A DNA stretch of 40,371 nucleotides from a bacterium (GCA_037481695.1 JBBFLE010000025.1:1-40371); one strand, 5' to 3'. Positions 1 through 40,371 are shown, counted from the first letter of the stretch. Translations and numbers: made by a program. Notes: generated by a model from the letters alone, not told the origin.

Positions 1-17
1 CTATCCTACCCCCATAA

Positions 18-70
18 CCGCAAAAAGCGGACACATCACTTGCTATATCAACCGGACATTTCACATGCTA
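18..70. repeat. Imperfect tandem repeat with inverted repeat, possible IS end
   Basis: Two 18-base units at 28-45 and 53-70 match at 15 of 18 positions with a 25-base period (both begin CGGACA and end TGCTA). Just before them CCGC-AAAAA-GCGG (18-30) forms a short inverted repeat. Closely spaced direct repeats of this kind are typical of transposase-binding sites at the ends of IS21-family elements, and the CGGACA core resembles such ends, but no transposase lies in the window. The element, if real, would extend leftwards beyond base 1. This is inference from pattern only. Confidence 0.3.
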
Positions 71-985
71 ACGACACCGGGCAATTAAGAACTAATTCAA
101 AAGCCTTGCCATGCCCTGAGAGTACCTGTTATTTGTAAGCTGCGGTGCAGACCAAAAGCTACAGGAAAGACCGTGGGGTCATTGAGGCTGATGATGATTC
201 TTGGGGGTGGTGAGACACCTAGGGGATGAGAGGTGAAAAACCAGGGAATCTCATTGTGTTCAGGCCACAGTGCGCTTCCCGAAGAAAAGGCTTGCTCATG
301 GGGTAAGTGTTCTTAGGGTGGAGGCCATCTCAATGGTGTTGGAAAAAACAACATATGTGGAATAGTTCTACAGATGAGCCCATGGGCTTTTGTTATGGGG
401 TAAATGGGGGTGTGTGTAGGTTATTCCAACACTTCCTGGTAGGGATAATAAAGGCACACTGAGAGCAAAGCCCAATGATTGCAAATACTTTTGACCGCTC
501 TGGAGCTGGGTACGGGATTTGCAAGCAGGGATAAGAACGTATGGCCTTTCTGGGAGGGGCCGAACCTGCGGAGTCTGATTCGGTTTGCTGAGGTGGAAGT
601 TCGAATTTAGTGGAGGCGAGGCGTATCTGGAGCGGATAGTGGGAGCTGAGGTTCAAGAGGGTGTATGAAGCTGGAGTTGATGCGGTTTGGGAGGCTGAGA
701 AGAGGCGAGCCTAGAGAAGTGGAAATTCGTGCTGAGGTTGGGACCTGGCAGTCAGCCGGTCCGGGCAGCGGGTTGATCTGCAGAGGCTTTTCTGAGAGGA
801 TGGGTTCGGTCTCTCCTGATTTCTTTCTTAGAGTTCAGTGGGGGCAAAGGCGGCTGATCCGGGTAGCAAAAGGGCCCGGATCAGAAAGGGTAAGAGCCGC
901 TTTGTCCTTGAAGCCCATTTGTAGGAAGGCCCCGTGGCAATGCAGTTTCCCAAAATCCTAGACTTGAGGGAAAGGAGAGGTGGAT
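71..985. other. Long non-coding leader upstream of sat
   Basis: About 900 bases without a convincing gene. Two open frames exist (minus 393-656, plus 665-961), but their translations are rich in Arg/Pro/Ser, lack a domain I recognise and have no good ribosome binding site, so I do not call them. The sat promoter should lie here, but I see no clear -35/-10 pair. Confidence 0.5.
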
Positions 986-2242
986 ATGAGTGAGATCGGT
1001 CACGGCGGGAAGCCCATTGTGGAGCGAATTCTAGATCCTGGTAAGGCCAAGGAGAGGATCAAGGGATTAAAGGAAATCCCGGTGCGAGAACAGATCGCTG
1101 TGGAGGTCATAGACATTGCCTATGGTTTTTTCTCTCCCCTGGAAGGCTTCATGAAGAAGGCCGATGTGGAGAGCGTTTGCAAGAAGATGAGGCTTACCGA
1201 CGGCACGGTCTGGAGCATTCCTATAGTTTTTGACCTGTCGGACAAGGAGATCTCGGATTATGGAATCAAGACGGGAGACGAGGTGTTACTGACCTACCAA
1301 GGGGCTCCCATAGCGGTCTTCGAGATAGAGGATATTTACGATTACAACAAGCAGGAAATGGCCAAGGATGTGTACGGCACCACAGAGGAAAAGCACCCTG
1401 GGGTGAAGAGAACATATCAATACAAGGACAAGTTTCTGGGCGGAAAGATAACCATGGTTAGCAAGCCCATCATCAATGAGCCTTTCACTCCCTTCTTCCT
1501 TACCCCCTTGGAGATGAGGAAGAAAATAAAGGAGAAAGGCTGGATTCGGACGGTGGCTCATCAGACAAGGAATGTGCCACACACCGGTCATGAGTGGCTC
1601 ATGAAGGGTTCATGGCTTTCGGCCTATGGTGAACTGCCTGTGGAGAAAATGGTGGTAGGGGTGGTGGTCAATGCCATAATAGGCGAAAAGAGGCCGGGAG
1701 ATTATATTGACGAGGCAATAGTGCTTTGCCACGACGTTCTCAGAAAGGCCGGATACTTCAGGGAAGACGTGCATCTTACTTCCATATCCCTTTGGGACAT
1801 GCGCTATGCTGGTCCAAGGGAAGCTGTGTTTCACGCGGCTCTGAGGGCCAACCTGGGCATCACACACCACATGTTCGGCCGGGACCATGCGGGTGTGGGC
1901 ACTTACTATGATCCCTATGATGCCCACAGGATCTTTGACAAGTTTTCTGAAAAAGATCTGAATATAAAACCCGTGAGGGTGTTGGAGTGGTGGTACTGCC
2001 CGGTGTGCGCAGAGGTTACCTATATGGGACTTTGCGCTCACAAGGATAAGATTCAGAACTTCAGCGGGACTCTCATCAGAAGCATAATCCAAGACGGGGT
2101 GAAGCCCCCCAGGCTGATCTTCAGACCCGAGGTCTTCGATCTTATCCTGGAGTGCGCCGAGAAGTACGGTCAGGGGGATGCCTTCGTGACCCAGAAATAC
2201 CTGGAGAATCGTAACCCTGTCTTCACATTCCCCAAGCTCTAG
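986..2242 (+). CDS. sat: Dissimilatory sulfate adenylyltransferase (ATP sulfurylase)
   Basis: Activates sulfate with ATP to adenosine 5'-phosphosulfate (APS), the first cytoplasmic step of dissimilatory sulfate reduction. The 418-residue product has the ATP-sulfurylase nucleotide-binding motifs: QTRNVPHTGHE near residue 195 (the HxGH-type signature) and GRDHAGVG near residue 298. A CPVC...C..H cluster near residues 337-350 matches the Zn/Co-binding site known in the dissimilatory, bacterial/archaeal homo-oligomeric enzymes. No APS-kinase domain is fused, as expected for the dissimilatory form. I prefer ATG 986 over GTG 980 because AGGAG at 973-977 is 8 bases from the ATG. It is followed after 27 bases by an unknown gene and then aprBA, so it supplies the substrate of the next enzyme. 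Confidence 0.97.
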   Translation: MSEIGHGGKPIVERILDPGKAKERIKGLKEIPVREQIAVEVIDIAYGFFSPLEGFMKKADVESVCKKMRLTDGTVWSIPIVFDLSDKEISDYGIKTGDEVLLTYQGAPIAVFEIEDIYDYNKQEMAKDVYGTTEEKHPGVKRTYQYKDKFLGGKITMVSKPIINEPFTPFFLTPLEMRKKIKEKGWIRTVAHQTRNVPHTGHEWLMKGSWLSAYGELPVEKMVVGVVVNAIIGEKRPGDYIDEAIVLCHDVLRKAGYFREDVHLTSISLWDMRYAGPREAVFHAALRANLGITHHMFGRDHAGVGTYYDPYDAHRIFDKFSEKDLNIKPVRVLEWWYCPVCAEVTYMGLCAHKDKIQNFSGTLIRSIIQDGVKPPRLIFRPEVFDLILECAEKYGQGDAFVTQKYLENRNPVFTFPKL

Positions 2243-2269
2243 AGCGCGTCCGAGAGGAGGAGAGAAGAG

Positions 2270-2563
2270 ATGGCCGAGACCTTTCCCATCAATGTGTGGA
2301 TCAACGAGGAACGTTATGCCAAGCTTCAGGCTGCTGGGCTGGCCGATCTGTGCCAGGAGATGCTGGCAGGACTAAAGGTCTTGAGGGTTCCCACCACAGC
2401 CGAGCAGCGCGACGAGTTGCTGAAACGCTATCCCATGGCCAAGTTCGACAGCGCCACCACCAAGAGTATCGAGTTGCTCCCCAAGGCCGTAAAGGACCAG
2501 ATCTTTGATCTCATAGTGGAAAAGAAGAAGGTGGATGTGATTGCAGAGTTCCTTAAGAAGTGA
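2270..2563 (+). CDS. Conserved-looking unknown small protein between sat and aprB
   Basis: A 97-residue, probably soluble and helical protein with a GGAGG ribosome site just upstream of ATG 2270 and codon use like its neighbours, so I consider it a real gene. It starts MAETFPINVWINEERY and ends in a Lys-rich helix (EFLKK). It has one Cys, no membrane segment, no signal peptide and no cofactor motif I can see. It lies 27 bases after sat and 133 bases before aprB on the same strand, so it is probably cotranscribed with sat. Its position suggests a role in APS handling, an assembly or interaction function, or regulation, but this is inference from location only. I do not recognise the family. 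Confidence 0.8.
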   Translation: MAETFPINVWINEERYAKLQAAGLADLCQEMLAGLKVLRVPTTAEQRDELLKRYPMAKFDSATTKSIELLPKAVKDQIFDLIVEKKKVDVIAEFLKK

Positions 2564-2696
2564 GTCTTGGCGGGGCCCTGTGGGGCCTCGGGAAGGGAAA
2601 GGAGGTGAAAAGGGGTAAAAGAGAGTGTGACAAATAGGGTGGGAGTATAGTTAAGAACAGTTCACCCAAAAGACCTGTCTGTGAGGAGGAGAACTG

Positions 2697-3140
2697 ATGC
2701 CAAGCTACGTGATTCTGGAGAAATGCGACGGGTGTAAGGGACAGGACAAGACAGCCTGCCAGTACATCTGCCCCAATGATCTCATGGTCCTCAACAAGGA
2801 CACCATGAAGGCTTACAACAGGGCACCTGAGATGTGCTGGGAGTGCTATAACTGCGTGAAGATCTGCCCCCAGCAGGCCATAGATGTGCGCGGCTATGCA
2901 GATTTCGTGCCCATGGGTGCTTCTGTGGTACCGCTTAGAAGCTCTGATTCCATTATGTGGACAGTGAAATTCCGCAACGGGCAGATCAAGCGCTTCAAGT
3001 TCCCCATCCGGACGACCCCCGAGGGTTCGGCTGTCCCGGACGGCGGGTGGGAGACTGGCTCGGACGACCTCAAGAGCCCTGTGCTTTTCACAGAACCTGC
3101 TTCCCTGTGGCTCAAAGAGGTGCCGACGCTGAAGAAGTAG
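2697..3140 (+). CDS. aprB: Adenylylsulfate reductase beta subunit
   Basis: Electron-transfer subunit of APS reductase, which passes electrons through two [4Fe-4S] clusters to the FAD of AprA. The N-terminal ferredoxin part has Cys at residues 10, 13, 21 and 25 and a second set at 47, 50, 53 and 57 (CWECYNCVKIC). The extra residues between Cys13 and Cys21 are characteristic of AprB. The C-terminal half is the beta-sheet plus tail that wraps AprA, ending SLWLKEVPTLKK. Length (147 aa) is normal for the family. GAGGAG precedes ATG 2697. aprA follows after 39 bases, the standard aprBA order. Confidence 0.97.
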   Translation: MPSYVILEKCDGCKGQDKTACQYICPNDLMVLNKDTMKAYNRAPEMCWECYNCVKICPQQAIDVRGYADFVPMGASVVPLRSSDSIMWTVKFRNGQIKRFKFPIRTTPEGSAVPDGGWETGSDDLKSPVLFTEPASLWLKEVPTLKK

Positions 3141-3179
3141 CACGCTTTACTTCCCAGGACACCCAAGGAGGTGAATTCC

Positions 3180-5066
3180 ATGCAGAATTTTGAAACTGTA
3201 GAGGTGACAACCGATCTGCTAATCTGCGGCGGAGGCATGGCGGCCTGCGGCGCGGCTGTAGAGGCTTCTTATTGGGCCAAGAAAAAAGGTTTGAAGGTGA
3301 CCTTGGTGGACAAGGCAGCCATGGACAGAAGCGGTGCAGTGGCCATGGGCCTTTCCGCCCTGAACCAGTACGTGGGCGTAGGTGAGGGGGACAACACCCC
3401 TGAGCAGTACGTGGATTACGTTCGCAATGACCTCATGGGCATAACCCGTGAGGACCTGGTTTATGACATAGCTCGTCACGTGGACTCCACCGTGCACCTG
3501 TTCGAGAAATGGGGTCTGCCCATTTGGAAGGATGAGAACGGAAAGTATGTGCATGAGGGCCGCTGGCAGCTCATGATCAACGGCGAGTCCTACAAGGTGA
3601 TCGTCGCAGAGGCTGCCAAGAACGCCATGAAAGAGGCCGGAGGCGAGATCTTCGAGAGGGTCTTCATAGTGGAGCCTCTCATGGATGGGGATCGCATCGC
3701 CGGTGCCGTGGGCTTTAGCGTGAGGGAAAACAAGTTTTACGTGTTCAAGGCCAAGGCAGTGCTGGCTGCCATGGGTGGAGCCGTGCACGTGTTCCGTCCA
3801 CGCTCTGTGGGTGAGGGCTTGGGCCGCTCCTGGTATCCTCCTTTCAACAGCGGCTCCAGCGCTTATTTCACCTTGAAGGCCGGGGCTGAGATGACCTGCC
3901 AGGAAGTCAGGTTCATCCCCGTGAGGTTCAAGGATGCCTACGGGCCTGTTGGCGCATGGTTCCTGCTGTTTAAATCCAGAGCCACCAATGCCTTCGGCGG
4001 CGACTATATGGTGGAGAGAAAGGATGAGCTGGAGAAATGGGCTCCGTACGGACTCGTGAAACCCATTCCAGCCAACCTGCGTAACTGGCTAGGCATGCTG
4101 GATATGAAAGAGGGCAAGGGCCCCATCTACATGAGGACAGAGGAGGCCATCCAGAAGATAGCCCAGTCCTCAGGGGACGAGAAGGCCGCCAAGAAGAAGC
4201 TAAAGGAACTGGAGGCCGAGGCTTGGGAAGACTTCCTGGATATGACCATTTCCCAGGCCATTCTCTGGGCTGCCCAGAACATCCAGCCCGAGGAGAAGGG
4301 CTCTGAGATCTTTGCCTGTGAGCCTTACTTCATAGGTTCCCACTCCGGAGCTTCGGGTGCATGGGTCAGCGGGCCCCAGGATGTGGCTCCACCCGAATAC
4401 TTCTGGGGTTATAACCGCATGTCCACGGTCAAGGGGCTCTTCTGCGCTGGAGATGCCTCCGGGGCCTCCAGTCACAAGTTCTCAGACGGTTCCCATTGCG
4501 AGGGCCGCCTAGCTGCCAAGGGAGCCCTGGCTTTTATAGTGGACAATCCAGATCAGCCCAAGGTGGATCCCAAACAGGTGGAAGCTCTCAAGGAGAGGAT
4601 CCTGAGGCCTTTGGCGCTCTACGAGCAGCACAAGGACCTCTCAGACAACCCGGACATTAACCCCAACTACATCAAGCCCAAGATGTTCATGTTCAGGCTC
4701 CAGAAGATCATGGACGAGTATGCGGGCGGTTACTCTGCTGATTTCACCACCAGCGGCAAGATGCTGGAGAGGGGCCTGGAGCTACTGCAGTTTCTCAAGG
4801 AGGACTCCGAGAAGCTGGCCGCAGCCGACCTGCATGAACTGATGCGCTGCTGGGAGAATGTGCAGAGGATGTGGCAGGCCGAGGCCCACATGCGCTCCAT
4901 CCTGTTCAGGGAGGAGACCAGGTGGCCGGGATACTACTTCAGGGCAGACTTCCCCAATATGGACAAGAACTGGGAAGTTTTTGTAAACTGCAAGTGGGAT
5001 CCCAAGACCGACAAGTGGGAAATGATGAAGCGGCCTGTGCTGAAATTCATCACTGCCGAGAAGTGA
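3180..5066 (+). CDS. aprA: Adenylylsulfate reductase alpha subunit
   Basis: Catalytic FAD subunit that reduces APS to sulfite and AMP in the cytoplasm. The FAD-binding fold opens with LLICGGGMAACGAA near residue 13 and has the family DRSGAVAMGLSALNQY segment; the C-terminal part carries the conserved FREETRWPGYYFRADFP stretch near residue 580. It is a fumarate-reductase-fold flavoprotein and belongs with AprB. Start ATG 3180 is favoured over GTG 3171 because AAGGAGGT at 3165-3172 is 7 bases away. At 628 residues it is somewhat shorter than many characterised AprA proteins (about 640-660), without a visible internal gap in motifs. A strong terminator follows 55 bases after the stop. Confidence 0.97.
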   Translation: MQNFETVEVTTDLLICGGGMAACGAAVEASYWAKKKGLKVTLVDKAAMDRSGAVAMGLSALNQYVGVGEGDNTPEQYVDYVRNDLMGITREDLVYDIARHVDSTVHLFEKWGLPIWKDENGKYVHEGRWQLMINGESYKVIVAEAAKNAMKEAGGEIFERVFIVEPLMDGDRIAGAVGFSVRENKFYVFKAKAVLAAMGGAVHVFRPRSVGEGLGRSWYPPFNSGSSAYFTLKAGAEMTCQEVRFIPVRFKDAYGPVGAWFLLFKSRATNAFGGDYMVERKDELEKWAPYGLVKPIPANLRNWLGMLDMKEGKGPIYMRTEEAIQKIAQSSGDEKAAKKKLKELEAEAWEDFLDMTISQAILWAAQNIQPEEKGSEIFACEPYFIGSHSGASGAWVSGPQDVAPPEYFWGYNRMSTVKGLFCAGDASGASSHKFSDGSHCEGRLAAKGALAFIVDNPDQPKVDPKQVEALKERILRPLALYEQHKDLSDNPDINPNYIKPKMFMFRLQKIMDEYAGGYSADFTTSGKMLERGLELLQFLKEDSEKLAAADLHELMRCWENVQRMWQAEAHMRSILFREETRWPGYYFRADFPNMDKNWEVFVNCKWDPKTDKWEMMKRPVLKFITAEK

Positions 5067-5120
5067 GCGAAAAGACAGTATATTTGATTCTTCCGCCGGG
5101 CTAAACGGCGAAGACAGAAC

Positions 5121-5163
5121 GGCTCCAGGCAGCCCTTCTTGGGCTGCCTGGAGCCTTGTTTTG
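5121..5163 (+). terminator. Strong intrinsic terminator after aprA
   Basis: A perfect 15-bp stem (GGCTCCAGGCAGCCC at 5121-5135 pairing with 5141-5155) with a TTCTT loop is followed by TTGTTTTG. It lies 55 bases after the aprA stop and should separate sat-aprBA transcription from qmoABC. Confidence 0.9.
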
Positions 5164-5490
5164 AGAACCGCCAGCAAGATGGTCCTGCCGCTCGTCCCAA
5201 GGGGAAGACTTCTTTTAGTCAATCCTTTGGGAAGGGTGGTAATTGCCGAAGGCCCATGGTTTGCGGACATGGCAAATGGGCTGGTGGGTGTTGGAATCAT
5301 GCTGGCTGAATGGGGTCTGTGTGGTCTGAGGGCTTTAAAGAGCTTTGCTGAGCCTTGAGCAAAAGGCGCTTGGGAGGAGCTTTTGGCCGGGCCCTGGTCC
5401 GGATCAGTACAGACCACCAGCTCACGAATCTGGGTTGGGGCCTGCCATCTGGCCCCAGCTTTTAAAGAGGGTTTCCAAGGGAGGGAAGAA
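5164..5490. other. Gap between aprA terminator and qmoA
   Basis: 327 bases without a convincing gene. A 65-codon open frame from a TTG at 5161 has no ribosome site and overlaps the terminator tail. Because of the terminator, the qmo promoter is expected here. I see no clear consensus elements. Confidence 0.45.
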
Positions 5491-6747
5491 ATGGCACAGG
5501 AGCGAGGCAAGGGCGTGCTGGTGATAGGAGCCGGAATTGCCGGGCTTACGGCCGCCATCGAGGCCGCAGAGGTGGGCTTTCCGGTGTTTCTGGTGGAGAA
5601 GGAGCCTTACCTGGGGGGGAGAGTGGTCAGGTTTGACCAGTATTTCCCGAAGTTTTGCCCGCCCAACTGCGGAATGGAGATCAACTTCAAGAGGATAAAG
5701 GCGAATCCCCTCATCAAATATTTCACCATGGCTGAGGTCACGGACATAAAAGGAGTGGAAGGGGATTTCCACGTGAAGGTGCATATCCGACCCAGGTATG
5801 TGAACGAGAAGTGCACGGCTTGCGGCAAGTGTGCCGAGGTATGTCAGAGCGAGATTCCGGATCCCTTCAATTATGGCATGAAGAAGATCAAGGCAGCCTA
5901 TCTTCCCCATGAGATGGCCTTTCCCATGAGATATGTGCTGGCCCCAGAGATAATAGGCACCGAGGAGGCAGCCAGATGCAGAGACGCCTGCCCTTATGGT
6001 GCCATAGATCTGGACATGACTCCCTTGACCATGGATCTGCACGTGGCCTCTGTTGTGGTGGCCACTGGTTGGGAGCCATATGATGCAAGTCGCATGGAAA
6101 ACCTTGCTTTTGGCAAGGCCCCCAACGTGATCACCAACGTGATGATGGAAAGACTCCATGCAGCCAACGGTCCCACACAGGGGAAGGTTCTGCGGCCTTC
6201 AGATGCAAAGCCTCCTCACACTGTGGTTTTCTGCCAATGTGCCGGACAGCGCGATGAGAACCACCTGCGTTTCTGTTCCAGGGTCTGCTGCTCTGCCACC
6301 CTCAAACAGGTGCAATATGTGCGAAAACAGATTCCAGATTCCCAGGTATACGTGTTTTACATAGACCTGAGGGCATTGGGCAGAAACGAGGACCTGCTGG
6401 CAGCGGTGCAGGCCGATCCCAATGTGCATCTCATAAAGGGCAAGGTGGCGCGCATCACCGAAGATCCTATCAAGCATAATCCCATAGTGGAGGCCGAGAT
6501 CACCGCCTCGGGAAAGATCACCCGTACCATGGCGGATCTAGTGGTGCTGGCCACCGGGATGATGCCCACTGCAGCCCATGAGAGGTCCCAAGGAGTCCAG
6601 CTCAGCTGGGACGAAGACGGATTCGTGCTGGATGGAGCAGGGGTTTATGGGGCAGGCTGCGCCAGGAAACCCATGGAGGTTTCGGCCACCGTGCAAGATG
6701 CCACTAGCGCGGCTCTCAAAGCCATCCAGTCTGCGGTGAGGAGGTGA
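5491..6747 (+). CDS. qmoA: Quinone-interacting membrane-bound oxidoreductase subunit A
   Basis: HdrA-like flavoprotein of the Qmo complex, which passes electrons from the menaquinone pool towards APS reductase. The FAD Rossmann motif VIGAGIAGLTAAIEAA starts near residue 12, followed by GGRVVRFDQYFP and the NCGMEI segment. A CTACGKCAEVC cluster motif lies near residue 108 and CRDACPYGA near residue 162. The C-terminal half carries the CQCAGQRD and CSRVCCSATLKQ segments shared with HdrA-type proteins. I use ATG 5491 with AAGGGAGGGA upstream, giving 418 residues; a longer frame from 5383 adds a tail unlike QmoA. qmoB starts 4 bases after the stop. Confidence 0.95.
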   Translation: MAQERGKGVLVIGAGIAGLTAAIEAAEVGFPVFLVEKEPYLGGRVVRFDQYFPKFCPPNCGMEINFKRIKANPLIKYFTMAEVTDIKGVEGDFHVKVHIRPRYVNEKCTACGKCAEVCQSEIPDPFNYGMKKIKAAYLPHEMAFPMRYVLAPEIIGTEEAARCRDACPYGAIDLDMTPLTMDLHVASVVVATGWEPYDASRMENLAFGKAPNVITNVMMERLHAANGPTQGKVLRPSDAKPPHTVVFCQCAGQRDENHLRFCSRVCCSATLKQVQYVRKQIPDSQVYVFYIDLRALGRNEDLLAAVQADPNVHLIKGKVARITEDPIKHNPIVEAEITASGKITRTMADLVVLATGMMPTAAHERSQGVQLSWDEDGFVLDGAGVYGAGCARKPMEVSATVQDATSAALKAIQSAVRR

Positions 6748-6751
6748 ATCA

Positions 6752-9010
6752 ATGGATCGGAAAATAGCTGCTTATCTGTGCACAGGCTGTGGCATAGGCC
6801 AAGGACTGGACTTGGAGCAGTTGGAAAAGGTGGCCCAAGGGGATTGTAAGGCAGCCTTGTGCAGGAAGTCCGAGATGCTCTGCGGGCCCGAAGGCGTGGC
6901 CAGAATAAAAGAAGACATGGCCAACGAAGGGGTCAACGCTCTGCTCATAGCAGCCTGCTCTCCCAGAGCCAAGACCGAGGTCTTTTCTTTTGATCCCAGG
7001 GAAGTCCTTGTGGAAAGGGTCAATTTGAGGGAACAGGTAGTCTGGAGCCACAGGCAACAAGGGGCTGAGGCCCAGAAGGTGGACGAAGACGTGCAGATGA
7101 TGGCCGAAGATCAGCTCCGTATGGGAGCTGCAAGGCTTCAAAACATGGAGCTTCTGGTCCCGTACACCGAGGAGATCAACAAGAGGATTCTTGTGGTGGG
7201 AGGGGGTATAACGGGCATGACGGCTGCTTTGGAGGCCGTCAGGACCGGATACCAGGCGGTGCTTGTAGAAAAGGAAGAGAGCCTTGGGGGTTTTGCGGCG
7301 AAACTCTTCAGACAGTATCCCGAGAGGCCGCCTTACAGGGAGCTGGAAGAGCCTGTTTGGGAGACTCTGGCCCAGACTCTGAAAAGAGAGCCTGGCGTAA
7401 CCATCCATTGCTCTTCCACCATAGAGCGCATAGAGGGTGCTCCAGGGATGTTCCAGGCCTTCATCCGCAAAGGGGAGGAGGTGGCTCAGGAGAAGGTGGG
7501 GGCAATAGTGTTGGCTACGGGCTTCGAGCCCTATGATCCCAATAATTTGAGTCACCTGGGTTATGGCAAGAGTCCCAACATCATCTCCACCCCGGAAATG
7601 GAGGATCTTGCCAGATCTGGGAATTTGAAAAGACCTTCCGATGGCCACAAAGTTAATAGTGTTGCATTTGTGCTTTGTGCGGGCTCCCGCGATAAGGAGC
7701 ACCTGCCTTATTGTTCTACGGTTTGCTGCATGACCGCCCTCAAGCAGGCCATGTATGTCAGGGAAGGGAATCCTGATTCCAAGGTCTTTGTTCTTTACAA
7801 GGACCTTCGTTGCCCCGGGCAGTACGAGAACTTCTACAAAAGGGTCCAGGAGGAAGAAGGCGTATTCCTGACAAAGGCGCAGGTAATGGCAGTGGAGCCT
7901 CAAGGAGACGGCTCTGTGGTGCTGGAAGTGGAAGACCAGCTCCTGGGAGAGAAGGCCCAATTGAAGGTAGATCTTGTGGTCCTGGCCACCGGGATGGTAC
8001 CTCGAACTGCGCTGGGGGAGGCAACAAAGGAAGAACCCAAAGAAGAACCTGCGGACAAGAAGCAAGATATTGCCTCCCAGCTTCTTATCCCAACCAGGAT
8101 CATACGTTCCAATACCTTGAATCTGGCTTACAGACAGGGTCCTGAACTCCCGGACCTCAAGTATGGATTTCCTGATTCCCATTTCATATGCTTTCCTTAT
8201 GAGACCCGAAGGACAGGCATATACGCAGCAGGGCCTGTGCGGGCCCCCATGGACATAGCCTTCAGCCAAGAAGATGCCAGGGGTGCAGTGCTCAAGGCCA
8301 TACAATGCGTTGAGCTGACAGCTCAGGGCAAGGCCGTTCACCCCAGGGCAGGAGACATGAGCTATCCTGAACTGTTCATGCAGCGCTGTACCCAGTGCAA
8401 GCGTTGCACTGAGGAATGTCCCTTCGGCATGTACAACGAGGATGAAAAGGGCAATCCCCTTCCCAATCCCACCAGGTGCAGGCGTTGCTCTGTTTGCATG
8501 GGATCCTGTCCTGAGCGGATAATATCTTTCAAAGATTACTCGGTGGGCATGATCGGCGCCATGATCAAGGCCATAGAGGTTCCGGACGAGACAGAAGAAA
8601 AGCCCAGGATCCTGGTCCTGGCATGCGAGAACGATGCATACCCTGCCTTGGACATGGTTGGAATCAAAGGGGGAAATTATAACCCCTTTGTGCGAATCAT
8701 CCCCTTGAGGTGCCTTGGTTCCTTGAATCTCATATGGATCGCCGATGCCTTGTCCAAGGGGATAGATGGCGTGCTTCTTCTGGGTTGCAAACATGGAGAA
8801 GACTATCAGTGCCACATGGCCAAGGGAAGCGAGCTGGCCAACTATCGTTTGGCCAAGGTCTCTGAGACCCTGGACAGACTGGCCCTGGAGTCCTCCAGAA
8901 TAAGAGTTGAACAGATAGAGATCTCGGACTACCATCGGATTCCCGCGATCATGGAGGAATTCCTGGAGACCATTCAGGAAGTGGGTCCCAACCCATACAA
9001 GGGATTCTAG
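6752..9010 (+). CDS. qmoB: Quinone-interacting membrane-bound oxidoreductase subunit B
   Basis: Second HdrA-like subunit of Qmo, fused to an MvhD-like domain. Domains in order: a short N-terminal Cys-containing part (LCTGCGIGQG, CSPRAKTEVFSFD); FAD fold from about residue 145 (ILVVGGGITGMTAALEA); HdrA-like segments CAGSRDKEHLPYCSTVCC; an 8-Cys ferredoxin module around residues 543-590 (CTQCKRCTEECPFG and CRRCSVCMGSCPE); and a C-terminal F420-non-reducing-hydrogenase delta-like domain (LACENDAYPALD, LLGCKHGEDYQC) from about residue 620. The 752-residue length and this fusion are diagnostic of QmoB. GAGGAGGTGA precedes ATG 6752, tightly coupled to qmoA. Confidence 0.96.
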   Translation: MDRKIAAYLCTGCGIGQGLDLEQLEKVAQGDCKAALCRKSEMLCGPEGVARIKEDMANEGVNALLIAACSPRAKTEVFSFDPREVLVERVNLREQVVWSHRQQGAEAQKVDEDVQMMAEDQLRMGAARLQNMELLVPYTEEINKRILVVGGGITGMTAALEAVRTGYQAVLVEKEESLGGFAAKLFRQYPERPPYRELEEPVWETLAQTLKREPGVTIHCSSTIERIEGAPGMFQAFIRKGEEVAQEKVGAIVLATGFEPYDPNNLSHLGYGKSPNIISTPEMEDLARSGNLKRPSDGHKVNSVAFVLCAGSRDKEHLPYCSTVCCMTALKQAMYVREGNPDSKVFVLYKDLRCPGQYENFYKRVQEEEGVFLTKAQVMAVEPQGDGSVVLEVEDQLLGEKAQLKVDLVVLATGMVPRTALGEATKEEPKEEPADKKQDIASQLLIPTRIIRSNTLNLAYRQGPELPDLKYGFPDSHFICFPYETRRTGIYAAGPVRAPMDIAFSQEDARGAVLKAIQCVELTAQGKAVHPRAGDMSYPELFMQRCTQCKRCTEECPFGMYNEDEKGNPLPNPTRCRRCSVCMGSCPERIISFKDYSVGMIGAMIKAIEVPDETEEKPRILVLACENDAYPALDMVGIKGGNYNPFVRIIPLRCLGSLNLIWIADALSKGIDGVLLLGCKHGEDYQCHMAKGSELANYRLAKVSETLDRLALESSRIRVEQIEISDYHRIPAIMEEFLETIQEVGPNPYKGF

Positions 9011-9194
9011 ATCGTGGTTTGCCTGGCCAGGGCTACACAGTAGAAGCTCAGGCCTCTTTCATGGGTAACCCAGGGTATTAGGGTTTAGGATGGTGGAGGA
9101 GTTCTTGTTCCAAAGGAAAGCCGGCCGGTCTGGAAAACCTCACCGGTACTGGTAAGATCAGGGGGCATTGCCCGGGCTATAGGAGGTGGTTCAG

Positions 9195-10376
9195 ATGTCG
9201 CAGACGAGGCTCTTGGAACCGGATCTGTCCTTCATCCGGGAAATGAAGGCCAAAGGCGGGGAGGATCTCAAGAAATGCTTCCAGTGCGCTACCTGCTCGG
9301 TGGTCTGCAATGTTTCCCCTGATGATAGGCCATTCCCCAGGAAGGAAATGCTTTGGAGCCAGTGGGGCTTAAAGGAAAGGCTTCTGGGAGATCCAGATGT
9401 CTGGTTGTGCCATCAGTGCCATGACTGCACCAAGTACTGTCCCAGGGGTGCCAGGCCAGGAGATGTGCTGGGAGCCCTTCAGAGAATGAGCATCTTGCGT
9501 TACTCTGTACCGGCCAGCCTGGCCCGCATGGTGTACGAGCCCAAGTTTGCTCCGGTGCTTTTCGCCATACCGGTGGTTATTCTTCTGGTCTTCATGGCTG
9601 CAAGCGGAACCCTCGGAATTCCCGAGGGTGAGATCATCTACAGGAAATTCATTCCCCAATGGCCGGTTGTGGATGTGATCTTCCCCATCACGGCTATCTG
9701 GACCCTGATATGCTCGGCCCTGGGGGTCAAGAAGATGTGGACGGAGCTGGTCAAACAAGGGCCCGAGATAAAGAAAGAGTATCGCTATTCTCCCCTGGAG
9801 TGGGTGACGGTTTACATAGGGGGGACGATTGTGGAAATCCTCAAACACAACTTCTTTAAGCTTTGCGATACAAACCGTTCCAGGTATACGGCACATTTCA
9901 ACATAGTTTGGGGATTCATCCTCCTGGCCATAACCACGGCTTGTGTGGCCGCAGGGGTTTATGTTTTCGGGAAACAGACCCCATATCCCCTGAGCAATCC
10001 CATCAAGTGGATAGGGAACCTGGGGGCCTTGATCCTGATCATTGGGTCCATCATAGCCATCCGCAACAGGCTGGTTCAAGGAGAGGCAGCTGGCAGAGCC
10101 ACCTATTTTGAGTGGCTTTTCCTCTGGGTGGTGCTGGCCACAGGGGTAAGCGGACTCTTGACCGAGCTGCTTCGTCTTGCTGATTTACCCTATTTGGCCT
10201 ATCCCATGTATTTCGTACATTTGGTCTGTGTTTGGTTTCTTTTTGCTTACCTGCCCTTTTCCAAGTTTGCCCACATGCTTTATCGAACCACGGCAATGGT
10301 TTATGCCAGGTACTCGGGGAGGCAGCTCAGCAAGGGTGTGGACATATCAGTGCCGGTGGTGGCCACGCCGCACTGA
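9195..10376 (+). CDS. qmoC: Quinone-interacting membrane-bound oxidoreductase subunit C
   Basis: Membrane anchor and quinol-oxidising subunit of Qmo, equivalent to a fusion of HdrC and HdrE. The N-terminal domain binds two [4Fe-4S] clusters through CFQCATCSVVCNVSP (near residue 28) and CHQCHDCTKYCPRG (near residue 72). From about residue 115 to the end there are about six hydrophobic segments of a cytochrome-b type, with His residues suitable for haem b. Start ATG 9195 has AGGAGG 8 bases upstream; GTG 9186 overlaps that site and is unlikely. The 184-base gap after qmoB holds no gene or clear terminator, so cotranscription is likely. Length is 393 residues, normal for the family. Confidence 0.95.
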   Translation: MSQTRLLEPDLSFIREMKAKGGEDLKKCFQCATCSVVCNVSPDDRPFPRKEMLWSQWGLKERLLGDPDVWLCHQCHDCTKYCPRGARPGDVLGALQRMSILRYSVPASLARMVYEPKFAPVLFAIPVVILLVFMAASGTLGIPEGEIIYRKFIPQWPVVDVIFPITAIWTLICSALGVKKMWTELVKQGPEIKKEYRYSPLEWVTVYIGGTIVEILKHNFFKLCDTNRSRYTAHFNIVWGFILLAITTACVAAGVYVFGKQTPYPLSNPIKWIGNLGALILIIGSIIAIRNRLVQGEAAGRATYFEWLFLWVVLATGVSGLLTELLRLADLPYLAYPMYFVHLVCVWFLFAYLPFSKFAHMLYRTTAMVYARYSGRQLSKGVDISVPVVATPH

Positions 10377-10401
10377 TGCAGGACTGGAGGGCTCGTTAAT
10401 C

Positions 10402-10602
10402 GTGGTGGCAGAGAGCCTCCTGGTAAGGCTCGTCAGAGCCGTCTATCGTTACGAGAGGGAGCTGGATGCGATTCGCAGACCAGAGGGGGTGGAGATCGGC
10501 CATCACACTCTGGTGGAGAGAATTGCGAGGAAATACGGAAAAAGCCGGGAGGAAAAGCTCCTCATAATGGAGACCCTGGCCAATTATAGGGGAGAGGACT
10601 AG
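10402..10602 (+). CDS. Small unknown protein downstream of qmoC
   Basis: A 66-residue charged, helical protein (VRLVRAVYRYERELDAIRR, then HHTLVERIARKYGKSREEKLLIMETLANY). The only starts after the qmoC stop are GTG 10402 or GTG 10405; GGAGG at 10385-10389 is 12 bases upstream, a little far. The open frame extends back inside qmoC, but the sequence there is a shadow of qmoC. The compositional change at about 10400 to a normal charged-helix protein supports a real gene. No domain recognised. It sits between qmoC and the YkgJ pair on the same strand, 25 bases after qmoC, so it is probably in the same transcript. Confidence 0.6.
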   Translation: MVAESLLVRLVRAVYRYERELDAIRRPEGVEIGHHTLVERIARKYGKSREEKLLIMETLANYRGED

Positions 10603-10678
10603 ACTCCCCCCTTGGAAAAGATTCTGGAATCAAGTTGCCCCGAAATCGGTTCTTGAGAGGGGCGGGATCGAGGAGCCA

Positions 10679-11479
10679 TTGAACAGATCGGATTACACGG
10701 TTGAGCAAGGAGGGCTGCTGGACATAAAGAGTCCTTTGAAATTCAGTTGTAAGCCCGCAGTGCCTTGTTTCACCAAGTGCTGCAGAAATGTCAATATCTT
10801 TCTGGGACCTTATGACATAGTCAGATTGAGGAAAAAGCTTGGTATCAGCTCCGGGGAGTTCCTGGAAAGGTATACTCTCACACTGATCCCTGAGGCTACT
10901 GGGTTTCCTTTGGTCATCCTGAAAATGGAAGAGGAAAAGGAGAGGGCCTGCCCTCTTTTGGGACCCGGGGGTTGTACGGTCTATGAAGACAGGCCCTGGT
11001 CTTGCAGGATGTTTCCCCTGGACCGGGCAGAGCAGGAGGGATACTACCGGTTGGTGGCCCCCAGAGAGCTTTGCCTTGGGTTGGAGGAGCCCTCGGAAAG
11101 CACTGTGGGGGAATACCTGGAGGGCCAAGGGGTTGCTGAATATGAGCAAGTCGAGGCAAGGCTGAGCCGTGTGGGACCCAGCCCTGCCCTTCTCAGGGAA
11201 GGCATAAAGAATTCAAAGATCCAAAGCATGTGCAGGATGGCCATGTATGATCCTGACAGTTTCAGAAGGTTTGTGTTGGAAACCAGATTTCTCCAGATTT
11301 TCCACGTGGAGCGGGAGCTGGCGGAAGTCTTGCCCACAGATGATGTGGCACTCCTGGAACTGGGGCAGAGGTGGCTGCGTTTTGGGCTGGTGGCAGGTGA
11401 GAGCATGAAGATAAGGGAGGAGCTTGTCCAGCCCCAAGAAGAGGCAAAGGTGCCGGGAGGAAATGGGAGTGGTTTCTGA
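10679..11479 (+). CDS. YkgJ-type putative metal-chelating cysteine cluster protein, copy 1
   Basis: A 266-residue protein with the YkgJ (zinc/iron-chelating, PF03692-type) cysteine pattern: VPCFTKCC near residue 31 and CPLLGPGGCTVYEDRPWSCRMFP near residues 87-108. The function of this family is not established; the cysteines are thought to bind a metal or Fe-S cluster. The C-terminal half is a helical extension (QSMCRMAMYD, then DDVALLELGQRWLRFG) also present in the next gene. The first usable start is TTG 10679, with AGGAG only 3 bases upstream, so the exact start is uncertain. It overlaps the next gene by 17 bases. Its place after qmoC suggests a link to the sulfate-reduction operon, which is inference. 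Confidence 0.85.
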   Translation: MNRSDYTVEQGGLLDIKSPLKFSCKPAVPCFTKCCRNVNIFLGPYDIVRLRKKLGISSGEFLERYTLTLIPEATGFPLVILKMEEEKERACPLLGPGGCTVYEDRPWSCRMFPLDRAEQEGYYRLVAPRELCLGLEEPSESTVGEYLEGQGVAEYEQVEARLSRVGPSPALLREGIKNSKIQSMCRMAMYDPDSFRRFVLETRFLQIFHVERELAEVLPTDDVALLELGQRWLRFGLVAGESMKIREELVQPQEEAKVPGGNGSGF

Positions 11480-12245
11480 TCCGGGAAGGGATCTTTGGGA
11501 AGGGGATGCAGTGCGCTTCAGCCTCCTGGACGAAGGGAGTTTCCGCTTCGCATGCCACCCCGAGGTGCCATGCTTCAACGAGTGCTGCGCTGATTTGAGA
11601 CTGGTTCTCACTCCTTATGACGTGCTGCGCATGAAGAATGCACTGGGCATGGGTTCAGGCGAATTCTTGGAGAGATATACGGTGCCAGTCTTTGACAGCG
11701 GATCCCCTTTCCCTATGCTCAGGCTCAAGATGGAGGAGGCGGGAAGAAGGCCCTGTCCTTTTGTGCGGGAAGAAGGCTGTCTCATCTACCAGGACCGTCC
11801 CGGCGCCTGCAGGCTTTATCCGGTGGGAAGAGGAGCGTCGGCAGCAGGAGCCCAGGGGGTGGCCCGGGAGCTCTACTTCCTGGTAAGAGAAGATCATTGT
11901 AAGGGCTTTGAGCAGAGCAGGCACTGGTCCCTGCAGGAGTGGCTTGAGGACCAGGGAGTGGCCGAGTTCAATGAGATGAATCATCCCTGGATGGAGATAG
12001 TGACAAGCAGAAGCCCCAGGTTGAAAAACCTAAATACTCAAAGCCTGGGCATGTTCCAAATGGCCAGCTATGATCTGGACAGATTTCGTGACTTTGTCTT
12101 TAAGACCAAGTTTTTGAAGAGGTTCCATATTCCCGAAGAGCAAGTGGAACAGGCTCGCAAGGATGATGTTGCTTTGATGCTCCTGGCCATGAAATGGCTT
12201 AAGTTCGCCCTTCTGGGTGAGATGAGCCTGGGGCTAAGGACATAG
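11463..12245 (+). CDS. YkgJ-type putative metal-chelating cysteine cluster protein, copy 2
   Basis: A 260-residue paralogue of the preceding gene, colinear along its full length: VPCFNECC near residue 40, CPFVREEGCLIYQDRPGACRLYP near residues 97-118, the shared SGEFLERYT segment, and the same C-terminal block (QSLGMFQMASYD, then KDDVALMLLAMKWLKF). ATG 11463 follows GGGAGG closely; GTG 11469 is an alternative with better spacing. The start lies inside the end of copy 1, so translation is probably coupled. Arisen by tandem duplication followed by clear divergence. Metal or cluster binding is inferred from the cysteine pattern; the biological role is unknown. Confidence 0.86.
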   Translation: MGVVSDPGRDLWEGDAVRFSLLDEGSFRFACHPEVPCFNECCADLRLVLTPYDVLRMKNALGMGSGEFLERYTVPVFDSGSPFPMLRLKMEEAGRRPCPFVREEGCLIYQDRPGACRLYPVGRGASAAGAQGVARELYFLVREDHCKGFEQSRHWSLQEWLEDQGVAEFNEMNHPWMEIVTSRSPRLKNLNTQSLGMFQMASYDLDRFRDFVFKTKFLKRFHIPEEQVEQARKDDVALMLLAMKWLKFALLGEMSLGLRT

Positions 12246-12269
12246 TCATATCCAGGTGCATTGAAGAGC

Positions 12270-12623
12270 TCACGGCTTGGCCCAGGGAGGAGGCCCGTCC
12301 CCAGGTCGATTGCGGAAGTAGAGTTCAGCCACCTCCTGCATGGTTTGCTTCATTATGGCTATGTGATCTATCTGTTGTTCTGCAAAGAGACGATTCACGG
12401 TTTCTTCGTCCAGGTCCCTGGTGCCCTTGTCGTAAAGGGCCACGAATTCCTCTTTCCTTTCCTGGGGGAGGGCAGCGATGAGATTCCGGCCCAGCCTGTT
12501 CTCAAAGAAGTTATACAGGGATTCCACCATGCGTTCCAGTGCTTCCTCGTCCAACTTGGTCTCCCTCTTGGTTATGAGGACTCTGCAGAAATTCTCTATG
12601 TAGGGATTTTTTTTCTGTTCCAT
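12270..12623 (-). CDS. Small helical protein, DUF5663-like
   Basis: A 117-residue acidic helical protein. The central part (LDEEALERMVESLYNFFENRLGR, NLIAALPQERKEEFVALYDKG) resembles the DUF5663 pattern of short helical proteins as I remember it, but I cannot confirm the match. The protein ends in a Pro-rich tail (GDGPPPWAKP). A GGAGGAGA site lies 4 bases before the minus-strand ATG at 12623. It follows the methyltransferase gene by 57 bases on the same strand and is convergent with the YkgJ pair, with only 24 bases between stops and no clear terminator. Function unknown. Confidence 0.75.
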   Translation of the reverse strand: MEQKKNPYIENFCRVLITKRETKLDEEALERMVESLYNFFENRLGRNLIAALPQERKEEFVALYDKGTRDLDEETVNRLFAEQQIDHIAIMKQTMQEVAELYFRNRPGDGPPPWAKP

Positions 12624-12680
12624 CTGCTCTCCTCCGGCTTCTACAGATCATAAGATCTCCGAGAGTATCTGGGGGGCAAT

Positions 12681-13391
12681 TCACACACCATTTGTCCTGC
12701 CTATGGAGATGAGCCTGGGGCTTTGTCCGCAGTAAGGAGCTCCCTGCCTGTCACCCAAGAGCTCCACTTCAATGAATCCTGCCTGCTCTAGCATCATGGA
12801 AATGAAATGGGCCCCCCAGTACCGAACATGGCCCGGCCCAACCGATGATTTCAGGGGAAGATCAAACCAGGGTAGCTCTTCGGGCCTTGGAAGCTGATCC
12901 TGAGGATTGCGCAGTGTCCAAAACCTGACTGGATTAGGATTGTCTATCAAGAGCCTTCCACCATTGGTAAGGAGATTTCTTACCTGTTTCAAGAACCTGA
13001 CATCCTCATCCCAACTGGCCATATGGCTGAAAGACCCTCCCAAGATGAGCACGGCCTTTACCTTGCCCCTCACAGGCAGACATCCAGCATCTGCCACCAG
13101 GAAAAAAGCCGGCACCTCCTGGTCTTTTGCCCAACGGCTGGCAAATGCCACCCTGGATCTGGCCAGATCTACCCCCACAACCCTAATCCCCAGGCCGGCC
13201 AGGCTCACCGAGTGCCTTCCATTGCCGCAGAAAAGCTCCAACACCAAATCATCCTTGTGCAATCCCAGGAGGTTCTTGAACTGATGGGCTTCGTTTCGGG
13301 TAAGGGCCATCTGGGCTTCCCTGTAAGCCAACTCCTCTTCCAGGGAATCGAATGTTTCCCTTCCTTCATAGATGGCGTGAAACCAGTGCAA
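12681..13391 (-). CDS. Class I SAM-dependent methyltransferase
   Basis: A 236-residue methyltransferase of unknown substrate. Motif I is LVLELFCGNGRHSVSLAG near residue 49, with the acidic end of strand 2 in VVGVDLARSRV (Asp near residue 75), then VLILGGSFSHM as motif IV region and LLIDNPNP as motif VI region. This Rossmann-fold layout fits small-molecule or tRNA/protein methyltransferases of the type-11/25 group. The start is TTG at 13391 (MHWFHAIYEG) with a weak purine-rich site, so the start is tentative. Upstream 249 bases hold no gene except the terminator of the previous minus-strand gene. Confidence 0.85.
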   Translation of the reverse strand: MHWFHAIYEGRETFDSLEEELAYREAQMALTRNEAHQFKNLLGLHKDDLVLELFCGNGRHSVSLAGLGIRVVGVDLARSRVAFASRWAKDQEVPAFFLVADAGCLPVRGKVKAVLILGGSFSHMASWDEDVRFLKQVRNLLTNGGRLLIDNPNPVRFWTLRNPQDQLPRPEELPWFDLPLKSSVGPGHVRYWGAHFISMMLEQAGFIEVELLGDRQGAPYCGQSPRLISIGRTNGV

Positions 13392-13640
13392 TGTTCTTCC
13401 CTACTCCATCATTCCCCGCATTATTGGCAAAAAATGCGAGGTAACCTACCAGATCCCAATGTTCAAGAATCCATGAGCTAAAAGGACTTGGTTCTTGCTT
13501 CAGCCTGGGTTTGGAACACAGAAAAAAACAAATCCAGCATCCTGCTTAGATTTGGTACCATGGCTTACCCATCTTGCTCAGTGATCCAGGTTAGGGGATC
13601 ATCCAGTCAAATGAGATTCTAACACGATTCTTCCTTGAAA

Positions 13641-13669
13641 GAAAAAACCCGCCTTTTTTGGAGGCGGGC
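13641..13669 (-). terminator. Intrinsic terminator of the 13694-14260 minus-strand genes
   Basis: On the minus strand GCCCGCC and GGCGGG (plus-strand 13648-13653 and 13663-13668) form a G/C stem with a TCCAAAAAA-type loop, followed by TTTTTT and a C/T-rich tail. It lies about 25 bases after the stop of the 74-residue gene. Confidence 0.8.
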
Positions 13670-13693
13670 TAATTTAGATCTTTCACTTACCAT

Positions 13694-13918
13694 TCAATGT
13701 AATCCCATGGCGCAAAGAGGGCTGGCCTTCATTCCCGGCAAGAGCTCACAAAGCTCCACCGGGTTTCCCCTCTTTTTCATCTCATGGCTCCTTACCCACT
13801 CAGCCCACTCATCATAGAAAGGATCAGGCCAGATCTCTACTCTTGGCCTCACAAGCTCCTCTTCCCGAGCATTTTCCTCTATGGCCTTGAAGTCCAAATA
13901 CTCCTTGTGACCCTTCAT
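13694..13918 (-). CDS. Small unknown protein, 74 aa
   Basis: Charged, soluble-looking protein (KEYLDFKAIEENAREEEL, RPRVEIWPDPFYDEWAEW) with a Cys pair near the C terminus (ELCELLPGMKASPLCAMG). GGAGGTG sits 5 bases before the minus-strand ATG at 13918, and a good terminator follows, so it is very likely expressed. It is 78 bases downstream of the zinc-ribbon gene with a perfect palindrome in the gap. I do not recognise the family. Confidence 0.75.
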   Translation of the reverse strand: MKGHKEYLDFKAIEENAREEELVRPRVEIWPDPFYDEWAEWVRSHEMKKRGNPVELCELLPGMKASPLCAMGLH

Positions 13919-13938
13919 GCTTCCACCTCCACTGAGAA

Positions 13939-13960
13939 GTTATGCTGACTCCAGCATAAC
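13939..13960. promoter_or_regulatory. Perfect 9-bp inverted repeat upstream of the 74-aa gene
   Basis: GTTATGCTG at 13939-13947 and CAGCATAAC at 13952-13960 are exact reverse complements with a 4-base spacer. It lies 21 bases upstream of the start of the 74-residue gene. There is no T-run on either side, so it is not an intrinsic terminator. It could be an operator for a dimeric regulator or an mRNA hairpin in the leader. Confidence 0.5.
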
Positions 13961-13996
13961 TAGACAGGAGTCTGGGTCAAGGGGCACAGAAGCATC

Positions 13997-14260
13997 TCAG
14001 TCTATTATGCCTTCTTTCAGGGCAGTGGGAGACCACACAGGCAGCGGACCTTTTTCGCCTGTTCTAGGATCATACCTGTGTCTGTACGAGCAGCATACCT
14101 CATACTTCTCCATCATCCATTTCCAGCCTCTGACATAATAGCCGCAATCATCATTGAAGCAGACGTACATATAGTCGGACTCCCATGTAGTCATGGAAGG
14201 TGTGGCCCACCTGTTCATGGGAAGACCACAATGGGGACAAACCGGCTTTTCTTCCATCAT
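13997..14260 (-). CDS. Zinc-ribbon protein
   Basis: An 87-residue protein starting MMEEKPVCPHCGLPM, with a second half-site CFNDDCGYYVRGW, giving C-x2-C...C-x4-C that should bind zinc in an ogr/Delta-like or general zinc-ribbon manner. After this come a Trp/Tyr-rich segment (GWKWMMEKYEVCCSYRHRYDP) and the tail GPLPVWSPTALKEGIID. AGGAGG lies 7 bases before the minus-strand ATG at 14260; an in-frame extension to 14314 lacks a ribosome site. Transcription factor-like DNA binding or a role as a structural subunit are both possible. It shares a transcript or promoter region with the 74-residue gene. Confidence 0.8.
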   Translation of the reverse strand: MMEEKPVCPHCGLPMNRWATPSMTTWESDYMYVCFNDDCGYYVRGWKWMMEKYEVCCSYRHRYDPRTGEKGPLPVWSPTALKEGIID

Positions 14261-14703
14261 CTTTTGGCCTCCTAGGTTGTGCTTAGACTTGGCATTTACT
14301 CGTAACAGATCCACTCAGGTAATACCTCATGGTTTCAGGCTAGTTGCCAAACAACAATAAGTTACATGGACTGACTAAGTCCAGATTTGGATGGTCTCGG
14401 ATTACAATTATTTTCTTTGAGTCCATTTGTATAATGCTCTGGCAGACAAAGCACAAAAGACCTCGACAACTCTAATGTTTCACTCTAATTAAACGCTTGT
14501 TTTTTGTTAATTTCAATTTATCCAGGCTTTCCTGTTTCCGGCTGGAATTCTTTTTCTTCCTTAGAATAAGGCATGAAATCACATAGTCAAGCCTTATTTC
14601 TCTAGTTTCACACCTCTGCGGCCTCTTTGGAGTCTTGACCGCTGCCGCCCTTTGCTTATGCTGAATCAGGGATCCATAAGGAAGTTAGGATCTGGAGGGG
14701 AAA
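14261..14703. other. AT-rich divergent intergenic region
   Basis: 443 bases between divergent genes, clearly more AT-rich than the surroundings (notably 14460-14560). A TATAAT at 14430-14435 on the plus strand could be a -10 box, but no good -35 lies 16-18 bases upstream. No gene seen. Confidence 0.4.
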
Positions 14704-15096
14704 ATGAAAGACAAAGACAAAGGGCTTCAAGCCCAGGAAATCTGTTTTCCTTGCGAGGTGTTTGTGGGCAAAGGGGAGCCCAAAGCCTGCAGCAGACCAA
14801 CTGATTATCTGAGCAGGGAAGAAGAGGAAATCCTAAGCGCTCTGAGAGAGTTGAAGGAAAAAGTCAGATTCTTGAGGGGTCAGATCCGGGGGCTCCAGGC
14901 AGCTTTGGAGATGGCTGAAGATGGGGAGGGTGTCAAGGAGGAACTCTCGGGGGAGTTAAGGGAAGCCATGGCAGAGATGCAAGAACTCAGAAAAGCCTGG
15001 GAAGAGATGGAGTCCCGTCTCAAAAAGGCCAATGCCCGAAAACTTGCCTTACTGGGGCACGGCCCTTGGGAGGATGCAACCAATACCAGGCCTTAA
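14704..15096 (+). CDS. Coiled-coil protein of unknown function
   Basis: A 130-residue protein. The N-terminal 45 residues contain three Cys (ICFPCEVFVGKGEPKAC) that might bind a metal. Residues about 45-120 are an Ala/Glu/Leu/Arg-rich heptad-like coiled coil (EEEEILSALRELKEKVRFLRG, ELREAMAEMQELRKAWEEM). GGAGGGG is 3-4 bases before ATG 14704. It is convergent with the SEC-C gene (20 bases between stops) and stands alone on its strand. A scaffold or regulatory role is possible. No family recognised. Confidence 0.7.
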   Translation: MKDKDKGLQAQEICFPCEVFVGKGEPKACSRPTDYLSREEEEILSALRELKEKVRFLRGQIRGLQAALEMAEDGEGVKEELSGELREAMAEMQELRKAWEEMESRLKKANARKLALLGHGPWEDATNTRP

Positions 15097-15116
15097 AGGC
15101 TCTGCACGGAGAGGTT

Positions 15117-16382
15117 TTAGCTGGGCGTATCTCCCTGCAGCTGCTCGATGGCCCAGATTATATAAGGCTGGTTTCCTACTCTATCTTTAGCTGCCAGGAG
15201 CCTGGGCAAGGCAGGCTTGTGGGTCTTTCTGCCGAGGATGCCCGCCGTCCAGTTGACGATCACGGCCAGAGGATGGTCCAGCATTTCAACCAACCATTGC
15301 ATTGCCCTGGGTGTGCCTATTTCGCCTGCCACAGAAAGAAGCCCTGTTTTTAGGGGGTCCATCTCGGGCTCTTCGAGGAAAGCTTGCTGCAGGTACGGGA
15401 GGGTGCTTTCACCAAGATCCTCAAGACCTTTGAGACAGCTCTCCGAAAGATAAGGGTAGCGAAACATGGCCAATTCTATGAGAGCTCTTATGGAATCTGG
15501 GTTGGCCCAATACACCAGAAGCTCTGGGACCAGAAGTCCGCTCCAACCATACTTGGGACAAAGGGGCAGCAGATAGGCAAGGGCCTTTGGGCCGGCCTTC
15601 TTGAGCTCTTCCAAAACAGGGGCCAATTCCTCTTTCCTGAGTTGGAGACCTTGCTCCCTGCCTTGGGGGTAACGCTCGGGATGCTCTGCCTTCTGGAGCT
15701 CCCTTACCAGTTTCATCAGATGCTGATCTGGCTCTGGTGGCATGGCATTCTGGTAATCTACAGCCTTTCTGGTGACCCAAACTCTTTCCAACCATGCTTC
15801 AGGGGCATAAGCGTGTCCCACCCCGGATTTTCCCGGGGCCTCCCAGGAGTGGGATCCATTGGCTAGAAAGTACTTTTTTTCTGACAAGGCCTGCTCGTAA
15901 CTTTGCTTAGCCATCTCAAGGGCTTCATGCCACCTGTCCAGTTGCAAGAGAGCTGCGACCATGATGTCCTTAAATCTGTCATCTTGGGGGAAATTCTCTG
16001 TGCATGAGCGGGCCAGAGAAAGAGCTTGTTGAAACCGGCGTCTACCCAACAGATCGTAGCCTTGCTTTACCCTTTGTTCACAAAGGAGTCTTGCCTTCTC
16101 AGATTGTCTGGGCAAACCGGCTCCTGCAGGTGGAACCCTGGATAAGACTGCCCTGTGTTTTTCCAAACAGCACTTCTTATACTTCTTGCCTGAGCCGCAA
16201 GGGCAAGGTTCGTTTCTTCCCACCCTTGCTCCAAGGGCCTCTTGGGCCTGGGCCCTGAGGATTTCCTCCAAGATTGCCTCCTTGTCTTGCAATGGAAGTG
16301 GCTGATTCCCTTCCATCTGGGTTCCAGGGCTTTGGAGTTGAGGTTGCCTTGTTTTTTCATTGGATTTGAGCTGATTTGCCAT
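15117..16382 (-). CDS. SEC-C motif protein with TPR/HEAT-like repeats
   Basis: A 421-residue protein. The SEC-C zinc-binding motif RNEPCPCGSGKKYKKCC lies near residues 56-72, the same module found at the C terminus of SecA. Residues about 95-145 look like a TPR pair (GYDLLGRRRFQQALSLARSC). From about 240 to the end are HEAT-like helical repeats (ELAPVLEELKKAGPKALAYLL, GKTHKPALPRLLAA). Such architecture suggests a protein-protein interaction scaffold with a zinc knuckle, not SecA itself. GGAG lies about 10 bases before the minus-strand ATG at 16382. The exact role is unknown. Confidence 0.85.
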   Translation of the reverse strand: MANQLKSNEKTRQPQLQSPGTQMEGNQPLPLQDKEAILEEILRAQAQEALGARVGRNEPCPCGSGKKYKKCCLEKHRAVLSRVPPAGAGLPRQSEKARLLCEQRVKQGYDLLGRRRFQQALSLARSCTENFPQDDRFKDIMVAALLQLDRWHEALEMAKQSYEQALSEKKYFLANGSHSWEAPGKSGVGHAYAPEAWLERVWVTRKAVDYQNAMPPEPDQHLMKLVRELQKAEHPERYPQGREQGLQLRKEELAPVLEELKKAGPKALAYLLPLCPKYGWSGLLVPELLVYWANPDSIRALIELAMFRYPYLSESCLKGLEDLGESTLPYLQQAFLEEPEMDPLKTGLLSVAGEIGTPRAMQWLVEMLDHPLAVIVNWTAGILGRKTHKPALPRLLAAKDRVGNQPYIIWAIEQLQGDTPS

Positions 16383-16847
16383 GTGTTGCTTCTCCTATTT
16401 GTCTGCCCCTAGTCCTCTTCACTTTTCAGTCTGGGCCCCTTGCCGATCCACTGCAAAAACATGCAGGCCCGCATTGTTACCCATCCTACCACAATACCAC
16501 CATCCAATCACTTCCGCCGGAATGCTACCACCCTCCTCTAAACTTCATGCCCGTGATCGGCCCCAAGGCTCTGAACAGACGCCCCTCATTGACAGGTTCG
16601 CTTTGACTCCCCTATGATCGAAATTCCCAAGCTGGCATAATTTGGGAAAAGGGTGACTGAAGCAAGAAGCCTGGCTCATCTTGAGAGACGAATGGATGCC
16701 CGAAAAGCAAACGAGCTTGCTGGAAAATCTATAAAGGTTTTTGGAGCAGGCTCCTTGGGGCCGAGGCCGGGGCCTGGGGCTGGGGTGTGGAGCGCCATCT
16801 GCAAAAGCAGATGGGGTTAGAGTCCAGTTGAGAGGGAATCTATCCTG
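16383..16847. other. Intergenic region before the amidase operon
   Basis: 465 bases without a convincing gene between divergent genes. Contains a perfect hairpin at 16795-16814 (listed separately) near the amidase start. No clear promoter consensus. Confidence 0.4.
16795..16814 (+). promoter_or_regulatory. Perfect hairpin in leader of the amidase gene
   Basis: CCATCTGC (16795-16802) and GCAGATGG (16807-16814) form an 8-bp stem with an AAAA loop, 33 bases upstream of ATG 16848. No T-run follows, so it is not a terminator; it may stabilise the mRNA 5' end or be a protein-binding site. Confidence 0.45.
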
Positions 16848-17579
16848 ATGAGTACTTCTCGCAATGTTTTTGGGGTGGTTTTGGCTCTGTTTTTTTTCTG
16901 GGGCTCGGGTCTTGTCATGGCCCAGCCAGCTCATGGGCCAGTGCGAATAGTGCTGGATCCTGGTCACGGCGGAAAGGATAAGGGCGCCTCGGGAGCCCAA
17001 AACGTTCTTGAAAAAGAGGTGGCCCTGGTTCTTGCAAGGGAGCTTAGGGAGGAGGCCCGTACCATGGGAGGATTCCAGGTGCGCCTGACCAGGGAAGAGG
17101 ACGAGGCTTTCCCCTGGTCCAGACGACTGGATGCAGCCCAGGGGGCGGACTTGTGGTTGGGCATACACCTAAATGCTGATTTCCAAGGCAAGGCCCACGG
17201 CCCTAGAGTTTTTTACTCGCTTTTGGCCGAGAACTCAGTGGGGAAGAATTCAAAAAGCGTATCCGTGCCTGGGGAAGGGGTGAGGGCCATTCTCCAAGAC
17301 ATGGTCACCACCAAGAGGATCAATGAGACCATATTGCTGGCAGAGCACATACAGCGGGTCTTGGAGGCTGCCTGGGGGGTGGGTTCCAAACCTTCCCGTC
17401 AGGTACCATTACTGGGGCTTCCTGATCTGGAATGCCCGGCAGTGTTGGTGGAGGTAGGATTCCTGACACACGGGGGAGACCTCAAGACTCTTCAGGACCA
17501 GGCCAAAAGAAGGGCCCTGGCCAGATCCATCCTCAAAGGAGTGCGTGGATTCTTGCAAGATCCTCGCAGGATGGAATGA
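16848..17579 (+). CDS. N-acetylmuramoyl-L-alanine amidase (Amidase_3)
   Basis: Periplasmic zinc hydrolase that cleaves the amide bond between MurNAc and L-Ala during cell separation or wall turnover. A Sec signal peptide spans about residues 1-25 (hydrophobic [17 protein letters not shown], then MAQ). The catalytic domain starts with [13 protein letters not shown] (Zn ligand His40), then NVLEKEVAL (Glu55), the IHLNA segment (His107), and the terminal VLVEVGFL with the catalytic Glu. At 243 residues it is a minimal enzyme without AMIN or peptidoglycan-binding repeats. It is first in an operon with rph and rdgB; rph follows after 25 bases. Confidence 0.92.
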
Positions 17580-17604
17580 GATCAGGCCTGAGGGGAGGGC
17601 GGTG

Positions 17605-18321
17605 ATGGCCGCAAGAATGGGCAGGGAAGCTGATCAGCTCAGAGCCGTGGTTGTCGAATCCGGCGTTCAGAAACATGCCTGGGGTTCGGTGATTTTTTCC
17701 ATGGGCGACACCAGGGTGCTATGCGCCGCCACGGTAGAAGAAGCGGTTCCTGCCTTCTTAAAAGGCAAGGGGCAGGGATGGGTCACTGCGGAATACGGAA
17801 TGCTGCCTGCATCCACGGAGGTGAGGACTCCAAGAGACGCCAACCGAGGGAGGACTTCCGAGATCCAGCGCCTCATAGGCAGGTCCCTGAGGGCAATTAC
17901 AGATCTCAGAGGCCTGGGGGAGAGAACGGTCCGCATAGATTGTGATGTAATCCAGGCTGACGGAGGGACTCGAACTGCAGCCATAAATGGCGGCTTTCTG
18001 GCTCTGGTGCAAGCCCTGGTGAAACTCATGAAAACAGGGGCCATAAGCAGGATACCCATCAAGGACCAGGTAGGAGCCGTCAGCGTTGGTATTGTTGGGG
18101 GAAATGTTCTTCTGGACTTGGACTATTGGGAGGACTACAGGGCCGAGGTGGACATGAACGTAGTGATGACAGGCTCGGGGGATCTGGTTGAGATCCAGGG
18201 GACTGCTGAGGACGGAGTATTCAGCAGATCTCAACTGGAGGAAATGCTGGAAATGGCCTGGAAAGGCATTTACAAGATCCATGAATTACAGAGGGCTTAC
18301 CTTCCTTCTTTTCAGCCATGA
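17605..18321 (+). CDS. rph: Ribonuclease PH
   Basis: Phosphorolytic 3'-5' exoribonuclease that trims tRNA 3' ends, forming a hexameric ring. The 238-residue length from ATG 17605 is exactly typical. Family segments: [10 protein letters not shown] near the start, [82 protein letters not shown] and [16 protein letters not shown] is 5 bases upstream of ATG 17605. The open frame continues back to 17545 into the amidase gene, but no ribosome site supports that start. The rdgB start overlaps its stop (ATGA). Confidence 0.96.
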
Positions 18322-18938
18322 TATCAGGACCCAAAAGACTTCTTTTGGCCACCAGGAATAAGGGCAAGCTCAGGGAAATAAGGGAGTTTTTCTCTGGCTT
18401 GGATCTCCAGGTGGTGGGGATGGAAGAGCTTCCAGGCGCACGGGAGGTACTGGAGGATGGCGAGAGCTTTCTGGAGAATGCAAGAAAAAAGGCTCATGCT
18501 TTGGCATTGGATTTTGGCTGCCTGGCCCTAGCGGACGACTCCGGGCTGGAAGTGGATGTGTTGGGAGGCCTGCCTGGAGTAAGGTCTGCCAGGTATGCAG
18601 GGCAGGGCGCCACAGATGAACAAAACAATGAGAAGCTGCTGGCTGAGTTAAGAGGCTTGGAAGCAGGAAAAAGAAAAGCCAGGTTCCGCTGTGTGATGGT
18701 CTTGGCCGCACCCGACGGGAGGGAGTGGATTTCAGAGGGAACCTGGGAAGGTGAGATAGCCCAGGCCCCCAAGGGAGAGGGCGGGTTTGGATATGATCCC
18801 ATTTTTTTCCTGCCAAAGCAGGGAAAGACCGTGGCAGAACTCTCCCTGGAGGAGAAAAACCGCATGAGTCATAGAGCCCAGGCCTTGAGGGGAATCAGGG
18901 ATGCGCTGCTGGAGGCTCTGGGGTCGAGGGGGAAATAG
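18318..18938 (+). CDS. rdgB: RdgB/HAM1 non-canonical purine NTP pyrophosphatase
   Basis: Hydrolyses dITP, XTP and ITP to the monophosphates, keeping deaminated purines out of nucleic acids. Signature residues: [14 protein letters not shown] near residue 8, the acidic [19 protein letters not shown] near residue 70, GVRSARYAG, and the C-terminal [12 protein letters not shown] and [16 protein letters not shown]. Length 206 is normal. ATG 18318 overlaps the rph stop by an ATGA junction, meaning coupled translation. The rph-rdgB pair is widely conserved. Confidence 0.96.
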
Positions 18939-19069
18939 ATCCCGAGGCTGCATCCTAAACAAAGATGGCATAGTCACTTTTTTTAACACTCCCCATCAGA
19001 AACCCCAAGCCTGGCTGGATGAAAGGATCTGGAAGGGGCTTTGGCTTTTGTACAAAAGTTCCACGGCCA

Positions 19070-19099
19070 TTGAAATCCACAGGTTGCCCGTGGTAACAT
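19070..19099 (+). promoter_or_regulatory. Candidate sigma-70 promoter of tRNA-Pro
   Basis: TTGAAA (19070-19075) and TAACAT (19094-19099) are 18 bases apart and end 10 bases before the mature tRNA. Spacing and position fit a stable-RNA promoter; the boxes are imperfect. Confidence 0.4.
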
Positions 19100-19109
19100 C
19101 AAAAAAGAT

Positions 19110-19184
19110 CGGGGTGTAGCTCAGTCTGGCTAGAGCGCCAGCTTTGGGAGCTGGATGTCGGGGGTTCAAATCCCTTCACCCCGA
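19110..19184 (+). tRNA. tRNA-Pro (anticodon UGG)
   Basis: A full cloverleaf is readable. The acceptor CGGGGTG (19110-19116) pairs with CACCCCG (19177-19183), with A as discriminator. The D arm is GCTC/GAGC, the anticodon stem CCAGC/GCTGG with loop TTTGGGA (anticodon TGG), and the T arm GGGGG with TTCAAAT and two G-U pairs at its base. The 3' CCA is not encoded. No integrase or attachment-site duplication is seen beside it. Confidence 0.95.
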
Positions 19185-19308
19185 TAGCCCTGACCACAAT
19201 CCTCCACAGCTTTTGCCCCAACCTTCACGAATCATCCACTGGATGAAAGAAAAGGTGGTTGGGCCTTGAGAACTGCTCTTTGTGTTTATGAGCCAAGAAA
19301 GCTTCTCA

Positions 19309-19806
19309 TCATGGAGATCCCACCCAGAGGTCCTCTGTCTGGCGTTCCTCCACCCACTTCTTGCCCATGGGCATATCCGGCAACATGGCCATGACCACGG
19401 TCACCTTGACAAAGGTGACTGTGCCCGGACCCAGATGGCCTCCATATACCACGACCTTGTCATCCCTCACCGTAGAGGCGCAAAAATGGGCGTGCAGTAG
19501 GGTGCTTCCATCTTCCTTGGGGACCACATAGCCGCTCAAAGAGGTGATCTCCAGGGGGCCCTCCACCTCGTAATAGAGCCTTTCTTTGGGGGTGATGGGA
19601 TAGGTCTCGGGGAAGAGCTTAAGATTTCTAAACACCGCTTTTCTTAGCGCCCCTATGCCCATCAGAATCAAGGCCTTTTGAATCCCCTCCCTTCTCACAA
19701 GGGATTCCATGCTTTCCAGGAGATCTACCCCCATAGGTATCCGGGCCATCACCAAAGGTCCAAGACTTCCACGTCCGACACCTTCCAACAAAAGAGAGCT
19801 TTGCAT
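19309..19806 (-). CDS. PPC (DUF296) domain protein
   Basis: A 165-residue protein of the PPC/DUF296 family, a trimeric fold found alone in prokaryotes and in plant AT-hook proteins; some bacterial members bind DNA. Visible landmarks: LVMARIPMGVDLLESMESL near residue 18, ALILMGIGALRKAVFRN, LSGYVVPKEDGSTLLHAHFCAS with the conserved His-x-His region, and YGGHLGPGTVTFVKVTVVMAML. AGGAGGAAAAG directly precedes the minus-strand ATG at 19806; the frame is open much further upstream, but those codons overlap msrA on the other strand. Ligand and role unknown. Confidence 0.85.
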   Translation of the reverse strand: MQSSLLLEGVGRGSLGPLVMARIPMGVDLLESMESLVRREGIQKALILMGIGALRKAVFRNLKLFPETYPITPKERLYYEVEGPLEITSLSGYVVPKEDGSTLLHAHFCASTVRDDKVVVYGGHLGPGTVTFVKVTVVMAMLPDMPMGKKWVEERQTEDLWVGSP

Positions 19807-20025
19807 CTTTTCCTCCTGACTGGCATTGCATATGGTATCCAGCCTCTTTTTACCCCAACAGAGTCCTTCTGCAAAGGCCAGGCCCTCAAGGCAGGAAGCT
19901 CTTGGCCAACAATCCAAGCAAACAAATGCCAAAGACATTGAACAGTGGAGTAACTGGGTTAGAGTAAGAATAGATGGTTTGGAGAAGAGATCCACTTCCT
20001 GGATAGTCAAGGAGAAGCATAGAAC

Positions 20026-20646
20026 ATGGCACATGCAATGGCTCTGGCAGTTACAGCGGCTGTGGTGCTTGTAATTTGTTGTATAACGGCCTTTTCTTCC
20101 GAGAGGCATGGGCAGAGCTCTCCAGCGCGGGCCACCTTTGCCGGAGGGTGCTTCTGGTGTATGGAGCCTGCTTTCGACAAGGTGAAAGGTGTGATAATGA
20201 CAACTGTGGGCTATACGGGCGGGCACAAGGACAATCCCACGTACGAGGAAGTTTCCTCGGGCTCAACAGGCCATGCCGAGGCTGTGGAGATTCTCTATGA
20301 TCCCGCTCAGGTCACATATGAACAGCTCCTGGAGGTTTTCTGGCAGAACATAGATCCCACAGTCAAGGACAGACAGTTCTGTGATGTTGGTCCCCAGTAT
20401 CGCACAGCAATTTTCTATCATGATCATGAACAAAAAAGGCTGGCAGAAGCATCCTTGGAGAGGCTGAGGCAGTCGGGCAGGTTTGAGAGGATCTTCACTG
20501 AGATTCTGCCGGCCTCCACTTTCTGGCCTGCGGAGGATTACCACCAGGATTATTATCTTAAAAATCCCCTCAGGTATAGATTATACAGATTGGGCTGTGG
20601 CCGTGATGAGAGAATCAAAGATCTCTGGCATGGATCAGGGAAGTAG
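20026..20646 (+). CDS. msrA: Peptide methionine sulfoxide reductase MsrA, exported
   Basis: Reduces methionine-S-sulfoxide in proteins using thiol electrons. The catalytic motif GCFWCMEP is at residues 41-48 (nucleophile Cys42), followed by [27 protein letters not shown] and the C-terminal [13 protein letters not shown]. An N-terminal hydrophobic segment ([19 protein letters not shown]) indicates export or an inner-membrane anchor facing the periplasm. The two Cys inside it do not fit a standard lipobox. AAGGAG lies 11 bases before ATG 20026; ATG 20038 is an alternative. No MsrB domain is fused and none is beside it. A late Cys (LGCGRDER) may resolve the catalytic cycle. Convergent with the kinase gene, 16 bases apart. 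Confidence 0.94.
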
Positions 20647-20662
20647 GTTCCCCTGCAGCTGA

Positions 20663-22327
20663 TCATTGTCTGCTGGGAATCAATGTTTGGAGGGTCTTAC
20701 CCAGCTCCTCCAAGGTGAAGGGTTTTCGGATTGCTCCCACGCATCCGCCCAAGAGGCTGGAGGCAGCTTCACCATCGGGAAAATGTCCACTGCAAAGAAG
20801 CACCCTCACATGAGGATCCATCTCCCTCAGGGCTGCAAGCACCTGGGAACCTCCCATCTCTGGCATTACCACGTCCAACATCACAAGATCCACCTCACCC
20901 CGGTGGGTTGCATAGAGCTTGAGGGCCTCCCTGCCATTTTGAGCCTGCAAGACACTGTAGCCCAAAGCCTCCAGGAGTCTTGTGCCCACCTTCAAGATCA
21001 TTTCCTCGTCGTCCACAAGCAGTATCCTGCCTTTTCCCTTTGATGTACCTGCGCCAGCATCCTCTCCATGGGCCTTTTCCTGGAGCCCGGGAAGGTAAAC
21101 CGTGAAGGTGCTGCCAGCTCCAAGTTCACTCTCTGCTGTCATGAATCCGCCGTGACTTCGGACTATGCCATATGCGGTTGAAAGCCCAAGCCCAGTACCC
21201 TTCCCAACCTCCCTGGTGGTGAAGAAAGGCTCGAACACCCTTTGAAGGGTGGCTTGCTCCATTCCCACTCCTGTGTCCTTTACAATGATCTTTACAAACT
21301 CGCCCGGAGAGACGCCGTGAGGTCGGGAGTGTTCCTCGTTGAGGGAAATGTTCTCTGTTTTCACAAGAAGCTCACCTCCTTGGGGCATGGCCTGCACCCC
21401 GTTGAGAAGCAGGTTCATCAAGACCTGTTCCAGGAGGTTCCTGTCACCCTTAACAGCATGAAGCGGGCGAGTTAGCTCCTGTCGAATGTTCAGATGCTTG
21501 TGGGTCGCTGCAAAAAGAGAGCACACCTCTCCCACCAAGTGGTTTGGATCCAGCATGCCCACCTCGACCTTCTCCCATTTGGCTGATCTAAGGATTTGCC
21601 GGGCCAGCTCGGCTCCGCTTCGCACAGCTTCCTCTATGGCCCTGAGCCGTTCACACCTGGGATCCTCCCGATCCATTTCCAGCAGAAGCAGTGATACGTT
21701 TCCCTGAATCGCCATCAAGAGGTTGTTGAAGTTATGGGCAATGCCTCCTGCCAGCGTTCCAAGGGCCTCCAATCTTCTGGACTCTTGAAGCAGATCTTCC
21801 AGTTCTTGGCGTTTCTTTTCTATGGCTTTGCGTTCCGTAAGATCTCTTATCCAGACATGAATTCCAGGTTCATCATCGAATTGTATGCCTTTGGCCAGGA
21901 TTTCCCCTTCAAGGGTTGAGCCATCTTTTCTCTGCAGCCTGACCTCGTAATTGCTGGGTGGATTCTCTCCCTTCATACGCGCCTCTCCCCTGGCTCGAGT
22001 AAGAGCCTGGAATTCAGGGGCATAAACCACCCAGTGATCCCTTCCTATCAATTCCCCTGGTTTGTAACCCAGCATCTCGTGCAGCATCCTGTTGGCATAC
22101 ACGATCTTGGGCCCCTTTTGTATGAATATGCCGTCGAAGCTGTTTTCCACCAAGGAACGGTACCACTCCCAGGGGGCGAAAACCCCAAGCGGATCTTCGC
22201 TTTGCAAGGAAGCCTCGGGAGGTGTTTGCCGTGCCTTCTGAGCCGACTCCAACTCAGAAACGCGCTTTCTCAGCCTTTGGATTTCCTTTGAAAGCTCAGC
22301 CAGGTCTTGATTAGGTTCCGAGGCCAT
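20663..22327 (-). CDS. PAS-domain hybrid histidine kinase with C-terminal receiver
   Basis: A 554-residue soluble sensor. Order: N-terminal coiled coil (EIQRLRKRVSELESA, residues 13-32); a PAS domain about 52-168 (SFDGIFIQKGPKIVYANRMLHEMLGY); HisKA with H-box GGIAHNFNNLL (His198); HATPase with N-box EQVLMNLLLNGVQA, G1 DTGVGM and G2 GKGTGLGLS near residues 300-385; and a receiver with VDDEE (439-442), Asp485 in LVMLDVVMPEM and Lys535 in IRKPF. The lack of membrane segments suggests a cytoplasmic signal. It is an orphan: no response regulator or regulated operon is beside it. The ribosome site is GGAGGTCCCGGAG before ATG 22327. Confidence 0.94.
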   Translation of the reverse strand: MASEPNQDLAELSKEIQRLRKRVSELESAQKARQTPPEASLQSEDPLGVFAPWEWYRSLVENSFDGIFIQKGPKIVYANRMLHEMLGYKPGELIGRDHWVVYAPEFQALTRARGEARMKGENPPSNYEVRLQRKDGSTLEGEILAKGIQFDDEPGIHVWIRDLTERKAIEKKRQELEDLLQESRRLEALGTLAGGIAHNFNNLLMAIQGNVSLLLLEMDREDPRCERLRAIEEAVRSGAELARQILRSAKWEKVEVGMLDPNHLVGEVCSLFAATHKHLNIRQELTRPLHAVKGDRNLLEQVLMNLLLNGVQAMPQGGELLVKTENISLNEEHSRPHGVSPGEFVKIIVKDTGVGMEQATLQRVFEPFFTTREVGKGTGLGLSTAYGIVRSHGGFMTAESELGAGSTFTVYLPGLQEKAHGEDAGAGTSKGKGRILLVDDEEMILKVGTRLLEALGYSVLQAQNGREALKLYATHRGEVDLVMLDVVMPEMGGSQVLAALREMDPHVRVLLCSGHFPDGEAASSLLGGCVGAIRKPFTLEELGKTLQTLIPSRQ

Positions 22328-23038
22328 CTCCGGGACCTCCTAACCCTCATTGTTCATGAGCCTTAGGTATTAGCGAGCCAGCCAATGATATGCTCAAGCT
22401 TGGCCTTTCTCCAAGCCCGATGAGCTGGGAATCTGCCCCGGACCCGGATGCATGTTGGCATATTTTCAGTTCTCAACTGGCCTCAAACCCGAAAAGGAAA
22501 AAATGGCACTATTTAAGAAAACCAACTAATCCTACCATATCATGGGCACAGCCCCCATGTCCCCCTACCATTGAATGATGCGGGTGAAGGACTTTGCTGT
22601 TTCCCGATATTTTTTCTCTTCTCATGAAAAACGGGTATGATCAACATGACTCTTATCATATGGAAGTGTTCACTGGCTTCAATTCCCCAAGGGTCATGCC
22701 CAAATGAATGTTGAGGCCGAGTAGTCTTCCCTGGATACTATTTTCTTGATGTTTATCAGAGGATGCCACATGATCAAATACCTGTCAAACCGTCCACTTT
22801 GGGAAACGCGCTCAGATGGTTTTCCTTGACAGGAATCTTTTCTTAACCTAAAGAAAGACCGAGTCGTATGTTTGGGGGCAAGAGGTGAGCAGGCCTTGAC
22901 AGCATCATAGAGTGCGCGGATTTGTGGGTGGCTGCAGGCTCTTTTCAGCCGTCATCCCAGCCACCTATTGGTTTGAATTTCTTGGAATTGCACTGGGGCA
23001 GTTGGATTATTCGGGTCTGTGTTGGCGAGCCTGTACAA
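22328..23038. other. Intergenic region upstream of the ArsN2-like gene
   Basis: About 710 bases without a convincing gene. Two TTGACA boxes (22826-22831 and 22896-22901) point towards the acetyltransferase; neither has a good -10 at 17 bases (TAAAGA and GATTTG respectively). Open frames inside are short and lack ribosome sites. Confidence 0.4.
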
Positions 23039-23518
23039 ATGAAGCCATCAGCAGAGAAAAGCACATTTTTTACCGAAGCCATAAGCCCAAATAAAGAGGT
23101 CCTGGAGATTCTAAGGCAAGCCCAACTTCCCACGGCCGATATCGTAAATAACCTCAATCTGCTGGGGATGCGCGAGGCCGGCAGACTGGTGGGTGTTGTT
23201 GGAATCGAGGTTTACGGCCGGGTGGGCATGCTCCGCTCCCTTGCGGTAGTTTCGGGGCGCCGAAAGAGGGGGTTGGGTGTGTGTTTGGTGTCTGATGCAG
23301 AGACGTGGGCAGTAAAGCATGGCATAAGAACCCTGTACCTTCTTACCAAAACGGCGGAAGGGTTTTTTGCCAAACTCGGTTATGAAGCTGTTCCTAGGTC
23401 TGAGGCCCCGGCTGCCATAGCAGCAACTGCGCAGTTCTCAGCACTTTGCCCGGCTTCCTCCACGTTGATGCGCAAAGAGTTGGCCCCCAACCATTGGCCC
23501 AAGGGTCAAAGACCCTGA
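23039..23518 (+). CDS. GNAT acetyltransferase, ArsN2-like
   Basis: A 159-residue GNAT-fold protein of the ArsN2 type: GRLVGVVGIEVYGRVGMLRSLAVVSGRRKRGLG near residue 48 (strands plus the acetyl-CoA loop; the usual RGxG appears as RRKRGLG), the ALVSDAE region, IRTLYLLTKTAEGFFAKLGYE, and the family tail RSEAPAAIAATAQFSALCP. ArsN2 proteins are often found in arsenic operons, but no ars gene lies in this window, so substrate is unknown. I use ATG 23039; the open frame continues to 22922, but that stretch is unlike the family. The ribosome site is weak. Confidence 0.8.
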   Translation: MKPSAEKSTFFTEAISPNKEVLEILRQAQLPTADIVNNLNLLGMREAGRLVGVVGIEVYGRVGMLRSLAVVSGRRKRGLGVCLVSDAETWAVKHGIRTLYLLTKTAEGFFAKLGYEAVPRSEAPAAIAATAQFSALCPASSTLMRKELAPNHWPKGQRP

Positions 23519-23995
23519 GGAGCCGGGCTGTCACTCCAAACATTGTGAAGGCTGTTGCCAAAGGCCAATTCTGCTCAAAAAAAAGGATGCGCAGCTTGGC
23601 GTTCCAACCACAGACAAGCCAAATTCAGTATTAGCTCTTGTATTGGGTGGAGAAAACCGGGATCTTCTCTGTGCCCCCAACACACACAGCCCTGGAGTTT
23701 TCTCGCTGGTTTTAGACCTGATATTATAGGCAATGAGGAGAAACCCTGATGGGCTGAGGTGTTTTCCCAGAAAGCAATCAGGATGTTGGGATGTGCGCGA
23801 TTTGATCTGCCAGAAAGGAGAAAGGATCAAAAAACCATAGAATGCAGATGATGCTGGGGGGTGGCGCAGCTCATACTGTCCTTTGGCAAAGCATCAGGAT
23901 TAGCGCAGCTTAGCTTTGCCACATGGCCCCAGGTGAGCTTTGTGGCTGAGCCCTGGTAAGGACAAAAATCTGCAAATCCCCAAGGAGGGTATTTC
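23519..23995. other. Intergenic region, no gene seen
   Basis: 477 bases. Overlapping short frames on both strands have skewed composition and no ribosome site. Nothing recognisable apart from the ribosome site of the next gene at its right end. Confidence 0.4.
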
Positions 23996-24433
23996 ATGAG
24001 AAACATCGCCAAAGAGGTTGGGAGTCAACTTGACCGTTGGTTTGCAGCTTTGGGAAGTGGTGATCCAGATGAAGTAGTAAAGCTTTATGCGCAAGATGCT
24101 GTTTTGCTCTCTACCCTAAAGGGGGATGTCAAGAAGGGACAAGGAAAAATACGCGATTACTTTGAAAAGGATTTTCTTCCCAAGAAACCCGTTGGGAAAA
24201 CCGTGGAGCTACATACCAGAGTCTTGGGTGGGGTTGCCGTTAACTCAGGGATCTACAGCTTTGAAGTTGATGACGAGGAAAATGGCCGTGTTGAGGTTGA
24301 GGCACGCTACACATTTGTCTATGAGTGGCAAAAAGAGGATTGGAAGATTGTTGAACACCACTCATCTCTCAATCCTGAGGGTCGACCCACAAGAATAGGA
24401 GCAAGGCGCGAATCCAATCAGAGATCCCTATAG
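23996..24433 (+). CDS. SnoaL-like / SgcJ-type NTF2-fold protein
   Basis: A 145-residue protein with the NTF2-like cone-fold pattern: an N-terminal helix (LDRWFAALGSGDPDEVVKLYAQDAVLL), GQGKIRDYF, a beta sheet (LHTRVLGGVAVNSGIYSFEV, YTFVYEWQKEDWKIVEHHSS) and the typical ending HHSSLNPE of SgcJ/EcaC or CaMKII-association-like proteins. Such proteins can be hydrolases, isomerases or just bind ligands; no catalytic assignment is possible. AAGGAGGG is 7 bases before ATG 23996. It appears monocistronic. Confidence 0.85.
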   Translation: MRNIAKEVGSQLDRWFAALGSGDPDEVVKLYAQDAVLLSTLKGDVKKGQGKIRDYFEKDFLPKKPVGKTVELHTRVLGGVAVNSGIYSFEVDDEENGRVEVEARYTFVYEWQKEDWKIVEHHSSLNPEGRPTRIGARRESNQRSL

Positions 24434-24576
24434 GCCAAGAAAACTTAGTGAGAATTTTGTCCTGCTTGGGGCTTCCTTATCTACTGTGAAAACATCCTGG
24501 AGAGGGAAAACCCTAGGAGGGGCTGCCTCCCTGACCGGGTAGCTTCCTTTTAGCCAATAGTGTGGAGGCTCGGGTG

Positions 24577-25041
24577 ATGAAGAGGGGAGCTATAGGATTG
24601 ATCACCTGGATAGCTGTGTCCATGGCCGCCGGATTGGTTGGCTCCCAGTTTGTACCCGGTGAGTGGTACGCATCCTTGGAAAAGCCCAGCTGGACTCCTG
24701 CCAACTCTGTGTTTGGCCCCGTCTGGTCTACACTTTACGTGCTCATGGGAGTGGCGGCTTGGCTGGTGTGGCGCAAAGCTGGCTTCTATGGTGCACCTAA
24801 GGCGCTGGGGTTGTTCCTCCTCCAGTTGGTTCTCAATTCCCTGTGGTCATTTCTTTTCTTTGGAGTTCACCAGCCTGGGCTCGCATTCATGGAGCTCAGT
24901 GTGCTATGGTTGGCCATCTGGGCAACTGCAATAGCTTTCTGGCCCATTTCTTCCTGGGCTGGAATACTGCTGTTACCTTATCTGTGCTGGGTGGGATTTG
25001 CCGGTTTTCTAAATTTTGCGATTTGGCGGCTTAACTCTTGA
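24577..25041 (+). CDS. tspO: TspO/MBR family membrane protein
   Basis: A 154-residue five-helix membrane protein of the TspO/peripheral benzodiazepine receptor family, which binds tetrapyrroles and affects stress responses. Family landmarks: WYASLEKPSWTPANSVFGPVW near residue 29 and LYVLMGVAAWLVW, then QLVLNSLWSFLFFG, and the ending WVGFAGFLNFAIWRLN. Five hydrophobic stretches are visible. I choose ATG 24577 because GGAGG (24564-24568) is 8 bases upstream; GTG 24562 would put that site inside the gene. It stands alone. Confidence 0.94.
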   Translation: MKRGAIGLITWIAVSMAAGLVGSQFVPGEWYASLEKPSWTPANSVFGPVWSTLYVLMGVAAWLVWRKAGFYGAPKALGLFLLQLVLNSLWSFLFFGVHQPGLAFMELSVLWLAIWATAIAFWPISSWAGILLLPYLCWVGFAGFLNFAIWRLNS

Positions 25042-25633
25042 TCAATGGGAAGCCTTCTGGCCAAGGAATCCCTTGAGGCGAAGAAGCCAGAGCTCTGCCA
25101 CCAGCCACTGGCCTTGGCCATGAATCTAGAGCAAGAGTGTAAGATCTGAGTCAGCGCTGTCATTCTGTAATTTGCGTTATTCCTGTGTGAATCATTGAGA
25201 GTATCGGTTTAGGGTTGCCCTTTTTGATTTCCTAAGAAGACAAGAAATACCCCTCCTGGTTGCACGCTCTTTACAAGTGAATTTCTTCGTGCTAGCTTGT
25301 CCTGCGCTGTGATCCAAGATTTTTACTTAGGGGACGAAGGATGGGGATCCCCAGCGGATTCTCCTGAATCCTGGGGCTGGGATTGTATTCAGGCTATCCT
25401 GTTTCCTTCTGGGTGAGCTAGTTTCTGCATGGGACAAATAAACTCTTTGAGCTTAGCAAATTGCCTAGGACTGTCCCATTTCTTAGGAGCTTTTTGGGCT
25501 TTTGAGGGGGCAGTGCCATTCGGTGCCTTAGGTCTTATGACATGTCTTAGGCAGTCTCAATGAGGGTCCTGAGCTGATTCAGATCCGACCGGGCATCCGG
25601 TTTTCAACAGGGTTGGTGTGGCGGACTGGTGGG
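25042..25633. other. Non-coding stretch before the SDR remnant
   Basis: About 590 bases with no open frame of quality and no recognisable element. It may include further eroded sequence connected with the pseudogene that follows. Confidence 0.35.
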
Positions 25634-26430
25634 AAACTTGATGGTCAAGTAGTTTCAGGAATCAAATTTTGACCAGAAGGTGGCATCTGCCACTCAAGTA
25701 GCCCAGGCTTTTGAGGGAGTGATAACCAGGGAGAGGTCCCGTGACGGACTATGGATACCAATAGTTGAATCAAGGTTCAAAGGTGGCGAAAAGACAACAA
25801 AAAAGGTGGACGAGACAGGGGCCAAGGTCCTGTTCACGCAACTCGGTCCTGCAGATGCTAGATAGCTGTAGGCTCCGATAAGGGGTGTGATCTGGGCGTG
25901 GGTTAGACAGAAATATCTGTGAACAATAAAGGTTTCCACAGGCCTCCAAATCCTGTTGACCCTCAAAGGAAGAGGACTGGGATGCGTTGTCAGGAGTCGA
26001 CTTGAGAGGTTCCGCGAATACCATCCCTGCCGTAGCTCCTTACCTGATAGAGCATCTCCCCGGGAAGACAACAATAGTCTCATCTATTGGTTCCCAAAGA
26101 GGCAGAGTTTCATGTGTCATGTACCTTGCTGCCCAAAGCGGGGTGATGGATCTTCTAAAGAGTGCAGTCCCTGAGCTTTGGCAATATGGGATCAATGCAG
26201 ATGTGGGACTGGTCGGTCTTACTCTTGCTACCACTGCCGCACAGATGAAAGAGAGTCATGCCCAGAGGATCTCTCCAAGAACACCTCTGGGCAGAGCTGG
26301 TACTTCTGGTGAGGTGCCAAAGGTAGTATCCTCTCGGGCATCTCGTGACACGCGGTTTGCTGTGCCAGGCATGTTTGGAAGTGGCCTGGGGTTGGCGGAT
26401 GTGAGGGTCAAAGTTGTTCCTGAAGTGATT
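25634..26430 (+). pseudogene. Decayed short-chain dehydrogenase/reductase
   Basis: SDR homology is readable in order, but in three frames. Near 25634: KLDGQVV then a stop. About 25686-25862: VAQAFEGV...KKVDETGAKVLFTQL, ending at a stop. About 25914-25960 in another frame: VNNKGFHRPPNPVDP, the NNAG region. From 25966 in the third frame: EEDWDALSGVDLRG, then TIPAVAPYLIEHL, IVSSIGSQRG (Ser kept), YLAAQSG where the catalytic YxxxK Lys is Gln, GIN, and RTPLGRAGTSGEV. The glycine-rich cofactor loop is not intact. This is an inactivated gene with several frameshifts and stops. It sits immediately upstream of the thiolase-like operon on the same strand and probably once belonged to it. Confidence 0.85.
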
Positions 26431-26563
26431 GCATGGAAGATGCAATGCATCTCGGCCATTTTTGGTGATAAGAGAATACTAGGAAAGGGGTGAGCGCTGG
26501 AATGAGGTAAAACCTTGCTTCAAGAAGCTGTCTTATTTGCAATGGGAAAGGAGGCGAAAAGAG

Positions 26564-27715
26564 ATGTACAAGAGGGTCGCGATCGTTGGGGTTGGCAGTA
26601 CGGGTTTTAGACCCACCACACCTGATGTCTCGTATCGAGAGCTGACACACGAGGCAGCGGTTAGGGCATACATGGATGCCAACATCGAGCCGAAAGACAT
26701 TGATGGCTTTGTATCTACATCTGAGGATTTCTTGGAAGGATACAGCATCTCAGATGAATACTGCAACGACCAGTTGGGAGCGATTCTGAAGCCAATAAGT
26801 ACTGTCCCGGGGGATTTCATCCAGTCCCTGGGTCAAGCTGTCATGATGGTTCGCTCCGGCGTCTGCAGGATAGTGGCGGTCCAGTGCATGAGCAAGGTCT
26901 CAAATGTACTTACCTTGTCACATGTTGTTGGATTCGCAATGGATCCTAACTATAACCGCCCCCTGGCAATGCATCCTGATTTTATTGCAGGTATGGAGAT
27001 GAACCGTTACCTCTTCGAGACCGGCTCCAGCCTAGAGCAGTGTGCGGCGGTGGTGGTAAAAAATAAGAGGAATGCGCTTTTGAACCCGCTTGCTGGACAT
27101 GGGGCATCGGTCACGGTTGAAGATGTTCTGAATTCCGAGTGGGTCTCCTATCCTCTCCGTCGTCTAGATGTGGCCCCACCTGCCGACGGGGCAGTGGTGA
27201 TGGTCGTGGCAGCCGAGGATGTGGCCAGGTCTCTGAACGAAATGCCCATCTGGATCCGGGGGATAGGGTGGTGCTCCGACACCCCGACGCTGGAGAGTAG
27301 GGACTGGGGCTCAGCAGTTTACACTCGCCTAGCAGCAGAGAGGGCATACAAGATGGCAGGTATCAGGAGCCCGCGCTCTGAAATTGATTTCGTGGAGATC
27401 AGTGACGAATACTCTTACAAAGAGCTTCAGCACCTGGAGGAACTCAAACTATGCGGCCCTGGCGAGGCCGGCTATCTCACAGAATCAGGGGCTACTGAGA
27501 TTGATGGGGAGTTGCCGGTAAATGCTTCTGGTGGCTGTCTGGGGGTGGGTCACCTCTTTGATGCCAACGGTGGACAGAAGGTCCTCGAGGTAGTCCTTCA
27601 GCTGAGGGGTGAAAAAGGCAAGGCTCAGATCCCGGATGCGCGGGTGGGGCTAGCCCAGAGCTGGAGGGGCGTTCCTACTACAACCGGGGCCGTAGTTATC
27701 CTGTCGAACGAGTAG
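26564..27715 (+). CDS. Thiolase-like protein (SCP-x/BbsB-Ltp2 type), copy 1
   Basis: A 383-residue thiolase-superfamily protein: VAIVGVGSTGF at the N terminus, PADGAVVMVVAAEDVA near residue 203, and the C-terminal NASGGCLGVGHLFDANG, equivalent to the thiolase SGGxxxxGHPxGATG. The usual nucleophilic Cys position near residue 85 reads STVPGDFIQSLGQAV with no Cys, and the final Cys motif is replaced by GLAQSWRG. It therefore probably does not do classical thiolysis. Like Ltp2-type aldolases it has a Tyr-rich EYSYKELQHLEEL segment near residue 288. AAAGGAGG is 9 bases before ATG 26564. Partners are the thiolase-like copy 2 and two DUF35 proteins downstream. Confidence 0.88.
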   Translation: MYKRVAIVGVGSTGFRPTTPDVSYRELTHEAAVRAYMDANIEPKDIDGFVSTSEDFLEGYSISDEYCNDQLGAILKPISTVPGDFIQSLGQAVMMVRSGVCRIVAVQCMSKVSNVLTLSHVVGFAMDPNYNRPLAMHPDFIAGMEMNRYLFETGSSLEQCAAVVVKNKRNALLNPLAGHGASVTVEDVLNSEWVSYPLRRLDVAPPADGAVVMVVAAEDVARSLNEMPIWIRGIGWCSDTPTLESRDWGSAVYTRLAAERAYKMAGIRSPRSEIDFVEISDEYSYKELQHLEELKLCGPGEAGYLTESGATEIDGELPVNASGGCLGVGHLFDANGGQKVLEVVLQLRGEKGKAQIPDARVGLAQSWRGVPTTTGAVVILSNE

Positions 27716-27727
27716 GAGGTGAAAGAC

Positions 27728-28891
27728 ATGGGATTCAGAAGAGTCGCCATTGTTGGAGCTGGGATTACAAAGTTTGTTCGCCGGGCCCAGGAGACACCTA
27801 AGGAGTTGGCGTACGAGGCTGTGAAGATGGCCCTGGACTCTTGTGAGATGACCATAAAGGACATAGATTGTGTGGCTTTGGGGACTGCTCCGGATGCGTT
27901 CGACGGAGTACATATGAAAGGCGAATACCTTATAGATGGTGCAGGCGGTTTTCGAAAGCCTTATATGCGTCATTATGTGGGGGGGGGAACCGGGGTCTTC
28001 TCGCCCATCCATGGGTGGTACCATGTGGCCTCAGGGATGTTTGACACATGCCTGGTTGTGGCAGAAGAGAAGATGTCCACATGCCATCCGCATCCTGCTG
28101 GGGCCTTTCTTACCATATTTGACCACACTACAGAACAGCCAATATATCCAACGCTGATCTGGATATTCGCAATGGAAATGCACCGTTATATGCATACCTA
28201 CGGGATTACGAAGGAGGAAATCGCCCTGGTTTCAGTGAAAAACAAGAAAAACGCCATGGACCACCCCTCTGCCCAATTGGGAGAGGAGATAACTGTGCAG
28301 GATGTGCTCAACTCGGAGGTGATGGCATATCCAGTGAACCGGCTGGATATAAGCCCCACATCAGACGGGGCAGCTGCCATCATCTTGGCCGCAGAGCACG
28401 TAGCCAACAGAATAACGGACAAGCCGGTCTGGATAGACGGGATCGGGTACAGCCTTGACACTGCCTACTGGTGCACGAGGGACCTCTGCTATCCCGACTA
28501 TGTGGAGAAGGCAGCCAGGATGGCTTACGACATGGCTGGGATCAGGGAGCCCAGCAAGGAGATCCACGTGGCAGAGCCTTATGACCCTTTCAGCTACAAG
28601 GAACTGCACCACATGGAGGGACTCTTGCTCTGCAAGCGAGGCGAGGCGGCAAAGCTTACTGCAGACGGGGTCACTCAGAGGACAGGAAATCTGCCCATCT
28701 GCCCCTCTGGCGGGGCCCTGGGGGTAGGCAATCCCATTGCGGCCACCGGGTTGATGAAGATCATTGAGATCTTCTTACAACTCAGGGGAGAGGCGGGAAA
28801 GAGACAGGTCCCCGGCAACCCCACCTGCGGGCTGGCTCAGGCTTGGGGAGATTTGATGCAGGTTGGCACCGTTGTAGTCATGAGAAGATAA
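27728..28891 (+). CDS. Thiolase-like protein (SCP-x/BbsB-Ltp2 type), copy 2
   Basis: A 387-residue paralogue of the preceding gene: VAIVGAGITKF, VKNKKNAM, EITVQDVLNSEVMAYPVNRLD, TSDGAAAIILAAEHVA, YDPFSYKELHHMEGL and PSGGALGVGNPIAATG. The nucleophile region reads HYVGGGTGVFSPIHGW without Cys, and the GHP His is Asn here (GNP), so this copy lacks both canonical thiolase residues. It may be a structural partner or an aldolase-type subunit. AGGAGG at 27714-27719 overlaps the stop of copy 1 and is 8 bases before ATG 27728. Likely forms a heteromer with copy 1 plus the DUF35 subunits. Confidence 0.88.
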   Translation: MGFRRVAIVGAGITKFVRRAQETPKELAYEAVKMALDSCEMTIKDIDCVALGTAPDAFDGVHMKGEYLIDGAGGFRKPYMRHYVGGGTGVFSPIHGWYHVASGMFDTCLVVAEEKMSTCHPHPAGAFLTIFDHTTEQPIYPTLIWIFAMEMHRYMHTYGITKEEIALVSVKNKKNAMDHPSAQLGEEITVQDVLNSEVMAYPVNRLDISPTSDGAAAIILAAEHVANRITDKPVWIDGIGYSLDTAYWCTRDLCYPDYVEKAARMAYDMAGIREPSKEIHVAEPYDPFSYKELHHMEGLLLCKRGEAAKLTADGVTQRTGNLPICPSGGALGVGNPIAATGLMKIIEIFLQLRGEAGKRQVPGNPTCGLAQAWGDLMQVGTVVVMRR

Positions 28892-28902
28892 GGAGGGATG
28901 AG

Positions 28903-29421
28903 ATGTTAGATGCTGAGAAGATAAAGGCCACCGTGACCCCGGTGAGCGAGAAAGATGTGGCTCAGGGAAAGGTCTTATCTGTTCGTTGGAAGCCTGATCT
29001 GAGGTATGCGTGGGACAATGGGATCGCTATTGGTCGATATCTCCAGGAGTTGAAAAACGGGAGAATCATGGCAAAAAGATGCAATGGATGCCGCCGCATA
29101 ATGATTCCGCCCAGAATGTTCTGTGAGCTTTGCTGGAGACCAACGGACGAGTGGGTCCAGGTCAAAGACACTGGAACCATAAACACCTTCGTGGTCAGCC
29201 ATATTGACTGGAAGGCTGGGCGTCTGCCTAAGGGGCAAAGGTATTACACTCCGGCGGTTATTGAGATAGATGGCGCTTCTCCCGGCATGGGGCTTTTGCA
29301 CCTCATAGATGAGATAGAGCCCTATGAAATAAAGATCGGGATGAGGGTCAAGGCCGTGTGGAAGCCTGCCAAGGACAGGATCGGGGCCATCACGGATATC
29401 AAGTATTTCAAGCCGATTTAG
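28903..29421 (+). CDS. DUF35 zinc-ribbon/OB-fold protein, copy 1
   Basis: A 172-residue partner of thiolase-like enzymes. The rubredoxin-like zinc ribbon has CNGCRRIMIPPRMFCELC (C-x2-C...C-x2-C) near residues 65-82. It is followed by the OB fold (DTGTINTFVVSHIDW, YYTPAVIEIDG, GLLHLIDEIEP, GMRVKAVWKP). An N-terminal extension of about 45 residues precedes the ribbon. DUF35 proteins such as BbsA, ChsH2 and the archaeal acetoacetyl-CoA thiolase partner bind thiolase-fold enzymes and shuttle CoA thioesters. AGGAGG (28891-28896) is 6 bases before ATG 28903. Ends in KYFKPI, as does the next gene. Confidence 0.9.
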   Translation: MLDAEKIKATVTPVSEKDVAQGKVLSVRWKPDLRYAWDNGIAIGRYLQELKNGRIMAKRCNGCRRIMIPPRMFCELCWRPTDEWVQVKDTGTINTFVVSHIDWKAGRLPKGQRYYTPAVIEIDGASPGMGLLHLIDEIEPYEIKIGMRVKAVWKPAKDRIGAITDIKYFKPI

Positions 29422-29431
29422 GAGGGATGCC

Positions 29432-29908
29432 ATGGCCATTACCGAGAGGATTGCCAAGACTACTGATCTTGGTGCTTGGAGAGGAGAAATCCCCATGGAG
29501 TACATTTACACCATGGGCAGGGCGGGAGAGAAATTCTTTAGAGCCATCAAGGAAAAGGGTCAGCTACTAGGAACGCGCTGCGAAAAGTGCGATCTGGTTT
29601 ATGTGCCTCCGCGCATATATTGCGAGGAATGCATGGCAAGGCTTGAAAATAACTATCTCGAGGTAAGTACAAAGGGGGTAGTCCACACTTTTACCCTCTG
29701 CTATGAGGGTATAGATGGAAACAAACTGGACAACCCCCAACTTGTTGCCATGATCAATTTGGAGGACACAGACGGGGGCCTGGTCCACTTCCTTGGAGAG
29801 GTAGAGCCCAAAGACGTGTATATTGGTATTCCCGTGGAGGCTGTCTTTAAACCCAAGAAGGATCGCCGAGGCGACATCCTAGACATAAAGTATTTCAAAC
29901 CCATCTGA
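29432..29908 (+). CDS. DUF35 zinc-ribbon/OB-fold protein, copy 2
   Basis: A 158-residue paralogue of the previous gene, with CEKCDLVYVPPRIYCEEC as zinc ribbon near residues 51-68. The OB fold (TKGVVHTFTLCYEG, LVAMINLEDT, GLVHFLGEVEP, GIPVEAVFKP) closes with KYFKPI, the same last six residues as copy 1. The two genes are therefore a tandem duplication, each perhaps paired with one thiolase-like protein. GGAGGG lies just before ATG 29432, 10 bases after the preceding stop. An intrinsic terminator follows the stop within 10 bases, so this is the last gene of the operon. Confidence 0.9.
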   Translation: MAITERIAKTTDLGAWRGEIPMEYIYTMGRAGEKFFRAIKEKGQLLGTRCEKCDLVYVPPRIYCEECMARLENNYLEVSTKGVVHTFTLCYEGIDGNKLDNPQLVAMINLEDTDGGLVHFLGEVEPKDVYIGIPVEAVFKPKKDRRGDILDIKYFKPI

Positions 29909-29915
29909 TCCATCT

Positions 29916-29947
29916 GGCGGTGGGGCCGTGCACCCACCGCCTTTTTT
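29916..29947 (+). terminator. Intrinsic terminator of the thiolase/DUF35 operon
   Basis: A 9-bp perfect stem GGCGGTGGG (29916-29924) with CCCACCGCC (29933-29941) and an 8-base loop is followed by TTTTTT (29942-29947), 8 bases after the DUF35 copy 2 stop. Confidence 0.92.
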
Positions 29948-30223
29948 CTTGCCTTTCCCCTGATTTGCTCTGGAGTTCCTCCACTGAACAGATCCAAACA
30001 GACGGGCAGGTAAAAGAGAGCCCTCCAGGGCCCCCCAATACCTTTGTCAAAAAAAGTACCCCTCTCAAAAGCTCATGGCAGTGAAGGCTTGGGTATCAGA
30101 AATCATAAAGAGGTTTTCCCCCCTTTGGTGATCCCAGTTGTGAATAATCCTGGCTGAGGATACTATTGACAAGACCGGTATGATCCGGAAGCCAGATTGG
30201 TGCACTTCAGGAGGTCCTCCAGA

Positions 30224-30649
30224 ATGTCTGATTTGCTTGCTCTTGCGAATCAAGTTATGGCTGCACAACCCTTTAGCGTATTGGTGGGCGCGGAGATTAC
30301 CCAGTTTGGCCAAGGCAAAGCCGAGCTGAGTATTGAACTGTGCGAGAAGCACCGCCAGCAACACGGCTTTGTGCATGGAGGTGTTCTTTCATATGCGGCA
30401 GACAATGCGCTTACCTTTGCTGCTGGAAGCGCATTGGGCCCGGCTGTTGTCACAGCCGAATTCAAGATCAATTACCTTCGCCCAGCCCTGGGGGAAAAGC
30501 TCATAGCCCGGGCCAGTGTGATTCACGCCGGGAAAACCCAGGCTGTATGCTGCTGCGAAGTTTTCTGTGTCAAGCAAAATACTGATTATCTATGCGCCAT
30601 TGCACAAGGCACAGTAAACGTTCTTTCTAACCCCAATTCTTCACAATGA
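30224..30649 (+). CDS. PaaI-type hotdog thioesterase
   Basis: A 141-residue single hotdog-fold protein, likely hydrolysing acyl- or aroyl-CoA. The PaaI signature HGGVLSYAADNAL is near residue 54, preceded by HRQQHGFV; INYLRPALGEKLIARASVIHAGKTQAV is the central strand region. AGGAGG (30209-30214) is 9 bases before ATG 30224; an earlier in-frame start at 30197 would include that site. It stands between the thiolase/DUF35 terminator and the acyl-CoA synthetase. A role in CoA-thioester turnover with these neighbours is plausible but not shown. Confidence 0.92.
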   Translation: MSDLLALANQVMAAQPFSVLVGAEITQFGQGKAELSIELCEKHRQQHGFVHGGVLSYAADNALTFAAGSALGPAVVTAEFKINYLRPALGEKLIARASVIHAGKTQAVCCCEVFCVKQNTDYLCAIAQGTVNVLSNPNSSQ

Positions 30650-31062
30650 GTGAAAAATGCGGGCTGACCTCATGGGATTTCCGGATGAATCCATTTATGC
30701 TCAAACGCACTTTGAACTTCCCTCTGGGGTGGCCCTTGGGTTTAGAACTTAAGATGGCTAAATGTACCGGAGGATTGGGGGCGCAGTCTTCCATGTGGAA
30801 GGCCATTAAAAATATCCGGCCCAGGCAAAGCGGCTGGAGAGCCTGGTTGCATCAGCCAAGCTCATTCAACGAGACAAATGGGCTTGCAGGCCGGGCCCCA
30901 AGGCCCAGGCTGAACTCAGAGGCTTTGGGATTTGGAGTCGGGCCTGGTACTCTAGGCCAGTGGATAGGCACTCATGGATGCAGGTCACAAAGGCCCTTTG
31001 GCAAATGAGGAAGGCCTTATGAGGAAGGGAACAAGGGCTGTGGAGAAAGAGAGAGAAAGGCA
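30650..31062. other. Intergenic region, no convincing gene
   Basis: 413 bases. A 120-codon open frame from 30646 overlaps the thioesterase stop, but its sequence is Gly/Arg/Trp-rich with no domain or strong ribosome site, so I do not call it. Nothing else recognised. Confidence 0.4.
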
Positions 31063-33159
31063 ATGAGGGATCTATTCTATCCCAAGAGTGTGGTGGTGGT
31101 CGGAGTCTCCAACTCCCCTACCAACATGGCCAGGGGAATCGTCTTTAACCTCAACGAATGCCGCTTCAAGGGAGTCATCTATCAGGTGGGCAGAAGCGGA
31201 GGGGTCTTCGCAGGAAGGCGCATCTATCCTTCGGTCCTACAGGTGCCCGACGAACTGGACATGGCTGTGATACTGACTCCGGCCCATACCATACCGGGCA
31301 TTCTGGAGGAGTGTGGTCAAAAGGGGATAAGGAGGGCTGTCATAGAATCAGGAGGGTTTAGGGAGTATGGAGAGGAGGGAAAGCGCCTGGAAGAGGAAAT
31401 CTTGAGGGTCTCGGCCAAATGGGGGATACGATTTGTAGGGCCCAACTGCATAGGAATTATCAACATGGAAAATGGCTTTAGCACCCCTTTCCCTCCCATA
31501 GGAAGAATGGTCAAGAAGGGGGACATATCTGTCATTACTCAAAGCGGGGGAGTTGGGATCTCGGTCTTGCATCTGTTGGCCAACGAGGGACTGGGGTTAA
31601 ATAAATTCGTTTCTGTGGGCAACATGCTGGACATCCAGACAGAGGAATATCTGGAGTTCCTGATTCAAGACCCCAACACCCGGTATATTTTCCTGTACCT
31701 GGAAGGCATACGCCAGGGCCGAAAACTCATGGAAGTGGCCAGGCGCTCTCCCAAGCCCATAGTGGCCTTCAAGGCCAATATCGGAAGGATGGGAAAGAGG
31801 ATAGCATCCTCGCATTCGGCCTCTCTTTCCAGCGACGACCGGGTGGTGGAAGCCGCCTTCCGCCAGGCCGGGATCATACGTGTTCACGATGCCACCACCC
31901 TGGGCAACGATCTCAAGATCCTGAGGCTGCCTCCCATGAGGGGCAGGAACCTGGCCATCATGTCTCGATCAGGCGGTCATGCGGTGATCGCAGCGGATGC
32001 CTGCGAGACCTCTGGACTCAATCTGGTGGAGTTCCCCAGAGATTTTCTGGAGCAGATAGAAGCGCACTTCAGGGCCTCGGTGATCAAACTGACCAACCCC
32101 CTGGACCTGGGTGACCTTTTCGACATGGAGGTATACGCCCAGATAATAGATGAGACCCTGGCACGCCCCGAGGTGGATGGAATGGTCTTCCTCCATACTT
32201 TTCACGCTGCCCTGGAAAGCCAGCCTTCCAGGGAGCTATTCTCCAGGGTGATCAGGCTTTCCCAAAGACACGACAAGCCCGTGGCGCTCTATGTCTCCAC
32301 CGAAGATCAGGAGGTGAGCCACCTCAAGAAGAACCTGGATTTTCCGGTCTTTACCCAAGTGGTTGAAACCATAAGGGCCTTGGAATTGAATAGATGTTAC
32401 CACGCCCAAAAAGAAAGATTGGAGGCCCAAGAGCCCCAAGCCTCCTTAGAGGCAGACACGCGGAGGCTCAAGGAATTGGTGGGAAGAGCCCTTTTGGAGA
32501 AAAGGGACCTTTTGTTACATGAGGCTTTGGAGCTTCTGGCCCTTTGGGGTATACCGGTTGTCAAAGGAGTTGTGGCAGCCTCCAAGGAGGAACTGCTGCA
32601 GGCTGCTGAAACAGTGGGTTATCCGGTGGTCCTCAAGGTGGTCTCCCAAGAGATTTCCCACAAATCGGATGCCGGCGGGGTGGTCCTGGACCTTCGGGAC
32701 GGACAGTCCCTTAGCCAAGCTGTGGAAGAAATGGAAAAGAGGCTCAAAAGAGATTTTCCCAAGGCTCAAATAACAGGTTACATGGTCCAGCCCATGATTG
32801 CTGGAGGCAAGGAACTGATTTTGGGAGGTACCCAAGACCAGCAGTTCGGGCCTGTGGTGCTGGCTGGCATCGGAGGCATATTCGTGGAGGTCTTGGGGGA
32901 TGTTTCCTTGAGGGTGGCTCCCATCTCCAGGCTGGATGCCCAGGAGATGCTCCAAGAACTCAAGGGCTTTCCAGTGCTAAAAGGGGTAAGGGGCGAGAGT
33001 GCCTCGGATCTGGATGCACTGCTGGAGATGCTCTGCAGGCTTTCGGGCCTCATGTGTCAGATGCCTGAGATTCAGGAACTGGATATGAACCCCGTGAGGG
33101 TTTTCCCCTTGGGGCAAGGTGCTTTGGTCTTGGATGCAAGAGTGATACTCAAAAAGTGA
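31063..33159 (+). CDS. ADP-forming acyl-CoA synthetase (acetate-CoA ligase type), fused alpha and beta
   Basis: A 698-residue enzyme that interconverts acyl-CoA plus ADP and Pi with the free acid and ATP. The N-terminal CoA-binding domain (SVVVVGVSNSPTNMARGIVFNL), then the ligase-CoA part (FVGPNCIGIIN, ITQSGGVG) with phosphorylated-His candidate His251 in SSHSASLSSDDR. The C-terminal half from about residue 470 is an ATP-grasp domain (VVLKVVSQEISHKSDAGGVVLDL, GGIFVEVLGDVSLRVAPI). Such fused enzymes make ATP from acyl-CoA in anaerobes and can act on aryl or branched acids. The ribosome site GAGAGAAAGG is weak. The aminotransferase starts 21 bases downstream, suggesting an amino-acid or oxo-acid degradation link. 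Confidence 0.92.
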   Translation: MRDLFYPKSVVVVGVSNSPTNMARGIVFNLNECRFKGVIYQVGRSGGVFAGRRIYPSVLQVPDELDMAVILTPAHTIPGILEECGQKGIRRAVIESGGFREYGEEGKRLEEEILRVSAKWGIRFVGPNCIGIINMENGFSTPFPPIGRMVKKGDISVITQSGGVGISVLHLLANEGLGLNKFVSVGNMLDIQTEEYLEFLIQDPNTRYIFLYLEGIRQGRKLMEVARRSPKPIVAFKANIGRMGKRIASSHSASLSSDDRVVEAAFRQAGIIRVHDATTLGNDLKILRLPPMRGRNLAIMSRSGGHAVIAADACETSGLNLVEFPRDFLEQIEAHFRASVIKLTNPLDLGDLFDMEVYAQIIDETLARPEVDGMVFLHTFHAALESQPSRELFSRVIRLSQRHDKPVALYVSTEDQEVSHLKKNLDFPVFTQVVETIRALELNRCYHAQKERLEAQEPQASLEADTRRLKELVGRALLEKRDLLLHEALELLALWGIPVVKGVVAASKEELLQAAETVGYPVVLKVVSQEISHKSDAGGVVLDLRDGQSLSQAVEEMEKRLKRDFPKAQITGYMVQPMIAGGKELILGGTQDQQFGPVVLAGIGGIFVEVLGDVSLRVAPISRLDAQEMLQELKGFPVLKGVRGESASDLDALLEMLCRLSGLMCQMPEIQELDMNPVRVFPLGQGALVLDARVILKK

Positions 33160-33180
33160 AACTGGCAGGGGGAGATGAGT

Positions 33181-34458
33181 ATGGACACTGTGGAAAAATA
33201 TGCCAAATTCGTAAACACTGCGATGGTGGCCAGGGTGGAGCCTGTGGTGGTGGACAGGGCCCAAGGAGCCACGTATGTGGATATCTCTGGGAAAGAATAC
33301 ATAGATTGCTTCTCAGGAATAGCCGTGACCAATGCCGGGCATTGCCATCCCAGGGTCATAGAAGCAGCCAAAGCCCAGATGGAAAAGCTGGTGCACTGCT
33401 GCTCCTATGTTTATTACAGCCAGCCTACAGCGGATTTGGCTGAGAAGCTTGCAGCCATCACACCTGGAAGGCTGCAAAAGACCTTTTTTGGAAACGGCGG
33501 GGCCGAGGCCATAGAGGGAGCTCTAAGGCTGGCCAAGCAGTTTACGGGAAAGACAGAATTCATAGGGCTCCAGGGATCTTTTCATGGCCGCTCCTATGCC
33601 ACCTTGAGTGTCACAGGTAACTGCGGCCGAAAAAGGAGAGGGGGACCGTACATGGCAGGCTGTACATTTCTGCCCGCCCCTTACTGCTATCGCTGCTTCT
33701 ATGAGCTGAAATATCCCTCCTGCCAGCTTCGTTGTGCCAGAGCCCTTGAGGAGATAATCCTGTACAACACATATGACTCGGTGGCCGCCTTCATAGCCGA
33801 GCCTGTCATGGGCGAAGGTGGGATAATCGTGCCTCCTGTGGAATTCTTCCAGGAAGTGGAGAAGATCCTCAAGAAACATGAAATCCTTTTTATTTGCGAC
33901 GAAGTACAGACCGGTTTCGGCAGAACAGGTAAGATGTTTGCAATAGAGCATTACGAAGTGGAACCCGACATAATGGCCATGGCCAAAGGCATAGCCGACG
34001 GGTTCCCCCTCAGTGGTTTTATTGCCAGAGAGGATGTGGCCGACTCATTCAAGCCCGGGGATCATCTCTCCACTTTCGGGGGCAATCCTGTGTCCTGTGC
34101 GGCGGCTTTAGCCAACATACGGGTCTTGGAGGAGGAGAAGCTGGTAGAGGCTGCAGCGCAGAAGGGAAAGTGGTTTCTGGAGAGATTCCAGGATCTGGCC
34201 TCCAGACACAGGCTAATAGGAGATGTTCGCGGCAAAGGGCTCATGATAGGCCTTGAGCTAGTAAAGGACCCATCCAGCAAAGAGCCGGCTGCAGAAGAAG
34301 GACGCCGTCTGCGCCAGGCATGCCTGGAGAAAGGATTGCTGGTAGGTCTGGGGGGAACCTTTGGAAATGTGATCAGGATCCAGCCTCCTTTGGTCATAGA
34401 GGAGGCTCAGATGGAAGAGGTGCTAAGGGTTCTGCAGGAGGCTCTCTACAACCTCTGA
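33181..34458 (+). CDS. Class III (ornithine/GABA-type) aminotransferase
   Basis: A 425-residue PLP enzyme. Visible: DRAQGATYVDISGKEYIDCFSG, GNGGAEAIEGALRLAKQ (PLP phosphate site), GSFHGRSYATLSVTG, ICDEVQTGFGRTG (the Asp that contacts the PLP nitrogen) and the Schiff-base Lys in MAMAKGIADGFPLSG near residue 269, then HLSTFGGNPVSCAAALA. An unusual CYRCFYELKYPSCQLRC insert near residues 166-184 has four spaced Cys (C-x2-C-x8-C-x3-C), which could bind a metal. ATG 33181 is preferred over 33175 because GGGGGAG sits directly against the latter. Substrate not predictable; GABA, beta-alanine or (R)-3-amino acids are options. Confidence 0.9.
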   Translation: MDTVEKYAKFVNTAMVARVEPVVVDRAQGATYVDISGKEYIDCFSGIAVTNAGHCHPRVIEAAKAQMEKLVHCCSYVYYSQPTADLAEKLAAITPGRLQKTFFGNGGAEAIEGALRLAKQFTGKTEFIGLQGSFHGRSYATLSVTGNCGRKRRGGPYMAGCTFLPAPYCYRCFYELKYPSCQLRCARALEEIILYNTYDSVAAFIAEPVMGEGGIIVPPVEFFQEVEKILKKHEILFICDEVQTGFGRTGKMFAIEHYEVEPDIMAMAKGIADGFPLSGFIAREDVADSFKPGDHLSTFGGNPVSCAAALANIRVLEEEKLVEAAAQKGKWFLERFQDLASRHRLIGDVRGKGLMIGLELVKDPSSKEPAAEEGRRLRQACLEKGLLVGLGGTFGNVIRIQPPLVIEEAQMEEVLRVLQEALYNL

Positions 34459-34539
34459 AAAGGAAGGCCAGGCAAGGACCCGGGAGATGGGGGTGTCAAC
34501 ACTCGCCTGCATGAAAGCTTAGAAAACAGGGGGACACAG

Positions 34540-35400
34540 ATGATGAAGGGCAAAGACTTGGTTTTTTTGTGTATCATATGGGCCTTGGCAGCCCTGGGAT
34601 CTCCTTCATGGGCCGGCCAGGGACTGGAATGGACTCTTCTTCAACAGGTCAAGCTTCCGGCCGAGCCGCTGGATGTAACCATATCCCAAGACGGCCAGTG
34701 GTTTTTTGTGCTGACACCGGGCCAGGTGCTTGTTTTTCAACCCGGAGCCAAGGAACCCATGTCCCGAATGGATGTGGGCAAGGAATTTGACAGGCTGGCC
34801 CATTCTGCAATCCATGATGCCCTCATACTAAGCAGCCGCTCCGCCAAGAGCATGGAGCTCATTCGCCTTGAGTTCATACAGGATGTGGCCATAGAAGGCC
34901 TTCCTTTCAGAGGCAGCGACAAGGCATCGGTGACCATAGCTGTTTTCGATGACTACCAGTGTCCTTACTGCGCCAAGTTGGAGCCCCAATTGAAACAGTT
35001 ACTGGAGAGATACCCCCAGGATGTCAAGTTGGTGATAAAGCAATTTCCTCTTCGAAGTCATCCTCAGGCCATGAGGGCAGCCAAGGCAGCCCTGGCCGCC
35101 CACAGGCAGGGTAAGTTTTGGGAAATGCATGAGAAGCTTTTTCAGAAGCAAAATGAACTGAACGAGGCCAAGATAAACGAGATAGCTCAATCCATCGGGC
35201 TTGACATGAGCAGGTTTGAAAAGGACATGACAGATCAGGACATAGAGCGCATGATCCAGCAAGACCTTCAAAATGGCTTTCAGATCCGGGTGCAAGGTAC
35301 CCCAACTGTTTTTGTAAACGGCAAGCTGGTGCGCAGGCCTGATTTTAGAAGCATCTTGGAGCTGGTGGAATCGGAGCTCAAGAAAAAGAAAGCCTCTTGA
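34540..35400 (+). CDS. Exported DsbA-like thiol:disulfide oxidoreductase
   Basis: A 286-residue protein. A signal peptide covers about residues 1-25 (DLVFLCIIWALAALGSPSWA). Residues about 30-120 form an N-terminal domain resembling beta-propeller strands (DVTISQDGQWFFVLTPGQVLVFQPG). The DsbA-like thioredoxin fold begins near residue 128 with active site YQCPYCAKLEP (Cys141, Cys144) and the cis-Pro loop VQGTPTVFVNG near residue 254. The architecture matches the DsbA/DsbG-like group seen in deltaproteobacteria with an N-terminal extension. AGGGGG lies a few bases before ATG 34540. It stands on its own; the redox role in the periplasm is inferred. Confidence 0.9.
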   Translation: MMKGKDLVFLCIIWALAALGSPSWAGQGLEWTLLQQVKLPAEPLDVTISQDGQWFFVLTPGQVLVFQPGAKEPMSRMDVGKEFDRLAHSAIHDALILSSRSAKSMELIRLEFIQDVAIEGLPFRGSDKASVTIAVFDDYQCPYCAKLEPQLKQLLERYPQDVKLVIKQFPLRSHPQAMRAAKAALAAHRQGKFWEMHEKLFQKQNELNEAKINEIAQSIGLDMSRFEKDMTDQDIERMIQQDLQNGFQIRVQGTPTVFVNGKLVRRPDFRSILELVESELKKKKAS

Positions 35401-35542
35401 CCCGCGTACTTGGTGCTTGAATATTGATGCGGCCTGAGTTGGAGCTATCCAGAGGCTAGCTTACTCATTCTCAAATCCAGTTTTTTTCTGTGGGGGTCAT
35501 CCATGGCCTTGGCCAATTATCAGGGCAAAAGGAGAGGTTAAG

Positions 35543-36703
35543 GTGGGGGCCGGAAAGCCAAAAAAATTAAGAGAAGTGGGAAAAAACGTGGGGTTTGTGA
35601 GAAACAAAAGGGCGAAGATGAACCGGAGGAAGTTTCTGGGCCTTGGGCTTGCAGTTGCGGGAACTGCCCTGGTTGGACCCGTAGTTTTCATCCCCAAGGC
35701 AAGGGCTTCTTGGGCTCCCAGAAGCCAGGTGCATCCCAATGTGGACCAACTCCTTGTGGTAGGAGTAACGGATCCTCTCATGACAAGAGGGCTGGAGCCC
35801 AGTTGCAGTTGGAGCAGGCAGGAGGAGTTGGTCGTCCCACAGCGCATCTTTGAGAACATGGACAGGCTTGCCTGCGCCCTAAGCCGTTTGAGGGACCCTG
35901 TACAGGCCTGGAAACAGATCTTTGTAAAGCCTCCTGGTAAGGCCTGGTCAGAGACAGTTGTGGCTATAAAGATCAACAACATAGCTCTTCAGCATACACG
36001 GAGCCCAGTGCTGGCCAAGGTGTGCCAGGTATTTGTGGATTTCTTAGGCGTAAAGCCATTGAACATCAATGTTTATGATGCCATTCATGGGAGCAACATG
36101 AAGGAATCCACTCCCTTCAAGGGTATCCCAGAGGGTGTCAGGATCCAAAATGCCTGGGAGGGTGTGAACACAACCGTGAATGTCCCGGCGCCTTGGAGAG
36201 ACGGGCAGTCCAAGAGTAAATGCATAAAACATCTGGTAGATGGAAGTGTGGACATCTTGGTGAACATAGCCTTATGCAAGGGCCATAGCTCCCGATTCGG
36301 GGGCTTCACCATGAGCATGAAAAACCATTTGGGAACCTTTTCACCCAGGCCAGCGCATGAGGATGGCAGCCAGGACTACCTGATCGCCATAAACAAGACC
36401 CCTGAGATTCTAGGGCCCATGGATGGCAGGTCTGGAAAGGTGCTCTTTCCTCGCCAACAGCTCTGCATTCTGGACGGCCTTTGGGCCAGCAAGGGGGGCC
36501 CTGGAGGCAACCCCACTCATCAGCCCAACTTCCTAGCCATGGGTGTTTTTTCTCCTGTGCTGGACTATGTGGTGGCCACTCAGTTCAGAGGGGAGCAGAT
36601 GGGCTGGAAGCCCGAGATGGAAATGACTCAAAGGATGCTATCGGATTTTGGCTACAGCCCTCTGGATTTGCCCGACGGCGGCAAGATCCTGGAAGCAGGC
36701 TAA
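35543..36703 (+). CDS. Tat-exported DUF362 domain protein
   Basis: A twin-arginine signal peptide MNRRKFLGLGLAVAGTALVGP directs a DUF362-type protein to the periplasm; the cleavage region is ARAS near residue 57 of the long form. The mature part has DUF362-like segments: VAIKINN, INVYDAIHGSNM, DILVNIALCKGHSSRFGGFTMSMKNHLGTFSP and ILDGLWASKGGPGG. There is no ferredoxin CxxCxxC cluster, unlike many DUF362 proteins. GTG 35543 has a good AAGGAGAGG site and would add 25 residues before MNRR; ATG 35618 has a weak site but gives a canonical Tat leader. Enzymatic role is unknown. Confidence 0.88.
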   Translation: MGAGKPKKLREVGKNVGFVRNKRAKMNRRKFLGLGLAVAGTALVGPVVFIPKARASWAPRSQVHPNVDQLLVVGVTDPLMTRGLEPSCSWSRQEELVVPQRIFENMDRLACALSRLRDPVQAWKQIFVKPPGKAWSETVVAIKINNIALQHTRSPVLAKVCQVFVDFLGVKPLNINVYDAIHGSNMKESTPFKGIPEGVRIQNAWEGVNTTVNVPAPWRDGQSKSKCIKHLVDGSVDILVNIALCKGHSSRFGGFTMSMKNHLGTFSPRPAHEDGSQDYLIAINKTPEILGPMDGRSGKVLFPRQQLCILDGLWASKGGPGGNPTHQPNFLAMGVFSPVLDYVVATQFRGEQMGWKPEMEMTQRMLSDFGYSPLDLPDGGKILEAG

Positions 36704-36990
36704 GATCTGGGGCAACTGCGCTGCTCACCCAGGCGGAATCACCCGCTGAGGTAGGCCACCCAAGCCCTTGGGCTCTGCCTGGTAGCTCAAGAAGCTCAAA
36801 TGCCATGGGAGGTTTAAACGCAGCATTTAAGGCCGCTGTGTTCTGGAGTGGTTTAGGACCAGGTGAGTGGGAAACATCATTGAGTTGGTTTGCCCAAGAG
36901 CCATTCAGGAATAAAAAGGGCTGGCCGGTGAACTTCAGGATAGAGCCTTGAGTTCTTGCCAGGGGTCTCATCCTTGATCACAGGGGAACC

Positions 36991-38421
36991 ATGGATTCAA
37001 ATTTGAAGTCTCCAGCAAAACAGACCTGGGTGTCCAAAGTCAAGAGCCTGTGGCAATGGCGCCAATTCCATGAAAAGCCCGGAGTTGTTTCTGCCTGGTG
37101 TACACTCATGGGCCCTTTGCTTGCCTGGGCAACACCGGCCAGGAGAAGAACACTTCTGGCCCTGGGCGGCCTTTTCATGGCGCTCAAGTATGTTCTTAAG
37201 TCCACGGCAGGAAACACCCTCTGGAAAGGTTCAGGGCAGTATTTGCCAGATCTTGCAGCAGCCCTGTGGGCAGTTCTACTTGTTTTGCTCTTGTTTTGGT
37301 TCTGCTATTACTTGGCATCAAATTTCCAAAGGCTTCCAAGTGTTTTTAGAAAAAGTCCTCAGCTTTTTCTCCACGGGTTGTTTTGGGCAATCTTGTTTGT
37401 CATTTGGGCAAGCTCTCCTGGAGACGGACTTCCTGGAGGCCTCCTCATCGGGCTTGCCATGATGCTTCCCTTTTTCCTCTGGCGCCTGGGTTACATGTTT
37501 CTCTCAGGCCAAAGAGGCAGGGTATCTGGCACCAGATTCAGAGATCACCTGATGTACCTGTGGCCCCTTTACGGGGGATCCAACACTCCCTACGGAAAGG
37601 GTCTGGACTATCTATCCAGAACCGAGGCCAAAGATCCCCAGGCCTTGGCCCGCAGTCAGCTGGCTGGTTTGAGGCTACTGATGCTGGCCGCTCTCTGGAT
37701 GGTTGTCAAGGAGGTACTGAATGCAGTGGTTTTTGGTGCTGACAACAGCCTCAGACAGGCCATGGGAGGGTTGAGCCTGGAGGTTCCCAGATTGAGTTTC
37801 TTGTTGGTGCACCCTGATGGGGGATGGGGAGGGCTTGGTTGGTTGAGTGTTTATGGGGAACTTTTCATGAACGTGCTCAACCGGGCGGCTAAGGGCCACG
37901 TGATCATAGGGATTCTTAGGCTTTTCGGTTTTTATGTTTTCCGAAACACCTACAAGCCCTTGCTGGCTGAGACCGTAGTTGGATTCTGGAACCGATATTA
38001 TTACTATTTCAAAGAGCTTCTGGTGGAGTTTTTTTTCTATCCCACCTTCGCCAGCTGGTTTCGAAAAAGCCCCAAGTTGAGGCTTTTTGCAGCAGTTTTC
38101 ATGGCAGCCTTTGTGGGCAACATGTATTATCACCTCATAAGAATGACAGGGGAGCTGGTGGCCGGGGATTTCAGGGCCATATGGTCTGCCTTGCACCTCA
38201 GGATAGTTTATTGTTTGATGTTGAGCACGGGGGTTTTTTTCTCTATGCTTAGGGAACAAAAAAGGATAAGGCAGGGGCCTTCACGAAGCCCCTTGAGACG
38301 GGTTATGGCCGTCTTTGGGGTCTGGAGTTTCTTTGCCTTCATAAACATCTGGAATCAAAAGGGCGCGGGCAGCTTGGAGTCCACAGTCAGGCTCCTCATG
38401 GGACTTGTGGGACTGGGCTGA
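36991..38421 (+). CDS. Polytopic membrane protein, possibly MBOAT/DltB-like
   Basis: A 476-residue membrane protein with about ten hydrophobic segments. Near residue 331 the sequence ETVVGFWNRYYYYFKELLVEFFFYPTF resembles the MBOAT segment where an amphipathic FWRRWH-type helix is followed by a YIPL loop. A His in GNMYYHLIRM near residue 381 could be the conserved catalytic His. These are weak similarities read by eye. Support comes from context: the next two genes encode an AMP-forming ligase and an acyl carrier protein, the DltA and DltC partners of the MBOAT transferase DltB. Function proposed: transfer of an activated acyl or aminoacyl group across the membrane. Otherwise unknown. Confidence 0.75.
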   Translation: MDSNLKSPAKQTWVSKVKSLWQWRQFHEKPGVVSAWCTLMGPLLAWATPARRRTLLALGGLFMALKYVLKSTAGNTLWKGSGQYLPDLAAALWAVLLVLLLFWFCYYLASNFQRLPSVFRKSPQLFLHGLFWAILFVIWASSPGDGLPGGLLIGLAMMLPFFLWRLGYMFLSGQRGRVSGTRFRDHLMYLWPLYGGSNTPYGKGLDYLSRTEAKDPQALARSQLAGLRLLMLAALWMVVKEVLNAVVFGADNSLRQAMGGLSLEVPRLSFLLVHPDGGWGGLGWLSVYGELFMNVLNRAAKGHVIIGILRLFGFYVFRNTYKPLLAETVVGFWNRYYYYFKELLVEFFFYPTFASWFRKSPKLRLFAAVFMAAFVGNMYYHLIRMTGELVAGDFRAIWSALHLRIVYCLMLSTGVFFSMLREQKRIRQGPSRSPLRRVMAVFGVWSFFAFINIWNQKGAGSLESTVRLLMGLVGLG

Positions 38422-38444
38422 AACTATTTGGATAGAGGTGGGAG

Positions 38445-39968
38445 ATGTTTCTGGATCTGAACGTAGGTGATCTGGTGGAACCCCTCAGCGGTCGTAGATG
38501 GGATAAAAAAGAAACGGCTGGCCAGGTGAGCAGACGCGCGGCCAGGTTTCGAAAGATGGGTCTGCTGCCTGGGGACAGGGTTTTCATTCTCTTCGGGAAC
38601 AAGCCGGAGTTTTTCGCCGAGCTTCTAGCAGTGTGGAGGATGGGAGCCTGCCCCATACCAGTGGACAGCAGGCTCACCCCTTTCGAGGCCGAGAACCTGG
38701 CCAAGGCGGCCAGTCCCAAGATAGCCGTGGTAGATGAGAATTCCACATCCTCCCAGACCGCCCAGGCTCTCTCGCGCCTGGGGGTAATGGTGGTACACAC
38801 CCTGGAGAACTCCCCAGAAGAGGATTTGCCCTCGTATGTGATGCTGGAGCAGGATGCCCTCATGCTTTTCACCTCGGGATCCACGGGAGATCCCAAGGGG
38901 GTGGTCCACACCCACCGCTCCTTGAGAGCCAGGTGGATCTCTCTGAGAGATCATCTGGGGCTGTCTGCTTTTAAGAGAACCCTCTGCATTCTGCCCACAC
39001 ACTTCGGCCATGGCCTGATTTGCAACTGCCTTTTCCCGTGGCTTTCGGGCCAAGATCTCTACATTGCTCCCCCCTTCCGCCACGAGCTGGTCATGCGCCT
39101 GGGTAAGCTCGTAGATGAGAACGAGATAACCTTCTTATCCTCGGTTCCGGCCATATGGAGGATGGCCCTGAAGTTGGCCCGCCCCCCAGAGAGGGGAACC
39201 CTGGCTCGGGTGCATTGCGGATCGGCTCCCCTTTCGGCTCACATGTGGGAGGACATAAGAAAGTGGGCCGGCACCCGTCACGTTTGCAATGCTTACGGGA
39301 TAACTGAGACCGGAAGCTGGGTGGCCGGACTGAGCGATGCAAGTGTGCCGGCTGAGGACGGCCTCATAGGCCCAGGTTGGGGGGCCGTGGTTCGTGTGTT
39401 GAAAAGCAATGAGGTTCAGGGAGCCCTGGATCCAGAACTTTGTTGTGATGTGGGAGAGGAGGGATTTGTGTGGCTTAACACACCGGCTCTCATGAGGGGC
39501 TATTTCAACCGGGAGGACCTTACATCTGAGAATGTGGTCAACGGCTGGTTCAGGACAGGAGACAAGGGTTTTCTGGATGAGAGGGGATGGCTTACCCTGA
39601 GGGGTAGAGTTCGGGACGAGATCAATAAGGGGGGAATGAAGGTTTTCCCTTCTGATGTGGACTGTGTGGTGGAGCGCTTCCATGCCACAGTGGATGTGTG
39701 TACCTTTGCCATAGATGATCCTCTTTATGGCCAGAACATAGGTATGGCTGTGGTGCTCTCGGACAAAGGGGAGGATACCATTCGTTCCCTCTACGCCTGG
39801 ATGAAAGAGCACCTGGCAGAGGCAAAGTTACCTGTTCGCTGGTGGCTCATGGAGGAGATCCCCAGAACTTCCAGGGGAAAGGTAAACAGGGATTCGGTCA
39901 AGGCCAGTTGTGAAGGGAGGAGTCCTCTGGATTTGGCCGGGATTTTGGCAAGGGGTAAAGGCCCATGA
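38445..39968 (+). CDS. AMP-forming acyl/aminoacyl ligase
   Basis: A 507-residue ANL-superfamily adenylating enzyme. Visible core motifs: A3 LFTSGSTGDPKGVV near residue 142, A5 NAYGITETGSW near residue 282, A7/A8 GWFRTGDKGFLDERGWLTLRGRVRDEINKGG near residue 366, and A10 PRTSRGKVNRD near residue 474 with the C-terminal catalytic Lys. It activates a carboxylic acid as adenylate and probably loads it on the ACP encoded by the next gene, whose ATG overlaps its stop. It begins 23 bases after the membrane-protein gene. The substrate is not predictable: D-alanine, a fatty acid or an aryl acid are all possible. Confidence 0.92.
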   Translation: MFLDLNVGDLVEPLSGRRWDKKETAGQVSRRAARFRKMGLLPGDRVFILFGNKPEFFAELLAVWRMGACPIPVDSRLTPFEAENLAKAASPKIAVVDENSTSSQTAQALSRLGVMVVHTLENSPEEDLPSYVMLEQDALMLFTSGSTGDPKGVVHTHRSLRARWISLRDHLGLSAFKRTLCILPTHFGHGLICNCLFPWLSGQDLYIAPPFRHELVMRLGKLVDENEITFLSSVPAIWRMALKLARPPERGTLARVHCGSAPLSAHMWEDIRKWAGTRHVCNAYGITETGSWVAGLSDASVPAEDGLIGPGWGAVVRVLKSNEVQGALDPELCCDVGEEGFVWLNTPALMRGYFNREDLTSENVVNGWFRTGDKGFLDERGWLTLRGRVRDEINKGGMKVFPSDVDCVVERFHATVDVCTFAIDDPLYGQNIGMAVVLSDKGEDTIRSLYAWMKEHLAEAKLPVRWWLMEEIPRTSRGKVNRDSVKASCEGRSPLDLAGILARGKGP

Positions 39969-40243
39969 ACCAGCTGAGGGCCCAAAGAAGGGCGCATCTC
40001 ATGGGATTTCTAAAACAGATCCAAAAAGCAGGGGTGCCTGTGGAAAACATAGGGGACGAGGATGGTCTGGTGGCCTCTGGCCTGATAGATTCTCTGGCCA
40101 TCATGGAGATAGTGGTGTTCCTGGAAGAGAACTATGGAATAGACTTCTCCAGACGGGGGATAGATCCAGAGGAGTTGGGCTCCATAAAAGGCATACTGGA
40201 TCTCATAGAAAGGGAAGAAAAAACTCTGGGCAGCTCTGGTTAG
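39965..40243 (+). CDS. Acyl/peptidyl carrier protein
   Basis: A 92-residue carrier protein. The phosphopantetheine attachment segment SGLIDSLAIMEIVVFLEENYGIDF has the DSL motif with Ser43, and the four-helix pattern continues with DPEELGSIKGILDLI. It begins with an Arg-rich N-terminal helix (RAQRRAHLMGFL), longer than in standard fatty-acid ACPs. ATG 39965 overlaps the ligase stop (ATGA) and AGGGGT lies just upstream, so the two are translationally coupled. Acts as the cytoplasmic carrier of the group activated by the ligase and offered to the membrane protein, by analogy with DltC. Confidence 0.92.
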   Translation: MNQLRAQRRAHLMGFLKQIQKAGVPVENIGDEDGLVASGLIDSLAIMEIVVFLEENYGIDFSRRGIDPEELGSIKGILDLIEREEKTLGSSG

Positions 40244-40371
40244 CCCAACTACGGCAGTCTGCAGAGCAAAATGCAATGGTCATGCGGACTTTTTTACAGG
40301 ACTTTACAAGTTAGCATCGACCAAACAGGGATATCCATTTGATATCAGGTAATAATCTGGTCAACTAACCT

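Follow-up and report, generated by a model that had tools for sequence, protein, structure and literature searches.

A Dlt-like gene cassette in a diderm sulfate reducer

Carrier-dependent acylation by a DltB-type transferase is textbook Gram-positive biology. What would a cassette of similar make-up attach, and to what, in a bacterium with an outer membrane? The locus that raises this question lies at the end (position 40371) of a 40,371-nucleotide stretch of bacterial DNA, here called the window, which is an entire contig. It was described in an initial annotation, made from the sequence alone, as a DltBAC-like cassette of a diderm sulfate reducer. ORF calling recovered three co-directional genes in a tight operon where they had been placed (Table 1). 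The transferase and ligase genes are 23 bp apart, and the proposed ATGA coupling of ligase and carrier is present; in relatives of the same gene order this junction has overlaps of 1 or 4 bp. The description of the host is borne out by a genome with lpxC (7e-109) and dsrA above curated cut-off. An internal TAG was reported in dsrA, but the frame is open for 401 aa, and recoding is not claimed.

Only 128 bp separate the carrier stop from the contig end, and no open frame runs through them. With the contig end beside the cassette, the absence of a DltD gene next to it cannot be judged from the window alone. Upstream, at positions 26537-34458, is what is probably an acyl-CoA operon of its own, encoding two thiolase-domain proteins together with an ADP-forming acyl-CoA ligase and a class III aminotransferase. 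Just 5' of the cassette (35543-36703) lies a DUF362 gene, whose product gave a weak match to the twin-arginine signal.

Table 1. Features of the cassette, in window positions
Feature	Position	Strand	Details
Polytopic membrane protein, predicted DltB-like MBOAT-fold acyltransferase	36991-38421	+	476 aa; AlphaFold2 model, Foldseek/VIA-align
MBOAT signature FWNRYYYYF, residues 332-340	37984-38010	+	nearly all positions invariant, 39 relatives
His381, candidate catalytic His	38131-38133	+	invariant in 39/39 relatives
AMP-forming acyl ligase	38445-39968	+	507 aa; PF00501 5.3e-57
Ligase A4 region PTHFGHGLI, without alpha-amino-binding Asp	38994-39020	+	alignment of 45 cassette ligases
Ligase A10 lysine K479	39879-39881	+	invariant in alignment
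ATGA overlap, ligase stop/carrier start	39965-39968	+	read from sequence
Acyl/peptidyl carrier protein	39965-40243	+	92 aa; PF00550 1e-5
Ser43, phosphopantetheine site of DSL motif	40091-40093	+	invariant in 24 relatives

The membrane protein is predicted to be a DltB-like MBOAT

The window transferase, on its own, matched no Pfam or NCBIfam model. The suggested check against PF03062 (MBOAT) came back negative, with no match above cut-off in the window protein, its genome or 39 relatives, and the transferase profile found nothing among PDB sequences at E<=1. Among 39 transferases the only NCBIfam model matched was TIGR04091 (LTA_dltB), by five relatives (best 3.1e-6, these being E-values given without comparison to a cut-off) and not by the window protein. 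This is a transferase family without a Pfam or NCBIfam model of its own.

A structural model was generated with AlphaFold2 from a 39-sequence input (mean pLDDT 91.2, pTM 0.88). The three best Foldseek matches in the PDB were DltB chains (6bug and 8jem, E 8.5e-6 to 4.6e-5); 6bug is a known DltB structure, although its entry title reads only 'membrane protein'. VIA-align likewise put two DltB structures on top (Z 22.2 and 21.6), followed by MBOAT7 (18.4), PORCN (17.8) and LPCAT3 and HHAT (~17), and its top ranks were occupied entirely by MBOATs (DltB, MBOAT7, PORCN, HHAT, LPCAT3, DGAT1 and ACAT, Z 22 to 11). A prediction lacking the MBOAT fold had been named beforehand as the outcome that would speak against the assignment; the predicted structure is an MBOAT, with DltB as its best match.

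Profile comparisons point the same way. Through its columns ~280-343 the family profile picks up classical PF03062 MBOATs of the same phylum, several of the loci found in that search coincide with independent PF03062 matches, and hhalign of the family against 23 classical MBOATs gave 96% (E 1.8e-9). The motifs that had been noticed near residues 331 and 381 were located at 332-340 and 381 and are conserved in the 39 relatives, where W333, R335, YYYYFKE (336-342) and H381 are invariant. In a merged alignment with classical MBOATs, FWNRYY falls on FWRRWH, and His381 stands one column off the canonical WHG His, the alignment being a forced one.

The three genes are conserved partners

Among 84,980 species genomes scanned, the transferase was found at 61 loci. 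The 59 that were counted come from Proteobacteria, Verrucomicrobia, Nitrospirae, Acidobacteria and others, and 42 of them have all three genes together; the other 17 are mostly cut at contig ends or hold surplus transferase copies. With M for transferase, L for ligase and C for carrier, the gene orders are LMC (17 loci), MLC (13), LCM (8) and CML (4). The co-occurrence that the initial annotation had proposed as a check is found across distant phyla. That the partnership has survived four rearrangements argues strongly for joint action of the three genes.

In the window's own phylum, a strong transferase match was obtained in only 3 of 395 genomes sampled, and the window transferase clusters with Verrucomicrobiota (support 100/99). 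This combination suggests that the cassette was acquired by horizontal transfer. A search with two query sequences found no plasmid-borne copies.

Several loci depart from the standard layout. One Deltaproteobacterium carries four tandem transferase copies followed by an LtaS-like gene (L024:8001-13627), as if the copies served several acceptors or donors. In L007, L011 and L020 an LtaS-like gene comes after the transferase and both ligase and carrier are lacking, and L016 has a solo transferase; for L007, L016 and L020, a complete cassette is present at another place in the assembly (L017, L010 and L018). In a genome of the window's family (G002, locus L002), the transferase runs to residue 179 and is followed by DNA matching carrier residues 59-88, a junction that reflects either a deletion or a chimeric assembly.

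The ligase is not DltA-like

Like the window cassette, the Gram-positive Dlt system (DltA-DltB-DltC-DltD-DltX) combines an MBOAT, an AMP-forming ligase and a small carrier in a tight operon. The second gene does encode an AMP-forming ligase, with Pfam AMP-binding and AMP-binding_C domains, but comparison with the amino-acid ligases of sister cassettes showed that it is not of the amino-acid type. The A4 region of the window ligase and of its closest relatives is LPTHFGHGLICN, whereas amino-acid adenylation domains have FDxS; the A4 Asp that binds the amino group is missing throughout the window clade. The best solved relatives are feruloyl- and fatty-acyl-CoA synthetase, FadD13, oxalate-CoA ligase, MenE (o-succinylbenzoate-CoA) and MatB (malonyl-CoA). 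The DltBAC analogy thus stood for the transferase fold and the carrier and failed for the ligase, which is of the CoA-ligase type. Judged from these motifs, the substrate of the window ligase is probably not an alpha-amino acid.

More distant cassettes with the same transferase family have true amino-acid adenylation domains, carrying FDxS and YGPTE, the split between amino-acid and acyl ligases being drawn by motif comparison. For one such ligase, from a Nitrospirae genome, the nearest solved relatives are NRPS A domains. In the transferase tree, rooted at its midpoint, amino-acid ligases occur to either side of the deepest split, and the acyl ligases are confined to a single nested set of 20 rows (support 91/89). 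A single ligase swap is the simplest history for this arrangement, and the ligase seems to have been exchanged once within the cassette family. The ligases of Magnetococcales (L033, L035, L036, L037 and L047) have the pocket code DAYEVGSICK or close variants, as taken out by a motif rule. The ornithine-activating BacB module is likewise reported to have Glu at code position 4 (PMC10522769), which makes a diamino acid a reasonable guess; the Magnetococcales codes are suggestive of a substrate such as ornithine or lysine.

The carrier resembles DltC-type proteins

The third gene was rightly called a carrier protein: it matches the PP-binding family and has the DSL Ser. Its profile matches peptidyl, aminoacyl and D-alanyl carrier proteins, and with D-alanyl carriers among the matches and an invariant DSL Ser it has the features of a DltC-type carrier. 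Against NCBIfam, ACP_for_OlsHI (ornithine lipid synthesis) was among the best models, far under cut-off, and a cispentacin (beta-amino acid) carrier model came second, under cut-off.

The cispentacin match bears on one alternative, in which lipid A or core would gain positive charge from a beta- or omega-amino acid, beta-alanine or GABA for example. An amino acid that is not of the alpha type can do without the A4 Asp, and sister clades have amino-acid ligases, including the diamino-acid-like code of Magnetococcales. Within the window clade, however, nothing speaks positively for an amino substrate, and the best solved ligase relatives are CoA ligases for ordinary carboxylic acids; we regard this explanation as improbable. 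Its model would be AlmEFG of Vibrio cholerae, which places glycine onto lipid A, is functionally analogous to Dlt (PMC3783018) and likewise unites a ligase, a carrier and an acyltransferase in a diderm. AlmG, however, is an LPLAT-type transferase, in contrast to the predicted MBOAT fold of the window protein, and the Alm ligase activates glycine whereas the window ligase is not of the amino-acid type.

DltD is missing and no DltX motif was found

The initial annotation had seen neither DltD nor a classic DltX beside the cassette, and the wider search agrees with it. DltD (PF04914) was found nowhere in the window's genome, in a search for which Bacillus subtilis and Lactococcus lactis served as positive controls. 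In DltX and PatA-type MBOATs, a C-terminal FXYXXF motif forms a Tyr shuttle (PMC12148441). All 39 transferases lack this motif at the C-terminus, and the related loci have no short ORF with it inside or close to their cassettes. The sole regex match to a DltX-like microprotein, in L064, is a piece of the transferase itself and was rejected. The scan covered the FXYXXF motif only, with the window's own 3' flank ending at the contig end, so a relay protein of another build could have escaped it. That the cassette works without a DltX-like relay is supported but not proven by these sequence comparisons; if it does, transfer of the acyl group to the acceptor must be direct.

The motif search also bears on O-acetylation of the kind carried out by PatAB, AlgIJX and WssHI, MBOAT plus SGNH systems that likewise place an MBOAT-fold membrane protein in a diderm envelope. 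The donor would then be acetyl-CoA, and the ligase and carrier would serve something else. The MBOAT superfamily spans both kinds of enzyme, but the systems named have the FXYXXF Tyr shuttle on extra C-terminal helices and work without a carrier protein (PMC12148441), whereas the window cassette has a carrier partner and its transferase lacks the shuttle motif. For 58 downstream neighbours, the 25 commonest Pfam families include no SGNH partner; a further 27 families are rarer. Given how steadily ligase and carrier accompany the transferase (42/59 loci), O-acetylation is very unlikely.

Neighbouring genes point to a phospho-decorated acceptor

In related loci, 16 of 58 downstream co-directional genes belong to the PF00884 sulfatase superfamily. 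Those typed further are LtaS/phosphoglycerol-transferase-like (L025) or CptA phosphoethanolamine transferases (L028, L040), and such neighbours adjoin cassettes of both ligase types. By association, they point to a phospho-decorated envelope acceptor. The window cassette has no LtaS or CptA gene alongside in a 3' flank that ends with the contig. Its genome has one LtaS-like gene, on a different contig (L067, G000:C5), which overlaps the next membrane-protein ORF, PAP2-type phosphatase-like by eye.

These genes have to be weighed for two further explanations. The first is a true Dlt system, in which an LtaS-like enzyme would make a teichoic-acid-like polymer that receives D-alanine in ester linkage. 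DltB is the closest fold, and LtaS-like genes adjoin the cassettes of relatives and occur once in the window genome; against this stand a ligase that is not of the amino-acid type, a genome without DltD and with no DltX motif found, and a diderm host with lpxC. Taken together, these differences make a true Dlt system hardly credible.

The second is a lipid-making role: with a fatty acid delivered by the ligase and carrier, the MBOAT would acylate a small membrane lipid or head group at the cytoplasmic face instead of an exported envelope polymer. Many MBOATs do act on lipids as acyltransferases, fatty-acyl-CoA synthases and FadD13 are among the nearest ligase relatives, and the sub-threshold ACP_for_OlsHI match of the carrier would fit. 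The best structural match, however, is DltB and not a lipid MBOAT, sister cassettes have amino-acid ligases, and the neighbours are head-group transferases that act outward. We consider this role unlikely, with a real but small chance of being correct.

Other neighbours were noted in particular lineages. In nine window-clade relatives (L006, L009, L012, L013, L017, L021, L022, L028 and L029) a gene of the isocitrate-lyase/PEP-mutase family overlaps the carrier stop (xTGA), with an RRCGH motif in L009. Its product may be the acid loaded on the carrier. The gene was not found in the window's genome or in the remaining 128 bp, so it is not claimed as an acid source for the window. Directly 3' of two amino-acid-type cassettes lie spermidine-synthase-related membrane proteins (L060:9123-11549 and L063:9034-10452), of which the L060 protein matched an MFS/spermidine-synthase fusion model above cut-off.

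A proposed route of envelope acylation

With the predicted fold, the gene partnership, the ligase class and a genome free of DltD as its observed basis, the cassette is best read as a Dlt-like envelope acylation system that uses a different acid and dispenses with the DltX/DltD relay, a reading to which we assign a probability of roughly 60%. The ligase would adenylate a carboxylic acid, probably not an alpha-amino acid, and load it as a thioester on carrier Ser43, a step suggested by family chemistry and intact motifs. The carrier would then dock at the cytoplasmic face of the MBOAT, as the DltB-like fold and the conserved gene partnership imply. From there the MBOAT, probably through His381, would carry the acyl group across the inner membrane. 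The acid and the acceptor we infer: the latter would lie in or at the membrane, and the likeliest choice is an envelope glycan or lipid with phospho decoration, for which LPS core, lipid A or an osmoregulated-glucan-like polymer are candidates. This proposal draws on the LtaS/MdoB-like or CptA-like head-group transferase that comes next in many relatives.

A broader generalization is possible and is offered tentatively. The cassettes may represent a separate DltB-like family that horizontal transfer has carried into many diderm phyla and that needs neither DltX nor DltD, acylating phospho-decorated glycans or lipids of the surface directly. Its ligases would be interchangeable: those of Magnetococcales would activate diamino acids, those of the window clade a carboxylic acid, and the remaining ones other amino acids. 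Some members of the window clade would make their carboxylic acid with the coupled isocitrate-lyase/PEP-mutase-family enzyme.

Carrier-dependent ligase-transferase cassettes (Dlt, AlmEFG) and MBOAT acylation in diderms (PatAB) are already known; no description of the present cassette was found in the literature searched, in which subscription journals are sparsely covered. If the proposal is correct, an MBOAT hands on its acyl group without the Tyr/Ser relay thought to be general for envelope acylation. The cassette would then point to undescribed surface modifications of Gram-negative bacteria, possibly including positive-charge modifications beside phosphoethanolamine transferases.
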